NCBI RefSeq assembly: GCF_007827455.1
Contig: NZ_VISM01000001.1
Location: forward strand, 1,899,501 to 1,963,500
Direction of reading: 5' to 3'
DNA: 64,000 bases
DNA from: Lutibacter sp. Hel_I_33_5
GTDB taxonomy: Bacteria > Bacteroidota > Bacteroidia > Flavobacteriales > Flavobacteriaceae
Every line of letters starts with the position of its first letter. Within the stretch, counting starts at the first letter, position 1. Below, piece by piece: positions 1-64,000 of the stretch. A model generated the notes under the pieces. The model did not search any database. It was not told the origin of the DNA and was given only the letters and a program-made list of their open reading frames with translations. Both the position numbers and the translations under genes were made by a program.

Positions 1-997
1 TGGATTGATAAACCATATCACTCAATATTTTAAAATTCAGAATTCAACAACTGTAAAAGGAGTTGGGGATGATGCTGCTGTAATTTCAGCAAAAGAAAAA
101 CAAACGTTAGTTACCACAGATTTATTAATTGAAGGCGTGCATTTTGATTTAAGTTATATGCCTTTAAAACATTTAGGTTATAAAGCTGTAATGGTTAATT
201 TATCTGATGTGTATGCGATGAACGGAACTGCAGAACAAATAACAGTTTCTATTGCGGTTTCTAATCGTTTTCCTTTAGAAGCAATTGAAGAATTGTATGC
301 AGGAATTCAATTAGCTTGTGACACGTATAAAGTTGATTTAATTGGTGGGGATACGACCTCTTCTACCAAAGGAATCTTAATTTCTGTTACTGCAATTGGT
401 TCGGCTAATAAAGAAGATATAGTATATAGAAATGGTGCAAAAGCAACCGATTTAATTGTTGTTTCTGGTGATTTAGGAGGTGCATATTTAGGGTTGCAGG
501 TTTTAGAACGAGAGAAACAAGTTTTTAATGTTGATCCAAACAATCAACCAGATTTAGATAATTACTCGTATTTGATTGAACGTCAGTTAAAACCAGAAGC
601 ACGTAAAGATATTTCGGGATTATTAAAAGAATTAGAAGTAAAACCAACTTCTATGATTGATATTTCTGATGGATTGTCTTCTGAGCTTTTTCATATTTGC
701 ACACAGAGTAAAGTAGGATGTAAAATTTATGAAGATAAATTACCTTTAGATCCGCAAGTAATTTCTACATGTGAAGAGTTTGAGTTAGATTCAACCATGG
801 TTGCATTAAGTGGTGGTGAAGATTATGAGTTGTTATTTACAGTGCCTATTTCTGATTTTGAAAAGATAAAAGCAAATCCAAATTTTTCTATTATTGGTCA
901 TATTACAGAAGAAAACCAAGGTTTAAATTTAGTCACCAGAGCTAGCCAAGAAATTGAACTAAAAGCACAAGGTTGGAATGCTTTGAAGGGTAAGTAA
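1..997 (+). CDS. thiL: Thiamine-monophosphate kinase, 5' end outside window
   Basis: Phosphorylates thiamine monophosphate to thiamine diphosphate with ATP, the last step of the salvage/de novo thiamine pathway, in the cytoplasm. The fragment shows the AIR-synthase/ThiL fold signatures: GVGDDAAVI near the N-terminus, TTDLLIEGVHFD, GGDTTSS, SGDLGGAYLGL, ISDGLSS and SGGEDYELL near the C-terminus. The frame stays open through base 2 and the first residues (G-L-I-N-H-I-T) match the interior of flavobacterial ThiL, which normally has some 15 to 20 residues before this. The apparent TTG at 5 is therefore not the start, and the true start lies left of the window. A weak hairpin follows, and the next gene is convergent. 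Confidence 0.93.
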   Translation, partial: GLINHITQYFKIQNSTTVKGVGDDAAVISAKEKQTLVTTDLLIEGVHFDLSYMPLKHLGYKAVMVNLSDVYAMNGTAEQITVSIAVSNRFPLEAIEELYAGIQLACDTYKVDLIGGDTTSSTKGILISVTAIGSANKEDIVYRNGAKATDLIVVSGDLGGAYLGLQVLEREKQVFNVDPNNQPDLDNYSYLIERQLKPEARKDISGLLKELEVKPTSMIDISDGLSSELFHICTQSKVGCKIYEDKLPLDPQVISTCEEFELDSTMVALSGGEDYELLFTVPISDFEKIKANPNFSIIGHITEENQGLNLVTRASQEIELKAQGWNALKGK

Positions 998-1008
998 AAC
1001 TATTTTGA

Positions 1009-1041
1009 AACTTCGTATAATGGAAGTTAGCTGTTTTTTTT
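1009..1041 (+). terminator. Weak hairpin terminator after thiL
   Basis: AACTTC (1009-1014) pairs with GAAGTT (1023-1028) around an 8-nt loop, followed five bases later by a run of eight T. The stem is only 6 bp, so this is a tentative terminator in the gap between convergent thiL and the hydrolase gene. Confidence 0.4.
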
Positions 1042-1054
1042 GAGAAAATCAAGT

Positions 1055-1840
1055 TTAACAACCCTTCACAAAATCAACTAAAGTAGCATTTAATTTTTCT
1101 TTATTCTCAACATGACTCATATGTCCATCTGGGAAAACAACAAATTCTGTGTTGGTCTCTTTTGCTTCTTTTAAAGATGTTTTATAGTCTAAAACTGGGT
1201 CTTTTTCGCCAATAATAAGTAGCTTTTTAAAATCGTTATTTTGTAATACACGATTTCTGTTTTTACGAATTCTCATGCCTTCATTTGCTGCAATATATCC
1301 TTGAAGTGGTGTTTTTAATGCCTCTTTTTTTACGAATGAAATTTCTGACTTAAAACGCTCTAAATTGCTTTGTCCAAATAAATTTGAAACGGATATTTTA
1401 ACCATACTTTCAAAATTAGTCTGAATCATTTTATTAGCACGTGAGCGTAGTTTTTTTCGTTCTTCATCATCATCATTAGAGGTCGAATTCATTAAACACA
1501 ACCCTTTTATTTTTTGTGGATTTTTTTCTGCGAAAGCTAACGCTACATAACCGCCCATAGAATGACCAATTACAATAAAACGCCTTAATCGTAAATGATT
1601 TAAAACGGCTTCTACAGCTTCTGCCATGGTTTCCATAGAATGGATATACCCTAAACATGCAGTTTTTCCATGTCCTAATAAATCGATGGCAATAATTCTA
1701 TTTCTTTTAGAAAGTTCAGGAATTATATCTTTCCACATAGTTGTGTTTTCTAAAAATCCATGGAGTAAAACTACGGCAGTTCCTTTACCAACATCAGAAA
1801 ATGATATTTTGGTGTTCTTAAAAAGAATAGAATTTTGCAT
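1055..1840 (-). CDS. Alpha/beta hydrolase
   Basis: A 261-residue soluble alpha/beta-hydrolase-fold enzyme, probably an esterase-type hydrolase of unknown substrate. Visible are the oxyanion HGF motif (27-29), the nucleophile elbow GHSMG with Ser94, an acidic residue at Asp214 (GEKDPVL) and a C-terminal His at 240 or 243 completing the triad. I chose the ATG at 1840. The frame can be opened 43 residues upstream, but that extension runs into the divergent brnQ and is low complexity. A promoter-like TATTTTTG (minus strand, 1852-1845) ends only 4 nt before this ATG, so the mRNA may be almost leaderless. Family is clear, substrate is not. Confidence 0.85.
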   Translation of the reverse strand: MQNSILFKNTKISFSDVGKGTAVVLLHGFLENTTMWKDIIPELSKRNRIIAIDLLGHGKTACLGYIHSMETMAEAVEAVLNHLRLRRFIVIGHSMGGYVALAFAEKNPQKIKGLCLMNSTSNDDDEERKKLRSRANKMIQTNFESMVKISVSNLFGQSNLERFKSEISFVKKEALKTPLQGYIAANEGMRIRKNRNRVLQNNDFKKLLIIGEKDPVLDYKTSLKEAKETNTEFVVFPDGHMSHVENKEKLNATLVDFVKGC

Positions 1841-1844
1841 CAAA

Positions 1845-1852
1845 CAAAAATA
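1845..1852 (-). promoter_or_regulatory. -7 box of the hydrolase gene
   Basis: Minus-strand TATTTTTG matches the Bacteroidetes -7 consensus TAnnTTTG exactly and ends 4 nt before the hydrolase ATG. No convincing TTG at -33 was seen. Confidence 0.45.
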
Positions 1853-1884
1853 TGTATATTTCAAGAATAAAAATCTACTAAAAG

Positions 1885-3168
1885 ATGAACAAAACAAAAG
1901 AAATTTGGATTGCTGGTTTTGCGTTATTTTCACTTTTTTTTGGTGCAGGAAACTTATTGTTACCACCACTTTTAGGTTACAACGCAGGTAATAATTGGTT
2001 TTGGGTAACCATTGGTTTTATGATTACCGCTGTTGTAATTCCTATTATCGGAATTATGGCGCATGCTAAATTACAAGGTACTTTATACGATTTTGGTAAA
2101 AAAGTTTCACCGACTTTTAGTTTAATTTATTGTGTTATAGTGTACATTATTTCTATAGCTATTCCATCACCAAGAACAGCATCTGCAACTCATGAAATAG
2201 CTATTCATCCAATTTTTGGTACAAGTCCACTTTTAACAAGTTGCGTTTATTTTGCTTTGGTATTGGTTTTTGTTTTAAATCGTTCTAAAATTTTAAATTT
2301 AATAGGTAAATACCTAACACCTTTTATTGTAATTATTTTGGTATTAGTTATTGGTATTGGATTGTTTTCTTCTGATATGATTATGAACCCAAGTAAATTT
2401 ACAACACCAATTGTAGATGGTATCTTAGAAGGTTATCAAACTTTTGATGCAATAGGAGCAGTTGTAGTTGGGGGTGTAGTAATTATTTCTTTAAACTTAA
2501 AAGGACTAAATTCTTTTGATGAAAAAAAGGAATTGATAAAAAAAGCAGGAATCATTGCAGGTTCAGGACTCTTTATTATTTATGCAGGTTTAATAGCTGT
2601 AGGAGCATTTTATGGGTCAGAAGTTTTTGTAGATGGCTCTTTATCTAATGATATGCAAAGAGCTAATTTATTAAGAGGAATAAGTAAATCTACCTTAGGA
2701 AATATTGGAAATGTGTTTTTAAGCACATTAATTGCTTTAGCATGTTTTACTACTGCTGTTGGAATTATTACAGGAACAGCAGATTATTTTAAAGGATTAT
2801 TTAAAGACTCGCAAAAAGCGTATATATCTACAGCAATTGTAGGTTGTTTAATCGGAATTTTAGTTGGACAAATGGATTTTCATTCTATTATTGTAATTGC
2901 ATTGCCGGTGCTAATGTTTATTTATCCAATAACAATTGTGTTGATTTTATTAAATATTCTACCTGATAAATATGCTTCTAAATCAGTTTTTAGAACTGTA
3001 GTTTTGGTGACGTTTATTTTTAGTATTCCAGATTTTTTAGGTTTTATCATTCCAAGAGAAAATTTAATGGGTATAAAAAACATGATTCCGTTAGCAAACC
3101 AAAGTTTAGGTTGGGTGATTCCTGCAATAATAACCTTTATTGGTTTGAATCTTAAGAAGTTTCGCTAA
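1885..3168 (+). CDS. brnQ: Branched-chain amino acid:cation symporter BrnQ
   Basis: A 427-residue integral membrane carrier of the LIVCS family, importing leucine, isoleucine and valine with Na+ or H+. The N-terminal signature FALFSLFFGAGNLLLPP is typical of BrnQ, followed by about 12 hydrophobic segments and the motif SPRTASATHEIA around residue 90. The length is normal for the family. The ATG at 1885 lies 44 bp from the divergent hydrolase start. A candidate promoter is TTG (1835-1837), 18 nt, TATATTTC (1856-1863). It is not obviously linked to its neighbours. Confidence 0.92.
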   Translation: MNKTKEIWIAGFALFSLFFGAGNLLLPPLLGYNAGNNWFWVTIGFMITAVVIPIIGIMAHAKLQGTLYDFGKKVSPTFSLIYCVIVYIISIAIPSPRTASATHEIAIHPIFGTSPLLTSCVYFALVLVFVLNRSKILNLIGKYLTPFIVIILVLVIGIGLFSSDMIMNPSKFTTPIVDGILEGYQTFDAIGAVVVGGVVIISLNLKGLNSFDEKKELIKKAGIIAGSGLFIIYAGLIAVGAFYGSEVFVDGSLSNDMQRANLLRGISKSTLGNIGNVFLSTLIALACFTTAVGIITGTADYFKGLFKDSQKAYISTAIVGCLIGILVGQMDFHSIIVIALPVLMFIYPITIVLILLNILPDKYASKSVFRTVVLVTFIFSIPDFLGFIIPRENLMGIKNMIPLANQSLGWVIPAIITFIGLNLKKFR

Positions 3169-3240
3169 CTTTTGAATTAAGAATTAATATGAGTAAAGTT
3201 TACTACTATTTTTACGACTACTTTTTTGTAACAAACAAAA

Positions 3241-4080
3241 ATGGCAATAGAAGACATTACAAAATATTCTTTTAAAAACACTTTTTCTTTAAGTACAGTT
3301 CAGTTTGATAAAGCTTGTACAATAGATCATCAAGAACAAATAGATGCCTATTCTATTTATTGGATTCAAGAAGGAAAAGGAACCTATAATATCGATTTTG
3401 AAAGTTATACTTTTGACGATAATGTGTTGTTTTTCTTATCACCAGGACAAGTATTTTCTGTAGATTCTGAAAAAATAAAAACTGCTTATAAATTGAGTTT
3501 TGTACGTGATTTTTATTGCATTCAAACCCATGATAAAGAAGTGGCATGTAATGGTGTTTTGTTTAATAATATTTATGAAACTCCGTTTGTAAAACCTTGT
3601 GCAAAAGACACCGAAAAACTCAACTTTATATTAGAAAGTTTAATTGAGGAATTTCAGCAAAATGAAACTGCGCAATATGATATGTTGCAATCTTATTTAA
3701 AACAATTTATTATTCATGCTGTGCGTGTGCAAAAAGAAAACCATGTTCTTAAAGAAGATACAGAAACACGTTTATTTAAAGACTTTAGTTTGTTGGTAGA
3801 GCAGAACTTTAAAAAACTTCATTCTGTTACTGAATATGCAAATAGATTAGGAGTTTCACCAAAATCGATCTCTAAACATTTTCAAAAATTAGGCACAAAA
3901 ACGCCATTAGAATTTATTAAAAACCGTATTTTATTAGAAGCAAAACGTCAACTTGTTTACACAAATAAAACCGTAAAAGAAATTGCTTTTGAGCTTGGTT
4001 TTAATGATCCAGCTTACTTTACACGCTTCTTTACCAAGGCAATATCTAAATCTCCACTTCAGTTTAAAAAAGAATATTAG
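3241..4080 (+). CDS. AraC-family transcriptional regulator
   Basis: A 279-residue DNA-binding regulator. Residues 1 to about 170 form a cupin-like sensor domain (IYWIQEGKGTYNIDF, FFLSPGQVF) as in AraC ligand-binding domains. Residues about 180-279 hold two helix-turn-helix units (YANRLGVSPKSISKHFQKLG and then EIAFELGFNDPAYFTRFFTK), the second being the characteristic AraC signature. It precedes a DUF4386 membrane protein on the same strand with a 70-bp gap, which could be a target. The ligand is unknown. Confidence 0.9.
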   Translation: MAIEDITKYSFKNTFSLSTVQFDKACTIDHQEQIDAYSIYWIQEGKGTYNIDFESYTFDDNVLFFLSPGQVFSVDSEKIKTAYKLSFVRDFYCIQTHDKEVACNGVLFNNIYETPFVKPCAKDTEKLNFILESLIEEFQQNETAQYDMLQSYLKQFIIHAVRVQKENHVLKEDTETRLFKDFSLLVEQNFKKLHSVTEYANRLGVSPKSISKHFQKLGTKTPLEFIKNRILLEAKRQLVYTNKTVKEIAFELGFNDPAYFTRFFTKAISKSPLQFKKEY

Positions 4081-4150
4081 TATCTTGTAGGCAACTATTT
4101 TAAAGACAATTACGTCTTACTATTAATTGCTAACCAATTAAACATATACT

Positions 4151-4822
4151 ATGAATTCAAACAAAAAAACAGGAAGAATTGCAGGTGCTTTGTTATTATT
4201 TACCTTTATTTCTGGGGTTATTATTTTTCAAGTTTTACAAAGCTCTGTACTCTCATCAAAAGATTTTTCCGGCATAGCTTTAAACAATGAAAACAATTTA
4301 ATACTATCAACAATTTTGGGAACTTTTAGCGGAATTGCCTCAATAATTGTATCCATTTTATTATTACCAATTTTTAAAAAACAGCATTATAATTTAGCAT
4401 TTTTATACGTCGCTTTTTGTATCGTTAATTTTGTGGCGATAATGATAGATAATCATAATGTTTTAGAGATGTTAGAATTCAGTAAAGCTTTTGCACAAAA
4501 CGCTAACGAAGCTTCGAATTCGCTAAATATTATGAAAACTGTACTTTCTGAGAAACATTTATGGACACATTATTTTTACCTTCTAATTTCTACTTTTCCA
4601 GTATTTGTATTGTATTATACATTGTTCGTTTCTAAATTAGTCCCAAAAATTTTATCTGTCTTTGGTCTTATTGCTGTTTTATTAATGTTTATTCAAATAA
4701 CGGCTACAATTTTTGGTAAAAATGTTAGTGGAAATATAATGCTACCAATGGCATTAATTCAATTAGTTTTTCCAATTTGGTTAATTATTAAAGGATTAAA
4801 AGCAGCTACTAGTACAGAATAA
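4151..4822 (+). CDS. DUF4386-family membrane protein
   Basis: A 223-residue protein with about six hydrophobic segments: residues 9-28, 48-75, 80-98, 135-158, 165-185 and 190-215. The opening NKKTGRIAGALLLFTFISG and the overall pattern match DUF4386, a family of unknown function often next to regulators. The preceding gene is an AraC regulator in the same direction. A strong terminator follows directly, ending this unit. Confidence 0.78.
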   Translation: MNSNKKTGRIAGALLLFTFISGVIIFQVLQSSVLSSKDFSGIALNNENNLILSTILGTFSGIASIIVSILLLPIFKKQHYNLAFLYVAFCIVNFVAIMIDNHNVLEMLEFSKAFAQNANEASNSLNIMKTVLSEKHLWTHYFYLLISTFPVFVLYYTLFVSKLVPKILSVFGLIAVLLMFIQITATIFGKNVSGNIMLPMALIQLVFPIWLIIKGLKAATSTE

Positions 4823-4847
4823 CTTAATCTTACTTTTAAATAATAAT

Positions 4848-4880
4848 AACCCATTTGTTACTCAAATGGGTTTCTTTTTT
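4848..4880 (+). terminator. Rho-independent terminator
   Basis: A 10-bp perfect stem, AACCCATTTG (4848-4857) with CAAATGGGTT (4863-4872), a 5-nt loop and a T-rich tail. It ends the DUF4386 transcript. Confidence 0.88.
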
Positions 4881-4977
4881 CTTCATTTTTTCTATCGTCC
4901 AAATCAAAGGAACTTTTGTCCATTTTTAAAGGTTGATTTGGGTCGCATCTTTGTATCAGAATTAAAAACAACCGATT

Positions 4978-5082
4978 ATGAGAGCAACAGAAAATACACA
5001 ATGCCCTAACTGTTGGGGATATCAAACTTATGATGAGCAAAACCCAGAACAACAACTTTGTGAATGCAAAACAGAAAAATAA
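4978..5082 (+). CDS. 34-residue zinc-ribbon-like microprotein
   Basis: A short ORF, ATG at 4978 to TAA at 5080-5082. It carries a CPNC knuckle (Cys9, Cys12) and a second pair CEC (Cys28, Cys30), so four cysteines that could bind one zinc, with a WGYQ motif after the first pair. It lies 31 bp upstream of the AhpD-like gene in the same direction, after a strong terminator, so it probably opens that transcription unit. I recall similar CPNCWGYQ microproteins in flavobacteria but cannot name the family. The function is unknown. A gene is likelier than chance because the spacing is operon-like and all four cysteines are arranged in pairs. Confidence 0.68.
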   Translation: MRATENTQCPNCWGYQTYDEQNPEQQLCECKTEK

Positions 5083-5113
5083 TTAATAATAAAATAAATT
5101 TAAAATAGAAATT

Positions 5114-5662
5114 ATGAGCACATTTAATGTACCAACAAAAAACGAAGTATCAGAAAATAATCAAGCAATTTTTAATCAATTAGAAAAAGGACTAGGATTT
5201 GTACCTAACTTATATGCCTCTTTTGCACATAGCGAAACTGCATTAGGTAACTTTTTAGCATTCGGGAATGCTATAACAAGTTTTTCAGCCAAAGAAAAAG
5301 AAGTAATTAATTTAGCGGTAAGTCAAGTAAATGAATGTGTATACTGTTTATCTGCACACACTGCTATTGGTAAAATGAATGGTTTTACAGAAGATGAAAT
5401 TTTAGAATTAAGAACAGGAGAAGCTTCTTTTGATTCGAAATTAGATGCATTAGCAAAATTTGCTAGAAGTGTTGCAATTAATAGAGGTGCAGCAACCCAA
5501 GAATCAATTGAAAACTTTTATAACGCTGGATATACCAAAGGAAGTTTAGCAGATGCAATTTTACTAATTGGTGAAATTACAATTACAAACTACTTCCACA
5601 GAACAACAGAAGTTCCTGTAGATTTTCCAGTAGCACAAACTTTAGAAATAGTAACAGCATAA
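5114..5662 (+). CDS. AhpD-like carboxymuconolactone decarboxylase-family protein
   Basis: A 182-residue cytoplasmic protein of the AhpD/CMD fold, peroxidase-related subtype. The redox signature ECVYCLSAH gives Glu74, Cys75, Cys78 and His82, the same E-C-x-x-C-x-x-x-H arrangement that acts as proton relay and thiol pair in AhpD. It probably reduces peroxides or serves as a disulfide reductase. No AhpC lies nearby, so the electron partner is unknown. It follows the zinc-ribbon microprotein and precedes a secreted cupredoxin-like gene, which may make this a small stress-related operon. Confidence 0.85.
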   Translation: MSTFNVPTKNEVSENNQAIFNQLEKGLGFVPNLYASFAHSETALGNFLAFGNAITSFSAKEKEVINLAVSQVNECVYCLSAHTAIGKMNGFTEDEILELRTGEASFDSKLDALAKFARSVAINRGAATQESIENFYNAGYTKGSLADAILLIGEITITNYFHRTTEVPVDFPVAQTLEIVTA

Positions 5663-5693
5663 TTATAAACAAATAGTTAAAACAATAGAAAAG

Positions 5694-6083
5694 ATGAAAA
5701 AAGTAATCGCAATTTTAGTAGTAGTATTAGGTTTTGCATTTAACACAAATGCACAAGACAAAATGATGAAAAAAGAAACAGTAAAAACAGTTTCTTTAGA
5801 GCAAACAAAAGGTGAGTTTACACAGAAACAAATTACGTTATCAGAAGGAACTTATGTTTTTGAAGTGTCAAATAACGATGCAGCTCCACAAGTAGGATTG
5901 GTTTTAATTGAAGATGGAAAAGATGGTTCTAAACCAGAAAATCATATAAAGAACGCTTACGTTTCTAAAATGGTTAAGCATGGTAAAAAAGAATCTTCTA
6001 AGAAAGTAACGCTTAAAAAAGGAACGTATAAATACTTTTGTCCTTTTAATAAGACTCCTCAATATACTTTAGTTGTAAAGTAA
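5694..6083 (+). CDS. Small secreted protein, possibly cupredoxin-like
   Basis: A 129-residue exported protein. Residues 1-20 are a clear signal peptide (MKKVIAILVVVLGFAFNTNA, cleavage before QD). The mature part reads like a small beta-sandwich (EGTYVFEVSNNDAAPQVGLVL ... KKGTYKYFCPFNKTPQYTLVVK). The order of strands and the late Cys (YFCPFN) resemble plastocyanin-like cupredoxins, but the His that normally follows the Cys is absent, so copper binding is doubtful. It lies 31 bp after the AhpD-like gene and ends before a strong bidirectional terminator. Confidence 0.72.
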   Translation: MKKVIAILVVVLGFAFNTNAQDKMMKKETVKTVSLEQTKGEFTQKQITLSEGTYVFEVSNNDAAPQVGLVLIEDGKDGSKPENHIKNAYVSKMVKHGKKESSKKVTLKKGTYKYFCPFNKTPQYTLVVK

Positions 6084-6161
6084 TCGTTATATTGGCATAG
6101 TCTTTGAAATAAAGGCTATAATGTTAAGTAAGTATTTGTGGGGACAATTTCTCTTAACTAG

Positions 6162-6192
6162 AAAAAAAGCTTGCCAACTGGCAAGCTTTTTC
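6162..6192. terminator. Bidirectional terminator
   Basis: A GCTTGCCA/TGGCAAGC palindrome flanked by an A run on the left and a T run on the right, between convergent genes ending at 6083 and 6216. It can serve both strands. Confidence 0.85.
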
Positions 6193-6215
6193 ATTTTTAA
6201 ATATGGTAGTTTTTT

Positions 6216-6833
6216 TTAGATTTGAGTGTTTACAATAGGGTTTAAAATTTCAGCGATAAATTGATACCCTTTTTCGTTAGGATGAACACCGTCATGAGAA
6301 AGAAAAACTTCTTTATTTTTTATAAATTTTTTATGTAAATCAACATACTGTAAATTGTATTTTAACGCAATTTTTTGAAGACATACATTATATTTTATTA
6401 CATCAGAACTTACTCTTGTTTTTCCAGGTTCCAATTGAATTCCGTCTATAGCATCAGAAATAGGTAAGATACTTAAGAGAATAATTTTTTGAGTTGTTTT
6501 TTTTGCAAGTTGAATTCCTTTTTCAATATTGTTTTCAAAAATTGAAAGAGGAACAACAAAGTTAGTATCAACAATTGCTAAATCGTTGGCACCATATCCT
6601 ATAAAAATAATGTTGTTTTCTGGTGATTTTCTAGCATCAGTTTCTACTTCAATTCTTTTTAAGAGACCATGAGTAGTTTCCCCGCCAATTCCTAAATTAA
6701 AGATTTTTACTTGCGGATTTCCAGTATTAAATTCTTTAAAATAAGTTCTTTTTAAGATATCTACCCAACCTCCAAAAACAGAATCATTTTCGCCTAAAGT
6801 AATGCTGTCACCAAAAAAGAAACATGATGTCAT
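6216..6833 (-). CDS. SGNH/GDSL-family hydrolase
   Basis: A 205-residue esterase/lipase of the SGNH fold. The four blocks are visible: GDSITLG with the nucleophile Ser10, GIGGETT (block II Gly), GYGAND (block III Asn) and DGVHPNEKG near residue 180 with the catalytic Asp/His pair. There is no signal peptide, so it is probably cytoplasmic, as in TesA-like or acyl-esterase relatives. It lies 8 bp downstream of pepP on the same strand, likely co-transcribed. The substrate is unknown. Confidence 0.88.
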   Translation of the reverse strand: MTSCFFFGDSITLGENDSVFGGWVDILKRTYFKEFNTGNPQVKIFNLGIGGETTHGLLKRIEVETDARKSPENNIIFIGYGANDLAIVDTNFVVPLSIFENNIEKGIQLAKKTTQKIILLSILPISDAIDGIQLEPGKTRVSSDVIKYNVCLQKIALKYNLQYVDLHKKFIKNKEVFLSHDGVHPNEKGYQFIAEILNPIVNTQI

Positions 6834-6841
6834 AAAGAAAA

Positions 6842-8134
6842 TTATTTATTCATTAAATCTTCAATTTCATCTGCTTCTATAGGAATATTGCGCATTAAGT
6901 TAAAAGGTTCTCCAGTTTCTTGAATCACAACATCATCTTCTAAACGGATACCAAAACCTTCATCAGGAATGTAAATTCCAGGTTCAACTGTAAAAACCAT
7001 ATTGGCTTGCATTGGCTCGTGCAACAAACCATAATCATGCGTATCTAATCCCATATGATGACTTGTACCATGCATAAAATATTTTTTATACGCTGGCCAA
7101 TCTTTATCTTCATTTTGCACATCAACTTTACTCAATAAGTTTAAATCAATTAATTCTGATGTCATTATTTTACCAACTTCTTTATGATATTCAGCCCAAT
7201 CTGCACCAGGAACTAACATTTTTGTCGCTTCTTTTTTTACACGATTTACAGCATTATAAACAGCTTTTTGTCTATCAGAAAAACGACCAGAAACTGGAAT
7301 TGTTCGTGTCATATCCGAAGAATAATTTGCATATTCTGCACCAACATCCAACAACATTAAATCGCCAGCTTTACACTCTTGATTATTCTCTATATAATGT
7401 AATACGTTAGCGTTATTTCCACTAGCAACAATTGGTGTGTATGCAAACTTTTTAGAACGATTTCTTAAAAATTCATGCATAAACTCAGCCTCAATTTCAT
7501 ATTCCCTAACACCAGGTTTTGTAAACCCTAAAATTCTTCTAAACCCTTTTTCAGTAATATCACAGGCTTGTTGAATTAAATCAATTTCTATCGCGTCTTT
7601 TACAGATCGTAATCGCTGTAAAATAGGATTGCTTTTAGCCACTGCATGCGCAGGATATTTAGCTAATAACCATTTATTAAAACGATCTTCACGTGTTTCG
7701 GTTTCTACATTTGCACGATAATGTTCGTTGGTATTTATATAAACTGTTTCAGCTTGGGTCATGATTTCAAAAATCACTTTTTCCATATCTTGCAGCCAAT
7801 ACACGGTTTTTACTCCGCTTGTAGCTAAAGCAGCTTCTTTGGTTAGTTTTTCGCCTTCCCAAACCGCAATATGCTCATTGGTCTCCTTTAAAAATAATAT
7901 TTCTTTATGATGTTCTCTCGGACAATCTGGAAACAAAACCAACACACTTTCTTCTTGATCTACGCCAGATAAGTAGAAGATATCTCTATTTTGTTCAAAA
8001 GGCATGGTGCTATCTGCACTGATTGGATAAATATCGTTAGAATTAAAAAAAGCAAGACTATTTGGCTTCATTTTAGAAGCAAAGTTTGCTCTGTTTTTAA
8101 TAAATAATTGCGAATTAATTTTGTCGTATTTCAT
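6842..8134 (-). CDS. pepP: Xaa-Pro aminopeptidase (M24B)
   Basis: A 430-residue cytoplasmic metallopeptidase removing N-terminal residues before proline. The N-terminal creatinase domain is followed by a pita-bread domain with the dinuclear metal ligands: LLDVGAEYANYSSDMTRT (two Asp), MHGTSHHMGLDTHD (His), FTVEPGIYI (Glu) and IRLEDDVVI (Glu). I placed the start at the ATG at 8134; an in-frame extension of eight residues upstream looks spurious. It is followed at 8 bp by the SGNH hydrolase. Confidence 0.92.
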   Translation of the reverse strand: MKYDKINSQLFIKNRANFASKMKPNSLAFFNSNDIYPISADSTMPFEQNRDIFYLSGVDQEESVLVLFPDCPREHHKEILFLKETNEHIAVWEGEKLTKEAALATSGVKTVYWLQDMEKVIFEIMTQAETVYINTNEHYRANVETETREDRFNKWLLAKYPAHAVAKSNPILQRLRSVKDAIEIDLIQQACDITEKGFRRILGFTKPGVREYEIEAEFMHEFLRNRSKKFAYTPIVASGNNANVLHYIENNQECKAGDLMLLDVGAEYANYSSDMTRTIPVSGRFSDRQKAVYNAVNRVKKEATKMLVPGADWAEYHKEVGKIMTSELIDLNLLSKVDVQNEDKDWPAYKKYFMHGTSHHMGLDTHDYGLLHEPMQANMVFTVEPGIYIPDEGFGIRLEDDVVIQETGEPFNLMRNIPIEADEIEDLMNK

Positions 8135-8191
8135 GAAGAAAAATTTAGAATAAGACAAATGTACTAATATAATCTTCTAAAAAAAAGACAC

Positions 8192-9499
8192 TTATCTGCG
8201 TCTATTTCTTTTTGATCTCGATCTATTTCTATTATTAGAATTTTCCGATTTATTTTCTGGTGAATTAGATTTTCTAGAAGAACCACCTCTATGAGAAGCA
8301 CCAACACCATTTTTCTTTTTAAAAGAACCTTTTTTCTGTGTAGCTGCTCTTTTTGGCGGAGCAGTATCAGTTGGTTCAAAACCTTCTAGTACTTCAGTTT
8401 TTAACTGCTTTTTTAGAATTTTTTCTATCTCTTTTTGATATTCAGTTTCTTCACTACACACCAAGGAAATAGCTTCTCCACTTGCGCCAGCTCTACCAGT
8501 TCTACCAATTCTATGTACATAATCTTCTGGTACATTAGGTAATTCAAAATTAATAACATGTGGTAATAACGGAATGTCTAAACCACGGGCAGCAATATCG
8601 GTTGCAACCAAAACACGAATGGTGTTATTTTTAAAACTAGCTAACGCTTTTGTTCTTGCTCCCTGACTTTTATTTCCATGAATTGCTGCTGCAGAAATTT
8701 TAGCACCAATTAATTTCTTTGTTAATTTATTAGCACCATGTTTAGTTCTAGTGAATATTAAAACTTGATTCCAATTTCCTTCACTAATTAACTTTATAAC
8801 AAGTGCTGTTTTTTTACCTTTATCAACACTAAATGCTTTCTGAGAAACCATTTCTGCCGTAGAGTTTTGTGGAGCAGCTTCTACCGAAACAGGATTTCTT
8901 AAAATACCTTCAGCTAGTTTTTTTATGTCTTTAGAAAACGTTGCAGAAAACATTAAGTTCTGACGTTTTGAAGGCATAAAACTCATGATTTTGTTAATAT
9001 CTCTAACAAAACCCATGTCTAACATCCTATCAGCTTCATCTAAAATTAAGACCTCAATACGCTTAAAAGACAGCGCTTTTTGATCGTGTAAATCTAATAA
9101 TCTACCTGGAGTTGCTACTAAAATATCAACACCTCTACGAAGTGTTGCAATTTGACTTGCAGCTTTTACGCCACCAAATACAACAGCAGAATGTATATTT
9201 AAATATCTACTATATTCTCTAACATTGTCATAAACTTGGGCTGCTAATTCTCTTGTTGGTGTTAATACCAAAGCTCTTAATGGCCTGTATTTTGGATGTT
9301 TAGTTTCTGCTAATCGTTGTAAAACAGGCAAAGTAAAACCCGCTGTTTTTCCAGTTCCTGTCTGAGCAGAAGCCAAAAGATCTTTTCCATCTAAAATATG
9401 TGGTATTGCTTTTTGTTGAATTGGTGAAGGTTCTGTATATCCTTTTTCTTCGACAGCTTTTAATAAAGCATCAGATAATCCTAATGATTTGAATGACAT
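8192..9499 (-). CDS. rhlE: DEAD-box RNA helicase, RhlE type
   Basis: A 435-residue ATP-dependent RNA helicase. All motifs are readable in order: Q motif ([10 protein letters not shown]), I (AQTGTGKT), Ia (PTREL), Ib (TPGR), II (DEAD), III (SAT), V ([10 protein letters not shown]) and VI (HRIGRTGR). After residue 370 comes a basic low-complexity tail rich in Arg, Ser, Asn and Lys that should bind RNA. It is likely involved in ribosome assembly or RNA turnover at low temperature. A minus-strand TATCTTTG box lies 48 bp upstream. It is separated by 57 bp from pepP and could be co-transcribed with it. Confidence 0.93.
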
Positions 9500-9547
9500 A
9501 AATTTTTTTTAAAGCGATTTCACTTTTGTGTCATCCCTAAGAAGTTG

Positions 9548-9555
9548 CAAAGATA
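9548..9555 (-). promoter_or_regulatory. -7 box of the helicase gene
   Basis: Minus-strand TATCTTTG followed by C, an exact TAnnTTTG match, giving a leader of about 43 nt before the helicase ATG. The -33 element is weak. Confidence 0.5.
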
Positions 9556-9610
9556 CATCGATTTCTTTGTAGAAAAGAAGAAAGCAAAAAACAAATTTGT
9601 ACATTTAAAA

Positions 9611-10582
9611 ATGATTTTTAAAAGACTGAAAGCTTTATTTAACCCTGAAATTTATCATGGGTGGGGGAAATCAAAAAAATATTTTGAAGGCTGGTATTTT
9701 AAAATTGTAAATGCAGATGAAACTAAGGCGTTTGCAATTATTCCAGGAATCTCGATGGATTTAAAAGGGAATCAACAATCATTTATTCAAGTATTAGATG
9801 GAAAGAATTTATCAGCAGAATATCTTAAATTTTCTGCGGATGAATTTCAACCTAATCCAAATAAATTTGAGGTAACGATTAAAGACAATTATTTTTCAAA
9901 AAATAAAATCAGACTCAATTTGCCTACTATAAATGGAGAATTAGAGTTTAAAAACAATGTTTCTTGGCCAAACAGTTTTCTTTCTCCAGGAATTATGGGG
10001 CCTTTTTCATTTGTTCCATTTATGCAATGTTATCATGGAATTGTGAGTATGAATCATACTATTTCTGGTAAGCTAATTATTAATAATGATGAGGTAGATT
10101 TTACAAATGGTAAGGGGTATTTAGAAAAAGACTGGGGAAATTCTTTCCCTAGTGCCTATATCTGGATGCAATCCAATCATTTTAGCAATCCAACTATTTC
10201 TATAAAAGCATCTGTAGCAAAAATTCCGTGGTTAAAAAGTTCATTTGTTGGTTTTATAGCTGGAGTTTTAATAGATGATAAAATCATTCAGTTTACAACC
10301 TATAATTTTACTAAATTAAAGAAATCTTTTGCTGATAAAAATCACGTAGAAATTGAATTGGAAAACAAAAATTATAAACTTACTATTTTTGCTAAAAGAG
10401 AAAAGGCAACAGCTTTAGCATCTCCTATTTTAGGTTTTATGGACGGAAGAATTGAAGAAAGTATGACAGCAAATTTGGAAGTTATTCTGTATGATAAAAA
10501 AGCCAAGAAAATAATTTTACAAGACGTAGGAAGAAATGCAGGGCTAGAAGTAGCGGGTAACATAGAAGAAATAATCACATAA
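9611..10582 (+). CDS. Tocopherol-cyclase-like protein
   Basis: A 323-residue protein with features of the tocopherol cyclase family (PF14249 as I recall): an N-terminal PEIYHGWGKSKKYFEGWYFK block, a central GKGYLEKDWGNSFPSAYIWMQ block and a beta-rich lipocalin-like remainder. Family members have been related to plant tocopherol cyclase, but in bacteria the substrate is unknown. A role on a membrane lipid is only inference. There is no signal peptide. I chose the ATG at 9611 over an upstream TTG at 9545. TACATTTA (9600-9607) ends 3 nt before this ATG, hinting at a leaderless mRNA. Confidence 0.75.
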   Translation: MIFKRLKALFNPEIYHGWGKSKKYFEGWYFKIVNADETKAFAIIPGISMDLKGNQQSFIQVLDGKNLSAEYLKFSADEFQPNPNKFEVTIKDNYFSKNKIRLNLPTINGELEFKNNVSWPNSFLSPGIMGPFSFVPFMQCYHGIVSMNHTISGKLIINNDEVDFTNGKGYLEKDWGNSFPSAYIWMQSNHFSNPTISIKASVAKIPWLKSSFVGFIAGVLIDDKIIQFTTYNFTKLKKSFADKNHVEIELENKNYKLTIFAKREKATALASPILGFMDGRIEESMTANLEVILYDKKAKKIILQDVGRNAGLEVAGNIEEIIT

Positions 10583-10609
10583 AAAACCACTCTAAATTAG
10601 AGTGGTTTT
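10583..10609. terminator. Bidirectional terminator
   Basis: A perfect stem AAAACCACTCTAA/TTAGAGTGGTTTT with a 1-nt centre, between convergent genes. It has an A run on one side and a T run on the other, so it can work for both strands. Confidence 0.85.
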
Positions 10610-10630
10610 AAAGTTTGAAAAATTGATTCT

Positions 10631-10885
10631 CTATTTGTTCATCATGCCTTTTATCACACCAATAATTGCCATTAAAGCTCCACCACCTACTCCACCACCG
10701 GCAATACTTCCAATTATACCACTAAGGTCTAATCCAAGTGTGCTTAATAATTGCGCACCTAAACCACCACCAAGAATTCCTACAACAGAGTTCCAAAGAG
10801 TACCCATAGAAAACTTTTTAAGTAAAGCTCCAGCTAAGTTACCACCAACAGCACCTGTTAGTAAGCTAATAATCAATTCAGTCAT
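10631..10885 (-). CDS. Small glycine-rich membrane protein
   Basis: An 84-residue protein built of alternating hydrophobic and Gly-rich segments: LLTGAVGGNLAGALL, VVGILGGGLGAQLL and IIGSIAGGGVGGGALM. These could form two or three tightly packed membrane helices. I recall very similar short proteins in many flavobacteria but no assigned function. The ATG at 10885 faces a 166-bp gap shared with the divergent BNR-repeat gene. The plus-strand frame through this region is proline-rich and is its shadow. Confidence 0.7.
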   Translation of the reverse strand: MTELIISLLTGAVGGNLAGALLKKFSMGTLWNSVVGILGGGLGAQLLSTLGLDLSGIIGSIAGGGVGGGALMAIIGVIKGMMNK

Positions 10886-11051
10886 AATTAATTGTTTTTA
10901 ATTAGTTAATAGACTGTAATTTAGTTCTTTTTTTTAAAGAATCTTCATTTTGTTAATAACTTCGCTGTTATCAATATGTTAGTTTTTTAGTTAAAAATTT
11001 TGAAATCCTTAAATCTAATGGTAATTTCATTGCCTAAATTATAACCAAATC

Positions 11052-13895
11052 ATGAAAACGTTATCAACAATTATTTGCCTTATTTTTTGTGCTTTATCAT
11101 TAAAAAGTGTGGCACAACAAGTTGCAACTCCAGCTTCTACCATTAAAAAAGGAATTGAAGCTAAAGAGAAATTAGAAAAAACTTCACTCGTAAAAAACAT
11201 AGCATTTACCAATATTGGTCCTACAATTATGAGCGGGCGTGTGGTGGATATTGATGTAAATCCAAATAATACAACTGAATTTTATGTTGGTTATGCTTCT
11301 GGCGGATTGTGGTACACAAACAATAACGGAACAACTTTTACACCAGTTTTAGATACTTCGTCGACACAAAATGTAGGTGACATTGCAATTGATTGGAAAA
11401 ACGGAACTATTTGGGTAGGAACTGGAGAAAATAATTCGTCACGTTCTTCGTATGCAGGAATCGGAATTTTAAAATCTACAGATAAAGGTAAAACTTGGAC
11501 AAATGTTGGACTTACAGATTCGCATCATATCGGTAGAATTTTAATCAACCCTAATAACCCAAACGAAGTTATTGTCGGTGCTTTAGGTCATTTATATTCA
11601 GCAAATCAAGAAAGAGGAATTTATAAAACTATTGACGGCGGAAAAACGTGGTCTAAAAAATTATTTATTGATGATAACACTGGAATCATAGACATTCAAC
11701 CAGCACCAAATAATTTTAATGTATTGTATGCTGCTTCCTGGGAACGTGAAAGAAAAGCATGGAATTTTGATGGTGATGGGAGCAATTCTGCAATTTATAA
11801 AAGTTCAGATGCAGGAAATTCTTGGACTAAAATTTCTGAGAATAATGGTTTTCCAACTGGGAACGGAGTTGGTAGAATCGGCTTAGCAGTTTTTAATGAA
11901 AATGTTGCTTATGCGTTTCACGACAATCAGTTTAGAAGAAAAGAAGAGAAGAAAAAAGATAAAACTTCAAATGCGTTAACAAAAGACGATTTTAAAAAAA
12001 TGTCTGTTTCAGACTTTTTAAAATTGACTGACAAAAAATTAAACACCTACTTAAAGACAAATGGATTTCAGGAAAAATATAGAGCAGAAAATGTGAAGCA
12101 AATGGTTCGTTCTGGAAATGTAAAACCTGTTGATTTAGCTAAGTACTTAGAGAATGCAAATTCGTTGTTATTTGATACGCCAGTAATTGGAGCTGAAGTT
12201 TTTAAAACGACAAATGGCGGAAAGTCTTGGAAAAAAACACATGAAGGCTATTTAGATGATTTGTATTATTCGTACGGATATTATTTTGGAGAAATTAGAG
12301 TAGATGAGCAAGATGAAAACGGAATTTATGTTATGGGAGTTCCTATTTTAAAATCTAAAGATGGTGGAAAAACCTTTACATCCATCAGCAAAGAAAACGT
12401 GCATGCAGATCATCAAACGCTATGGGTAAACCCTAAAAAACAAGGTCATTTAATTGATGGTAATGACGGTGGTTTAAATCTTTCTTATGATGATGGAGAA
12501 AGTTGGACGAAGTTAAATGTACCTTCTGTAGGTCAGTTTTATGCGATTTATGCAGACAATCAAAAACCCTATCGAGTATATGGCGGATTGCAAGATAACG
12601 GTGTTTGGGTTGCAAAACACAATGCAAGAATTAACAAACGTTGGCATCAATCTGGACAAAATCCGTATGAATCTATTATGGGTGGAGACGGAATGCAAGT
12701 ACAGGTTGATGATAGAAATCCGAATATTGTGTATACAGGATATCAATTTGGAAATTACTTTAGAATTGATAGAGAAAGTGGAAAAAATAAATATATACAG
12801 CCGAAGCATCAGTTAGGAGAAAATCCCTATCGTTTTAATTGGCAAACACCAATTTTATTGTCTAAACACAATCAAGATATTTTATATTTAGGAGGAAATA
12901 AATTACATCGTTCACTTAATAAAGGTGATGATTGGGAAACTATTTCTAACGATTTAACACAAGGCGGGAAAAAAGGAAATGTTGCATACGGAACAATTAC
13001 TACTATTGCAGAAAGTCCGTTTCAATTCGGATTATTAGTTGTAGGTTCTGATGATGGTTTGGTTCATATTTCTAATAATGGTGGCGGAAGTTGGACAAAT
13101 ATTTCTAGCACTTTTCCTAAAGATTTATGGGTAAGTAGAGTTGTTGCTTCCGCACATAAAAAAGAACGAATTTATGCCTCGCTAAATGGTTACAGATTTG
13201 ACGATTTTACACCATATATCTATGTTTCTGACGATTCTGGAAACACATGGAAAAATATTGGAAGTAACATTCCAACATCCGCAGTAAATGTAATAAAAGA
13301 AGATCCTGCAAATGAAAATGTACTTTATGTTGGGACAGATAATGGAGTCTATGTTTCTTTTAATAAAGGTAATTCTTGGCAAGCATTTAGTAAAAATTTA
13401 CCCAATGTTGCAGTGCATGATTTGGTAATTCAACCAACAGCAAAACATTTAATTATTGGTACGCACGGACGTAGTTTATATAAAGTTAATATTGCACCTT
13501 TACAATTGTTAACAGACGATTTAGCAAAAAAATCTACACATTTATTTGATATAAATACAATCAGAAAAAGTAGAAACTGGGGTAGTTCATGGAGTAAATG
13601 GTTAAAACCGAATACACCTAAAGTTAACATTCCTTTTTATATAAACAATGCTAAAAAAATTACGCTTAGCATTTTTTATAAAGATGTAAAAGTTAACGCA
13701 ATTTCTGTTGAAGCAGACAAAGGTTTTAATGAAGCCATTTATGATGTTTCTTTTTCTAAAAAAGGATTAAAAAATTATTTAAAGGCGAATAAAGACGCAA
13801 ATATCAAGAAAGCAAAAAATGATATGTATTATTTACCTAAAGGAAAGTACCTTGTAAAAAGTGAAGGTTCAGAAAGTGAATTTGAGGTGAAATAA
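11052..13895 (+). CDS. Secreted BNR/Asp-box repeat protein (VPS10/sortilin-like beta-propeller)
   Basis: A 947-residue exported protein with signal peptide at residues 1-21 (cleavage near VAQQ). Asp-box repeats of the form SxDxGxTW recur along the chain, for example STDKGKTW, TIDGGKTW, SSDAGNSW, TTNGGKSW, SKDGGKTF, SYDDGESW, SDDSGNTW and SFNKGNSW. This implies one or two beta-propellers as in sialidase-like and sortilin-like proteins. A charged Lys/Asp-rich insert interrupts the repeats around residues 295-370. No type IX sorting tail is seen at the C-terminus. It may be a periplasmic or outer-membrane protein; enzymatic activity cannot be assigned. Confidence 0.85.
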   Translation: MKTLSTIICLIFCALSLKSVAQQVATPASTIKKGIEAKEKLEKTSLVKNIAFTNIGPTIMSGRVVDIDVNPNNTTEFYVGYASGGLWYTNNNGTTFTPVLDTSSTQNVGDIAIDWKNGTIWVGTGENNSSRSSYAGIGILKSTDKGKTWTNVGLTDSHHIGRILINPNNPNEVIVGALGHLYSANQERGIYKTIDGGKTWSKKLFIDDNTGIIDIQPAPNNFNVLYAASWERERKAWNFDGDGSNSAIYKSSDAGNSWTKISENNGFPTGNGVGRIGLAVFNENVAYAFHDNQFRRKEEKKKDKTSNALTKDDFKKMSVSDFLKLTDKKLNTYLKTNGFQEKYRAENVKQMVRSGNVKPVDLAKYLENANSLLFDTPVIGAEVFKTTNGGKSWKKTHEGYLDDLYYSYGYYFGEIRVDEQDENGIYVMGVPILKSKDGGKTFTSISKENVHADHQTLWVNPKKQGHLIDGNDGGLNLSYDDGESWTKLNVPSVGQFYAIYADNQKPYRVYGGLQDNGVWVAKHNARINKRWHQSGQNPYESIMGGDGMQVQVDDRNPNIVYTGYQFGNYFRIDRESGKNKYIQPKHQLGENPYRFNWQTPILLSKHNQDILYLGGNKLHRSLNKGDDWETISNDLTQGGKKGNVAYGTITTIAESPFQFGLLVVGSDDGLVHISNNGGGSWTNISSTFPKDLWVSRVVASAHKKERIYASLNGYRFDDFTPYIYVSDDSGNTWKNIGSNIPTSAVNVIKEDPANENVLYVGTDNGVYVSFNKGNSWQAFSKNLPNVAVHDLVIQPTAKHLIIGTHGRSLYKVNIAPLQLLTDDLAKKSTHLFDINTIRKSRNWGSSWSKWLKPNTPKVNIPFYINNAKKITLSIFYKDVKVNAISVEADKGFNEAIYDVSFSKKGLKNYLKANKDANIKKAKNDMYYLPKGKYLVKSEGSESEFEVK

Positions 13896-13936
13896 TTAAA
13901 CAATTATTATTAAATCAGTAAATTCTTTAAAAAAAG

Positions 13937-13968
13937 TTCAGCTATTTAGAAGAAACACCTTAGATTTG
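13937..13968 (+). promoter_or_regulatory. Candidate promoter of the PL6 lyase
   Basis: TTC (13937-13939), 21 nt, then TAGATTTG (13961-13968), an exact TAnnTTTG. The -7 box forms the left edge of the 38-bp palindrome, so a protein bound to the palindrome would block it. Confidence 0.5.
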
Positions 13969-13997
13969 TAAATTGGTTAACCAATTTACAAATCTAA
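13960..13997. promoter_or_regulatory. Perfect 38-bp palindrome, probable operator
   Basis: Bases 13960-13978 and 13979-13997 are exact reverse complements with no loop. The core is TTGGTTAACCAA. The palindrome contains the -7 box and ends 2 bp before the ATG at 14000. Its position over the likely transcription start favours a repressor-binding site. The TGGT/ACCA arms recall GntR/FadR-type operators, a comparison from memory only. Confidence 0.72.
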
Positions 13998-13999
13998 AA

Positions 14000-15751
14000 A
14001 TGAAACACATATTTTTAAAAAAGGGACTTCTTTTATTGTTATTAGTTTCTTTTATCAATGTTAAAAGTCAAACCATAGTAAATAATAGTTCTGAACTACA
14101 ATCTGCGATTTCTTCTGCAACTGCGGGTTCAAAGATTTTATTGGCTGATGGAACTTGGAATAATATTTTTATAAATATTAATAAAAACGGCACAGATTCT
14201 CAACCTATTATAATTACTGCTCAAAATCTAGGTGCTGCTTTTATGACTGGTAACTCAAGAGTTTATATGAGAGGTAATTATATTACTGTTTCTGGCTTAG
14301 TTTTTCAAAATCCCTCAAACTTAGTTGTAAGTGGTTCTACAATTGAACCTATATTTGAGTTGAATCAATGTGATAATTGTCAAGTTATTAATAACAAAAT
14401 TGATGCTTATAATGGTACAGATGCTCAAAAAACGATGAAGTTTAAGTGGGTATATATTGTTGATGGTCAGTATAATGAAATTGCCCATAATTCTTTTATT
14501 GGAAAACATGGAGTAGGTAGTATTATCAATGATAACAGATCCTTAGCGAATGCAGATTATTTGAAAATTCATCATAATTATTTTGCTGACAGAACACCGG
14601 TAAACAATGATATAAATGGATTAAATGATCAAGATGCAATTAGAATTGGAACAAGTACAACTTCTTTATCAGATTCTTATTCAGAGGTTTATAATAACTT
14701 TTTTTACAATTGGTCTGGTGAAGTAGAAATCATATCTAACAAAAGTGGAAAAAACAAATACTATAACAATACCTTTAGAGATTATCAAGGTACACTTACA
14801 TTAAGACACGGTAATGGATGTGAGGTTTTTAACAACTACTTTTTTGCAAATAATAACTCATTTACTGGCGGTGTTAGGATTATTGGAGAAGACCATAAAG
14901 TATATAACAACTATATTCAAGGTATTAATTCATTTAAACCTAGTGGATCTTCATCCAACGTAACTGGTGGAATTAATGTAATGAATGGAGTAACAAATTC
15001 AGCTTTAAATCAATATTATCAAGTAAAAAATGTTCAAGTAGTAAACAATACTTTGGTAAATTGTGATTATGCAATAAGAGTTGGTACTTCTTTAGGAGGT
15101 ACAGAAGAACCAGAAAATTTGAAGGTTGCAAACAATATTATGTATAATACAAGTAAAAATGCATACCAAATAAAAACTTCGCCTTCTGGAGCTTCTATTG
15201 CTGAAGGAAATATAACCCAAAATGGAAGTTGGGATTTAACCAATAATACAAATAATAATAAAACTGTTAGTTCTGGATTAATAAAATCTAGTTTAGATTT
15301 TTATAGAATTCCTTCAACAAGTCCAGCAATTGACGCGGGTGTTGGATCTTATACTTTTTTAACTAACGATATTTTAGGTTCTAGCAGAACATCAAGTTTT
15401 GATGCGGGAGCTGAAGAATTTGGAGGTTCTGGAAATAACATTCCATATATTGTTGCAGATGTTGGAAATAAAGTAGGTTTTTTATCAGTAAACAATGCTT
15501 CTTTAAATGTTGAAAAAAATTCATTAAAAGAACTTGGAATAAAAGTTTATCCTATACCAACAAATACTTTTTTATCAATTAATTCACAAAAAGAAACTAT
15601 AGGTAAAATTGAGGTTTATGACATTCAAGGAAAGTTGTTATTAAAGAAAGAAAGCAATAATCAATTAGAAAAAATTAACACTTTAGAATTCAAACCAGGA
15701 ATTTACATTCTTAAAATTAAAGGAGTGTATTCAAGATTTATTGTAAATTGA
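14000..15751 (+). CDS. Polysaccharide lyase family 6-like (alginate lyase/chondroitinase B type) with T9SS tail
   Basis: A 583-residue secreted enzyme. A signal peptide (residues 1-23) is followed by a right-handed parallel beta-helix with the Asn ladders of PL6. The catalytic pair expected for the family is present: Lys248 in SNKSGKNKYYNN and Arg269 in TLRHGNGCEVFNN, close to the spacing known for chondroitinase B. The last 80 residues (from IKVYPIPTN to YSRFIVN) form a type IX secretion sorting domain, so the enzyme should reach the cell surface or medium. Alginate is the likeliest substrate. No SusCD pair adjoins it. The ATG at 14000 follows a 38-bp palindrome; an upstream start would translate through it. 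Confidence 0.87.
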   Translation: MKHIFLKKGLLLLLLVSFINVKSQTIVNNSSELQSAISSATAGSKILLADGTWNNIFININKNGTDSQPIIITAQNLGAAFMTGNSRVYMRGNYITVSGLVFQNPSNLVVSGSTIEPIFELNQCDNCQVINNKIDAYNGTDAQKTMKFKWVYIVDGQYNEIAHNSFIGKHGVGSIINDNRSLANADYLKIHHNYFADRTPVNNDINGLNDQDAIRIGTSTTSLSDSYSEVYNNFFYNWSGEVEIISNKSGKNKYYNNTFRDYQGTLTLRHGNGCEVFNNYFFANNNSFTGGVRIIGEDHKVYNNYIQGINSFKPSGSSSNVTGGINVMNGVTNSALNQYYQVKNVQVVNNTLVNCDYAIRVGTSLGGTEEPENLKVANNIMYNTSKNAYQIKTSPSGASIAEGNITQNGSWDLTNNTNNNKTVSSGLIKSSLDFYRIPSTSPAIDAGVGSYTFLTNDILGSSRTSSFDAGAEEFGGSGNNIPYIVADVGNKVGFLSVNNASLNVEKNSLKELGIKVYPIPTNTFLSINSQKETIGKIEVYDIQGKLLLKKESNNQLEKINTLEFKPGIYILKIKGVYSRFIVN

Positions 15752-15776
15752 AAAATCTTTAATTAGATGACTTTTT

Positions 15777-16403
15777 ATGAATAAACTTTTGCTTTTTCTT
15801 GTGCTACTATTTGCAACACAAACATTTTCTCAATCTAATTGGAAAAGTTTTAAAAAATTATCTGGACCAAAACAATGGTGGGTAATTTGGCATCCATTTA
15901 AAGCAAAAAAATCACATGAAATTTCTAAAGAGGTTACTAGAATTTCTGATTCGATCATAAAATCTAACTTATTAGATGGTGATGCTTCTGGTGGACAAGT
16001 AGATGCTTTTAGACATGCCTATTGGATGGCAAGATTAAAGCAAGAAATAGGAGAATCTGCCGCAAGAAAATTAGGAAAATCTCACGAAAAAGAAAATTAT
16101 CAGACGTACAAAAAACAAAAACTAGAAGACGGAATTGTACCCGATAAGATTTCTTCAGAAATGGATCTACATAATAATGAAGAAGGTTTAAAACTAGTTT
16201 CTAAAGGAGGAAAAACACCAAGAAAAGGATTGATTTACCGAATTGTAAATGCAATTCAAGCTGGTAAAATGAAAGTGATAAAAAAAGATGAAAGAGGAAA
16301 TTTTCTAACTTGTGAAGGCAAAACGATAACACCAAAATCTTTACAAGGGAAATGGAAAAATGATAAGTGTTTGGTAAGTTCAAGTATTTTACCTTTTGAA
16401 TAA
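15777..16403 (+). CDS. Secreted protein, DUF6973-like
   Basis: A 208-residue exported protein with signal peptide at 1-18 (TQTFSQ). The conserved-looking core is WWVIWHPFKAKK near residue 35 and DGDASGGQVDAFRHAYWMARL around residues 63-83. It has the look of a helical, possibly catalytic His/Asp motif that I associate with DUF6973; the family name is from memory. It begins 25 bp after the PL6 lyase and may be co-transcribed. The function is unknown. Confidence 0.7.
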   Translation: MNKLLLFLVLLFATQTFSQSNWKSFKKLSGPKQWWVIWHPFKAKKSHEISKEVTRISDSIIKSNLLDGDASGGQVDAFRHAYWMARLKQEIGESAARKLGKSHEKENYQTYKKQKLEDGIVPDKISSEMDLHNNEEGLKLVSKGGKTPRKGLIYRIVNAIQAGKMKVIKKDERGNFLTCEGKTITPKSLQGKWKNDKCLVSSSILPFE

Positions 16404-16462
16404 AATATTTACTACTCCTTGAAAATAAAGAAAAAGCCTATAAGCTTTACATATCATTAAAA

Positions 16463-16493
16463 CATGTAAAGAAAATTGATTTTTCTTTACATG
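16463..16493. promoter_or_regulatory. Operator-like inverted repeat 1 upstream of fic
   Basis: Arms CATGTAAAGAAAA (16463-16475) and TTTTCTTTACATG (16481-16493), a perfect 13-bp match around TTGAT. The spacer contains the TTG (16476-16478) that fits as the -33 element of the fic promoter. An isolated half-site (CTTTACAT, 16445-16452) lies upstream. Confidence 0.72.
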
Positions 16494-16509
16494 AAATATT
16501 ATATATTTG
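16476..16509 (+). promoter_or_regulatory. fic promoter
   Basis: TTG (16476-16478), 23 nt, TATATTTG (16502-16509), a good fit to the Bacteroidetes consensus. The -33 sits in the centre of repeat 1 and the expected start of transcription falls at the left edge of repeat 2. Confidence 0.65.
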
Positions 16510-16515
16510 TAAAAC

Positions 16516-16544
16516 GTGTAAAGAGAATTAAATTTTCTTTACAC
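16516..16544. promoter_or_regulatory. Operator-like inverted repeat 2 upstream of fic
   Basis: GTGTAAAGAGAATT and AATTTTCTTTACAC (16516-16529 and 16531-16544) pair with one wobble around a single A. The half-site TGTAAAGA is the same as in repeat 1. The centres of the two repeats are 52 bp apart, close to five helical turns. Confidence 0.72.
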
Positions 16545-16582
16545 AAGGTAATAATATATAAAAAAGAACCAAAAATATTAAT

Positions 16583-17659
16583 ATGATTTGGAAACCATCT
16601 AATTTGCCATATGATAAAGATTTAGAAACCAGGGTTGTTCTTAAAAAGTTAGCTGGGGCTCATCGAGCTTTAGCAGAATTGAAAGGAATTGCACAAACAA
16701 TTCCAAAACAAGAAATTTTAATAAATACTTTAATGTTACAAGAAGCCAAAGATAGTTCTGAGGTTGAAAACATAGTTACGACTCATGATGATCTATATAA
16801 AAGTTCATTGGGGTTAGAAAAATATATTTCTCCTGCAGCTAAAGAAGTTCAAAATTACGTTGCTGCAATTAAGCGTGGGTTTGCCATTGTTTCTGAGAAA
16901 AAAATATTAACAACGAATAACATTATTGAGATTCAAGAAATTCTAGAGAAAAATAAGGCTGGGCTTCGTAAAATCCCTGGAACTAATTTAAAAAATCAAC
17001 AAACAGGTGAAGTGATTTACGAGCCTCCACAAAGTGCAAAAGAAATTAAGGAATTAATGGAGAATCTTGAGTTATTTATTAATGACAATTCACTTATTGA
17101 TTATGATCCTATAGTAAAAATGGCAATAATTCATTTTCAGTTTGAAAGTATTCATCCGTTTTATGATGGTAATGGAAGAACAGGGAGAATTCTTAATATT
17201 TTATATTTAGTCTTAAATGATTTATTGGAAATTCCTATTTTGTATTTGAGTAGATTTATAATAAGTGATAAAATGGCTTATTACCAAAACTTACAAAACG
17301 TTCGGGACAATGAAAGTTGGGAGACTTGGCTTTTATATATGATTTCTGCTGTAGAAGAAACTGCATATGATACTATTCGTTTGGTAAATGATATTAAGAA
17401 AGAAATGATGAAAATGAAAAATATATTACGAAATAATTATAAATTTTATAGTCAGGAATTACTCAATCACTTATTTAAACAACCATACACTAAAATTGAA
17501 TTTTTAAAAAAGGATTTAGGCGTAAGTCGTGTAACCGCTTCGGGGTATTTAAATCGCTTAGCAGAAGATAAGGTTATTTTTAAATTTAAATTAGGGAAAA
17601 CTAATTATTATATAAACATGGCTTTAATGAATGCATTAAGTCCTGAAAATAAAAACTAA
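16583..17659 (+). CDS. fic: Fic-domain AMP-transferase with C-terminal winged helix
   Basis: A 358-residue Fic protein that should transfer AMP (or another NMP) to a protein hydroxyl. The active-site motif HPFYDGNGRTGR is complete at 191-202. Near the N-terminus, S58-SEV-E62-N63 fits the inhibitory-helix motif (S/T)xxxE(G/N), so this looks like a self-inhibited class II Fic. The beta-hairpin flap lies around TGEVIYEPPQ (141-150). Residues about 290-345 resemble a winged helix-turn-helix (KIEFLKKDLGVSRVTASGYLNRL), so the protein could bind its own promoter, which carries two matching palindromes. No antitoxin gene adjoins it. The target is unknown. Confidence 0.9.
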   Translation: MIWKPSNLPYDKDLETRVVLKKLAGAHRALAELKGIAQTIPKQEILINTLMLQEAKDSSEVENIVTTHDDLYKSSLGLEKYISPAAKEVQNYVAAIKRGFAIVSEKKILTTNNIIEIQEILEKNKAGLRKIPGTNLKNQQTGEVIYEPPQSAKEIKELMENLELFINDNSLIDYDPIVKMAIIHFQFESIHPFYDGNGRTGRILNILYLVLNDLLEIPILYLSRFIISDKMAYYQNLQNVRDNESWETWLLYMISAVEETAYDTIRLVNDIKKEMMKMKNILRNNYKFYSQELLNHLFKQPYTKIEFLKKDLGVSRVTASGYLNRLAEDKVIFKFKLGKTNYYINMALMNALSPENKN

Positions 17660-17722
17660 ACTCAAAATTTTCATAACCTATTTAAACCCATTCTAAATAT
17701 TTAATAAAACAAAACATATAGC

Positions 17723-17753
17723 TTGTTAGAGAAACGCAATCGTTGTAAATTTG
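17723..17753 (+). promoter_or_regulatory. sdhCAB promoter
   Basis: TTG (17723-17725), 20 nt, TAAATTTG (17746-17753), an excellent match to the TTG/TAnnTTTG consensus with the expected spacing. The leader would be about 25 nt. Confidence 0.75.
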
Positions 17754-17782
17754 TAGTAATTATTTAATCAACAAACAAAATA

Positions 17783-18457
17783 ATGGGATTCTTTAAATCT
17801 TCAATCGGAAGAAAATATGCAATGGCACTTTCTGCATTCTTCCTCATGTTTTTCTTATTACAACATTTTGCAATAAACATCACATCAATTTTTCCAGATA
17901 ATGGAGCAACTTTTAACGAACTATCTCATTTTATGGGTAGAAATCCGTTAATTCAGTATGTAATGCAGCCTGTTTTAATTTTCGGTGTTATCTTTCATTT
18001 TGTTATGGGATTTGTACTAGAATTTAAAAATTGGAGTGCACGTAAAGTCAGTTATGCAAAAAACAATGGTGCTGCAAATTCTACTTGGATGAGTAGAAAT
18101 ATGATTTATAGCGGCGCTGCAATTTTAGCATTCATAGTTTTACATTTCATCGATTTTTGGTTTCCAGAAATCAACACAAAATTTATTCAAGGAGATTGGT
18201 CTGGTATGCATAATGGCGAACTTAGATACTTTCATGAATTACAACACAAATTTGTAAATCCGTTAAGAGTGGGTGCTTATATTATTGCATTTGTGTTTTT
18301 AGCACTACACTTATTACACGGTTTTACTTCTGCTTTCCAATCAGTAGGAGCAAATAATAAATACACTAAAGGATTGAAAACGTTTTGTAACATTTACTCA
18401 ATTGGTATTCCGTTAGGATTTATCATTATTGCGTTATTTCATCACTTCAATCATTAA
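17783..18457 (+). CDS. sdhC: Succinate dehydrogenase cytochrome b subunit
   Basis: A 224-residue membrane anchor of complex II (five-helix, single-polypeptide type B as in Bacteroidetes fumarate reductase/succinate dehydrogenase). The opening [27 protein letters not shown] carries the first helix and a haem-ligand-like His. Further His residues lie at HFVMG, LHFID, LHLLHGF and at the end (HHFNH). It quinone-couples the SdhA/SdhB catalytic arm. It is the first gene of the sdh operon, 11 bp before sdhA, with a clear promoter upstream. Confidence 0.92.
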
Positions 18458-18468
18458 TACGAAAAAGT

Positions 18469-20481
18469 ATGGCTTTAGATTCTAAAACTCCAAAAGGTCC
18501 ATTAAAAGATAAATGGACGGATTATAAAAATCACATCAATTTAGTAAATCCTGCTAACAAACGTAATATTGATATTATTGTTGTTGGTACAGGTTTAGCG
18601 GGTGGTTCTGCTTCTGCTACTTTAGCAGAATTAGGGTATAATGTAAAAGCATTTGCTTATCAAGATTCTCCACGTAGAGCGCATTCAATTGCGGCGCAAG
18701 GAGGAATTAACGCAGCAAAAAATTACCAAGGTGATGGAGATTCTGCTTACCGATTATTTTACGATACGGTAAAAGGTGGAGATTATCGCTCACGCGAATC
18801 CAACGTATATAGATTAGCAGAAGTTTCTGCAAATATTATCGATCAATGTGTGGCGCAAGGAGTTCCTTTTGCTCGTGATTATGGTGGATTGTTAGACAAT
18901 CGTTCGTTTGGTGGTGTATTAGTTTCAAGAACTTTTTATGCCAAGGGACAAACAGGTCAGCAATTATTATTAGGAGCGTATTCTGCAATGAATCGTCAAA
19001 TTGCTCGTGGTAAGATTGAAATGTTCAATCGCCATGAAATGTTAGATGTTGTTTTGGTTGATGGAAAAGCACGTGGAATTATTGCTAGAAATTTAGTTAC
19101 AGGAGAGATTGAGCGTCATTCAGCACATGCTGTAGTTATTGCTTCTGGAGGATACGGAAATGTATATTTCTTATCAACTAACGCAATGGGTTCTAACGCA
19201 ACAGCAGCTTGGAAAATTCATAAAAAAGGAGCGTATTTTGCAAATCCTTGTTATACGCAAATTCACCCAACATGTATTCCACGTTCAGGAGATTATCAAT
19301 CTAAATTAACGTTGATGTCAGAATCTCTTAGAAATGATGGACGAATTTGGGTTCCTAAAAATTTAGAAGATGTAAAAGCGATTAGAGAAGGACGTAAAAA
19401 ACCGACTGATTTATCGCCAGATGAAAGAGATTATTATTTAGAAAGACGTTATCCTGCGTTTGGTAATTTAGTACCTCGTGATGTGGCTTCTAGAGCAGCG
19501 AAAGAACGTTGTGATGCTGGTTACGGTGTAAATGCAACTGGTGAAGCAGTGTATTTAGATTTTGCTTCGGCAATTGAACGTTACGGAAAAGAGCAGGCGA
19601 AGATTCAGAATATTTCTAATGCTTCTGCAGATAAAATATACGAATTAGGTCAAGCAATTGTTGAGGCTAAATATGGAAACTTATTCCAGATGTATCACAA
19701 GATTGTAGATCAAGACCCATACAAAACTCCAATGATGATTTATCCAGCGGTTCACTACACAATGGGTGGTGTTTGGGTTGATTATAATTTGATGACTACC
19801 GTTGATGGATTATACTGTTTAGGAGAAGCAAATTTCTCTGATCACGGAGCAAACAGATTAGGAGCATCAGCTTTAATGCAAGGTTTGTCTGACGGATATT
19901 TTGTGTTACCTTATACAATCGGAGATTATTTATCTGATGATATTAGAACAGGAAAAATTCCAACGGATACTAAAGAGTTTGAAGATGCTGAAAATGATGT
20001 TAAAGAACGTTTAGATTTCTTCATCAACAATAAAGGAGAACATTCTGTAGATTATTACCACAAAAAATTAGGAAAAATTATGTGGGAAAAATGTGGAATG
20101 TCTCGTAACGAAAAAGGTTTAAAAGAAGCGATGTCTGAAATTAAAGCTTTACGTGAAGATTTCTGGAAAAACGTAACAGTACCTGGAAGTCAGTCAGAAA
20201 TGAATCCTGAGTTGGAAAAAGCAGGTAGAGTAGCAGATTTCTTAGAATTAGGTGAACTTTTTGCTAAAGATGCGTTGGATAGAAACGAATCTTGTGGAGG
20301 TCATTTTAGAGAAGAATCTGTAGAATTAGACGGTGAACAAGAAGGAGAAGCAAAGCGTAATGATAAAGACTATGCGTATGTTTCTGCTTGGGAATACAAA
20401 GGAGAACCTGCTGATGCAGTTTTACATAAAGAAGAATTAGAATTTAACGATATTGAACTTAAGCAGAGATCTTATAAGTAA
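18469..20481 (+). CDS. sdhA: Succinate dehydrogenase/fumarate reductase flavoprotein subunit
   Basis: A 670-residue catalytic subunit oxidising succinate to fumarate on the cytoplasmic side of the inner membrane. The FAD-binding Rossmann motif is [19 protein letters not shown] (residues about 36-54), and [18 protein letters not shown] contains the region of the covalent FAD histidine. The substrate-binding arginine and histidine region follows ([22 protein letters not shown]). The length is typical of the B-type enzyme. It is followed not by sdhB, as usual, but by a four-helix-bundle ORF inside an inverted-repeat element. Confidence 0.95.
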
Positions 20482-20490
20482 ACTAGAAAT

Positions 20491-20897
20491 TTAGCCAAAA
20501 GGCAAAAGATGGGCAGTATTTCTACATATAAAGATTTATTAATTTGGCAAAAAGGAATTCAAATTGTTAAAGAAGTATATCTAATTTGTAAAGAAATTCC
20601 GAAAGATGAGTTGTATGGTTTACAAAGTCAAATTAAACGATCATCAGTTTCAATACCTTCTAATATAGCAGAAGGTTGGGGTAGAAATTACACCAAAAGT
20701 TATATTAAGTTTTTAAAGTATTCGAGAGGATCTTTATTAGAGTTAGAAACTCAAATTATTATTGCAAAAGAACTAGAATTTATTTCAATCGAAAGTTTTA
20801 ATAAAATTCAAAATTTAATCACAGAAGAAAGTAAAATGTTAAATGCCTTTATAAAATCAGTAGACAAATAACTATTTGCCTTATGACTATTGGCTAA
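20491..20897. mobile_element. Intervening-sequence-like element in the sdh operon
   Basis: An inverted repeat encloses the four-helix-bundle ORF. The left arm is TTAGCCAAAAGGCAAA (20491-20506). The right arm is TTTGCCTT (20875-20882), a 7-nt insertion, then TTGGCTAA (20890-20897). Apart from the insertion the 16-nt arms are perfect complements. The layout (terminal stem plus S23-type ORF) is that of the intervening sequences found in some 23S rRNA genes, here between sdhA and sdhB. Confidence 0.65.
20509..20871 (+). CDS. Four-helix-bundle protein (S23/IVP family)
   Basis: A 120-residue four-helix-bundle protein of the family first seen in 23S rRNA intervening sequences. The hallmark segment IKRSSVSIPSNIAEGWGRN is at residues about 43-61, after YKDLLIWQKGIQIVKEVY. 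The molecular role is unsettled; nucleic-acid binding is suspected for the family. It interrupts the sdhA-sdhB linkage and starts 2 bp inside the left inverted-repeat arm, so it belongs to the element and not to complex II. A paralogue lies at 60250 in the bat operon, sharing the SVSIxSNxAEG core. Confidence 0.88.
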   Translation: MGSISTYKDLLIWQKGIQIVKEVYLICKEIPKDELYGLQSQIKRSSVSIPSNIAEGWGRNYTKSYIKFLKYSRGSLLELETQIIIAKELEFISIESFNKIQNLITEESKMLNAFIKSVDK

Positions 20898-20910
20898 TAA
20901 ACTAAATAAA

Positions 20911-21657
20911 ATGAATTTAACCTTAAAGATTTGGCGTCAAAAAAACGCAAGTGATAAAGGAAAAATGGTTGACTATAAGGTAACCGATATTTCTGAACAT
21001 ATGTCTTTCTTAGAGATGATGGATGTATTGAACGAGCAATTAATTAATGCAGGTGATGAACCTGTTGCTTTCGATCATGATTGTAGAGAAGGTATTTGCG
21101 GAATGTGTTCGATGTACATTAACGGGGAAGCTCACGGTCCAGATAGAGGTGTAACAACCTGTCAATTACATATGCGTATGTTTAAAGATGGTGATACAAT
21201 TACCATTGAGCCATTTAGAGCAGCAGCATTTCCAGTAATAAAAGATTTAGTGGTTGATAGAAGTTCTTTTGAAAGAATTCAGCAAGCTGGTGGATATATT
21301 TCTGTAAATACTTCAGGAAATACACAAGATGCGAATGCAATTCCGATTCCGAAAGAAGATGCAGATAAAGCTATGGATGCTGCAACCTGTATTGGATGTG
21401 GAGCTTGTGTTGCTACTTGTAAAAACTCTTCTGCAATGTTATTTGTAGGTGCAAAAGTATCTCAATATGCTTTATTGCCACAAGGACAAGTAGAAGCTAC
21501 AGATAGAGTTTTAAACATGGTTGCACAGATGGATGCAGAAGGTTTTGGAAACTGTACAAATACAGGTGCTTGTGAAGTGGAATGCCCGAAAGGAATTTCT
21601 TTAGAAAACATAGCGCGTATGAATACTGAGTTCTTAAAAGCGAGTTTAAAAGGATAA
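20911..21657 (+). CDS. sdhB: Succinate dehydrogenase iron-sulfur subunit
   Basis: A 248-residue subunit passing electrons from FAD to quinone. The [2Fe-2S] motif is CREGICGMC followed downstream by a fourth Cys (TTCQLH). The [4Fe-4S] and [3Fe-4S] clusters are ligated by [11 protein letters not shown] and by [15 protein letters not shown] used the ATG at 20911 ([10 protein letters not shown]), typical for the family; the frame could open at a TTG at 20890, but that lies within the inverted-repeat arm. It ends the sdh operon before a REP-like repeat and a terminator. Confidence 0.95.
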
Positions 21658-21663
21658 AAAACA

Positions 21664-21690
21664 TGTCACTTCGAGCGGAGTCGAGACGTC
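21664..21690. repeat. REP-like repeat, half-element
   Basis: Contains CGAGCGGAGTCGAGAC, identical to the left arm of the repeat inside waaA (25585-25648) but lacking the right arm. It is conspicuously GC-rich in AT-rich DNA, between sdhB and its terminator. Confidence 0.7.
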
Positions 21691-21708
21691 TTTAAAAATA
21701 AACATATA

Positions 21709-21739
21709 AAACGTTCAAACTTTGTTTGAGCGTTTTTTT
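21709..21739 (+). terminator. Terminator of the sdh operon
   Basis: AACGTTCAAAC and GTTTGAGCGTT pair over 11 bp (one wobble) around TTT, followed by a run of T. Confidence 0.85.
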
Positions 21740-21821
21740 CAATATTAATGTTAGATAATTCATTTTCTTATTCTAAATTGATATTTTTATAGTAGCTAAA
21801 TATTTTTATAAATTATTAATT

Positions 21822-24638
21822 ATGCGCTTATTATTAAATTTATTTGCTTCAGTTTTATTTTCTTTTAACATGTTGTATGGCATGCAATCAAATGTAATAA
21901 AAGGGATTGTTCAAGATGCTAAAACTGGTGTTTACTTAGAAGGGGTTACTATTGTTATAGAAGAATCTGATTTAGGAACATTTACCAATGAAAATGGTGA
22001 ATTTTTAATTTCAAATTTAAATGCAAAAACAGTAGTATTAACTTGTACTTATTTAGGTTATAAAAAGTTTAAAAAGAAGATAGATTTAAGAAAAATTACA
22101 ACATTTACTTTAAATATAAAATTAGAACCAATTAAAGAAGTTGTTTTAGATGAGATTGTTATAGTAGGATATCAACTTCAAAATAATAATATTATAAAAA
22201 AGAAAGCTGAAGCAATTCAAATAGCAGACTTTTTAATTCAAGATGATATTTCAAGGTATCCAGATTTTGCAATAGCAGATGTTGCTAGTAGAATTGTAGG
22301 TGTTACTGCTAATTTTGAAGAAGATGAAGCAACAAGAATAGGAATTAGAGGGTTATCTCCAATTTTTACATTTTCATCTTTAGATGGTATGATAATTCCA
22401 AGTGCAGAAAACCAAACTCGAATTGCAAATTTTGAAGCGATTCCTTCTTCATTAATAAATAGCATAGAAGTATATAAATCTAGAACTGCAGATTTAGATG
22501 GTAATGCAATTGGAGGTGTTTTTAATTTGAAAACAAGAAGTGCTTGGGATTCTAATAAAACATTTTTAAACCTAAGAAGTTTTTTTGGTAAATATAATTT
22601 TGATGAAGTTCCAAGAACAGGAAAAAGAAATGATATTAACAAAAACGGTTTGTCTTCAAGACATGAGGCTACTTTTGCAACTAAATTCGGTGCAAATAAA
22701 AATTTTGGAATAGTTCTAGCAGCAAGTTATAACTTAAAAGATAGAGATCAAACAAAACATCCCAAAGCAAATTATTCTTTTTTAGATAATAATCCTTTAA
22801 AACCAATTCCTTCAAGAATAAGAATTGATTCCTATGATAATATAGTAGAACGTTATGGTGGATTAGTAAAGTTTGAGTATAAACCAGAAAATAACCTATA
22901 CATGAGTTTTTCTGCAGGACATTTTGTGAAAAATGACGATGAAATACGTCAAGGAATAAGGTTTGATCAATTATCTTTTGATGAATCTACAGCTTCTGCA
23001 AATAGTGTTAAATTTACTAAAGCACGTAGTAGAGTTTCTAGTAATATTTGGGACATTAATAGAGAAATTACAAACCTTGTTTATAACGCAAATTATGATA
23101 TTAATTCTGATAGTAAATTAGAATTGATGTTTGGGTGGGCTTCTGGTAAACGAAAACAAGATAGTGGTTTCACAGAGTTTAGAGGGAGTTCAATCGAAGA
23201 CAATTCAGGTTTTTTTAGTAGTAATGGAGCTTCTGCTTCATTTAGTTTAGATGATCCATCAACTTACAATGGAAATGCATCTAATAACTATTATAGCTTA
23301 AATACTCTTAATAATAGAAGGTCAAGTAATGTTGAGAAAAATACATCTTTAGCTATAAATTATACATTAAATTTTAAAGACAAAAATTGGACATTAAAAA
23401 CTGGCTATAAGTTTAGAAATCTAGATTATGTACATAATGATTATTCATTAATTGCAGATTATATTGGAGGAACTCCTCTTAATATTTCAGATTTTTTAAT
23501 CAAAACAAACTATATACCTAATGGTACAGATTATGCTATGCCTTTATTAGATCCTTATGCTATTAATAATTATATAACTTCAAACTCATCTCAGTTCAAA
23601 ATACCAGATAATAGTATGGCTACTATTTTTGGACGAGGGTTAGTGTTTTTGCCAGAGGCTGAATTTAAAATAGAAGAAGTTGTAAATGCAGGATATATAT
23701 CTACAAGATATAATAAAGATAAATTAAAATTAAATTTTGGGTTAAGAATAGAAAATACAAATTCAAAGTCTAATCGTTTAGTAAATATAAATAATCAATA
23801 TGATGGAACTTTAAGTAATGTTAATACCAACTACACTAGCTTTTTGCCATCTTTAGGAATGTCTTATAATATCACTAATAAATTAAAGTTTAAATCAGCT
23901 TATAGTAAAGCTATAGGACGTCCCGATTATTTACAATTAGCGCCTATTGAAATTATTGATGAAGTTAATAATAGAATAAGTAAAGGAAACCCAGATTTAA
24001 AGCCTAGAATAGCAGATAATTTAGACTCATTTATTGAATTTTATTTTGGAGAAAAAAATCAAAACTTACTAACACTAGGTTGGTTTTATAAATATATAAA
24101 AGATGATATTATTAATGAAGTCAGTACTTTAGGACCAAATCAAGTAACAACTTTTGTGAATTCCGAAAGTTCTACCATTTCAGGAATAGAGCTTAATTTT
24201 ATAAAAAACAAACTTGATTTTTTACCTGGTTTTGTATCTAATTTTGGGATATCTACTAATTATTTATTTATACAAGGAAAAACTCAATTAAATTCTGGAG
24301 AAAAGATTCCACTAGTTAATTTGCCAAAACATACTATAAATGCACAATTATTTTATCAACAAAATAAGTTTGATGCACGTTTGTCTTGGAATTGGACTGA
24401 TAATACTTTAGAATCTTATGTGAAAAATAATGAATTAGAAAACAGTTACATTTTTTCTTATGGCACTTTAAATTTTTCTACTAGGTATAATATTTACGAC
24501 AATTTATCTGTAATCTTAGAAGTAAGAAACTTAAATGATGCCAATAGAGGTTCATTTGTAGGGACAAATAATATAAACCCGATACGAGTAGATGAATTTG
24601 GGAAATCTTTTTGGTTTGGCTTAAATTATGCTCTTTAG
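21822..24638 (+). CDS. TonB-dependent outer-membrane receptor
   Basis: A 938-residue outer-membrane transporter. A signal peptide (about 20 residues) precedes a carboxypeptidase-regulatory-like domain (GIVQDAKTGVYLEGVTI ... TYLGYKKF, residues 27-105). Then comes a plug (SRIVGVTANFEEDEATRIGIRG, IEVYKSRTADLDGNAIGG) and a beta-barrel ending in FWFGLNYAL, with a terminal aromatic/leucine pattern for BAM insertion. The plug resembles the TonB-Xanth-Caul subfamily. No SusD partner is adjacent, so the substrate is open. It forms its own unit with about 160 bp upstream. Confidence 0.9.
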   Translation: MRLLLNLFASVLFSFNMLYGMQSNVIKGIVQDAKTGVYLEGVTIVIEESDLGTFTNENGEFLISNLNAKTVVLTCTYLGYKKFKKKIDLRKITTFTLNIKLEPIKEVVLDEIVIVGYQLQNNNIIKKKAEAIQIADFLIQDDISRYPDFAIADVASRIVGVTANFEEDEATRIGIRGLSPIFTFSSLDGMIIPSAENQTRIANFEAIPSSLINSIEVYKSRTADLDGNAIGGVFNLKTRSAWDSNKTFLNLRSFFGKYNFDEVPRTGKRNDINKNGLSSRHEATFATKFGANKNFGIVLAASYNLKDRDQTKHPKANYSFLDNNPLKPIPSRIRIDSYDNIVERYGGLVKFEYKPENNLYMSFSAGHFVKNDDEIRQGIRFDQLSFDESTASANSVKFTKARSRVSSNIWDINREITNLVYNANYDINSDSKLELMFGWASGKRKQDSGFTEFRGSSIEDNSGFFSSNGASASFSLDDPSTYNGNASNNYYSLNTLNNRRSSNVEKNTSLAINYTLNFKDKNWTLKTGYKFRNLDYVHNDYSLIADYIGGTPLNISDFLIKTNYIPNGTDYAMPLLDPYAINNYITSNSSQFKIPDNSMATIFGRGLVFLPEAEFKIEEVVNAGYISTRYNKDKLKLNFGLRIENTNSKSNRLVNINNQYDGTLSNVNTNYTSFLPSLGMSYNITNKLKFKSAYSKAIGRPDYLQLAPIEIIDEVNNRISKGNPDLKPRIADNLDSFIEFYFGEKNQNLLTLGWFYKYIKDDIINEVSTLGPNQVTTFVNSESSTISGIELNFIKNKLDFLPGFVSNFGISTNYLFIQGKTQLNSGEKIPLVNLPKHTINAQLFYQQNKFDARLSWNWTDNTLESYVKNNELENSYIFSYGTLNFSTRYNIYDNLSVILEVRNLNDANRGSFVGTNNINPIRVDEFGKSFWFGLNYAL

Positions 24639-24730
24639 TATTATTGTAATCTACAAGTTATAATTATTTAAAAGTATTGCTTCCTTTTTTATGCTTTTAT
24701 ATTTAGGTTGAATTTGTACATTTACAATTC

Positions 24731-26032
24731 ATGAATTTCTTTTATAATATATTGGTTTTTAAAGCGTCAATCTTACTTTGGATTGTGTCTTTTTTCAATA
24801 AAAAAATCAAACTTTTTGTTGATGGAAGAAAAGAAACATTTTCTAAGCTTTCAGTATTAAAAAAAGAAGATACAATTATTTGGATTCATGCTGCATCTTT
24901 GGGTGAATTTGAGCAAGCAAGACCAATTATAGAGAAGTTAAAATTAAAGTATGAAGATTATAAAATTGTAGTCACTTTTTTTTCGCCTTCGGGATATGAA
25001 ATCAGAAAGAATTACGATTTAGCTGATGTTGTTTGTTATTTGCCGTTAGACAGTAAATCGAATGCTAAAAAGTTTGTAGAAAAACTAAATCCGAAGTTTG
25101 CAATTTTTGTAAAATACGAGTTTTGGCCAAACCTATTAAACGAGTTAAAAGAGCGAAAAATTCCAACAATTTTAGTTTCAGGAATTATTAGAAAAAATCA
25201 ACTATTTTTTAAATGGCATGGTGGTTTTATGCGAAAATCATTAGGGGCTTTTCATCACTTTTTTGTTCAGAATATTTCTTCAAAAGAATTGTTATCGTCA
25301 ATTAACTTCAAGAATGTTTTTGTTTCTGGAGATACTCGTTTTGATCGAGTTTCAGAAATTTTAGATCAAGATAATTCTCTTGATTTTATAGCCAATTTTA
25401 AAAACAATAATTATACTGTTGTTGCAGGTAGCACTTGGAAAGAAGATGAAGAATTATTAGTGAATTACATTAATAATGAAGCTTCAAAAAATGAAAAATT
25501 TATTATTGCTCCACATAATATCAATCCAAAAGAAATTGAAAATTTACAGAAGCAAATAAACTTATCTTCAATAAAGTTTACTGATGTCATGTCGAGCGGA
25601 GTCGAGACTTCTAATAGACAAAACCTCTCGTCTGCGCTCGAGGTGACAGAAAATAGGTTAAAAGAATATCAGGTTTTAATCATAGATACGATTGGTTTGT
25701 TAACTAAGATTTATTCTTATGCAAATGTAGCTTATGTTGGCGGAGGTTTAAAAACGGGCTTGCATAATATTTTAGAACCTGCAACTTTTGGAATTCCAAT
25801 TGTAATTGGTAATCAATATCAAAAATTTAATGAAGCTGTAGAATTGGTTGCTAAAAAAGGATGCATTTCTATAAGTAATCAAGAAGAGTTTTCTGTTATT
25901 TTTAATAAATTGAAAGAAGATGAAAAATATAGAGTTACAACAGGAGAAATCAACAAAAATTATATTAAAAATAATATTGGAGCAACTGCTCAAATACTAA
26001 ATTATATTGAAGAACATTTAAATAAAAAATAA
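24731..26032 (+). CDS. waaA: 3-deoxy-D-manno-octulosonic acid transferase
   Basis: A 433-residue inner-membrane glycosyltransferase adding Kdo to lipid A precursor. An N-terminal hydrophobic anchor is followed by IWIHAASLGEFEQARPIIEKL, VKYEFWPNLL and the C-terminal domain with IDTIGLLTKIYSYANVAYVGGG and the donor-binding ILEPATFGIPIVIG. The extra residues around 285-306 (DVMSSGVETSNRQNLSSALEV) are encoded by a REP-like palindrome and are likely a surface-loop insertion. The stop overlaps the next ATG (TAATG), so the downstream YeeE gene is translationally coupled. Confidence 0.93.
   Translation: MNFFYNILVFKASILLWIVSFFNKKIKLFVDGRKETFSKLSVLKKEDTIIWIHAASLGEFEQARPIIEKLKLKYEDYKIVVTFFSPSGYEIRKNYDLADVVCYLPLDSKSNAKKFVEKLNPKFAIFVKYEFWPNLLNELKERKIPTILVSGIIRKNQLFFKWHGGFMRKSLGAFHHFFVQNISSKELLSSINFKNVFVSGDTRFDRVSEILDQDNSLDFIANFKNNNYTVVAGSTWKEDEELLVNYINNEASKNEKFIIAPHNINPKEIENLQKQINLSSIKFTDVMSSGVETSNRQNLSSALEVTENRLKEYQVLIIDTIGLLTKIYSYANVAYVGGGLKTGLHNILEPATFGIPIVIGNQYQKFNEAVELVAKKGCISISNQEEFSVIFNKLKEDEKYRVTTGEINKNYIKNNIGATAQILNYIEEHLNKK
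25585..25648. repeat. REP-like palindrome read in frame inside waaA
   Basis: Arms 25585-25608 and 25625-25648 are complementary at 19 of 24 positions, starting TGTCA and ending TGACA, with a 16-nt loop. The sequence is far richer in GC than the surrounding gene. The left arm shares CGAGCGGAGTCGAGAC with 21664-21690. It adds about 21 residues to WaaA without breaking the frame. Confidence 0.78.
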
Positions 26033-26589
26033 TGGATTTTATATTACAACCTTGGCCTTGGTATGTTGCAGGGCCTTTAATTGCATTCGTACTTTTTCTG
26101 CTGTTTTATTTTGGGAGAAGTTTTGGTGTATCAACAAATTTAGAAACATTTTGTACCATTGGTGGTGCAGGAAAAGTGTCAGATTATTTTAAAACAGATG
26201 TAAAAACGAGAACTTGGAGCTTGGTTTTAGTTGTTGGTGTAATCATTGGTGGATACATTTCAAGTCATTTTTTAATGACTTCACAAGCAATCGATTTAAA
26301 TCCTGAAACTGTAAAAGATTTAGCAGAACTAGGTTTTGCAAATGCTGGAAGTTCATATTTACCAACAGAAATTTTTGCTACAGAAAATATATTCTCTTTA
26401 AAAGGAATATCAATTTTAGTTGTTGCAGGATTGTTTATTGGCTTCGGTACACGTTACGCAAGCGGATGTACTTCTGGACACGCAATTACAGGATTAAGTA
26501 GTTTACAATTACCATCGTTAATTGCAACAATTGGTTTTTTTGCAGGCGGATTATTAATGACTTGGATAATTTTTCCACTAATTTTTTAA
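26032..26589 (+). CDS. YeeE/YedE family membrane protein, first half
   Basis: A 185-residue integral membrane protein of the YeeE/YedE (sulfur transport) family. It has about four or five hydrophobic segments and the signature [20 protein letters not shown], whose Cys is thought in relatives to handle thiosulfate or sulfane sulfur. It pairs with the next gene, which carries the second conserved Cys, as in split two-gene YedE systems. The ATG overlaps the waaA stop. Being next to molybdopterin genes, which need sulfur, makes a role in sulfur supply plausible but unproved. Confidence 0.85.
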
Positions 26590-26592
26590 GAT

Positions 26593-27006
26593 ATGAAAAA
26601 CATCAAATTTTTAATTGTAGGAATTATTTTCGGAATCATTTTAAGCAAATCAGAAGTAGTTTCTTGGTACAGAATTTACGAAATGTTTAAGTTTCAATCT
26701 TTTCATATGTATGGTGTTATTGGTTCTGCAGTTGCCATCGGAATTGTAATAATGCAACTTTTTAAAAGAGGAATTGTTAAAGATTTTCAAGGGAATCAAA
26801 TCATCATAAAAGATAAGAAAAAAGGTTTTATAAGAACTTTTGTTGGCGGAAGTATTTTCGGTTTAGGCTGGGCTTTGGTTGGTGCGTGTCCTGGACCCAT
26901 ATTTGTTTTGTTAGGACATGGAGCATTATCTATTGTTATTGTTTTGTTGGCAGCCATTTTTGGTGCTTTTATTTATGGAGTTTTAAGTAAAAAATTACCG
27001 AATTAA
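26593..27006 (+). CDS. YeeE/YedE family membrane protein, second half (DUF6691-like)
   Basis: A 137-residue membrane protein with about four helices, beginning 4 bp after the first YeeE/YedE gene. The conserved GWALVGACPGPIFVLLGHG contains the Cys-Pro-Gly-Pro motif typical of the partner subunit. Together the two should form a sulfur-compound permease. It ends 5 bp before moaA, so all three are surely co-transcribed. Confidence 0.85.
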   Translation: MKNIKFLIVGIIFGIILSKSEVVSWYRIYEMFKFQSFHMYGVIGSAVAIGIVIMQLFKRGIVKDFQGNQIIIKDKKKGFIRTFVGGSIFGLGWALVGACPGPIFVLLGHGALSIVIVLLAAIFGAFIYGVLSKKLPN

Positions 27007-27011
27007 GTTAG

Positions 27012-28004
27012 ATGAGCAAATTAGTTGACAGTTTTGGTAGACAAATAAATTACGTACGTTTAGCGGTCACAGACCGTTGTAATTTGCGCTGTCAATACTG
27101 TATGCCTGCTCACGGAATTGATATTGTTCCAAGAAAAGAATTACTCACCTTCAAAGAAATGTATCGTTTAATTCGTGTGTTAACAGAATTAGGCGTTAAC
27201 AAAATCAGATTAACTGGTGGTGAACCTTTTGTCCGTAAAGATTTTGTGGGTTTTTTAGAAATGTTGTCTTTTAATGATTTATTAGAGGATATTAATATCA
27301 CCACAAATGGTGCGTTAATTTCTAATCATATTGATGATTTAGAAAAACTTAAAAAAGTGAAAAACATCAATTTAAGTATTGATAGTTTACAGGCGGATAA
27401 ATTCAATGAGATAACAAGAAGAGATGTTTTTGATGAAGTTTTTAAAACGATGAATGCGCTCGAAAAAAGTTCGTTAAATTTAAAACTCAACATTGTTGTA
27501 CAATCTGGAATTAACACCAATGAAATTACTGATTTTGTTGAATTAACAAAAGATAAAAATATTGCTGTTCGTTTTATTGAAGAAATGCCTTTCAACGGAA
27601 AAGGGCAGCGTGAAATGCAAGAAAATTGGACACTTAAAAAGATTTTAGAAGAAATAAAAACGAAGTTTGATGTTACTGAAATTCAATCAGAAAAATCATC
27701 AACTTCAAGAAATTATTCCATAAAAAATCATTTAGGTACTGTTGGAATTATTCCTGCATTTACAAGAACAATTTGTAATGATTGTAACCGAATTAGAATT
27801 ACAAGCACAGGAAATTTTAAAAATTGTTTGTTTGATGATGGCGTTTTTAATCTTCGCGATTTTATAAGAAACGGAGCTTCTAATGATGATTTAAAAGAAC
27901 TCTTTTTAAGTTTGATAAAAGAAAAACCAGAAAATGGTTTTATAGCAGAAGCAAATAGAACAAAAGGAAGTGTTTCTGAAAGTATGAGTACAATTGGAGG
28001 CTGA
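27012..28004 (+). CDS. moaA: GTP 3',8-cyclase
   Basis: A 330-residue radical-SAM enzyme that converts GTP to 3',8-cyclo-GTP, the first step of molybdenum-cofactor synthesis. The SAM cluster motif CNLRCQYC provides Cys23, Cys27 and Cys30. GGEP is seen near residue 74 (LTGGEPFVRKDF). The second cluster is bound by CNDCNRIRITSTGNFKNC. The C-terminal Gly-Gly tail (STIGG) needed for activity is present. It works with MoaC, encoded three genes downstream. Confidence 0.95.
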   Translation: MSKLVDSFGRQINYVRLAVTDRCNLRCQYCMPAHGIDIVPRKELLTFKEMYRLIRVLTELGVNKIRLTGGEPFVRKDFVGFLEMLSFNDLLEDINITTNGALISNHIDDLEKLKKVKNINLSIDSLQADKFNEITRRDVFDEVFKTMNALEKSSLNLKLNIVVQSGINTNEITDFVELTKDKNIAVRFIEEMPFNGKGQREMQENWTLKKILEEIKTKFDVTEIQSEKSSTSRNYSIKNHLGTVGIIPAFTRTICNDCNRIRITSTGNFKNCLFDDGVFNLRDFIRNGASNDDLKELFLSLIKEKPENGFIAEANRTKGSVSESMSTIGG

Positions 28005-28020
28005 TTAGATTATTAAAGAT

Positions 28021-28302
28021 ATGCTTGAAAATATTAAAACGTTTTTAAATAACAAGGAAAACAATAAAACAGGAGTATTAATATCATCAATTTTCACAAT
28101 TCTAATTTTAATAATATTTCCTCAATTTTTTATCTTCTATTACATAATCTATATTATAATAATAGCTATTTTAATAGTGGTTATTCACAAATTTTTAAGC
28201 AAACAAGATAATGCTAATAGTTATTCTTGGTTGGTTTCTTTATTTGGAATAAGTTATATTTTATACTTTGGAATTAACTATCTTTTAGTAAATTTATATT
28301 GA
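28021..28302 (+). CDS. Small membrane protein between moaA and moeA
   Basis: A 93-residue protein with three hydrophobic stretches (residues about 18-36, 38-58 and 70-92) separated by short charged loops (KFLSKQDNANS). I do not recognise the family. It sits 16 bp after moaA and 2 bp before moeA, so it is part of the operon. Its high Ile content and lack of polar motifs say little about function. Confidence 0.65.
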   Translation: MLENIKTFLNNKENNKTGVLISSIFTILILIIFPQFFIFYYIIYIIIIAILIVVIHKFLSKQDNANSYSWLVSLFGISYILYFGINYLLVNLY

Positions 28303-28304
28303 TA

Positions 28305-29492
28305 ATGATTTCAGTAGAAGAAGCAAAAAATATCATATTAAAAACAACTCAAGACTTTGGTGTTGAAGAAATTCCGTTTATAAAATCTGTAGGTAGAATT
28401 TTAAAAGAAGAAATTGTTGCCGATAGAGATTTCCCTCCTTTCAATAGAGTTTCAATGGATGGAATTGCAATCAACTATTCATCGTTCAAGAAAGGGCAAA
28501 GAAACTTTAAAATTGAAGGAATTCAAGCTGCAGGAAGCAAACAAATAACACTTCAAAATTCAGAAAATTGTATCGAAGTAATGACTGGCGCAGTTTTACC
28601 AAATAAAACAAGTGCAGTAATTCGTTATGAAGATCTAACTATAAAAAATGGAATTGCAACAATTAATATTGAAACGGTCAATGACCGCCAGAATATTCAT
28701 GGGAAAGGAAAAGATGGTAAAACTGGCGATGTTTTAATCAAACAAAACACTAAAATATCTGCAGCAGAAATAGGTGTTTTAGCAACTGTTGGAAAATCGA
28801 CTGTAAAGGTTGTAAAACAACCGAAAGTAATGATTGTTTCTACAGGTGATGAATTAGTTGGGGTAGAAGAGAAGCCGTTAGAACATCAAATTAGAAGAAG
28901 CAATGTTTTTACATTGGTTTCTTTGTTAGAAAGAATACATATTTCTTCAGAAACAGATCATATTACAGATGATAAACCAATTTTAAAAGAAAAGATAAAA
29001 AAGTATTTACAAGAATATGATGTCTTACTTTTCAGTGGCGCAGTAAGTAAAGGGAAGTTCGATTATCTGCCAGAAATTTTTGAAGAATTAGGCGTTGAAA
29101 AATTGTTTCATAAAGTTGCGCAAAGACCAGGGAAACCATTTTTCTACGGAAAAACAGATAAATGTAATGTTTTCGGATTTCCTGGAAATCCAATTTCTAC
29201 ATTTGTAAATTGTTTAGCGTATTTTTATCCTTGGTATCATAAATCAGTTGGATTAAAAACAAAAGTAGAAACCGCAATTTTAGGAGAAGCTATTTCTTTT
29301 AAACCTAATTTAACCTACTTTTTACAAGTAAAATTAGAGAGTAAATTCGGGCATTTAGTTACTTTCCCTATTAAAGGAAACGGTTCTGGAGATTTAGCAA
29401 GTTTGGTAAAAACAGATGCTTTTATTCAGCTACCAAAAGAACAAATAGAATTTAAAAAAGGAGAAGTTTTTCCGATAATAAAATATAGATAA
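28305..29492 (+). CDS. moeA: Molybdopterin molybdotransferase
   Basis: A 395-residue cytoplasmic enzyme that inserts molybdate into adenylylated molybdopterin. Recognisable blocks are DRDFPPFNRVSMDGIAI, MTGAVLPNKTSAVIRYED, IVSTGDELV, LLFSGAVSKGKFDYLPE and FGFPGNPIST (the MoCF-domain binding site). I used the ATG at 28305; a TTG two codons earlier overlaps the preceding gene. The stop overlaps the moaC start. Confidence 0.93.
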   Translation: MISVEEAKNIILKTTQDFGVEEIPFIKSVGRILKEEIVADRDFPPFNRVSMDGIAINYSSFKKGQRNFKIEGIQAAGSKQITLQNSENCIEVMTGAVLPNKTSAVIRYEDLTIKNGIATINIETVNDRQNIHGKGKDGKTGDVLIKQNTKISAAEIGVLATVGKSTVKVVKQPKVMIVSTGDELVGVEEKPLEHQIRRSNVFTLVSLLERIHISSETDHITDDKPILKEKIKKYLQEYDVLLFSGAVSKGKFDYLPEIFEELGVEKLFHKVAQRPGKPFFYGKTDKCNVFGFPGNPISTFVNCLAYFYPWYHKSVGLKTKVETAILGEAISFKPNLTYFLQVKLESKFGHLVTFPIKGNGSGDLASLVKTDAFIQLPKEQIEFKKGEVFPIIKYR

Positions 29493-29983
29493 TGAGTGAT
29501 TTTAGTCATTTAAATTCTCAAGGAAACCCTAAAATGGTAAATGTTTCTGACAAGAAAATTACCAAAAGAATTGCTATTGCAAAAGCAACTATGTTTTTAG
29601 GAAAAGAAGTGATTTCTCATTTTACAAATGATGAATTAATTACCAAAAAAGGACCAGTTTTTCAAACAGCAATTATTGCAGGAATTCAAGGTGTAAAAAA
29701 GACATCAGAGTTAATTCCTATGTGTCATCCATTATTAATTAATGGTGTAGATATTGATATACAAATTATAGATTCAGAGAATATTGAAGTGTTTTGCAAG
29801 GTAACAATCGAAGGAAAAACAGGTGTAGAAATGGAAGCTTTAACAGGTGCAAATATTACATGTTTAACTATTTATGATATGTGTAAAAGTATCAGTCAAA
29901 AAATGGTGATTAAAGAAGTGAAATTAGTAGAAAAAACAGGTGGGAAATCTGATTTTAGAAATAAAACAGGAATTAGTTATTAA
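29492..29983 (+). CDS. moaC: Cyclic pyranopterin monophosphate synthase
   Basis: A 163-residue enzyme converting MoaA's product to cyclic pyranopterin monophosphate. The family signature is intact: KKTSELIPMCHPLLINGVDI near residue 70 and KTGVEMEALTGANITCLTIYDMCK around residues 108-131, including the catalytic Lys/Asp region. It overlaps moeA by TAATG. The operon has moaA, moeA and moaC but no moaB/mog, moaD or moaE in this window. Confidence 0.95.
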   Translation: MSDFSHLNSQGNPKMVNVSDKKITKRIAIAKATMFLGKEVISHFTNDELITKKGPVFQTAIIAGIQGVKKTSELIPMCHPLLINGVDIDIQIIDSENIEVFCKVTIEGKTGVEMEALTGANITCLTIYDMCKSISQKMVIKEVKLVEKTGGKSDFRNKTGISY

Positions 29984-30073
29984 ATAAGAAAATTTATATT
30001 AAGAAACAATACCAAAGAATTTAGATTTTTGTAAAAAGTCTTGTTTCTTTGCTTTTTATCTTTAAAAACAACA

Positions 30074-30991
30074 ATGAGCAAAGACGAAATTTTAAAAGCC
30101 ATAGAAGAAAAGTACGAAAAATTAGGAGTTCCTGTTGATGCTATGTTAGAAGGATTACTTTGGAGTACACCAATTACTTATTGGGATTATATTCAGACTG
30201 ATGCCCTTTTAGGTTTGCAAACACCGCGTACAAATCAACCAGATGAGATGGTTTTTATCATGTATCATCAAGTAAATGAATTGTTGTTTAAAATGATTTT
30301 ATGGGAAATTGATCAAGTTGCAAAATCCATAGAAATTTCCGCAGATAAATTTTCTACGCATTTAATGCGAATCAGTAGATACTTTTATATGTTGTGTAGT
30401 TCATTTTCAGTAATGGCTGATGGTATGGAACGTGAACAATATTTAAAATTTAGAAACACATTAACACCAGCAAGTGGTTTTCAAAGTGCACAATACAGAA
30501 AAATTGAGTTTGCTTCAACAGAGTTAATCAATTTAATTGATGTTCGTTATAGAGATTCTATCGATAGAAATTCGTCATTTAAAAATGCGTACGATCATTT
30601 GTATTGGCAAGCTGCTGGCGTAAATCATAAAACAGGAAAAAAATCGACTTTAATAAAATTGTTTGATAAAAAATATGTTGGAGATTTTATCGATTTTATG
30701 GAAGATTATAATGATTGTAATTTGTCTAAAAAATTCCAACAATTACCAGAAGATATTCAGCAAAATCCAGCATTAATTAAAGCAATGCGTCATTATGATT
30801 ATACAGTAAATGTAAAATGGGTTTTGGCACATTACAATGCTGCTGGTAAGTATTTAGGTGGAGAAGAAAAAGAACTAGAAGCTACAGGTGGTAGTAGTTG
30901 GCGTAAATATTTGCATCCTAAATATCAAAGAAGAATCTTTTATCCTTATTTATGGAGCAAAGAAGAACTAGAAAATTGGGGGACTTTTTAA
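30074..30991 (+). CDS. kynA: Tryptophan 2,3-dioxygenase
   Basis: A 305-residue haem enzyme opening the indole ring of tryptophan to N-formylkynurenine. Typical segments are LLGLQTPRTNQPDEMVFIMYHQVNELLFKM (substrate-pocket His and the distal helix), FRNTLTPASGFQSAQYR (substrate-binding Arg and loop) and LAHYNAAGKYLGG. The ATG at 30074 (MSKDEILKAIEEKYEKLG) fits the family better than an in-frame upstream ATG at 30041. No other kynurenine gene lies next to it. Confidence 0.93.
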   Translation: MSKDEILKAIEEKYEKLGVPVDAMLEGLLWSTPITYWDYIQTDALLGLQTPRTNQPDEMVFIMYHQVNELLFKMILWEIDQVAKSIEISADKFSTHLMRISRYFYMLCSSFSVMADGMEREQYLKFRNTLTPASGFQSAQYRKIEFASTELINLIDVRYRDSIDRNSSFKNAYDHLYWQAAGVNHKTGKKSTLIKLFDKKYVGDFIDFMEDYNDCNLSKKFQQLPEDIQQNPALIKAMRHYDYTVNVKWVLAHYNAAGKYLGGEEKELEATGGSSWRKYLHPKYQRRIFYPYLWSKEELENWGTF

Positions 30992-31059
30992 AATAATAAC
31001 ACTAATTTTTCGTTTTTGGAACAGTAATTGTCTTTACTTTTTTATAAGTTTGATTTTTT

Positions 31060-31836
31060 ATGAAAAAAATTAGTGTACTTCTTTTAGTTTTTCTTCTTAG
31101 CACATTCGCTTTTGGGCAAGAAAAAACAGTACCATTTAAAGATGGTGAATGGCTTCGCTATAAAATGAGTTATAGTGGTTTTTTAAGAGCAGGTACCGCA
31201 ACATTAGAAGTTAAAGAAGAAGAATTAAATTCTAAAAAAGTATATCATACCATTGGTAAAGGCTGGACTACTGGAATGATAAAATGGTTTTTTAAAGTAA
31301 ATGACACTTATGAGAGTTATTTTGATAAAGAAACTACAAAACCTTACCTTTTTAAAAGAGATATTAATGAAGGAGGTTACACGATAAAAAGAGACATTGA
31401 ATTTGATGTTGATGGTAAAAAAGCAATTGTAAAAGATTACAAAAAAAATACGACTAAAGAATTTACAGCAGATAATGTGCAAGATATGTTATCGTCTTTT
31501 TATTATCTAAGAGCACAAAACACTAAGAACCTTAAACCTGGTGATGAAATAAAATTGAATATGTTTATTGACTCCAAAATTTTTCCATTTAGGTTGAAAT
31601 TTTTAAAGTTTGAAACTTTGGAAACCAAATTCGGAAAAGTTAATACTATGGTTTTTAGTCCTTTAGTTCAATCTGGAAGAATTTTTAAAGAAAATGAAAG
31701 TGTCGCTATATGGATTACAAATGACGATAATAAAATACCAATTAAACTAAAAGCGGCTATATCAGTTGGTTCTTTACGAGCAGAATTAGAAGCATATAAA
31801 GGTTTAGCAAATTCTTTTGAAATTATATTTGATTAA
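31060..31836 (+). CDS. DUF3108-family exported protein
   Basis: A 258-residue protein with signal peptide at 1-19 (cleavage after FAFG). The mature part begins with the family-typical FKDGEWLRYKMSYSGFLRAGTATLEV and continues with KDYKKNTTKEFTADNVQDMLSSFYYLR, a pattern I associate with DUF3108 of the cell envelope. It lies 45 bp before an M23 lipoprotein gene, so a role in envelope or peptidoglycan upkeep is a reasonable inference. Confidence 0.82.
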   Translation: MKKISVLLLVFLLSTFAFGQEKTVPFKDGEWLRYKMSYSGFLRAGTATLEVKEEELNSKKVYHTIGKGWTTGMIKWFFKVNDTYESYFDKETTKPYLFKRDINEGGYTIKRDIEFDVDGKKAIVKDYKKNTTKEFTADNVQDMLSSFYYLRAQNTKNLKPGDEIKLNMFIDSKIFPFRLKFLKFETLETKFGKVNTMVFSPLVQSGRIFKENESVAIWITNDDNKIPIKLKAAISVGSLRAELEAYKGLANSFEIIFD

Positions 31837-31881
31837 ATTGTATTTTTGATGATTAATTTTTAATAGTTCAATTCTGTTTTT

Positions 31882-33147
31882 TTGAAAAAATTTATCGTCC
31901 TCCTCATTTTATCAAACTTCCTTTTTTCATGTAAATCTGATGAAAAAAAACCTATTCTTGAAAAAATTATTATCCCTAAAGTATTTTATGAGTATGGTTA
32001 TAAACTAAACGACTTTAAAGTTATAAACGATACAATTAAAAATGGTGAAAGTTTTGGAATTATCCTTGATAGACATCATGTTTCTTATCCTAAAATAAAT
32101 AAAATTGCAGGCTCAATTAAAGATATATTTGATGTAAGAAGAGTTAGAGCCGGTAAACCTTATACCGTGTTAGCTTCAAAAGATTCTACCGAAAAAGCAG
32201 AAATTTTCATCTATAAGCATGATAAAATAAATTCCACAATTGTAAATTTAAAAGATTCAACAATCACTGCTTATAAATATAAAAAACCAATAAAATTAGT
32301 TGAAAAAATTGCGGCTGGAAAAATTTCATCTAGCTTATCTGAGGCAATGGATAGTTTACATCTTAAACCTAATCTAACCTATACAATCGCAGACGATATT
32401 TATGCTTGGACTCTAGATTTTCAAAAACTTCAAAAAGGAGATGAATTTAAATTTATCTATGAAGAAAAATATATAAATGATACTGTTTTTGCAGGGTATG
32501 GTAAAGTAAAAGCAGCTGTTTTTAAACATAAAGGTAAGGATCTATATGCTTTTAGATATGTACCAGATTCTATAAAAGGAATCTATGAATATTATAATGA
32601 AAGTGGCGATATGCTTCGTAGTCAATTTTTAAAATCACCCATAAAATTTCAATATAGAATATCATCAAGATACAATTTAAAGAGGAGAATTGCTCATTAT
32701 GGATATAGAATTAAAGCACATAGAGGTACTGATTTTGCTGCCGCAAATGGAACTCCTATTATGTCCACAGCAAATGGAACTGTTATAGAATCTACAAGAA
32801 GAGGTGGTAATGGTATTTATGTAGCTGTAAGGCATAATAATACGTATACTACTAAATATTTTCATATGAGTAGAAGAAAAGCAAGGGTTGGTGATTTTGT
32901 AAAACAAGGAGATATTATTGGTTATGTAGGTTCTACCGGAAGTAGTTCTGGAAATCATGTTTGTTATCGTTTTTGGAAAAATGGTAAAGAGGTAGATCCG
33001 TTTAAACAAAAATTACCATCGGCAAAACCATTGAAGAAAAGTTTAATTCCTACGTATAAAAAACATATTATTCCCTTAAAAAACAAACTTGAAAATTTTT
33101 CTTTTACTAAAGAAGAGAGAAACAAAGAACTCATTGTGAAACATTAA
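31882..33147 (+). CDS. M23-family peptidase lipoprotein with altered zinc motif
   Basis: A 421-residue murein-hydrolase-like lipoprotein. The start must be TTG at 31882, since only this gives the signal peptide and lipobox (LSNFLFSC, Cys17). Residues about 60-200 look like LysM-like/OapA-type spacers. The C-terminal LytM domain has His280-x-x-x-Asp284 (AHRGTDFAA) and His328 (YFHMS). In place of the usual HxH it has His359-Val-Cys361 (NHVCYRFW). Cys361 could replace the zinc-binding His or the enzyme may be altered. I recall the same HVC in flavobacterial relatives. pgi starts 7 bp after the stop. Confidence 0.87.
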   Translation: MKKFIVLLILSNFLFSCKSDEKKPILEKIIIPKVFYEYGYKLNDFKVINDTIKNGESFGIILDRHHVSYPKINKIAGSIKDIFDVRRVRAGKPYTVLASKDSTEKAEIFIYKHDKINSTIVNLKDSTITAYKYKKPIKLVEKIAAGKISSSLSEAMDSLHLKPNLTYTIADDIYAWTLDFQKLQKGDEFKFIYEEKYINDTVFAGYGKVKAAVFKHKGKDLYAFRYVPDSIKGIYEYYNESGDMLRSQFLKSPIKFQYRISSRYNLKRRIAHYGYRIKAHRGTDFAAANGTPIMSTANGTVIESTRRGGNGIYVAVRHNNTYTTKYFHMSRRKARVGDFVKQGDIIGYVGSTGSSSGNHVCYRFWKNGKEVDPFKQKLPSAKPLKKSLIPTYKKHIIPLKNKLENFSFTKEERNKELIVKH

Positions 33148-33154
33148 CTAAGAA

Positions 33155-34726
33155 ATGGCATTAAAAAATACCAATCCAACACAGACTAAATCCTGGAGTG
33201 AATTAACAACTCATTTTCATCAAACAAAAAACAAAACACTTAAAGAATTATTTAATGATGATCATCAAAGGAAAGAACACTTTTCTCTTGAATTTGATGA
33301 TTTATTAGTCGATTTTTCTAAAAATAGAATCACAAAAAAAACAATCAATTTATTGGTTGAATTAGCAAAAGAAGTTGATTTAAAAGATGCAATTGAAAAA
33401 CAATTTTCTGGTGCAATAATTAACGTTACAGAAAATAGAGAAGTTTTACATACTGCATTAAGAAGTAATTCTGATGAACCATTATTAATCGACGGAAAAG
33501 ATATAAAACCTAAAATTCAAAGTGCTTTAAGAAAAATTAGAGCTTTTTCTAATAAAGTAATTTCTGGAAAATGGAAAGGATATACAGGTAAATCGATTAC
33601 AGATGTTGTAAATATTGGGATTGGTGGATCTGATCTTGGACCAGATATGATTGTAGAATCTTTAAAATTCTATAAAAATCAATTAAACACCCATTTTGTT
33701 TCTAATGTAGATGGAGATCATGTTTCTGAAATTATAAAAAATTTAAACCCAGAAACTACACTTTTTGTCATTGTTTCTAAAACATTTACAACCCAAGAAA
33801 CTATTTCTAATGCAGAAACTATTAAAAATTGGTTCTTAAAATCTGCTACTATATTCGATATTCCAAAGCATTTTGTAGCGGTTTCAACAAATTTAGAAGC
33901 TGTGGACAATTTTGGAATCGATAAAAGCAATGTTTTTCCTATGTGGAATTGGGTTGGTGGACGTTTTTCACTTTGGTCTGCTGTAGGATTGTCAATAAGT
34001 TTATCCGTAGGTTTTGATCATTATAGAGCATTATTAGATGGTGCTGAAGAAATGGATTTGCATTTTAGAAATGAATCTTTTGATAAAAACATTCCTGTAA
34101 TATTAGCTTTAATCAGTATTTGGTATAATAATTTTTACAACGCAGAAACTGAAGCTATTTTACCCTATTCTCAATACTTAAAAAAATTACCCGATTATTT
34201 ACAACAAGCTATTATGGAAAGTAATGGTAAGTCTGTAGATAGAAATGGTGATAAAATTGAGTATCAAACAGGAACAATTATTTGGGGAAGTACAGGTACA
34301 AATATGCAGCATGCATTTATGCAATTAGTGCATCAAGGAACAAAACTAATTCCAGCAGACTTTATTGGTTATAAAGAATCATTATATGGTTTGTCAGACC
34401 ATCATAAAAAGTTAATGGCAAATTATTATGGACAAATAGAAGCATTGGCTTTTGGTAAAACGAAAGAAGAAGTTCATTTAGAATTAAAAACAAATGGAGA
34501 ACTTGATAAAGTTTCTCAATTATTACCTTTCAAGGTATTTGAAGGAAATAGACCAAGTAATGCTATTTTGTTTGATAAGCTAACTCCTAAATCTTTAGGG
34601 AAATTAGTCGCTATGTATGAGCATAAAATATTCGCACAAGGTATTTTATGGAATATTTATAGTTATGACCAATTTGGAGTAGAATTAGGGAAGGAACTAG
34701 CAAAAAAGTTACTAAAAAACGAATAA
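33155..34726 (+). CDS. pgi: Glucose-6-phosphate isomerase
   Basis: A 523-residue glycolytic enzyme interconverting glucose-6-phosphate and fructose-6-phosphate. Clear signatures are [45 protein letters not shown] and [18 protein letters not shown]. The active-site Glu (MESNGKS) and His/Lys positions follow in order. The gene lies 7 bp behind the M23 lipoprotein and the coupling looks accidental rather than functional. Confidence 0.95.
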
Positions 34727-34879
34727 AAAGTAGTTTTTGTAAAACATGGTTAAAATATTAACTGTGATTTTCTTTTTTGTTAACAACTCTGTTAATATTT
34801 AAAAGCCTAAAAATCAAAATTATACTTACAATTTTGATAATTTACATATCATAAATCAATGTTAAAAGTTAACATTAAA

Positions 34880-34913
34880 TTAACATTAGAACTGTATGAA
34901 AGCAGGACTTTTG
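34880..34913 (+). promoter_or_regulatory. Candidate promoter of the second TonB receptor
   Basis: TTAAC (34880-34884), 21 nt, GACTTTTG (34906-34913), one mismatch to TAnnTTTG. The 214-bp gap before this receptor holds no other feature I could support except AT-rich repeats of TTAACATT. Confidence 0.4.
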
Positions 34914-34940
34914 CAGTGCAATTAATTCAAATAATATAAC

Positions 34941-37631
34941 ATGAAAAATCTTAAAAACTTATTATTCGTAGCGTTGTTTTTTACATCAGCTATGGTCTTA
35001 GGACAAACTAAAGTGTCTGGTACAGTTGTAGACGAAACTGGAGAGCCTTTACCTAGTGCTAGTGTAGTAGAAAAAGGAACTTCTAATGGTACCTCTGCTG
35101 ATTTTAATGGTGTTTTTACACTGACTACCGAATCAGATTCTGGAACAATTGTTGTTTCTTTTGTGGGTTACAAATCTATTGAAGTTAGTTTTTCTTCATC
35201 AAAAACAAAATTAGGAAACATTACGCTTGCTGAAGACGGTAACTTATTAGAAGAAGTAGTTGTTGTTGGAAAAGGTGTAATTGATTTAGCAGGTGGGAGA
35301 AAAACTCCTGTAGCTGTATCAACAATAAAAGCTGCTGAAATACAAAAGAAAATAGGTACACAAGATGTTACTATGACTTTAGTTAATACTCCTTCTGTAT
35401 ATGTTGCGGGTCAAGCTGGAGGTTACGGTGATTCAAGAATGGCAGTTCGTGGTTTTGAACAAGACAACACTGCTTACCTTTTAAATGGACAACCTATTAA
35501 TGGTATGGAAGACGGTAAAATGTACTGGTCTAACTGGTCTGGTATTAATGATATTGCAAGTGCAATTCAAATTCAAAGAGGATTAGGTGCTTCAAAATTA
35601 GCGATATCTTCTGTTGGAGGTACAACTAACTTTGTTACTAAAACTACCGATAAAAGAAAAGGTGGTTATTTTTATGGAGGTGTTGCTAACGATAGTTATT
35701 TTAAATCTACGTTATTTTATAGTACAGGTAAATCTGAAAAAGGTTTTGGTACTTCAGTAATGTTTTCTCACTGGCAAGGTGAAGGGTATAATGAAGGAAC
35801 TAAAGGACAAGGTCAAACTTATTTTATCTCTTTTGGGTATACGCCAAACGAAACACATAACTTTAACTTTTTAATTACTGGTGCTCCACAATGGCACGAT
35901 CAAAACTTTTCTAAAAATATTTCAACGTATCTACAATATGGTAGAAAATATAATAATAACTGGGGTACTTATCAAGGTGAGTATTTAACAGAAAGAAGAA
36001 ATTTCTATCATAAACCAGTAATGAACCTTAACTGGGACTTTAAAATTAGTGATGACACTAATTTATCTACTGTGCTTTATGGTTCTTGGGGTCGTGGAGG
36101 CGGAACTGGTGGTCGTGGTAGAAGAGAAAGAACTGCAGATGGATATATAGATTATAGTGCTATTTATAATAAAAATGCAAAAGCTACTGACGGTTTAGGA
36201 ATTAACTTTGGTAATGATACATATATTACTAGAGCTTCTATGAATTTACATAGTTGGTATGGAGTTGTTTCTAATTTAGAAACTAAAATAAACGATAACC
36301 TAGTATTTAATGTAGGTTTAGACCTTAGAACATATTACGGAGAGCACTTTAGAGTTGTTGAAGATTTTCATGGTTTAACTTCATGGAAAGAAAATATTCG
36401 TTTAAGAGATCAAAATAATAATCATCAAACGTATGGAAGTTTTGGTACTCACAAACAAGTTACTACAACTAGAAGTATGCAAGCAAACCCTTGGGATGCA
36501 TTATTTGCTGATTTTGAGCAAAAAGATAAAATAGCATATAGTAATGATGAGAGAATATCTTATGGTGGTATTTTTGCACAATTAGAATATGCAACAGAAG
36601 ATTTTTCTACATTCTTCCAGGGATCTTTATCTCAACAACGTCACCAAAGATTTGATTACTATCAATATGCTGATCAAACGTTAATCGATGGTACTTCTAC
36701 TCAAGCTACTGGTGCTTTACCAGCTGGAATTGAAGATGGAGTTACTTCAGAAAAAATTTCTAATGTTGGGTATAATGCTAAAGGTGGTATCGGGTATAAC
36801 GTAAACGAAAATAGTAAAGTATTTGCTAATGCTGGTTTTTATTCTCGTCAGCCTTATCATGATAATATTTTCCCTGCTTTTAATAATCAAATAAATCCTT
36901 TTAGTGAAAATGAAAAGATTTTAAGTCTTGAAGCAGGTTACACATACTCTTCTAGTAACTTTAGATCTAATGTGAATCTATATAGAACATCTTGGAAAAA
37001 TAGAGTTACAAATTCATCTAATTTTGTAGGTGGTTTAATACAGAATACTTTAGGTTTTGGAGTTGAACAATTACATCAAGGTATAGAAATTGATTTTAGT
37101 ACACGTTTATTAAATGATCAATTAAGATTAAAAGGTTTTACTTCAATAGGAGATTGGCAATATAAAGGCTCTGCAATTAGTAGAGTACAAGACGAAGATC
37201 AAAATATTATCTCTGAAACTCCAGTTGATGTAGATGGAGGAAAAGTAGGTGATGCTGCTCAATTTACATTGGGTCTTGGGTTAGATTATAACTTTACACA
37301 AGATTTCTCTGCAGATATAGATTGGAGATATTACAATGGTTTATATGCTGATGTTGGTCCTGTAAAAACCAACTTAGAGTTACCTTCTTATGATATTGTT
37401 GATATAGGAGCTTCTTATAGATTAAAAATTGGAGAAGATAACAAATCGTTAAACTTCAGATTAAATATGAATAATGCTTTTAACGAAGTGTATTTATCAG
37501 ATTTAAGAACCAATATTGTTGCTGGAGATACAAATGCAGATGGTACAGATTGGAACGGAATAGACACTGCTAACCAAGGTTATTTTGGTTTAGGTAGAAC
37601 TTGGAACTTTAGTGTTAGATATAGATTCTAA
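34941..37631 (+). CDS. TonB-dependent outer-membrane receptor
   Basis: An 896-residue receptor. A signal peptide (cleavage near VLGQ) precedes a carboxypeptidase-regulatory-like domain (VSGTVVDETGEPLPSASVV, SFVGYKSIEV). Then come a TonB-box-like VVVVGKGVIDLA, a plug (RGFEQDNTAYLLNGQPINGMEDGKMYWSNW, QRGLGASKLAISSVGG) and a barrel closing in RTWNFSVRYRF. The C-terminal Phe suits barrel assembly. No SusD adjoins, so the substrate is unknown. The barrel is Gly-rich (WGRGGGTGGRGRRERTADG). The gene is monocistronic with a strong terminator. Confidence 0.92.
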   Translation: MKNLKNLLFVALFFTSAMVLGQTKVSGTVVDETGEPLPSASVVEKGTSNGTSADFNGVFTLTTESDSGTIVVSFVGYKSIEVSFSSSKTKLGNITLAEDGNLLEEVVVVGKGVIDLAGGRKTPVAVSTIKAAEIQKKIGTQDVTMTLVNTPSVYVAGQAGGYGDSRMAVRGFEQDNTAYLLNGQPINGMEDGKMYWSNWSGINDIASAIQIQRGLGASKLAISSVGGTTNFVTKTTDKRKGGYFYGGVANDSYFKSTLFYSTGKSEKGFGTSVMFSHWQGEGYNEGTKGQGQTYFISFGYTPNETHNFNFLITGAPQWHDQNFSKNISTYLQYGRKYNNNWGTYQGEYLTERRNFYHKPVMNLNWDFKISDDTNLSTVLYGSWGRGGGTGGRGRRERTADGYIDYSAIYNKNAKATDGLGINFGNDTYITRASMNLHSWYGVVSNLETKINDNLVFNVGLDLRTYYGEHFRVVEDFHGLTSWKENIRLRDQNNNHQTYGSFGTHKQVTTTRSMQANPWDALFADFEQKDKIAYSNDERISYGGIFAQLEYATEDFSTFFQGSLSQQRHQRFDYYQYADQTLIDGTSTQATGALPAGIEDGVTSEKISNVGYNAKGGIGYNVNENSKVFANAGFYSRQPYHDNIFPAFNNQINPFSENEKILSLEAGYTYSSSNFRSNVNLYRTSWKNRVTNSSNFVGGLIQNTLGFGVEQLHQGIEIDFSTRLLNDQLRLKGFTSIGDWQYKGSAISRVQDEDQNIISETPVDVDGGKVGDAAQFTLGLGLDYNFTQDFSADIDWRYYNGLYADVGPVKTNLELPSYDIVDIGASYRLKIGEDNKSLNFRLNMNNAFNEVYLSDLRTNIVAGDTNADGTDWNGIDTANQGYFGLGRTWNFSVRYRF

Positions 37632-37653
37632 TTACTAGTCAAAATAAACATTT

Positions 37654-37683
37654 AAAAACCACCTCAAATGAGGTGGTTTTTTT
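37654..37683 (+). terminator. Rho-independent terminator
   Basis: AAAAACCACCTCA and TGAGGTGGTTTTT pair perfectly around AA, then a T run. It ends the TonB receptor transcript. Confidence 0.9.
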
Positions 37684-37730
37684 ATTTATAAATTCTGTAA
37701 CTTTACCAAAAAATTAAAAACTAACTAATT

Positions 37731-38144
37731 ATGATGAAAACGTTACACTCATACTGGGCATATGTTGTTTTAGCAGTATTAATTTATGCAGTAATAAATG
37801 CAATCATTGGATTAGCTAAAAAGAAAGAATTTACTCATAAAGACTTTAGATTAGGGCTCTTTTCTTTAATTACAATGCATATCATGTTTGTTTTAGGATT
37901 GATATTATATATTATTGAAGGAAGGTATCAAAACTTTGGAGAAACTATGAAAGTTGCTGAAGCAAGATTATTAGCATTAGAACATCCTTTAATGATGATT
38001 ATAGCTATAGTTTTATTGACTATAGGCTGGTCTAAACATAAGAAACAAGTAAAAAGCGAATCTAAATTTAAGACATTTACAATTTTTTATGGATTAGCTT
38101 TATTAATAGTTTTATCAAGAATACCTTGGAGTAACTGGTTTTAA
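37731..38144 (+). CDS. Four-helix small membrane protein
   Basis: A 137-residue protein with four predicted membrane helices: residues about 8-28, 42-64, 82-104 and 112-133. Conserved-looking His residues lie in LHSYW, MHIMF and LEHPLMMI, a pattern that recalls small cytochrome-b-like proteins annotated in Bacteroidetes, but haem binding is unproved. It opens a tight operon (gaps of 3 and 4 bp) with an acyltransferase and an acyl-ACP desaturase, so a role near membrane lipids is possible. Confidence 0.7.
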   Translation: MMKTLHSYWAYVVLAVLIYAVINAIIGLAKKKEFTHKDFRLGLFSLITMHIMFVLGLILYIIEGRYQNFGETMKVAEARLLALEHPLMMIIAIVLLTIGWSKHKKQVKSESKFKTFTIFYGLALLIVLSRIPWSNWF

Positions 38145-38147
38145 ATC

Positions 38148-38876
38148 ATGAAAATTTTAAGTTATATACTCTCACCAATCTTTGCATTGGTGTTTTTTTT
38201 ACTATTACTCTTTTTTCATCCAATTCAATGGATAGCATATACTCTATTTGGTCAAAAAGGACATCAAAAGATAGTAAATATTATGAATTGGTTCTTGGTA
38301 AAATCCTTACTTATTTTATGTGTGCCAGTATATTTTAAAAACGAATACGACATTCCGAAAGACACAAATAACATCTTTGTTTCAAACCATCAAAGTATGT
38401 TCGATATTCCTCCAATTATTTGGCATCTAAGAAAACATAATCCAAAATTTGTATCTAAAATAGAATTGGCCAAAGGAATACCTAGTGTATCTTATAATTT
38501 AAGAAAAGGTGGAGCAGCTTTAATCAATAGAAAAGATTCTAAACAAGCATTGTTAGAATTAGGTAAATTCGCAAAAAACATCAATAAAAATAAATGGTCT
38601 GGAGTTATTTTTCCAGAAGGAACAAGAAGTAAAACAGGAAAACCTAAGACTTTTTCCCCAAACGGATTAAAAATGCTTCTTAAATACAATCCTGAAGCTT
38701 TTATTGTACCTTTGACCATCAATAATTCTTGGAAAGTGTATAAATACGGAAAGTTTCCCTTAGGAATTGGAGCTTCAATAAAAATTGAAACACATCAACC
38801 AATACAAGCAAACTCTTTACCTTTTGATGAATTATTAAAAAAAGTAGAAACTACTATAACCAACAGTATAAAATAA
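38148..38876 (+). CDS. plsC: 1-acyl-sn-glycerol-3-phosphate acyltransferase
   Basis: A 242-residue inner-membrane enzyme that acylates lysophosphatidic acid to phosphatidic acid. The catalytic motif H-x4-D is SNHQSMFDIPP. The substrate-binding block FPEGTRSKTG lies about 90 residues later. An N-terminal membrane segment (ILSPIFALVFFLLLLFF) precedes them. It is the middle gene of the lipid operon, followed 4 bp later by the desaturase. Confidence 0.92.
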   Translation: MKILSYILSPIFALVFFLLLLFFHPIQWIAYTLFGQKGHQKIVNIMNWFLVKSLLILCVPVYFKNEYDIPKDTNNIFVSNHQSMFDIPPIIWHLRKHNPKFVSKIELAKGIPSVSYNLRKGGAALINRKDSKQALLELGKFAKNINKNKWSGVIFPEGTRSKTGKPKTFSPNGLKMLLKYNPEAFIVPLTINNSWKVYKYGKFPLGIGASIKIETHQPIQANSLPFDELLKKVETTITNSIK

Positions 38877-38880
38877 TAGC

Positions 38881-39861
38881 ATGTCTATAAAAAACATCCG
38901 AAAGGAAGTAATGCAAACACTAGAAAAAAATATTGATAGTTTTGTAGATGAATTTTTAATTCCCGCAGAAAAAATTTGGCAACCAACAGATTTTTTACCC
39001 AATTCTCAAAAAGATACTTTTATTAGTGAAGTTGAAGAAATTAGAGAACTTTCTAAAGAATTAGACGACGATTTTTGGGTAGTTTTAGTGGGGGATACCA
39101 TTACAGAAGAAGCTTTACCAACCTATGAATCTTGGTTATTAGATTTAGACGGAGTTCATCAAGACCCTGATAATGGATGGGCAAAATGGGTGCGTTCTTG
39201 GACAGCAGAAGAAAATAGACATGGTGATACTTTAAACAAATACTTGTATTTATCTGGAAGAGTAAATATGCGTGAAGTAGAAATTTCTACGCAACATTTA
39301 ATTGCTGATGGTTTTGATATTGGAACTTCTACAGATCCATATAAAAACTTTGTATATACTAGTTTTCAAGAATTAGCAACCTATATTTCTCACAATAATG
39401 TAGCTAAAATTGCACGTAAAAAAGGACATAAAGCCTTGGCAAAAATGTCTAAAATTATTGCAGGTGATGAAATGCGTCATCATGTTGCATATACACGATT
39501 TGTAAAGGAAATTTTTAAAATAGATCCTTCAGAAATGATGTTGGCTTTTCAGCACATGATGAAGTACAAGATTGTAATGCCAGCAATGCATTTAAGAGAG
39601 TCTTTTGGAGCTAAAGGAAGTTTATTTGATGATTTCTCTGCGGTTGCTCAAAGAGTTGGTGTATACACAGGATACGATTATGTAGATATTCTTAAAAAAC
39701 TAACAGAGAGTTGGGAGATTGATAAGATTACAAATTTAACTCCAGAAGCAGAAAAGGCTAGAGATTATTTGATGAAATTACCAGAAAGAATGTATAGAAT
39801 TACAGAGCGAATTGTAATTCCTGATACAAAGTTTAATTTTAAATGGATGATTCCAGCCTAA
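38881..39861 (+). CDS. Acyl-ACP desaturase (fatty acid desaturase type 2)
   Basis: A 326-residue soluble di-iron enzyme introducing a cis double bond into acyl-ACP. The two ligand motifs are EENRHG (Glu110-Gly115) and DEMRHH (Asp196 to His201), in the positions of plant stearoyl-ACP desaturase. Sitting behind plsC, it would supply unsaturated chains for membrane fluidity, useful in the cold. Electron-donor genes are not adjacent. Confidence 0.92.
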   Translation: MSIKNIRKEVMQTLEKNIDSFVDEFLIPAEKIWQPTDFLPNSQKDTFISEVEEIRELSKELDDDFWVVLVGDTITEEALPTYESWLLDLDGVHQDPDNGWAKWVRSWTAEENRHGDTLNKYLYLSGRVNMREVEISTQHLIADGFDIGTSTDPYKNFVYTSFQELATYISHNNVAKIARKKGHKALAKMSKIIAGDEMRHHVAYTRFVKEIFKIDPSEMMLAFQHMMKYKIVMPAMHLRESFGAKGSLFDDFSAVAQRVGVYTGYDYVDILKKLTESWEIDKITNLTPEAEKARDYLMKLPERMYRITERIVIPDTKFNFKWMIPA

Positions 39862-39879
39862 ACAACTTTTTTCTTTGTC

Positions 39880-39905
39880 AAACTAAACTTGTTTTAGTTT
39901 CTCAT
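39880..39905 (+). terminator. Weak terminator-like hairpin
   Basis: AAACTAAA (39880-39887) pairs with TTTAGTTT (39893-39900), followed by a T-rich stretch. It lies in the gap between convergent genes. It is AT-only in stem pairs apart from one, so weak. Confidence 0.35.
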
Positions 39906-39944
39906 ATTTTTATTAAAGATTCGTAGCTACAATTTATACGACGT

Positions 39945-40727
39945 TTAAAGGAATTCAAAATTATCTTTATCATCTAAAAATCGAAATCTTTTTCGAGTGT
40001 TATTTTGACTTTCTTTATCTAAAGAAACTAATAAAACAGTTTCGTTATTTTTGTTGAAACATAGTTCTTTTCCTAAAGAATCGTAACAAGCAGAATGCCC
40101 TGAATATTCGTAATTATTAGCATCTTTACCAACACGGTTAACGCCAATTGTATAAGACATATTTTCAATAGCACGTGCTTTTAATAACGTGTCCCAAGCA
40201 TTAATTCTTGGTTTTGGCCAACTTGCAACATACAATAACAAATCGTAGTTTTGAGTATTTCTTGCCCAAACAGGAAAGCGCAAATCATAACAAATTAGTG
40301 GATTAATTTTCCATTCTTTATAATCAATAATAGTATGATTTTTTCCTGCAGTAAATACTTTGTTTTCACCAGCTAAAGTAAAGGTGTGTTTCTTATCGTA
40401 AAATTCAATTTTTCCTGAAGGAAACACAAACAATAGACGGTTATAGAATTTAGATTCTTCTTCAATAATTAAACTTCCAGTTATAGCTGTATGTTTTTGT
40501 TGCGCAATTTTTTGCATCCACAAAACAGTCTTTCCATTCATAGTTTCAGCAACATTTTCTGCATTCATAGTAAAACCTGTAGCAAACATTTCGGGCAGAA
40601 TAATTAAATCAATAGAAGAAGAAATCGTATTAATTTTCTCTTCAAAAACTTTTCTGTTTTCAGAAGGATTTTCCCAAATCAAATCAGATTGAATAAGTGC
40701 AATTTCTAAAGTAGATTTAGATTTCAA
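39945..40727 (-). CDS. Nitrilase-superfamily amidase (omega-amidase type)
   Basis: A 260-residue cytoplasmic C-N hydrolase. The Glu-Lys-Cys triad is visible: LPEMFATGF (Glu), YDKKHTF (Lys) and PLICYDLRFP (Cys). The sequence pattern fits the YafV/omega-amidase branch, which hydrolyses alpha-ketoglutaramate or alpha-keto-gamma-methylthiobutyramate amides. Partner aminotransferase genes are not adjacent. Upstream, a TATTTTTG box and an inverted repeat overlap the likely -33, suggesting regulation. Confidence 0.85.
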   Translation of the reverse strand: MKSKSTLEIALIQSDLIWENPSENRKVFEEKINTISSSIDLIILPEMFATGFTMNAENVAETMNGKTVLWMQKIAQQKHTAITGSLIIEEESKFYNRLLFVFPSGKIEFYDKKHTFTLAGENKVFTAGKNHTIIDYKEWKINPLICYDLRFPVWARNTQNYDLLLYVASWPKPRINAWDTLLKARAIENMSYTIGVNRVGKDANNYEYSGHSACYDSLGKELCFNKNNETVLLVSLDKESQNNTRKRFRFLDDKDNFEFL

Positions 40728-40756
40728 AGTATGTTATTTAGCATAAATGAGTTTCT

Positions 40757-40790
40757 CAAAAATAAGATAAATATTGTACATTGGTACAAT
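40757..40790 (-). promoter_or_regulatory. Promoter and palindromic operator of the nitrilase gene
   Basis: On the minus strand, TTG (40789-40787), 22 nt, TATTTTTG (40764-40757). The TTG lies within the inverted repeat ATTGTAC-N4-GTACAAT (40773-40790), the arrangement of a repressor site over a -33 element. Confidence 0.55.
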
Positions 40791-40805
40791 AAAAAATGTC
40801 TCTTC

Positions 40806-40834
40806 GCTGTCATTCCTGCGAAGGCAGGAATCCA
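40806..40834. repeat. Short GC-rich hairpin repeat
   Basis: ATTCCTGC (40812-40819) and GCAGGAAT (40824-40831) pair perfectly around GAAG. The GTCATTCCTGCGAAGGCAGG unit resembles a dispersed repeat that I recall from many bacterial genomes. It differs in sequence from the CGAGCGGAG repeats in this window. Confidence 0.6.
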
Positions 40835-40883
40835 ATTACGCTAATTTAATAGATTTCCATTTTTATGGGAAAGACAAGTTTAT

Positions 40884-43631
40884 ATGCAATCTTTTATTTC
40901 AGAAACTTTAGATGATATTTTAAAAAGTACAACTTCTTTTGAAAATGTGGTTTTTGTTTTGCCATCACAACGTGCAGGAGTTTTTGTAAAAAACACCTTA
41001 AAAGATAAAATTTCGACAGGTTTTTTACCTCAGATTTTAAATATTGAGCAATTTGTTAGTGAGATTTCTGAAATCAAAAAAATTGATTCGATTCAATTAT
41101 TATTTCATTTTTATGCTATTTATAAAGAGATAGAGGGCAAACCAGATTCTTTTGATGTTTTTTCTTCATGGGCTATTACAGTGTTACAAGATTTTAATGA
41201 AGTAGATCAACATTTAATTAATTCTAAAGAAATATTTATCTATTTAAGAGATATTGAGCGCTTAAGAAAATGGTCTGTAAAAGGAACTTTTAAAGAAACC
41301 GAACTCATGAAAGATCACTATTCTTTTATGGAAAAACTAGGTGAATATTATACTGCTTTTTATCAATTTTTAATCAATAACAAAAAAGGATATCAAGGAG
41401 TTTTATATAGAGAAGCAACGAATAAAGTAGCAGGTTTTATTGAAAAAAACATACATAAAAAATTCTTTTTTATAGGATTTAACGCATTAAATAAATCAGA
41501 AGAATTCTTATTTCAACGGTTTTTAGAAACAGGAAAATCTCAAGTTTATTGGGATATTGATATCTCATTTTTAAAGTCAAATCATCAAGCAGGAAATTTT
41601 ATAAGAAAATATAAAAGTAAGTGGAAATATTATGAAAAGAATGCGTTGAAAATAGTTGGAAATAATTTTTCAACTCCAAAAAATATTCAGGTAATTGGCG
41701 CATCAAAAAATATTACACAAGTAAAACATTCGGGAGAAATCTTACAAAACTTCTCTAATCATAATAATACTGCATTGGTTTTAGCAGATGAAACTTTATT
41801 ACCAATCACCTTAAATTCTTTGCCAAAAAATGTAGAAGCGATTAATATTACGATGGGATATCCGTTAAAAGATATTCCGACAAGTAATTTAATCTTTGCT
41901 GTTTTTCAGTTGTTTTTAACTCAAGATAAATTACAGAAATCAGCATCAAATCAATTCTATTATAAAGATGTTCTGCGATTTATAAAACATGCTAATATTT
42001 ATAAATTATTTTCTGAACAAAATATTGCTATTGATGTAATTTTAGATAAAACTATTATAGCTCGGAACTCAATGTTTGTTGATGTGGAAACTATTGAATC
42101 CATCAGTAAAAAACTGACAAATAAAGAAGTTTTATTATCGATTTTTAATCCCTTCAACGGAATTTCTGATTTTTTAGAGAGAATTATTAACCTAATCAAC
42201 CTTATAAAAGAAAATACGACCGATTTAGAAAAGGAGTATTTGTACCGTTTTTATACGGCATTTAGACAATTACAAAATTTGCATTCAGAGTTTCATTTTA
42301 TCCAAGATTTAAAGACCTTACATCAATTTTTTATACAATTAATTCAGTCGGAAAGTTTGTCTTTTCAAGGAGAACCATTACAAGGTTTACAATTAATGGG
42401 AATGTTAGAAACACGTGTTTTAGATTTTGAAAACGTAATTATTACCTCTGTAAACGAAGGAATTTTACCTGCAAATAGTAAGCAAAATTCTTTTATCCCT
42501 TTTGATGTAAAAACAGAATTTAATTTACCGACTTATCGAGAAAAAGATGCAATCTTTTCGTATCATTTTTTTAGGTTGATACAAAGGGCTAAAAACATTT
42601 TCATTTTATATAATACCGAAAATGATGCTTTTGGTGGCGGTGAAAAAAGTAGATTTATCACACAATTAGAAATGATGAATATTCATATTGATCAGAAAAT
42701 TGTGAGTCCAAAAGTAGTATCATCATCTATAGATTTAAAAGAATTTAAAAAGAATGAAGAAGTATCAAATCGACTAAAAGAATTAGCAGAAAAAGGACTT
42801 TCTCCATCAGCAATTACCAATTATTTATATAATCCAATTGCTTTTTACAAACAGAAAATTTTAAAAATTAAAGAGTTTGAGGATGTTGAAGAAACGGTTG
42901 CAGTAAATACAATGGGAACCGTAGTTCATGAAACGTTAGAGGAATTATACAAACCTTTTATTGGGCGATTTTTAACTTTTGATGATGTGTCTGCAATGCA
43001 AAAAAAGGTCAAAAATTTGGTTGAAAAACATTTTGCAATTCAATTTAAAAATGGCGATTTAAAAACAGGTAAAAATAGATTGATTTTTGAAGTAGCAAAT
43101 CGATTTGTTGTAAACTTTTTAAAACAAGAATCAGCAATTTTAAAAGATGAAAAAAATACACTTAAAATTATTGCGACTGAACAAAATTTAAAAACGGATA
43201 TTTCTATTGACGGAATTGATTTTCCAATAAAAATTCATGGGCAAGTAGATAGAATTGACGAATTGAATGGCGTTACCAGAATTATTGATTATAAAACAGG
43301 AATGGTAAAAGCGTCTGATTTAAAAATCACTGACTTTACGAGTATTCAAGATTATAAATATAATAAATCGATACAAGTATTGCTGTATGCTTTTTTATAT
43401 ACTCAAAACGAAAACTACGATTTTAATACACCGTTAGAAGCTGGAATTATTTCTTTTAAAAACTTAAAAAGCGGCTTTTTAAAAATGAATTTTTCTTCAA
43501 ACTATAGAACTCCAGATAATTTAATTACACAAGAAAAATTAGATGAATTTATGGAGGAAATAAAATCATTGATTTTAGAAATCTACAATCCAGAAATATC
43601 GTTTAAGGAACCTTTAGAATTGGCTTTTTAA
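40884..43631 (+). CDS. PD-(D/E)XK nuclease family protein, AddB-like
   Basis: A 915-residue protein that looks like the nuclease half of an AddAB-type recombination complex as found in Bacteroidetes. The N-terminal part (VVFVLPSQRAGVFVKNTL) resembles the inactivated helicase fold of AddB. The C-terminal nuclease carries GQVDRID near residues 785-791 and IDYKTG near 800-805, the D and D/E-x-K catalytic elements. The middle region includes ENVIITSVNEGILPANSKQNSFIPF and YHFFRLIQRAK, typical of UvrD-like C-domains. The AddA partner is not in the window. It should act in DNA double-strand break processing. Confidence 0.85.
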   Translation: MQSFISETLDDILKSTTSFENVVFVLPSQRAGVFVKNTLKDKISTGFLPQILNIEQFVSEISEIKKIDSIQLLFHFYAIYKEIEGKPDSFDVFSSWAITVLQDFNEVDQHLINSKEIFIYLRDIERLRKWSVKGTFKETELMKDHYSFMEKLGEYYTAFYQFLINNKKGYQGVLYREATNKVAGFIEKNIHKKFFFIGFNALNKSEEFLFQRFLETGKSQVYWDIDISFLKSNHQAGNFIRKYKSKWKYYEKNALKIVGNNFSTPKNIQVIGASKNITQVKHSGEILQNFSNHNNTALVLADETLLPITLNSLPKNVEAINITMGYPLKDIPTSNLIFAVFQLFLTQDKLQKSASNQFYYKDVLRFIKHANIYKLFSEQNIAIDVILDKTIIARNSMFVDVETIESISKKLTNKEVLLSIFNPFNGISDFLERIINLINLIKENTTDLEKEYLYRFYTAFRQLQNLHSEFHFIQDLKTLHQFFIQLIQSESLSFQGEPLQGLQLMGMLETRVLDFENVIITSVNEGILPANSKQNSFIPFDVKTEFNLPTYREKDAIFSYHFFRLIQRAKNIFILYNTENDAFGGGEKSRFITQLEMMNIHIDQKIVSPKVVSSSIDLKEFKKNEEVSNRLKELAEKGLSPSAITNYLYNPIAFYKQKILKIKEFEDVEETVAVNTMGTVVHETLEELYKPFIGRFLTFDDVSAMQKKVKNLVEKHFAIQFKNGDLKTGKNRLIFEVANRFVVNFLKQESAILKDEKNTLKIIATEQNLKTDISIDGIDFPIKIHGQVDRIDELNGVTRIIDYKTGMVKASDLKITDFTSIQDYKYNKSIQVLLYAFLYTQNENYDFNTPLEAGIISFKNLKSGFLKMNFSSNYRTPDNLITQEKLDEFMEEIKSLILEIYNPEISFKEPLELAF

Positions 43632-43632
43632 C

Positions 43633-44427
43633 TTACTCTTGCCCACTTAAAACTAACAAAGGAATAGTACAATAAAATTCAGATTTTAAAATTGTATTCT
43701 TTTCCCATAATTTTTTAAAGAAGCCTCGTTTACGTCTAAATACACATAACATATCTGGATTGTTAGATCTAAAATGTTCTAAAACTCCCTGGAATGTTGT
43801 CGCATTTTCTGAAACCGTTAGCTTGTTTTCTAACGATTTTAAGTTTTCATTAATTTCTAAATCTTCTTCTGTATAAGAAGGTGTTTTTACTAATAATAAA
43901 TTCACATCAGCTTTAAATGTATCTTTAATATCTTTAAGAGGACTTAAAACTTTACTTTTATTAATAATCCCAGATTTAAAAGCAGTTAACACTCTTTTTA
44001 CTGGCGAAAAAGTAAATCCATGAGGAACTACTAAAACAGGAATTTCTGTCTGCTTTACAATACTTCCAGAAGTATTTCCTAAAAACACCTCTTCCTTAAT
44101 CGAATTACTTTTTGGTCCTGTAACTATTAAATCAATCGTTAATTCTTTATGAACCGCATTAATACTATCAATTACACTTCCTTTAGCAGCAATTAATTTT
44201 ACAGCTACCTTTTTTGTGTCTACAGATTTTACAATTGTACGTAAATACAAGTTCGTTTCACGTTCAATAATACTATCAACATTTATAATAGTTCCTGCTT
44301 TTGTTTGCACATTATAGGCTCTAAAAACAAAAACATCTGCATTAAATTCTGCAGCAAAATCAATAGCGTATTGCAAGGTGCTTACTGCGTTTTCTGAGGA
44401 TCCAATAGGAACTAAAATATGTTTCAT
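43633..44427 (-). CDS. Universal stress protein, two-domain
   Basis: A 264-residue cytoplasmic protein. The first USP domain (residues 1 to about 140) begins MKHILVPIGSSENAVSTLQYAIDFA and ends GNTSGSIVKQTEIPVLVVP, with the GxxSG nucleotide-loop type pattern. A second, less conserved half follows. Its stop codon lies 1 bp from the stop of the convergent nuclease gene. A minus-strand TAACTTTG promoter box lies 20 bp before the ATG. Confidence 0.88.
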   Translation of the reverse strand: MKHILVPIGSSENAVSTLQYAIDFAAEFNADVFVFRAYNVQTKAGTIINVDSIIERETNLYLRTIVKSVDTKKVAVKLIAAKGSVIDSINAVHKELTIDLIVTGPKSNSIKEEVFLGNTSGSIVKQTEIPVLVVPHGFTFSPVKRVLTAFKSGIINKSKVLSPLKDIKDTFKADVNLLLVKTPSYTEEDLEINENLKSLENKLTVSENATTFQGVLEHFRSNNPDMLCVFRRKRGFFKKLWEKNTILKSEFYCTIPLLVLSGQE

Positions 44428-44447
44428 TTCTTTAATTTTTTGTGGTA

Positions 44448-44455
44448 CAAAGTTA
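44448..44455 (-). promoter_or_regulatory. -7 box of the universal stress gene
   Basis: Minus-strand TAACTTTG, an exact TAnnTTTG match, 20 nt before the ATG at 44427. Confidence 0.5.
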
Positions 44456-44490
44456 CGTTTTTTTTAAATGAAAGCGAGTAACTTTACATT

Positions 44491-45837
44491 TTGCAAAATA
44501 GTTTGAAAACAGATATTAGTTTTAAGAGTATAAATAAGTTAGCGATGCCTGCATTAATTGCTGGTATTGCAGAACCTATACTTTCTATTACTGATACTGC
44601 AATTGTTGGGAATATTGATACAAATGCTACCGAAAGTTTGGCTGCCGTTGGAATTGTTGGTGCATTTATTTCGATGCTTGTTTGGATTTTCGGACAAATA
44701 AGAAGCGCTATATCATCTATAATTTCACAATATGTTGGCGCAAATAAATTGGATGAAGTAAAAACCTTACCAGCGCAAGCAACATTAATTTTAGTCGCAA
44801 CAAGCTTTTTAGTTTTATTAATTACTTATCCTTTTGCAAAACAAATTTTTCAGTTTTATAACGCAAGAGGATTAATTTTAGATTTTTCTATTACCTATTA
44901 TAAAATAAGAATTTTTGGGTTTCCTTTTTCCTTATTTGTTTTTGCCATTTTCGGAACTTTTAGAGGATTACAAAACACTTTTTATCCAATGATAATTGCC
45001 ATTATTGGCGCAATTTTAAACATCTTTTTAGATGTCATTTTAGTGTATGGAATTGAAGGATATATCCCCGAAATGCATATTGAAGGTGCAGCATACGCAA
45101 GTGTTTTAGCACAAATTACGATGGCAATTATTGCTGGAGTTTTATTACTAAAGAAAACATCAATTTCATTAAAATTCACATTGCCTCTTAATGTAGAATT
45201 AAGGCGATTATTAGGCATGGTTGCAAATTTATTTATTAGAACTTTAGCTTTAAATATTGCTTTATATTTCGGAACATCATTCGCAACAGCTTATGGAAAC
45301 GAATACATTGCAGCGTATACAATCGGGTTAAACATATGGTTTCTAGGAGCTTTTATGATTGATGGATATTCATCCGCAGGAAATATTTTATCAGGAAAAT
45401 TATTAGGTGCAAAAGAGTATGATACATTAGTCAAACTGAGCAATAAATTATTGATTTACGGAATTGCTACAGGAACAATTTTAGCTATTTTAGGATTTAT
45501 TGGTTATGAAGCCATTGGTAGAATTTTCACAAAAGAAGAAACTGTTTTAAGAGAGTTTTACAACGTTTTTTGGATTGTTTTAGCAATGCAACCTTTATGT
45601 GCGGTAACTTTTATTTTTGATGCTATTTTTAAAGGAATGGGAGAAATGAAGTATTTAAGAAACCTTTTATTAGTTGCAACATTTCTAGTTTTTATTCCTT
45701 CTGTTTTCTTTTTTGATTCTTTAGAGTATCATTTATACGGAATTTGGATTACCTTTATTTTATGGATTGCAGCAAGAGGTTTTCCTTTAATTTATAAATT
45801 TAGAAGAAAGTTTTTACCGCTTGCGCAAAAAATGTAA
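44491..45837 (+). CDS. MATE-family efflux transporter
   Basis: A 448-residue multidrug/organic-cation exporter with about 12 helices. The MATE/DinF features are INKLAMPALIAGIAEPILSITDTAIVG at the start and IEGYIPEMHIEGAAYASVLAQI in the middle. In-frame stop TAA at 44479 leaves TTG at 44491 (or TTG at 44503) as start; the first ATG (44545) would remove conserved residues. TAACTTTA (44479-44486) ends 4 nt before the TTG. The gene is divergent from the stress protein. Confidence 0.88.
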   Translation: MQNSLKTDISFKSINKLAMPALIAGIAEPILSITDTAIVGNIDTNATESLAAVGIVGAFISMLVWIFGQIRSAISSIISQYVGANKLDEVKTLPAQATLILVATSFLVLLITYPFAKQIFQFYNARGLILDFSITYYKIRIFGFPFSLFVFAIFGTFRGLQNTFYPMIIAIIGAILNIFLDVILVYGIEGYIPEMHIEGAAYASVLAQITMAIIAGVLLLKKTSISLKFTLPLNVELRRLLGMVANLFIRTLALNIALYFGTSFATAYGNEYIAAYTIGLNIWFLGAFMIDGYSSAGNILSGKLLGAKEYDTLVKLSNKLLIYGIATGTILAILGFIGYEAIGRIFTKEETVLREFYNVFWIVLAMQPLCAVTFIFDAIFKGMGEMKYLRNLLLVATFLVFIPSVFFFDSLEYHLYGIWITFILWIAARGFPLIYKFRRKFLPLAQKM

Positions 45838-45857
45838 TTTTGATAAAAATAGCAACA

Positions 45858-46625
45858 ATGACCACAAATAGACAAAACGGAAGTTTATATACCAGTATTC
45901 AGCAACAAGTAGCTACGGTAGAATTTGGTCATCCAGCAAGCAATTCTTTCCCTAGTATTTTGTTAGATCGATTAACAAAAGAACTAAATAAGTTATCTGA
46001 AAATGATGCTATTTCTGTTATTGTTTTAAAATCAGAAGGAGAAAGAGCTTTTTGTGCTGGTGCTTCTTTTGATGAATTAATTGCTATTTCTAACTTAGAA
46101 GAAGGGAAAAAATTCTTTTCTGGTTTTGCAAATGTTATCAATGCAATGCGTACTTGTTCTAAAATTATTATTGGTAGAGTTCATGGAAAAGCAGTTGGTG
46201 GTGGTGTTGGTTTAGCAGCAGCTTGCGATTATGTTTTAGCATCTGAAAATGCTGCAATAAAATTATCAGAATTAACCATCGGAATTGGTCCTTTTGTGAT
46301 TGCATCTGCGGTAGAACGTAAAATTGGAGTCGCTGGTTTAGCAGAATTAACTTTAGATGCTAGTAATTGGAAAAATGCCTATTGGGCAAAAGAAAAAGGA
46401 TTATATGCTAAAGTTTATGATGATGTAAACACGTTGGATAAAGAAGTTGAAATCTTATCAGAAAAACTAGCTTCTTACAATCCAGAGGCTTTATCAGAAA
46501 TGAAAAAAACTTTGTGGAAAGGAACTGATAATTGGGGTTCTTTATTAATTGAAAGAGCAGAAGTTTCTGGAAAATTGGTATTGTCTGAGTTCACAAAAAA
46601 AGCATTAGAAAAGTTTAAAAAGTAG
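45858..46625 (+). CDS. Enoyl-CoA hydratase/isomerase family protein
   Basis: A 256-residue crotonase-fold enzyme. The oxyanion-hole segments are FCAGASFDEL and RVHGKAVGGGVGLAAACDYVLAS. It may act in fatty-acid or phenylacetate breakdown (PaaG-like), but the substrate cannot be read off. I used the ATG at 45858, the first good start; a TTG further up overlaps the MATE stop. It is 20 bp behind the MATE gene and could be co-transcribed. Confidence 0.88.
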   Translation: MTTNRQNGSLYTSIQQQVATVEFGHPASNSFPSILLDRLTKELNKLSENDAISVIVLKSEGERAFCAGASFDELIAISNLEEGKKFFSGFANVINAMRTCSKIIIGRVHGKAVGGGVGLAAACDYVLASENAAIKLSELTIGIGPFVIASAVERKIGVAGLAELTLDASNWKNAYWAKEKGLYAKVYDDVNTLDKEVEILSEKLASYNPEALSEMKKTLWKGTDNWGSLLIERAEVSGKLVLSEFTKKALEKFKK

Positions 46626-46649
46626 CATTGCTACATTAATTATAAAATT

Positions 46650-46733
46650 ATGGGTGGAGATTATTTATTTATCGGATTAGCAATAGGTCTTGTAGTCGTA
46701 TATTTTTACAACAAAAATAGAAATAGACGATAA
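46650..46733 (+). CDS. 27-residue membrane peptide coupled to queD
   Basis: A short ORF with ATG at 46650 and TAA at 46731-46733. It reads as one hydrophobic helix (LFIGLAIGLVVVYFY, residues 6-20) followed by a basic tail (NKNRNRR). The stop overlaps the queD start (TAATG), the same coupling seen in waaA-YeeE and moeA-moaC, and it begins 24 bp after the hydratase stop. Both points support translation. No known family is recognised. It could be a membrane peptide or merely a leader for queD. Confidence 0.55.
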   Translation: MGGDYLFIGLAIGLVVVYFYNKNRNRR

Positions 46734-47182
46734 TGAGTACTATTAGAATTACCAAACAATTCAATTTTGAAACAGGCCATGCTTTGTATGGGTATGATGG
46801 AAAATGTAAGAACGTTCACGGGCATTCTTACAAACTTTCAGTAACTGTTTCTGGTCAGCCTATTACAGATAACTCTAATGTAAAATTTGGAATGGTTATC
46901 GATTTTTCTGATTTAAAGAAAATTGTAAAAGAAGAAATTGTTGATTTGTTTGATCACGCAACTGTGTTTAATAAAAACACGCCGCATGTAGAATTAGCGA
47001 AAGAATTAAAAGACAGAGGGCATCATGTTATTTTAGTTGATTATCAGCCAACAAGTGAAATGATGGTGATCGATTTTGCTAAAAAAATTAAAAAAAGATT
47101 ACCTGAAAACATCAATTTATTTTCTCTTAAACTACAAGAAACGGATACTAGTTTTGCAGAATGGTTTGCAAGTGATCAATAA
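46733..47182 (+). CDS. queD: 6-carboxytetrahydropterin synthase
   Basis: A 149-residue zinc enzyme converting dihydroneopterin triphosphate to 6-carboxytetrahydropterin, for queuosine/preQ0 synthesis. The zinc His residues lie in FNFETGHAL and NVHGHSYKL. The Cys of KCKNVHGH precedes them, and DLFDHATVF and LKLQETDTSFAEW supply the rest of the site. Its ATG overlaps the stop of the 27-residue peptide gene. Other que genes are not in the window. Confidence 0.9.
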   Translation: MSTIRITKQFNFETGHALYGYDGKCKNVHGHSYKLSVTVSGQPITDNSNVKFGMVIDFSDLKKIVKEEIVDLFDHATVFNKNTPHVELAKELKDRGHHVILVDYQPTSEMMVIDFAKKIKKRLPENINLFSLKLQETDTSFAEWFASDQ

Positions 47183-47259
47183 TTTTTCGCTTAAAAACTA
47201 ACATATTTTAACAATATCGTTTGTTTTTAAGAGTTATATTTGATGAAAAATATATTCTT

Positions 47260-47793
47260 ATGAAATTATCAAAATTTATTTTAGTTGCATTTTTTGTTCT
47301 TGCTTTAACAAGCTGTAGTCATGATAATGAACCTTTACCATTTACCTTATCAAATGATAATTTAGCTGGGACATACAGTGTAAATACTATTGATATTGAA
47401 GAAATAGAATCTGCTACTTCTGCTGCTGGTGTTACTGTTGAACTTTCAAAGAATGAAAAAACTGGAGATACTTTTCAAGTAGACTTTTTAATAAATTCTA
47501 ACGGAACATATGTTGTTACTGGTGAATATAGATCGACATCTACTGTTACTCCAACCCCAGACAAAGGTCAGGCAAGTCCAAAAATAATTATATTAAATGC
47601 TTCGGGTACCTATGCTATTAATGCACTTGAAAACTCAATTAACTTTAGTCAAAGTAATGGTAACTTTATTAATGGCGTTTTTAAAACGCTTATTTTTAAT
47701 GAAACCGGCGTTAGTATTAATCAAGATGTAACTAATACCCAAGGTGGGATTTCAAATAATATAAAAACGGCAATTTCACTTAAAAGAAAATAA
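47260..47793 (+). CDS. Putative lipoprotein
   Basis: A 177-residue lipoprotein. The ATG at 47260 gives a clean signal peptide and lipobox (LALTSC, Cys18); an upstream in-frame start adds residues without sense. The mature part reads as beta strands (GTYSVNTIDIEEI, GTYVVTGEYRS, SGTYAINALEN), similar to lipocalin-like lipoproteins of Bacteroidetes. The preceding TATATTTG (47235-47242) is a likely -7 box. Function unknown. Confidence 0.75.
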   Translation: MKLSKFILVAFFVLALTSCSHDNEPLPFTLSNDNLAGTYSVNTIDIEEIESATSAAGVTVELSKNEKTGDTFQVDFLINSNGTYVVTGEYRSTSTVTPTPDKGQASPKIIILNASGTYAINALENSINFSQSNGNFINGVFKTLIFNETGVSINQDVTNTQGGISNNIKTAISLKRK

Positions 47794-47800
47794 GCTTCAA

Positions 47801-48430
47801 TTATTTACCGTTAAAAGTATTCATCGTATTAGCTAAACCTGCAGTACCAAAAGAAGTAATAATTTTTGCCGAAGTAGGAAGTCGTTCAATTAATTGACTC
47901 GTTTCCTCTTTATTCCATTCTCCTAAAACAAAATCTACTTGTCTGCCTTTTGAGTAATTACCACCTACTCCAAATCGAAATCTCGGGTATTTGTTAGTAG
48001 CTAATTTATCTTGAATGTCTTTTAATCCATTATGACCGCCATCACTACCTTTTCCTTTTAGTCGAATCGTGCCAAAATCGATGTTTAAATCATCTGTAAT
48101 AATTAGAATATTATCGATCCCAATCTTTTCTTTTTGCATCCAATATTTTACAGATTTTCCGCTTAAATTCATATAAGTAGATGGTTTTAATAGGATAAAA
48201 GTTCTTCCTTTAAACCTAAACTGCGCAATGTCTCCAAGTTTTTCAGTTTCAAAATTTACATTGTGTTCGTCTGCAACTTCATCAACAATTTTAAAACCGA
48301 TATTATGACGTGTATTTTCATACTTTTCGCCAATGTTACCCAAGCCAACAATTAAATATTTTTTCATGAGATCTTCTTTGCTTTCTTCATGGATTCCAAA
48401 TAACTTCAAAAAGAATTTGTAAAACTTCAT
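47801..48430 (-). CDS. pth: Peptidyl-tRNA hydrolase
   Basis: A 209-residue enzyme freeing tRNA from dropped peptidyl-tRNAs. Family motifs are YLIVGLGNIGEKYENTRHNIGF (catalytic His in RHN), FILLKPSTYMNLSGKSV, ITDDLNIDFG and GSDGGHNGLKDI. The annotated start adds about 21 residues (MKFYKFFLKLFGIHEES) before the usual MKKYLIVGLG; such a short leader occurs in flavobacterial Pth as I recall. The alternative ATG is at 48367. Confidence 0.92.
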   Translation of the reverse strand: MKFYKFFLKLFGIHEESKEDLMKKYLIVGLGNIGEKYENTRHNIGFKIVDEVADEHNVNFETEKLGDIAQFRFKGRTFILLKPSTYMNLSGKSVKYWMQKEKIGIDNILIITDDLNIDFGTIRLKGKGSDGGHNGLKDIQDKLATNKYPRFRFGVGGNYSKGRQVDFVLGEWNKEETSQLIERLPTSAKIITSFGTAGLANTMNTFNGK

Positions 48431-48459
48431 AGAGCAAAAATAATATTATTTATACGAAT

Positions 48460-48485
48460 TTAGGTTTTGACTGCGCTCAACCTAA
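48460..48485. repeat. Small inverted repeat with REP core
   Basis: TTAGGTT and AACCTAA flank TTGACTGCGCTC. The CTGCGCTC core also occurs in the right arm of the repeat in waaA, so this is likely a worn member of the same repeat group, in the gap between two minus-strand genes. Confidence 0.45.
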
Positions 48486-48491
48486 TACAAC

Positions 48492-50180
48492 TTATTTTTT
48501 CGATGCTAAACGCATTTTTAATTGAGTATCATATAAAGACACCATATTCGTTTTCTTATTTAATCCTTCAACATAAATCCATTCATCTGCTCTATCTTCC
48601 GTATTATTTTCAATTGAAAGTGTTTTTTCTGGATGATGAATTCCGACCATAATTGTTCTTAAATATTGTTTATGACAATCGATATGAAACTCGTTTTTAA
48701 ACTTCTTCGGGTTTTTCCAAATCCATGAATAAAACAACTCATTAAAACCTTTTTCTTCATAACCTGTCATCTCTATATTCCAAAATGTGTTGTACTCTCC
48801 AGCATGCGGAATGTTAAAGGTTGCTCCTCCACCAGCAATACTTTTCACCATCGAAATATTTTCATATAAATTATACATCGGTGGACATAATTCTGATGAT
48901 CCCATTCCATGTAAATCAATATCTATCGCATTTTTTTGTTTGATGTCTTTGTAAATATTTCCAAAACTTGCTCCTTCCAATCCTGGTCCATGAGTTCTGT
49001 CTGCTTCTAGATTGATGTTTTTTACCAAGTTATCTGAAGAACTATACATTTTTGGTCCATAATGTCCATTTCCACCAGTAATTGTTACATCAGAAATTGT
49101 AACGTTTCTAGAATTCATTAAATGTGTAGTTTGAGTATAATTATCAATAGTAATGTCTTTAATCCAACCATGTGAAACACGTTGCAAACAAATTGCTCCC
49201 CAACCATAATCATGGATTTTAGTTTTATGATGCGCATAATCTCCTCCTTTATATGCAGATTCAAAACGGAAGTTTTCTATACCAATGTTTTTTAGCATTT
49301 CAATTTTAGAAATAAATGCTTCAAATTGTGTTTTAATTGCTCTTCTTGCTGGTTGTTTTATTCGGATTGAAGTATCATTTATTACTTCATCAATTTCAAC
49401 TGCCCATTGAAAAGAAGGCATTTTATTTTTCCCAGCTTCGGTGTACGATTTTTGAAATTCTTCAAATTTTAAAGGCGACATTAATTCGTTAATTAAATCA
49501 CCTTTATCAGTTGTGTTTTTCATGGCGATAATGATAATATCACCGGATTTTAATTCTTTAGTATGTTCTAAATTGATGATTTTATCACCTTTTTTTACAT
49601 CTGCAGTTATTTTAGAATGGATAGGCTCTTTACTTACAGAATACATATCTTGATTAGTATCTAAATTTAATCCAGAATGAAAAACAAAGGAAGATAACCA
49701 TGGACTTTCTCCATGTAATGTTGTTGTCTCACTTCCGCTAAAAATAATAGTTCCACTTTTATCTTTCCCAGAACCACGTAAAATTAAATTAGAATAATTG
49801 ATTCTGATAATGTCTTGTTTTGTTGTATCAGAATTAATTAAAAAACGTCCTTTTGGAAATAAAACGACTCCGCCTCCGTTTTTACCAGCTTCATTTATTG
49901 TTGCTTGTACAGCCTTAGTATCATCTTTTTCATCATTAGCTATGGCCCCAAAATCTTCTACCTTATAGGTTTTTAAATTATCTCCATTTGGTAATGCTGA
50001 TTCTCCATAATTATAGCCCGCATAAGAATAATCTGGAAGTATGCTCTTAGTTCCATTTTCTTTAAATGTTTTTAAGATTTTTGGCGTCCAATCGCTACTT
50101 ACTTTTGTTTCTTTTTCTGTTTTACAATTACTTAATAATAGGCAAATTAAGCTGATAGAAATATATTTACTAAGGTTCAT
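48492..50180 (-). CDS. Pectate-lyase-superfamily lipoprotein with DUF4955-like C-terminus
   Basis: A 562-residue exported lipoprotein (signal with lipobox LLLSNC, Cys19). The N-terminal half is a right-handed beta-helix of the pectate-lyase-superfamily type: VEDFGAIANDEKDDTKAVQATI, NGGGVVLFPKGRF and LILRGSGKDKSGTIIF. The central beta-helix turns include NVTISDVTITGGNGHYGPK and GPGLEGASFGNIY. The last third resembles DUF4955. It probably degrades or binds a polysaccharide at the cell envelope. Substrate unknown. Confidence 0.82.
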   Translation of the reverse strand: MNLSKYISISLICLLLSNCKTEKETKVSSDWTPKILKTFKENGTKSILPDYSYAGYNYGESALPNGDNLKTYKVEDFGAIANDEKDDTKAVQATINEAGKNGGGVVLFPKGRFLINSDTTKQDIIRINYSNLILRGSGKDKSGTIIFSGSETTTLHGESPWLSSFVFHSGLNLDTNQDMYSVSKEPIHSKITADVKKGDKIINLEHTKELKSGDIIIIAMKNTTDKGDLINELMSPLKFEEFQKSYTEAGKNKMPSFQWAVEIDEVINDTSIRIKQPARRAIKTQFEAFISKIEMLKNIGIENFRFESAYKGGDYAHHKTKIHDYGWGAICLQRVSHGWIKDITIDNYTQTTHLMNSRNVTISDVTITGGNGHYGPKMYSSSDNLVKNINLEADRTHGPGLEGASFGNIYKDIKQKNAIDIDLHGMGSSELCPPMYNLYENISMVKSIAGGGATFNIPHAGEYNTFWNIEMTGYEEKGFNELFYSWIWKNPKKFKNEFHIDCHKQYLRTIMVGIHHPEKTLSIENNTEDRADEWIYVEGLNKKTNMVSLYDTQLKMRLASKK

Positions 50181-50216
50181 CTGGAAGAATTTTGAGTTTG
50201 TTTGTTTTGCTAAAAT

Positions 50217-50250
50217 AAAAAAGCGTTACTAAAATAGTAACGCTTTTAAA
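50217..50250 (-). terminator. Terminator of the prs-rplY operon
   Basis: On the minus strand AAAAGCGTTACTA and TAGTAACGCTTTT pair around a 3-nt loop, followed by a T-rich tail. Confidence 0.85.
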
Positions 50251-50271
50251 ATATATTTATTTAGAATATGC

Positions 50272-50907
50272 TTATTCTGCTGCTGGAGCTGCTGCTTCAG
50301 CACCTTCTGCTGCTGCTTCAGTTCCTTCTCCTTCTTCTCCTTCTAATTCTTCATCTTCAGCTGCATTACGAGATGTTCTAACTTGAACAACTACTGTATT
50401 GTCTGGGTGTAAGAATGTACAGTTTTCACTTTTAATATCTGTTACTAAAAATTTACTTCCAATTTTTAAACCAGAAATATCTGCTTCAAAAAAGTCTGGT
50501 AAATCTCCAGGTAATGCTTTTACTCTTAATTTACGTTTTGGAAAACGTAAAGAACCTCCATTTAAAACCCCAGGTGATGTTCCTACAAGTTGAACAGGAA
50601 TGTTCATTGTTACTTCTTTATCATCAAATAATTGATAAAAATCTACATGTATAATTTTATCTGTTACTGGGTGAAATTGAATATCCTGTAAAATTGCAGC
50701 ATATTTTGTTCCATCAACATCAAGACTTGCAGTATATACATTTGGAGTGTATACCAAGTTCTTAAACGCTAATTCTGTAGCTGAAAAGTGAACAGGTTTG
50801 TCTCCTCCGTATAAAACGCAAGGAACCTTTCCAGCATTACGTAAGGCTTTGGTTGCTACCTTGCCCACGCTTTCTCTTTGTGATCCTTTAATTGTAATTG
50901 ATTTCAT
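50272..50907 (-). CDS. rplY: Ribosomal protein bL25 (Ctc form)
   Basis: A 211-residue 5S-rRNA-binding ribosomal protein of the long Ctc type. The N-terminal L25 domain ([33 protein letters not shown]) is followed by the beta-barrel TL5 domain. A C-terminal acidic tail rich in Glu, Gly and Ala ([18 protein letters not shown]) is typical of Bacteroidetes. It is 19 bp downstream of prs, as is common in this phylum. Confidence 0.95.
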
Positions 50908-50926
50908 TACTTTTTTATTAATTATT

Positions 50927-51868
50927 TTACATTAAAAATTGTCCGCTTATCGATGTGTTATCTTGTACTTTACGCATAACATCAGCGAATAAGGGCGCGC
51001 AAGATACTGCTTTTATTTTAGATGTACTCTTTTTTAATGGAATTGTATCTGACACTATTAACTCTGTTAAACTTGAGTTTTCTATTTTTTCATAGGCTCC
51101 TCCAGAAAGGATAGGATGCGTACAAATTGCACGTACAGAAATAGCACCTCTTTCCATCATTAAATCTGCTGCTCTTGCTAACGTTCCTCCAGTATCAATC
51201 ATATCATCTACCAAAATAACATTCTTACCTTTTACATCTCCAATTAACTCCATATGACCAATTACATTGGCTTTTTTACGTTGCTTATAACAAATTACAA
51301 CATCAGAATGTAAATGTTTAGAATATGCATATGCTCTTTTAGATCCACCCATATCTGGCGAAGCAATCGTTAAGTTTTCTAAATTTAAACTTTTGATATA
51401 CGGCATAAAAATAGTAGACGCGAATAAATGATCTACTGGTTTTTCGAAAAATCCCTGAATCTGATCTGCATGTAAATCCATTGTCATAATTCTAGTTGCA
51501 CCTGCAGATTGTAATAAATTGGCAACTAATTTTGCCCCGATAGCAACTCTTGGCTGATCTTTTCTATCTTGTCTTGCCCAACCAAAATACGGCATAACTG
51601 CTGTAATATGTCTTGCTGATGCTCTTTTAGCTGCATCTAACATTAATAACATTTCCATTAAATTATCTGCCGTTGGAAAGGTTGATCCAATAATAAAAAC
51701 ACGTCGTCCTCTAACAGATTCTTCTAATGCTGGTTGAAATTCGCCATCACTAAAAGGTGTAATTTTAACGTTTCCTAGTTCTGCTCCATATTCTTTAGCA
51801 ATCTTTTCTGCTAATTTAATACTTTGTCTACAAGGAAATAATTTTGGTGTTAATGAATTCAAAGACAT
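50927..51868 (-). CDS. prs: Ribose-phosphate pyrophosphokinase
   Basis: A 313-residue cytoplasmic enzyme making PRPP from ribose-5-phosphate and ATP. Motifs: [20 protein letters not shown] (ATP loop), [14 protein letters not shown] (metal-binding) and [21 protein letters not shown] (PRPP-binding). It begins a two-gene operon with rplY. A minus-strand TATTTTTG box (51912-51919) lies 44 bp before the ATG. Confidence 0.95.
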
Positions 51869-51911
51869 ATAGTTGTGTGTTAAAAATATTTGTTAATTTT
51901 TTGTCGATGAG

Positions 51912-51919
51912 CAAAAATA
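51912..51919 (-). promoter_or_regulatory. -7 box of the prs-rplY operon
   Basis: Minus-strand TATTTTTG followed by C, an exact consensus match. The -33 is weak. Confidence 0.5.
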
Positions 51920-51972
51920 AAATTAATTAACGAGTTACAGATTAAAATAACCGAGAAACTAAAATTATTTTT

Positions 51973-51980
51973 TAGATTTG
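51973..51980 (+). promoter_or_regulatory. -7 box of tRNA-Leu
   Basis: TAGATTTG followed by C, an exact TAnnTTTG, ending 18 nt before the first base of the tRNA. Confidence 0.5.
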
Positions 51981-51998
51981 CAATCCAATTGCTAAAAT

Positions 51999-52080
51999 GC
52001 TCAAGTGGCGGAATTGGTAGACGCGCTGGATTCAAAATCCAGTTCTTTCGGGAGTGTGGGTTCGATTCCCACCTTGAGTA
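51999..52080 (+). tRNA. tRNA-Leu(CAA)
   Basis: An 82-nt type II tRNA. The acceptor GCTCAAG pairs with CTTGAGT (first pair a G-T wobble), followed by discriminator A at 52080. The D arm is GTGGCGGAATTGGTAGACGC. The anticodon arm CTGGA-TTCAAAA-TCCAG reads CAA. A long variable arm (TTCTTTCGGGAG) and the T arm GTGGG-TTCGATT-CCCAC follow. The CCA end is not encoded, so it must be added post-transcriptionally. Confidence 0.96.
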
Positions 52081-52083
52081 CTA

Positions 52084-52113
52084 AAAAACCAAGATTAAAA
52101 ATCTTGGTTTTTT
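52084..52113. terminator. Terminator after tRNA-Leu
   Basis: AAACCAAGAT and ATCTTGGTTT pair around a short A-rich loop with a T run behind. The T run overlaps the stop codon of the convergent gene at 52112, so the hairpin can serve both strands. Confidence 0.85.
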
Positions 52114-52615
52114 ACTTTTTAGTATACACATTCTTAACAAAAGGAAGCCAAGTTTTACCTGAGTCTTTAGTATAGCCAATAAGAATTTCGTGTTGTACAA
52201 AAGATATTTTTTTAAAGATTAGTTTAAAAGAATAACTAATTCCTTTTTTATTTTTTCTTTCTATTCCAGAATCAAGATTATTAAGTTCTAGTTTTTCATT
52301 TTTAAAAGTTCCTTTATAGGTATCTATAAGTCCAAAAGTAGTATCTAAAGTTAACATTGTATAGGTGTTATCATCAGAATTAAAACAAATAGTATTAATA
52401 ATAATAATGTTTTTATTCTCTTTTACAACTTCTATTCGTTCCCTTATGGACATATTTTCAATAGAGTAATTAGAAAACCCTTTTCCACACTTTTTCCATT
52501 CGTTTCCTTCATCATGCTTAAAAACATCAACCGAAAAATCTCCTTTTAAATATTCAATATCAATAAAATGAGATGTAACAATTTCTTCATTCATTGTCGT
52601 CATGTAACTTAACAT
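52112..52615 (-). CDS. Hypothetical protein
   Basis: A 167-residue protein that I do not recognise. No signal peptide or membrane helix is seen. The chain alternates hydrophobic and polar residues (HFIDIEYLKGDFSVDVF, IIIINTICF, YTMLTLDTTFGLID, KLIFKKISF), suggesting a beta-barrel or beta-sandwich. It closes with EILIGYTKDSGKTWLPFVK, where SKDSGKTW-like residues recall an Asp-box. Start is uncertain: ATG at 52615, 52600 or 52594 is possible. Confidence 0.7.
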   Translation of the reverse strand: MLSYMTTMNEEIVTSHFIDIEYLKGDFSVDVFKHDEGNEWKKCGKGFSNYSIENMSIRERIEVVKENKNIIIINTICFNSDDNTYTMLTLDTTFGLIDTYKGTFKNEKLELNNLDSGIERKNKKGISYSFKLIFKKISFVQHEILIGYTKDSGKTWLPFVKNVYTKK

Positions 52616-52804
52616 AGTCTTTAATGTTTAAATTAATTTTTCTGAAGTTGGCTGAGTTGATTGCAATTTATTCTCTTATAAAAATACTAGGGAAGTTTAA
52701 CTTTGTCGGCAAGCCTTATAATAGTTTTCTAATCCGATAAAAATTTACTCTTATTTTACTGATTTTTATTAAAAAGATACTTAGCAATAAATTTTAGATT
52801 TTAA

Positions 52805-52812
52805 TATATTTG
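52805..52812 (+). promoter_or_regulatory. -7 box upstream of hupE-like gene
   Basis: TATATTTG, an exact consensus match, 22 nt before the ATG. The 219-bp gap before it holds nothing else that I can support. Confidence 0.45.
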
Positions 52813-52834
52813 AAATTAAAAAAACTCATAATAA

Positions 52835-53416
52835 ATGGACGATTTTATTTTATATTTTAAAATGGGACTCAATCATGTGCTAGACTTTACAGCTTATGAT
52901 CATATATTATTCCTAGTCGTTTTAGTGGTTGTCTACAATTTCAATCAATGGAAAAAAGTACTATGGCTCGTAACTTTTTTTACTATTGGACATTCTATAA
53001 CATTAGCTTTTGCCGCTTACGGAATATTAACAATTAAGATGAAAATTATTGAATTTCTAATTCCGTTAACCATTTTTATCACTGGATTTGTTAACGTGCT
53101 AAGAAGTAATAAATCATCAAAAGAAAAAGAGAATATTAACCTGATTTTTGCATTATTTTTTGGATTGATTCATGGTTTAGGTTTTTCAAACTACTTTAAA
53201 ATGATGATTGGAAGAGAAGAAGATAAATTTTTACCATTAATAGAATTTGCTCTCGGAATTGAAGCTTCACAAATCATTATTGTCTTAGTTATTTTAATTA
53301 TAGGCTCCCTATTACAAAACCTTTTTAGGGTTAGTAAAAGAGATTGGATTTTAGTAACCTCAGCTATCGTTATTGGCTTTTCTATACCCATGATGATAGA
53401 ACGTGTATTTTGGTAA
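52835..53416 (+). CDS. HupE/UreJ family membrane protein
   Basis: A 193-residue membrane protein with about six helices. The family motifs are GLNHVLDFTAYDHILFLVVL and FGLIHGLGFSN, with several His and Asp residues in the membrane (TIGHSITLA), consistent with metal (nickel or cobalt) transport in HupE/UreJ relatives. There is no hydrogenase or urease here, so the substrate may be another metal. Confidence 0.85.
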   Translation: MDDFILYFKMGLNHVLDFTAYDHILFLVVLVVVYNFNQWKKVLWLVTFFTIGHSITLAFAAYGILTIKMKIIEFLIPLTIFITGFVNVLRSNKSSKEKENINLIFALFFGLIHGLGFSNYFKMMIGREEDKFLPLIEFALGIEASQIIIVLVILIIGSLLQNLFRVSKRDWILVTSAIVIGFSIPMMIERVFW

Positions 53417-53459
53417 ATAATTAACGCTCAATTTTTTTAAAACTCCTTACTTTAGCTCC

Positions 53460-53882
53460 ATGGATAAAAAACAACTCAAATTTGCTAGAGCTTACTTAAG
53501 AATGGCACATGAATGGGCAAAATTATCACATTGTAGCAGAAAACAAGTTGGTGCTTTAATAGTTAGAGACAGAATGATAATTTCTGATGGTTTTAATGGC
53601 ACACCTTCTGGTTTTGAGAATTGTTGTGAAGATGATGAAGGAGTTACAAAATGGGAAGTTTTACATGCAGAAGCAAACGCAATTTTAAAAGTTGCAGCAT
53701 CTACACAATCATGTAAAAATGCAACCCTATATATCACCTTATCACCCTGTAAACAATGCAGTAAATTAATCCATCAATCTGGAATAAAAAGAGTGGTGTA
53801 TGCCAAAGAATATAAAGACATTTCGGGTGTAACTTTTTTAGAAAAAGCAGGTGTAGAAATCATCCATTTACCAAATGAATAA
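53460..53882 (+). CDS. dCMP deaminase family protein
   Basis: A 140-residue cytidine/dCMP deaminase-fold enzyme. The zinc site is LHAEANAIL (His, catalytic Glu) with SPCKQCSKL (two Cys). It probably turns dCMP into dUMP for thymidylate synthesis, as in ComEB relatives. The stop lies 8 bp inside the following S41 peptidase gene, so the two are coupled. TACTTTAG (53448-53455) ends 4 nt before the ATG. Confidence 0.9.
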   Translation: MDKKQLKFARAYLRMAHEWAKLSHCSRKQVGALIVRDRMIISDGFNGTPSGFENCCEDDEGVTKWEVLHAEANAILKVAASTQSCKNATLYITLSPCKQCSKLIHQSGIKRVVYAKEYKDISGVTFLEKAGVEIIHLPNE

Positions 53883-55440
53883 AAAGAATTTACCAATATA
53901 TTTATCTATTGCTGTAATTTTCGGAATCCTTATCGGAACAGTTTTCAACGGAAATTCATCACAATTATTTTCATTTTCAGGAAAATCATCCAAAGAAATT
54001 AAGATAAAACGTTTAATAGATTATATTCAAAAAGATTATGTAGATACTATTAATACTGATAATCTTTTGGATGGAGCAATAACACAAATGTTAGGAAAAC
54101 TAGATCCGCATTCGGTATATATTCCCAAAGAAAATTTACAAGCCGTTACCGAAAATATGCAAGGTAATTTTGTAGGAATTGGTGTACAGTTTAGAATGGT
54201 AAAAGATTCAATAACAGTTATTCAAACTATAAAAGATGGGCCAAGTGTAAAAGCTGGAATTAAGGCTGGAGATCGAATTTTAATTGCAAATAAAGACACC
54301 TTATTCGGTAAAAATTATGGCAGCAATAAAATTCCAAAATATTTAAAAGGCAAACCAGACACCAAAGTTTCTTTACAAATTTATAGAAAAACCAATGACA
54401 GTTTATTTACGGTTGATATTACAAGAAATAAGGTAAATATTAAAAGTGTGGATATTGGCTATATGCTAAATGATACTATTGGATATATTAAAGTTGATCG
54501 ATTTGCACGTAACACATATAAAGAATTTAAAAGTTCATTATCTACTCTTTTAAATAATGGAATGACTGATTTGGTTCTTGATTTACGTGGAAATGGTGGC
54601 GGATTTATTGATATTGCGAATGATATTGTTGATGAGTTTTTAGAAGATGATAAACTGATTGTTTTTACAAAAAACAATAAAGGAAAAATTTCGAAATCAT
54701 ATGCTACATCAAAAGGGAACTTTGAAAAAGGAGGTTTATATGTTTTAATTGATGAAAACTCAGCTTCAGCGTCAGAAATTGTTGCAGGAGCTTTACAAGA
54801 TAACGACAAAGGAACTATTATTGGTCGCCGTTCTTTTGGTAAAGGATTGGTGCAAGAAGAAATTGATTTAGGTGATGGTTCTGCGGTACGTTTAACAACC
54901 GCTAGATATTACACGCCAACGGGGAGATCCATTCAAAAACCTTATGAAAAAGGCAATACAAATGCGTATCAAAATGAATCATTTAAAAGATTACAAAACG
55001 GCGAATTAATTCATAAAGACAGTATAAAAACCAACAAAGATTTAGAGTTTAAAACACCTAAAGGAAAAGTGGTTTATGGCGGTGGTGGAATTATTCCTGA
55101 TGTTTTTGTACCCATTGATACTACTGGATATTTACCTCCATTTTATTTTAATAAATTAAATAATTTTGCATTTAATTTTGTCGATAAAAATAGAGCAGAA
55201 CTCAAAGAATATTCAATAAAAAGTTTTGTATCTGATTTTGATACAAATCAAAAAATTACAGATAAATTTTTAGCAACACTAAAAGATTTTAATCCATCCT
55301 ATCAAACACAGGAATTGCTAAAAAAACATGTAAAAACAATAATTGGTAGAGAGTTATTTGGTGATGAAGCCTTGTATCGTTTAAATCAATCAGATGATAA
55401 AATGCTACAAAAAGTGTTCCAGTTGGAAGCTAACAATTAA
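53875..55440 (+). CDS. S41-family carboxy-terminal processing peptidase
   Basis: A 521-residue CtpA-like periplasmic protease. An N-terminal membrane anchor (IYLSIAVIFGILIGTVF) is followed by an N-domain, a PDZ domain (GIGVQFRMVKDSITVIQTIKDGPSVKAGIKAGDRI) and the protease core. The core has LDLRGNGGGFIDIANDIVDEFL, the nucleophile Ser in ENSASASEIVAGALQD and the Lys in RRSFGKGLVQ. The start overlaps the deaminase by 8 bp. Confidence 0.93.
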   Translation: MNKKNLPIYLSIAVIFGILIGTVFNGNSSQLFSFSGKSSKEIKIKRLIDYIQKDYVDTINTDNLLDGAITQMLGKLDPHSVYIPKENLQAVTENMQGNFVGIGVQFRMVKDSITVIQTIKDGPSVKAGIKAGDRILIANKDTLFGKNYGSNKIPKYLKGKPDTKVSLQIYRKTNDSLFTVDITRNKVNIKSVDIGYMLNDTIGYIKVDRFARNTYKEFKSSLSTLLNNGMTDLVLDLRGNGGGFIDIANDIVDEFLEDDKLIVFTKNNKGKISKSYATSKGNFEKGGLYVLIDENSASASEIVAGALQDNDKGTIIGRRSFGKGLVQEEIDLGDGSAVRLTTARYYTPTGRSIQKPYEKGNTNAYQNESFKRLQNGELIHKDSIKTNKDLEFKTPKGKVVYGGGGIIPDVFVPIDTTGYLPPFYFNKLNNFAFNFVDKNRAELKEYSIKSFVSDFDTNQKITDKFLATLKDFNPSYQTQELLKKHVKTIIGRELFGDEALYRLNQSDDKMLQKVFQLEANN

Positions 55441-55461
55441 AGCCGTTTCTTTGTTCTAACA

Positions 55462-56226
55462 ATGATACAAATTACTACCAAAAAAAACACTAAAGTTTAC
55501 TTCGCTTCAGATCAGCATTTAGGTGCTCCAACTCAAGAAGCAAGCTTTCCTAGAGAACAAAAATTTGTTGCTTGGCTACATGAAATAAAAAAAGACGCAG
55601 AAGCTATTTTTTTATTAGGTGATTTATTTGATTTCTGGTTTGAATATAAAACTGTAGTCCCAAAAGGATTTGTAAGAGTATTAGGGAAATTAGCAGAACT
55701 TAAAGACAGTGGAATCCCTATTTATTTTTTTGTTGGAAATCATGATTTATGGATGCGCGATTATTTTGAGCAAGAATTAAACATACCCGTTTATCACAAT
55801 CCACAAGAATTTGAGATTGATGGAAAAAAGTTATTCATTGGTCATGGTGATGGTTTAGGGCCAGGAGATTATGGATACAAAAGGATGAAAAAAATATTCA
55901 CTTTTAAACCTTTTCAATGGATGTTTAGATGGCTACATCCAGATTTAGGAATGAAATTAGGACAATACATGTCCGTTAAAAACAAATTGATTTCTGGAGA
56001 CGAAGATGCTACATTTTTAGGCGAAGAAAATGAGTGGTTAGTTCAATATTCAAAAGAAAAACTAAAAGAAAAACAATACGATTATTTTGTATTTGGTCAT
56101 AGGCATTTGCCGCTAGAAATTCAACTATCAGAAAACAGCACCTATATAAATCTTGGTGATTGGATTCATCATTTTACATTTGCATCATTTAATGAAGGAA
56201 AAATTAGTTTAACAAAGTTTAACTGA
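55462..56226 (+). CDS. lpxH: UDP-2,3-diacylglucosamine diphosphatase
   Basis: A 254-residue calcineurin-fold phosphoesterase of lipid A synthesis. The metallophosphatase blocks are in order: SDQHLGAP, LGDLFDFWFEYK, GNHDLWMRDYFEQEL, GHGDGLGPGDYGYKRMKK and FGHRHLPLEIQL. The first block has SDQH in place of the more frequent SDLH/SDxH pattern but keeps Asp and His. It follows the S41 protease by 21 bp. Given waaA, the window holds two lipid A/Kdo steps at separate loci. Confidence 0.92.
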   Translation: MIQITTKKNTKVYFASDQHLGAPTQEASFPREQKFVAWLHEIKKDAEAIFLLGDLFDFWFEYKTVVPKGFVRVLGKLAELKDSGIPIYFFVGNHDLWMRDYFEQELNIPVYHNPQEFEIDGKKLFIGHGDGLGPGDYGYKRMKKIFTFKPFQWMFRWLHPDLGMKLGQYMSVKNKLISGDEDATFLGEENEWLVQYSKEKLKEKQYDYFVFGHRHLPLEIQLSENSTYINLGDWIHHFTFASFNEGKISLTKFN

Positions 56227-56271
56227 AATAGGTTGTAAAACCCCTATTTTCAGTGATATCTTTAACCTTCT

Positions 56272-56306
56272 TTTAACAAAATATTTTTGTTAGTTTTGTA
56301 GCTTTG
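56272..56306 (+). promoter_or_regulatory. Promoter candidate of the bat operon
   Basis: TAGCTTTG (56299-56306) is an exact TAnnTTTG. The upstream TTTAAC (56272-56277) has a spacing of 21 nt. A second TTTAAC copy lies at 56260. Confidence 0.5.
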
Positions 56307-56342
56307 TTTTTCGAAAAATTTAACACATAAATATATTAAAAT

Positions 56343-57332
56343 ATGGATGTAGATGTAAGAGCCATTAATGAAAAAATAGAAAGAGAAAGTGCTTTTGTAG
56401 ACATACTTACTACCGAAATAAATAAGGTAATTGTAGGTCAAAAAGACATGATAGAAAGATTACTTATTGGTTTATTAGGAAATGGACATATCTTACTAGA
56501 AGGTGTACCTGGGCTTGCAAAAACGTTAGCTATTAACACATTATCAAAAGCTGTACAAGGAAGTTTTAGTAGAATTCAGTTTACGCCAGATTTATTACCT
56601 GCAGATGTTGTTGGAACGATGATTTACAACATGAAAGAGAATGATTTCTCTATAAAAAAAGGACCCATTTTTGCAAATTTTGTGTTAGCAGATGAGATAA
56701 ATCGTGCGCCAGCAAAAGTACAATCAGCTTTATTAGAAGCAATGCAAGAGCGTCAAACAACCATTGGAGATACTACATTTAAATTAGACGAACCGTTTTT
56801 AGTAATGGCTACTCAAAATCCTGTAGAACAAGAAGGTACATATCCTTTACCTGAAGCGCAAGTCGATCGTTTTATGTTAAAAACTGTAATTGATTATCCA
56901 TCGTTATCAGATGAACAAATCATTATGCGTCAAAATTTAAAAGGAGAATATGCAACTGTAAATCCAGTAGTATCAATTGAAGAAATTGTTAAAGCTAGAA
57001 AAATTGTAAACGAAGTTTACATGGACGAAAAAATAGAAAAATATATTCTTGACATCGTTTTTGCAACTCGTTATCCAGAAAAATATAATTTACCAGATTT
57101 ACAACCATTAATTAGTTTTGGATCTTCTCCTCGTGGAAGTATTGCTTTAGCAAAAGCTGCAAAATGTTATGCTTTTATTAAACGAAGAGGGTATGTAATA
57201 CCAGAAGATGTAAGAGCTATAGTAAATGATGTTTTACGTCATAGAATTGGAATTACTTATGAAGCTGAGGCTGAAAATATTTCTTCTTTAGATATTATCA
57301 ACTCAATAATAAATGAAGTAGAAGTACCATAA
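56343..57332 (+). CDS. moxR: MoxR-family AAA+ ATPase
   Basis: A 329-residue AAA+ ATPase, likely a chaperone for VWA-domain proteins. Walker A is GVPGLAKT (residues 58-65), Walker B is FVLADEINRAPAKVQSALLEAM, and sensor 1 is MATQNPVEQEGTYPLPEAQVDRF. It is the first gene of the Bacteroidetes bat (aerotolerance) operon. The stop is followed 2 bp later by a hairpin block extending to the next start codon. Confidence 0.95.
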   Translation: MDVDVRAINEKIERESAFVDILTTEINKVIVGQKDMIERLLIGLLGNGHILLEGVPGLAKTLAINTLSKAVQGSFSRIQFTPDLLPADVVGTMIYNMKENDFSIKKGPIFANFVLADEINRAPAKVQSALLEAMQERQTTIGDTTFKLDEPFLVMATQNPVEQEGTYPLPEAQVDRFMLKTVIDYPSLSDEQIIMRQNLKGEYATVNPVVSIEEIVKARKIVNEVYMDEKIEKYILDIVFATRYPEKYNLPDLQPLISFGSSPRGSIALAKAAKCYAFIKRRGYVIPEDVRAIVNDVLRHRIGITYEAEAENISSLDIINSIINEVEVP

Positions 57333-57334
57333 AA

Positions 57335-57420
57335 AATTGTTGAATCGTGGAATTGTTTAACTGTTTGAAAAACAGATAAACACCCAATTAAACAAATACC
57401 CAATTAAACGATTAAACATT
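57335..57420. repeat. ORF-less hairpin between moxR and the DUF58 gene
   Basis: A long imperfect inverted repeat fills the gap. The outer arms, 57335 onward and 57401-57420, pair along AATGTTTAATCG and its partner. The inner arms TTTAACTGTTT (57356-57366) and AAACAGATAAA (57370-57380) match but for one base. The right side carries a 20-nt extra copy of the CCCAATTAAACAAATA type. The sequence GTTTAACTGTTT also occurs in the right boundary of the four-helix element at 60.6 kb. The right end contributes the TT of the next TTG start codon. Confidence 0.7.
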
Positions 57421-58285
57421 GGATACAAAGGAATTACTAAAAAAAGTTCGTAAAATTGAGATTAAGACACGTAGGTTGTCTAATCATATTTTTGGAGGAG
57501 AATATCATTCTACTTTCAAAGGTAGAGGTATGACTTTTTCTGAAGTACGACAGTATCAATTTGGTGATGATGTGAGAGCTATCGATTGGAATGTTACTGC
57601 GCGTTATAACGAACCTTATATAAAGGTTTTTGAAGAAGAGCGTGAACTAACCATGATGCTTTTAGTAGATATTTCTGGGTCAGAATTCTTTGGAACATCA
57701 ACACAATTTAAAAAAGATACAGTTACAGAAATTGCTGCAACGCTAGCTTTTTCTGCAATCCAGAATAATGATAAAGTTGGTTTGATTTTATTTTCTGACG
57801 ATGTAGAATTATACATTCCGCCAAAAAAAGGGAAAAGCCACGTTCTTAGAATTATTAGAGAATTAATAGAATTCAAACCTAAAAGTAGAAAGACAAATAT
57901 TGATGAAGCTTTAAAATTTTTATCAAATGTGATGAAAAAGAAAGCGATTGTTTTTATGCTATCAGATTTTATGGATGATGATTATGAGCGTACGCTTAAA
58001 ATTGTTGCCAACAAACATGATATTACAGGAATTAGAGTGTACGACAAACGTGATGAGGAAATTCCAAATTTAGGAATGGTTTCTATGGTAGATGCAGAAA
58101 CTGGAAAGGTTGGATTAATTAATACAGCTTCAAAAGCTGTGCGTAAACAATATCATATTAACTCTTTAAAATTAACAGATTATTTTAAAAAAACCTTTAA
58201 AATAAGCGGTGCAGGGACTATTAACACCCGAGTTGATGAGAGTTATGTGAAAAAATTATTAGGATATTTTAAACAAAAAGGATAA
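57419..58285 (+). CDS. DUF58 domain protein of the bat operon
   Basis: A 288-residue protein with the DUF58 core (SEVRQYQFGDDVRAIDWNVTARYNEPYIKVFEEERELTMMLLVD) and a VWA-type MIDAS, DISGSEFF. It forms part of the MoxR/Bat system tied to aerotolerance or envelope stability in Bacteroidetes. The start codon is TTG (57419-57421), giving MDTKELLKKV, the usual N-terminus. The first two bases of the codon come from the hairpin block just upstream, so the original ATG may have been replaced. Confidence 0.92.
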   Translation: MDTKELLKKVRKIEIKTRRLSNHIFGGEYHSTFKGRGMTFSEVRQYQFGDDVRAIDWNVTARYNEPYIKVFEEERELTMMLLVDISGSEFFGTSTQFKKDTVTEIAATLAFSAIQNNDKVGLILFSDDVELYIPPKKGKSHVLRIIRELIEFKPKSRKTNIDEALKFLSNVMKKKAIVFMLSDFMDDDYERTLKIVANKHDITGIRVYDKRDEEIPNLGMVSMVDAETGKVGLINTASKAVRKQYHINSLKLTDYFKKTFKISGAGTINTRVDESYVKKLLGYFKQKG

Positions 58286-58295
58286 TCGTTTTATA

Positions 58296-59216
58296 GTGAA
58301 AAACCATTTATTATATATACTTTTTTTAGTTGCTTCACTTAGTTTTTCTCAAGAAAAACCAAAAGTGACTATAGCTGTAGACACTACTAATATTAGAATT
58401 GGTGAACAGTTTGAATACACTATTTCTGTTGATGGAACTGATAATGTAATTTTACCAAAACTTAATAACTTAAACAACTTAGAAGTAGTTGATTCTACTA
58501 AAATTGATACCATAAAAAACAGCTTAATTAGAAAATATATTTTAACTGGTTTTGATAGTGGTGCATTTTACATTCCGCAACAACAAGTGTTTATAAAAAA
58601 TCAGGCATATTTAACCGATTCTTTATTAATAAATGTTGCTACAATAGCTGTTGATACTACCAAAATTAAAAAATTTCCTATTAAAGGAATCAAAGGAGAA
58701 CCTTATCAATTTAATGATTTTAAACATTATTTATGGTGGGTTTTAGCAGCATTAGTTATCATTGGATTATTACTTTATTATTTTGTTTTTAGAAAGAAAA
58801 AAGCTGAAGAAGAAATAGAAGTTGTTCCAGACATTCCTCCTTATGATGAAGCAATGCAAAAGTTAAAAGCATTGGATACTAAACTACTTTGGCAAAACAA
58901 TAAGGTTAAAAAATACTATAGTGAGTTAACGGAAATTGTACGTGGATATATTGAGCGTGAACTAAAGATTCCTGCGCTTGAAATTACTACTGATGAAATT
59001 ATTGAAACATTATCAGGTTTTCAAAAAACAGAAACTATAGATACTTCAAAAGAAACCATTAAAAAATTAAAAGGACTATTACAAGAAGCTGATTTAGTAA
59101 AATTTGCGAAATCTAAACCAATGGCTGAAGAAATTGAAGATGATAGAAGAGATGCGGAAAATATTGTCAATAATTTGAAACCAAAAATAATAGAAGAAGA
59201 AAATGAAGTGGAATAA
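58296..59216 (+). CDS. Bat operon membrane protein (BatD-N/DUF4381-like)
   Basis: A 306-residue protein with signal peptide (1-18), a periplasmic Ig-like N-domain (VTIAVDTTNIRIGEQFEYTISV), a single membrane helix near residues 148-170 (LWWVLAALVIIGLLLYYFVF) and a cytoplasmic helical tail (YDEAMQKLKALDTKLLWQNNK). This is the usual gene between DUF58 and batA. GTG at 58296 is the start. The stop lies 14 bp inside the batA gene. Confidence 0.85.
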   Translation: MKNHLLYILFLVASLSFSQEKPKVTIAVDTTNIRIGEQFEYTISVDGTDNVILPKLNNLNNLEVVDSTKIDTIKNSLIRKYILTGFDSGAFYIPQQQVFIKNQAYLTDSLLINVATIAVDTTKIKKFPIKGIKGEPYQFNDFKHYLWWVLAALVIIGLLLYYFVFRKKKAEEEIEVVPDIPPYDEAMQKLKALDTKLLWQNNKVKKYYSELTEIVRGYIERELKIPALEITTDEIIETLSGFQKTETIDTSKETIKKLKGLLQEADLVKFAKSKPMAEEIEDDRRDAENIVNNLKPKIIEEENEVE

Positions 59217-60210
59217 TTTTGAATTTCATAATCCAGAGTTTTTATGGCTTTTAGGAATCATTCCTTTATTAGCGGTATGGTATTTCTTTACCCGTAAAAA
59301 AGATGGAGCAAAATTAACCATTCCAAGTGTTAAAGGATTTTCGGTCAAAAATTCATTTCTATCAAAACTAAAACCTTTTTTATATCTATTAAGACTAGCG
59401 GCATTGGCAGTCTTAATTGTAGCTTTAGCAAGACCAAGAAATGTTTCGGTAAGTAAAAAGACAAAAACTAATAGAGGAATTGATATTGTTATGGCAATAG
59501 ACGTTTCTGCCAGTATGTTAGCAAAAGATTTAAAACCAAATCGACTTGAAGCATTAAAAAAAGTAGCGACAGATTTTGTGAATCGTCGCCCTAATGATAG
59601 AATTGGAATTGTAGTTTACGCCGGAGAAAGTTTTACTCAAACACCAATAACTAGCGATAAAGGAATAGTAAAACGTACAATTTCTGAAATTAAATGGGGT
59701 CAATTAGAAGGAGGAACAGCTATAGGGATGGGCTTAGGATCTGCAGTTAATAGATTAAAAGAAAGTAAAGCAAAAAGTAAAATTATTATTCTTTTAACCG
59801 ATGGCGTAAATAATTCTGGATTTGTAGATCCAAAAACTGCTACAGAATTAGCAAAAGAATTAAGTATTAAAGTATATACAATTGGAATTGGAACAAACGG
59901 AATGGCTCCTTTTCCATGGAGTAGAGATCCAAGAACAGGGAAATTACAATTCAGAAATCAACAGGTAGAAATTGACGAAGCTTTATTAAAACATATAGCA
60001 ACAGAAACCGAAGGAAAGTATTTTAGAGCTACGAATAATACAAAGTTGAAAGATATTTATGATGAAATTGATACGCTAGAAAAAACAAAAATAGAAGAAT
60101 TTAAATACTATAATTATCAAGAAAAATATAGATTACTAGTGTTTTTAGCTGGCGGATTATTGCTGTTAGAGTTTTTATTAAGAAACACTGTATTCAAAAG
60201 TTTTATATAG
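59203..60210 (+). CDS. batA: VWA-domain protein BatA
   Basis: A 335-residue membrane protein. N-terminal residues 10-30 and 55-80 are membrane helices (FLWLLGIIPLLAVWYFF), followed by a VWA domain with MIDAS MAIDVSASMLAKDL (DxSxS) and downstream LTDGVNNSGF. A C-terminal helix (LLVFLAGGLLLLEFLL) anchors it. It should face the periplasm with BatB. The start overlaps the preceding gene by 14 bp. Confidence 0.93.
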   Translation: MKWNNFEFHNPEFLWLLGIIPLLAVWYFFTRKKDGAKLTIPSVKGFSVKNSFLSKLKPFLYLLRLAALAVLIVALARPRNVSVSKKTKTNRGIDIVMAIDVSASMLAKDLKPNRLEALKKVATDFVNRRPNDRIGIVVYAGESFTQTPITSDKGIVKRTISEIKWGQLEGGTAIGMGLGSAVNRLKESKAKSKIIILLTDGVNNSGFVDPKTATELAKELSIKVYTIGIGTNGMAPFPWSRDPRTGKLQFRNQQVEIDEALLKHIATETEGKYFRATNNTKLKDIYDEIDTLEKTKIEEFKYYNYQEKYRLLVFLAGGLLLLEFLLRNTVFKSFI

Positions 60211-60212
60211 TT

Positions 60213-60624
60213 ATTGTTGAAAAGTTAAATTGTTAAAACGTAAAATTGAATGCATACATTTTCATTTGAAAAATTAGAAGTTTGGAAAGAAGCAATTAGC
60301 CTTTCAAAAAACATCTATGGATTAACTGGAAAATTTCCGACATCTGAAAAATTTGGATTAATTAATCAATTAAGAAGAGCATCAGTTTCAATTTCATCTA
60401 ATTTAGCTGAAGGAACATCACGAGCTACTAATAAAGATAAAGCTCATTTTACAACAATATCGTATAGTTCTACGATGGAAGTTTTAAATCAATTAATCCT
60501 TTCTAAAGAATTAAAGTATATTTCTGAAGCAGAATATATCAATTTAAGAACTAGTATTTATAAAATAACAAACATGCTTAATGCTTTGAGAAAAGCACAA
60601 TTAAACAGTTAAACAAAAAACAAT
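60213..60624. mobile_element. Intervening-sequence-like element in the bat operon
   Basis: The left boundary (60213-60238) starts ATTGTTGAAAAGTTAAATTG. The right boundary (60599-60624) is AATTAAACAGTTAAAC followed by AAAAAACAAT. They form an imperfect inverted repeat of about 25 bp, with an exact ATTGTT/AACAAT terminus. They enclose the four-helix ORF. The boundaries are AT-rich and the pairing is weaker than in the sdh copy, so the exact ends are uncertain. Confidence 0.5.
60250..60612 (+). CDS. Four-helix-bundle protein (S23/IVP family)
   Basis: A 120-residue paralogue of the ORF at 20509, sharing the core RRASVSISSNLAEGTSR and an opening FEKLEVWKEAISLSKNIY. Like that copy it sits between two genes that belong together, here batA and batB, 40 bp after batA and 28 bp before batB. 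It forms four predicted amphipathic helices. It has no evident link to Bat function and its gene lies inside the inverted-repeat boundaries. Confidence 0.87.
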   Translation: MHTFSFEKLEVWKEAISLSKNIYGLTGKFPTSEKFGLINQLRRASVSISSNLAEGTSRATNKDKAHFTTISYSSTMEVLNQLILSKELKYISEAEYINLRTSIYKITNMLNALRKAQLNS

Positions 60625-60639
60625 TAAACCATCCAAAGG

Positions 60640-61680
60640 ATGTACAAAATAGAAGAACCAATATATTTTTACTTTTTTGCAATTATCCCTGTGATAATTG
60701 TCATATTTCTGTTGGTTTTATGGTGGAAAAAAAGAGCACAAAAAAAGTTTGCTTCACCAGAATTATTACAGCAATTAGCACCAAATTCATCAACGTTTAA
60801 ATCAGTTTTAAAGTTAGTTTTTTTAATTATTGGTTTATCATTTTTAATACTTTCATTGGTGAATCCAAAAATGGGAACAAAGCTACAAACTGTAAAACGT
60901 GAAGGTGTAGACGTTGTTTTTGCGTTGGATGTTTCTAAAAGCATGTTAGCAGAAGATATTGCGCCAAACCGATTAGAAAAATCGAAACAAATCATTTCTA
61001 AAATCATAGATAAATTAGGTAGCGATAGAGTTGGGGTAATTATTTATGCGGGGAATTCATATCCTCTTTTACCAATTACAACAGATCATGCGGCAGCAAA
61101 AATGTTTTTGCAAAATGCGAATCCAGACATGGTTTCAAGCCAAGGAACAGCAATAAACGAAGCCTTAGAATTGGCTAAAACATATTATAATAATGATGAG
61201 CAAACCAATCGTTTTTTAATCATTATTTCTGATGGAGAAGATCATCAAGAAGAAACAAAACAAGTTGCTCAGAATATTGCTAACGAAGGCATAAAAGTTT
61301 ATACTATTGGTGTTGGAACAGAAAGTGGTGGTCCAATTCCAATGAAATTAAACGGTTCTTTAATCGGTTATAAAAAGGATAGAAAGGGTGAAACGGTAAT
61401 CACGAAAAGGAAACCTGATGTTTTACAAGGAATTGCAGATGCCGCAAACGGAAATTACATTGACGGAAACAAAACAGATAATCCAGTAAAAACTATTGAA
61501 GGAATTATTACGAATGCACAAAAAAGTGAATTTGAAACAAAACAATTTTCGGATTATAAAGATCAATTTCAATGGTTTATAGGAATAGGAATATTGTTTT
61601 TAGTGTTAGATATTTTCTTGTTTGACAAGAAAACTAAATGGCTACGGAAAGTTGATTTATTTAACGAAGAAAAGAAATAA
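60640..61680 (+). CDS. batB: VWA-domain protein BatB
   Basis: A 346-residue relative of BatA. Membrane helices near residues 8-28 and 58-77, then a VWA domain with MIDAS FALDVSKSMLAED and LIIISDGEDHQEET, and a C-terminal helix (FQWFIGIGILFLVLDIFLF). It probably works with BatA and the TPR protein BatC. The start at 60640 follows the four-helix ORF by 27 bp and the end is next to batC. Confidence 0.93.
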   Translation: MYKIEEPIYFYFFAIIPVIIVIFLLVLWWKKRAQKKFASPELLQQLAPNSSTFKSVLKLVFLIIGLSFLILSLVNPKMGTKLQTVKREGVDVVFALDVSKSMLAEDIAPNRLEKSKQIISKIIDKLGSDRVGVIIYAGNSYPLLPITTDHAAAKMFLQNANPDMVSSQGTAINEALELAKTYYNNDEQTNRFLIIISDGEDHQEETKQVAQNIANEGIKVYTIGVGTESGGPIPMKLNGSLIGYKKDRKGETVITKRKPDVLQGIADAANGNYIDGNKTDNPVKTIEGIITNAQKSEFETKQFSDYKDQFQWFIGIGILFLVLDIFLFDKKTKWLRKVDLFNEEKK

Positions 61681-61681
61681 C

Positions 61682-62485
61682 ATGAACCATTTACAAAACA
61701 TACTATTGGTTATTTTGATGCTATTTTCATCAATAAATATTCATGCACAACAAGACACATTAAAACTACAACGTGAAGCTAGAACTTTATTACGTAATGG
61801 TAATAAATTATACAATCAGCAAAAATTTACAGATGCTTCAGTTGCGTATAAAAAAGCCTTAGGTAAAAATAGTAAGTACGATAAAGCAAGCTATAATCTA
61901 GGGAATGCTTTGTATCAAGAAAAAAATTATAAGGAAGCTGTTCCGCAATTTGAATTAACCACAAAGACTGCAAAAACGAAAGTAGAAAAATCTGAAGCAT
62001 ATCATAATATCGGGAATGCTATGATGGAACAAAAGCAATATCAACCTGCTGTAGATGCCTATAAAAATGCGTTAAGAAACAATCCTAATGATGATGAAAC
62101 TCGCTATAATTTGGCTGTTGCTCAGAAACTATTAGAAAAAGAAAAGCAAAAAAATAAGGACAAGAAAGACGATAAAAACAAAGACAAGAATAAAGATAAA
62201 AAGGACGACAAGAACAAGGATAAAAAAGATAATAAAGACGGAAAGGATAAGGACAAAAAAGACGATCAAAACAAAGATAAAGGAGACAATAAGCAGGATA
62301 AAAACAAAAATCCTGACAAGAAGAAAGATCAGAAAGAAAAACCTAAGCCAAAGCAAGGTCAAATGACACCTCAACAAATAAAACAATTGTTAGAGAATTT
62401 AAATAATGAGGAAAAGAAAACTCAGAAAAAAATGAATCTTAAAAAGGCAAAAGGTAAAAAAGTAAAACAAGAAAAAGACTGGTAA
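61682..62485 (+). CDS. batC: TPR protein BatC
   Basis: A 267-residue exported protein: signal peptide (cleavage near NIHAQQ), then about three tetratricopeptide repeats (LYNQQKFTDASVAYKKALG, ASYNLGNALYQEKNYKEAV, EAYHNIGNAMMEQKQYQPAV) and a long Lys/Asp-rich tail. ATG at 61682 was chosen; an in-frame opening from 61622 runs through batB. The tail (residues about 153-224) is low complexity and repetitive, typical of BatC. Confidence 0.92.
   Translation: MNHLQNILLVILMLFSSINIHAQQDTLKLQREARTLLRNGNKLYNQQKFTDASVAYKKALGKNSKYDKASYNLGNALYQEKNYKEAVPQFELTTKTAKTKVEKSEAYHNIGNAMMEQKQYQPAVDAYKNALRNNPNDDETRYNLAVAQKLLEKEKQKNKDKKDDKNKDKNKDKKDDKNKDKKDNKDGKDKDKKDDQNKDKGDNKQDKNKNPDKKKDQKEKPKPKQGQMTPQQIKQLLENLNNEEKKTQKKMNLKKAKGKKVKQEKDW
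62136..62352 (+). repeat. Lys/Asp-rich low-complexity repeat in batC
   Basis: The DNA repeats units like AAAGACAAAAAAGACGAT, coding for irregular KDKKDD and NKDKKDD repeats for about 70 residues. It is prone to length change by slippage. Confidence 0.85.
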
Positions 62486-62504
62486 AATAATAGTTGTTAA
62501 TTAC

Positions 62505-62512
62505 TATTTTTG
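62505..62512 (+). promoter_or_regulatory. Possible internal promoter before batD
   Basis: TATTTTTG followed by C, exact -7 consensus, 15 nt before the batD ATG. The -33 is not convincing, and read-through from batC remains likely. Confidence 0.35.
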
Positions 62513-62526
62513 CTCAGATTTATAAA

Positions 62527-64000
62527 ATGAAATTACGTTTTTACATATCATTAATTATTACGCTACTTACGTTTAATTTATATGCGCAAGAAGGTACTTT
62601 GGTTGCTAAAGTGAGTAAAAATAAATTAGGGCTAAACCAACGTTTACGTGTAGAGTTTTCTATAAACAAACAAGGTTCAGATAATTTTACACCACCCAAT
62701 TTTAGAGATTTTAAAGTAGTTGGTGGTCCAAATCAATCTGTAAGTCAGTCTTGGGTTAATGGACGAGCAAGTTTTTCGCAATCATATACATATATCATTC
62801 AACCAAAAAGAAAAGGAGAGCTTTATATTCAGTCTGCAACAGTAGAAATCGGTGGAAAAACGGTTAAATCTACTCCTGTAAAAGTAGTTGTTTTAGATGC
62901 TGTAGATCTTCCTAAAGATCCTAACGATCCAAATTATATTGCACAACAAAATATTCATTTAGTTGCAGAAGTTTCAAAATCTAGACCATATGTTGGTGAA
63001 GGAATTTATGTAGAATATAGATTATATGTTAGTCAAAATATTAATGTATATGATTTTAGTACATCCGAAGCACCGCAATACAATGGTTTTTGGAATCAAG
63101 AAATAAAAAGAGATGGGTTGTCTGTAAAAAACGGAACCTATAATGGTGAGAGTTATCGTTATGTCGTTTTACAAAAAGCCTTATTAGTACCAACAAAATC
63201 TGGAAAACTTACTATTGATCCGATGAAAATGGAAATCCTTATTGGTGTTCCAACGGGTAGAGCAGATTTTTTTGGAAATGTAATTACAAAAAATATTCGT
63301 CGAGATTTTGCATCGCCTAAAAAAACAATTATTGCTAAATCATTACCATTAGAAGGTAAACCAGATAATTTTAATGGTGCTGTTGGTGATTTCTCTTTTA
63401 GTGTAAACTTGAGTAAAAACGCTTTAAAAGCAAATGAATCTTCGCAAATAAAAGTACGTGTAAATGGAAAAGGAAACTTAAAATTATTTGAGATTCCTAA
63501 GATTACAACTCCAGAAGAATTAGAAGTGTATCAGCCAGAAAGAAAAGAAAAAACAAGAGTGACTTCTACCGGAATAAGAGGTGAAGTTTATGATTTGTAT
63601 ACGGTTGTTCCACAATATAAAGGAAAATATAAAATTCCAAGTACTTCTTTTTCTTACTTTAATGCAAAAGAAAAAAAATACCATACAATTACTACTGAAG
63701 ATTTATTTGTAAATGTTTTAGAAGGAAAAGAATTAAAAAGTAATTCTGATGTAAGTTCAGTTGTAAAACAAAACGTAAATACTACAGGAAATAATTTTAG
63801 ATACATACAAACTAAAACATCTTTTTCAACTATAAAAACAGACGATTTTTATAACTCTAAATTGTTTTATATTTTATTGTTACTCCCTTTAATTGCTATT
63901 CCAATAGGAATTTTTATCGCCAAGAAAAATGAAGCAAGAAGCAATGATATAATTGGTAATAAATTAAGAAAAGCAGAGCGTTTAGCTAAAAAATATTTAG
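62527..64000 (+). CDS. batD: BatD-like protein, 3' end outside window
   Basis: An open frame from ATG at 62527 to the window edge, 491 codons so far. It has a signal peptide (residues 1-20, ending LYAQ), then extracellular/periplasmic BatD repeats of the oxygen-tolerance family (VAKVSKNKLGLNQRLRVEFSI, VVGGPNQSVSQSWVNG, VAEVSKSRPYVGEGIYVEY, FSFSVNLSKNALKANESSQIKV). A membrane helix lies near residues 448-465 (LFYILLLLPLIAIPIGIFI) with a basic tail. It lies 41 bp after batC. The full-length protein would normally be followed by batE. Confidence 0.9.
   Translation, partial: MKLRFYISLIITLLTFNLYAQEGTLVAKVSKNKLGLNQRLRVEFSINKQGSDNFTPPNFRDFKVVGGPNQSVSQSWVNGRASFSQSYTYIIQPKRKGELYIQSATVEIGGKTVKSTPVKVVVLDAVDLPKDPNDPNYIAQQNIHLVAEVSKSRPYVGEGIYVEYRLYVSQNINVYDFSTSEAPQYNGFWNQEIKRDGLSVKNGTYNGESYRYVVLQKALLVPTKSGKLTIDPMKMEILIGVPTGRADFFGNVITKNIRRDFASPKKTIIAKSLPLEGKPDNFNGAVGDFSFSVNLSKNALKANESSQIKVRVNGKGNLKLFEIPKITTPEELEVYQPERKEKTRVTSTGIRGEVYDLYTVVPQYKGKYKIPSTSFSYFNAKEKKYHTITTEDLFVNVLEGKELKSNSDVSSVVKQNVNTTGNNFRYIQTKTSFSTIKTDDFYNSKLFYILLLLPLIAIPIGIFIAKKNEARSNDIIGNKLRKAERLAKKYL

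Follow-up and report, generated by a model that had tools for sequence, protein, structure and literature searches.

The sdh operon of Lutibacter sp. Hel_I_33_5 contains a small block between the genes for its flavoprotein and iron-sulfur subunits (20491..20897, + strand; coordinates refer to the window, i.e. the whole 64,000-nt stretch of DNA that was analysed). Judged from comparison with the same junction in related genomes, this block is almost certainly an insertion and a cohesive element, and it is best read as a promoterless, intercistronic relative of the 23S rRNA intervening sequences (IVS). It probably belongs to a widespread group of small intercistronic elements that consist of degenerate 7–8-nt inverted arms around an S23 open reading frame (ORF) and that lie in sense orientation within operons. 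The initial annotation of this DNA had likewise proposed an inserted IVS-like element, a proposal borne out by bare sites in 36 of 49 genomes, by the membership of the ORF in the S23 family and by the inverted flanks that are common around such ORFs. Two features go beyond that annotation: the arms differ between elements, being built of degenerate 7–8-nt units, and the family is large, occupying many operon junctions and including ORF-less forms.

Layout of the element and its protein

The operon starts with the gene for the membrane subunit of succinate dehydrogenase, which we take to be sdhC (17783..18457), followed by the presumed sdhA for the flavoprotein subunit (18469..20481), directly upstream of the element, and the presumed sdhB for the iron-sulfur subunit (20911..21657), downstream of it, all on the + strand. 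These names are presumed from sequence and gene order; the positions come from the ORF listing, supplemented by tblastn against relatives for sdhA and by comparison with relatives for sdhB. The listing opens sdhB at a TTG at 20890, inside the right arm, whereas the ATG at 20911 fits the alignment with relatives. The spacer between sdhA and sdhB amounts to 432 nt, with the sdhA stop codon counted in. Just upstream of sdhC sits an ORF (16583-17659) carrying HPFYDGNGRTGR, which we take to resemble a Fic motif.

The left arm, TTAGCCAA-AAGGCAAA (20491..20506, +; 16 nt or about two ~7-nt units), was located by inverted-repeat search and folding. It is the perfect complement of the two half-arms that make up the right arm (20875..20897, +), namely TTTGCCTT (20875-20882) and TTGGCTAA (20890-20897), which are set apart by 7 nt (20883-20889), as many as one repeat unit contains. 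The coordinates of the block, its 16-nt inverted arms and the 7-nt insertion on the right side, as first annotated, proved exact on re-examination; read as ungapped inverted repeats, the arms are reported by the repeat search as 18 nt (83%) and 15 nt (87%). Against dinucleotide shuffles of the 80-nt flanks the arm pair scores 15.5 compared to 10.6 (z 2.8, p 0.02), and taken alone it is only modestly significant. Over what are very short stretches, identity within the arms at lags 7-8 is 0.47-0.50 on the left and 0.48 and 0.43 on the right, compared to 0.21-0.33 at lags 5, 6 and 9. In two relatives (L208 and L209) the arms are, by eye, of the same type as in the window element with a changed content of units.

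At the RNA level, the support for a stem is weak. A 433-nt RNA folds with a z of -1.7 relative to shuffles, 5 of 100 of which fold equally well, and the arms are paired in both the MFE and the centroid structures. Among six orthologous ORF-less sdh hairpins nearly all pairs are invariant; one of the 22 pairs is changed on both sides, and the covariation term is slightly unfavourable. The neighbours of the block are sdhA and sdhB and not a 16S or 23S rRNA gene; at gathering scores, Rfam yields a single hit in the window, a tRNA (51999-52080), and no group I or group II intron.

In agreement with the annotation that the block holds nothing but an S23/four-helix-bundle ORF, a single ORF of at least 60 aa is found inside it (20509..20871, +; 120 aa). 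Its product matches the 23S_rRNA_IVP family PF05635 (E=1.5e-38, 131.7 bits at a curated cut-off of 33.8) and the four helix bundle protein family TIGR02436 (E=3.1e-37), while its score for the Avd equivalog NF033474 (35.1 bits) falls below the cut-off of 80. The AlphaFold model consists of four helices with a mean pLDDT of 96.3, and the best Foldseek matches are 2GSC (TM 0.92), 2RLD (0.82), Avd (4DWL, 0.78) and the ribonucleoprotein of a diversity-generating retroelement (DGR; 8UBE, 0.78), with further matches among structures of DGR reverse-transcriptase complexes (8UBB, 8UB7). The S23 protein is kept under purifying selection: where it can be estimated, dN/dS is 0.03-0.25 (pairs of intact ORFs at 70-99% identity, with synonymous sites near saturation) and amounts to 0.06 between the window ORF and that of L208. 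Internal stops are present in 18 of the 114 S23 matches from the window genome and its relatives. In 48 of 58 genomes of the genus, PF05635 is matched once or more at E<=1e-5; we know of no assigned role for genes annotated as 'four helix bundle protein'.

Flanks and junctions across the S23 family

The surroundings of S23 ORFs were analysed in two sets. The first, obtained by genome searches, comprises 79 elements out of 114 matches, with the sdh element of another genome (L068) taken in separately, and its flank statistics refer to 74 elements. The second consists of named records, the best 80 of 586 relatives in which the motif SIPSNIAE occurs, 78 of which entered the flank statistics; it is biased towards S23s like that of the window, because the motif was picked from our own alignment. 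On the whole, S23 flanks are inverted, with a period of 7-8 nt, and in this they differ from the flanks of control genes. Compared to dinucleotide shuffles of the 80-nt flanks, inversion is significant (p<0.05) at 44 of the 74 ORFs and not significant (p>=0.05) at the other 30, and the mean inverted-repeat (IR) score of the 74 is 15.9 for their own partners compared to 10.9 for swapped ones. An IR z above 2 is reached by 58% of the 74 elements and 60% of the 78 named records, compared to 10% of 48 control genes. Furthermore, flank identity at lag 7 is 0.400 in the 74 elements versus 0.312 in shuffles, with an excess also at lags 8, 14, 15, 16 and 21; it is 0.390 in the 78 named records and 0.327, with no peak, in 48 other codirectional genes of two genomes (G013 and the window genome, G000). 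One element (L026) has direct instead of inverted arms (direct score 36, IR 10). It is through these family-wide statistics that the arms of the window element rise above chance.

The S23 ORF lies in sense between co-directional genes in 140 of the 150 elements with both neighbours resolved (159 elements in total); this arrangement is seen for 73 of 73 in the genome-search set and for 67 of 77 among the named records. Neighbours were assigned after dropping ORFs that overlap longer ones, a cruder rule giving 68 of 73 in the genome-search set. Since co-directional spacers account for 298 of 452 in two scanned segments, a sense position is expected at a frequency of ~0.33, against which the orientation was tested by a binomial test whose rows are not independent. 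On their upstream side, the 140 elements have a median gap of 52.5 nt to the next gene, and on their downstream side one of 46.5 nt. NCBIfam gives a name to one or both of the neighbours at fadA|acyl-CoA dehydrogenase, hmgA-like|hppD, batA-like|batB-like, gmk|nadD and ffh|folD, as well as at an RND adaptor|permease pair and at the neighbours of rlmD and nadC; several of these names come from matches below the curated cut-off and some from fragments, and the names sdhA|sdhB and fadB|fadA are in part presumed. One fad operon (G034:C1:1211508-1215973) holds two different S23 elements (L021 and L108), one on either side of the thiolase gene.

A second S23 ORF with the same layout is present in the window itself (60250..60612, +), between a batA-like VWA gene upstream (59203..60210, +) and a batB-like VWA gene downstream (60640..61680, +), both named from matches below the curated cut-off. 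By eye, the right arm of this element (L003) already starts within the final codons of the ORF, and the 80-nt flanks outside the ORF carry no IR signal (z -0.6).

Comparison with relatives shows how these junctions vary. sdhB was found in 52 of the 58 genus genomes and the sdhA|sdhB spacer was read in 49 of them (G059, G004 and G014 being left out). It measures 9-25 nt in 36 genomes, 74-87 nt in ten, 166 nt in one and more than 400 nt in two, with no spacer of 26-73 nt in any of the 49; the two longest, in the window genome and in G026, hold an S23 ORF. The empty site for which the initial annotation suggested searching is thus present, and a state in which all relatives carry the ORF without arms was not encountered. 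The 11 ORF-less spacers (74-166 nt) contain ~7-8-nt repeats. Seven of them were folded, the other four being near copies of one among these seven, with MFE z values between -5.2 and -1.0; six of the seven show an identity of 0.48-0.68 at lag 7, and the remaining one shows an identity of 0.49 at lag 8. The batA|batB spacer, read at 30 loci from 56 genomes with a match, is 3-16 nt long at 14 loci, 17-69 nt at four, 70-170 nt at four and more than 400 nt, with an S23, at eight. Three of the four spacers of 70-170 nt have a period of 7-8 nt (MFE z -1.1 to -2.3). That one and the same junction can be bare, hold an ORF-less spacer or carry an S23 ORF indicates that the block is an insertion.

The ORF-less spacers may have an origin separate from that of the S23 elements, as the ORF-less spacer L049 bears no resemblance to the arms of its S23-bearing tree neighbour L208 (scores 8 and 9). 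Occupancy of the sdh junction is not significantly associated with the S23 count of the genome (p 0.18), genomes without S23 making up none of the 13 occupied and six of the 36 bare ones. In G026 (L068, G026:C9:89500-96500), a second, partial sdhB match (residues 168-246) lies ~3 kb from the S23-bearing sdh junction, which suggests a local duplication.

Descent, mobility and rival explanations

Among the best 80 of 586 SIPSNIAE relatives, an S23 is situated at an sdhA|sdhB junction at 17 loci (at one of these, L275, only the sdhA end is available), and the hosts are Polaribacter, Arenibacter, Winogradskyella, Capnocytophaga, Dysgonomonas, Parabacteroides and uncultured Bacteroidota. Arenibacter aquaticus (L209) and Winogradskyella ursingii (L216) are among the carriers at this junction. 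In the S23 tree (68 rows, 11 recurrent junctions), junction labels change 11 times, the minimum being 10, compared to 44.3 times when shuffled. The gmk|nadD elements are nested beside those at sdhA|sdhB, and a distant second lineage (L068, L123) is also found at sdhA|sdhB in this tree, which is built from few columns and in which long branches meet. Vertical descent with many losses can be another source of the junction fidelity of S23 lineages. The sdh tree includes 29 S23-less genomes, with 18 further ones left out, and the S23 state changes at least seven times on it. Furthermore, the S23s of the window, L208 and L209 group together (99*), with their sdh genes dispersed among S23-less genomes.

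The linkage between arms and ORF was assessed by permutation of arm similarities in 132 of the 159 elements. For S23s with an identity of at least 0.6 and unrelated neighbours (107 pairs), arm similarity is 25.5 compared to 18.3, a value reached in 0 of 5000 permutations; at an identity of at least 0.5 it is 19.1 compared to 18.3 (68 of 5000), and over all different-site pairs it is uncorrelated with S23 identity (Spearman -0.018). Because S23s that are at least 60% alike have similar arms even where their junctions are unrelated, arms and ORF behave as a unit in this range, while the small excess at 0.5 and its absence over all pairs point to a faster turnover of the arms than of the ORF. Arm similarity of this kind exists, for example, between hmgA-like|hppD and fadA|acyl-CoA dehydrogenase, and between sdhA|sdhB and gmk|nadD. 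The arm type GGCACAAAGG / CCTTTGTGCC accompanies related S23s (L246, L256, L248, L262) in records labelled Nitrospirae, Desulfobacteraceae and, in part, Lutibacter, of which the Nitrospirae and Desulfobacteraceae records are metagenome bins that may be contaminated.

A search for mobility enzymes at E<=1e-5 in the window genome gave no match to the reverse transcriptase family RVT_1 (PF00078) and none to the Y1 transposase family Y1_Tnp (PF01797). A need for either enzyme in trans was rejected, as neither is found in this genome. The initial annotation had also proposed looking for the same 16-nt arms around other four-helix ORFs of the genome, an expectation that failed: the exact pattern occurs only at the sdh element, and with at most one mismatch it is found at 22 places (13 forward and 9 reverse) versus 39 for the reversed control, so that the arm sequence was discarded as a signature of the family.

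Dispersed ORF-less elements are only suggested by the sequence scans. These covered 400 kb of G013 and 463.5 kb of the window genome (G000) for repeats, where a strict threshold was too stringent. When it was relaxed, lag 7 was not more prominent than other lags (3/3 spacers in G013/G000 at lag 7, 4/4 at lag 8 and 5/3 at lag 14); all six lag-7 spacers are co-directional. A filter on composition and period retained six sense, no antisense and two other spacers in G013 (3.0 expected) and two sense, no antisense and one other in G000 (1.4 expected). Hairpin scoring for ORF-less elements is confounded with terminators. A near-perfect 7-nt array (CTAACAC...) in a co-directional spacer of the window genome (G000:C1 ~2103778-2104121) is possibly a freshly expanded arm-type repeat.

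Several other explanations of the block were weighed against the element proposed here. It is improbable that S23 is an accessory gene of the operon, i.e. a resident regulator or chaperone that is inherited vertically and often lost, with the repeats arising as local slippage products or acting as mRNA stabilisers. Such a gene would agree with the purifying selection on S23, with S23 lineages that stay at one junction across Flavobacteriia and Bacteroidales and with a sense orientation that is often found between functionally coupled genes. However, alike S23s with alike arms recur at unrelated junctions, and sdhA|sdhB is occupied by two distant S23 lineages (L068/L123 versus the rest, subject to the long-branch warning). 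The grouping of the S23s of the window, L208 and L209, set against the scatter of their sdh genes among S23-less genomes, and the internal stops in 18 of 114 matches likewise speak against a resident gene. That an ordinary small gene happens to lie between fortuitous inverted repeats is hardly credible: the p of ~0.02 for the single arm pair would leave room for chance, but the arms, periodicity and orientation of the whole family compared to controls and the bare spacers of relatives do not.

It is quite improbable that the block is a non-autonomous DNA element of the MITE or REPIN type, with a repeat hairpin mobilised as DNA by a transposase acting in trans and S23 merely carried along. ORF-less hairpin relatives at many places would fit it, one such hairpin as query giving 12 to 43 matches per genome at E<=10 in 11 of 11 genomes, many of them short and weak, and so would the correlation between S23 and Y1_Tnp counts over the 58 genus genomes (rho 0.57, p 2e-6; 0.40 after correction for genome size). 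It is contradicted by the absence of PF01797 from the window genome, by the seven of 32 genomes with at least three S23 matches in which neither Y1_Tnp nor RVT_1 was counted, by an arm sequence that does not recur in the window genome and by a sense bias that is not like DNA insertion. Target-site duplication scores of at least 8 occur at 8 of 107 junctions compared to 5.5 expected, which gives no clear sign of a duplication. The sense bias would suit a retro-element in which a reverse transcriptase acting in trans copies the RNA of S23, in the manner of DGR retrohoming and with S23 as an Avd-like cofactor, as would the fold matches of S23 to Avd alone (4DWL) and within the DGR complex (8UBE, 8UBB, 8UB7). 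This is nevertheless very unlikely, as RVT_1 is absent (E<=1e-5) from 17 of the 32 genomes with at least three S23 matches, the window genome included, and the counts of RVT_1 and S23 are uncorrelated (rho 0.15, p 0.26).

Proposed mode of life and relation to known systems

As an intercistronic relative of the IVS, the element would have no promoter of its own and S23 would be expressed by read-through of the host operon, a step proposed in part from the rRNA IVS. A sense-only life on read-through transcription is likely. In the mRNA, base pairing between the arms would form a stem that encloses the S23 frame, as in the 23S rRNA IVS, and RNase III, a double-strand RNase, would cut this stem and leave sdhA and sdhB on separate messages; with the two genes translated from separate pieces, little harm to the host would result. 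By analogy, processing at the stem has somewhat less than an even chance. S23, a relative of Avd with a pentamer-type fold, would bind the arm repeats or the stem and thereby serve the spread of the element. The Avd-like fold makes RNA binding by S23 likely, and that S23 binds its own arms is a rather doubtful guess drawn from the co-diversification of arms and ORFs.

These elements can be combined into a joint reading, unlikely as a whole, in which S23 cassettes form a distinct, operon-only class of mobile elements that works at the RNA level. Pentameric S23 would recognise the 7-8-nt units in the arms of its own cassette, each subunit perhaps contacting one unit, would cap the S23 segment or release it from the polycistronic mRNA and would carry the cassette, in sense only, to other gaps and phyla without a transposase or reverse transcriptase of its own. 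Mutual recognition would then cause arm and S23 types to co-diversify, and the rRNA IVS would be a small, specialised branch.

It seems that the S23 cassettes make up a family of mobile elements that reside in operons and have so far been overlooked. In the mainly open-access literature, no report among the matches listed ties S23 ORFs to intercistronic inverted repeats. According to one study, 18 PF05635 genes lie in cas loci, one of them between cmr3 and cmr2 (PMC3936711), and a table in another places gmk / four helix bundle / nadD among the phage elements of Flavobacterium columnare (PMC5524665). If these S23s are intercistronic elements, papers that read them as functional partners of their neighbours need revisiting. 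The role of the S23 ORF in rRNA IVS also becomes testable in culturable organisms, outside the essential rRNA. Furthermore, conserved operons such as sdh, fad, hmgA-hppD and batAB can be interrupted, empty sites in relatives being on record here for sdh and batAB only.

REPIN/RAYT miniature elements are small intergenic hairpins dispersed in the genome. The S23 elements differ from them by the lack of a Y1 transposase in the window genome, by arms that vary between elements, by their ORF and by the sense bias. The 7-nt intergenic repeats of the TAACTGA type, found together with other heptamers in Beggiatoaceae, cyanobacteria and some Bacteroidetes, are similar in length and location, but they are mostly direct copies of one heptamer near start codons (PMC4679880); the terms 'S23', 'four helix' and 'intervening' are absent from the main text of that paper (PMC4679880). 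PF05635 proteins have been described as resembling Avd of diversity-generating retroelements (PMC10053308), a likeness of fold that is not accompanied by a reverse transcriptase in the window genome.

Insertions in the rRNA genes of CPR bacteria come closer. Some encode a 23S_rRNA_IVP protein, and ORF-less forms occur at the same sites (PMC11270868), so that they share with the sdh-type elements ORF-bearing and ORF-less states at one site, a scattered distribution over the host tree and some S23 ORFs. The CPR insertions are situated in 16S and 23S rRNA genes, however, and their annotated ORFs are mostly homing endonucleases (PMC11270868). The IVS of Coxiella is a 428-nt element with a terminal inverted-repeat stem around one S23 ORF, sporadic in occurrence and presumed to be acquired horizontally; it is cut by RNase III in vitro, and its S23 protein was suggested not to be made in vivo (PMC4990558). 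Small size, terminal inverted repeats around an S23 ORF, sporadic presence and a presumed acquisition by horizontal transfer are common to the rRNA IVS and the sdh element. In contrast to the former, the sdh element lies between protein genes, has arms of 7-8-nt repeats and belongs to a family found at many junctions, where ORF-less spacers also occur; sdh-type S23 is under purifying selection, and cutting by RNase III, putative for the sdh element, is on record in vitro for that of Coxiella. By layout the sdh element thus corresponds to an IVS, with an RNase III step that would be carried over by analogy, while by location it is not an rRNA IVS.
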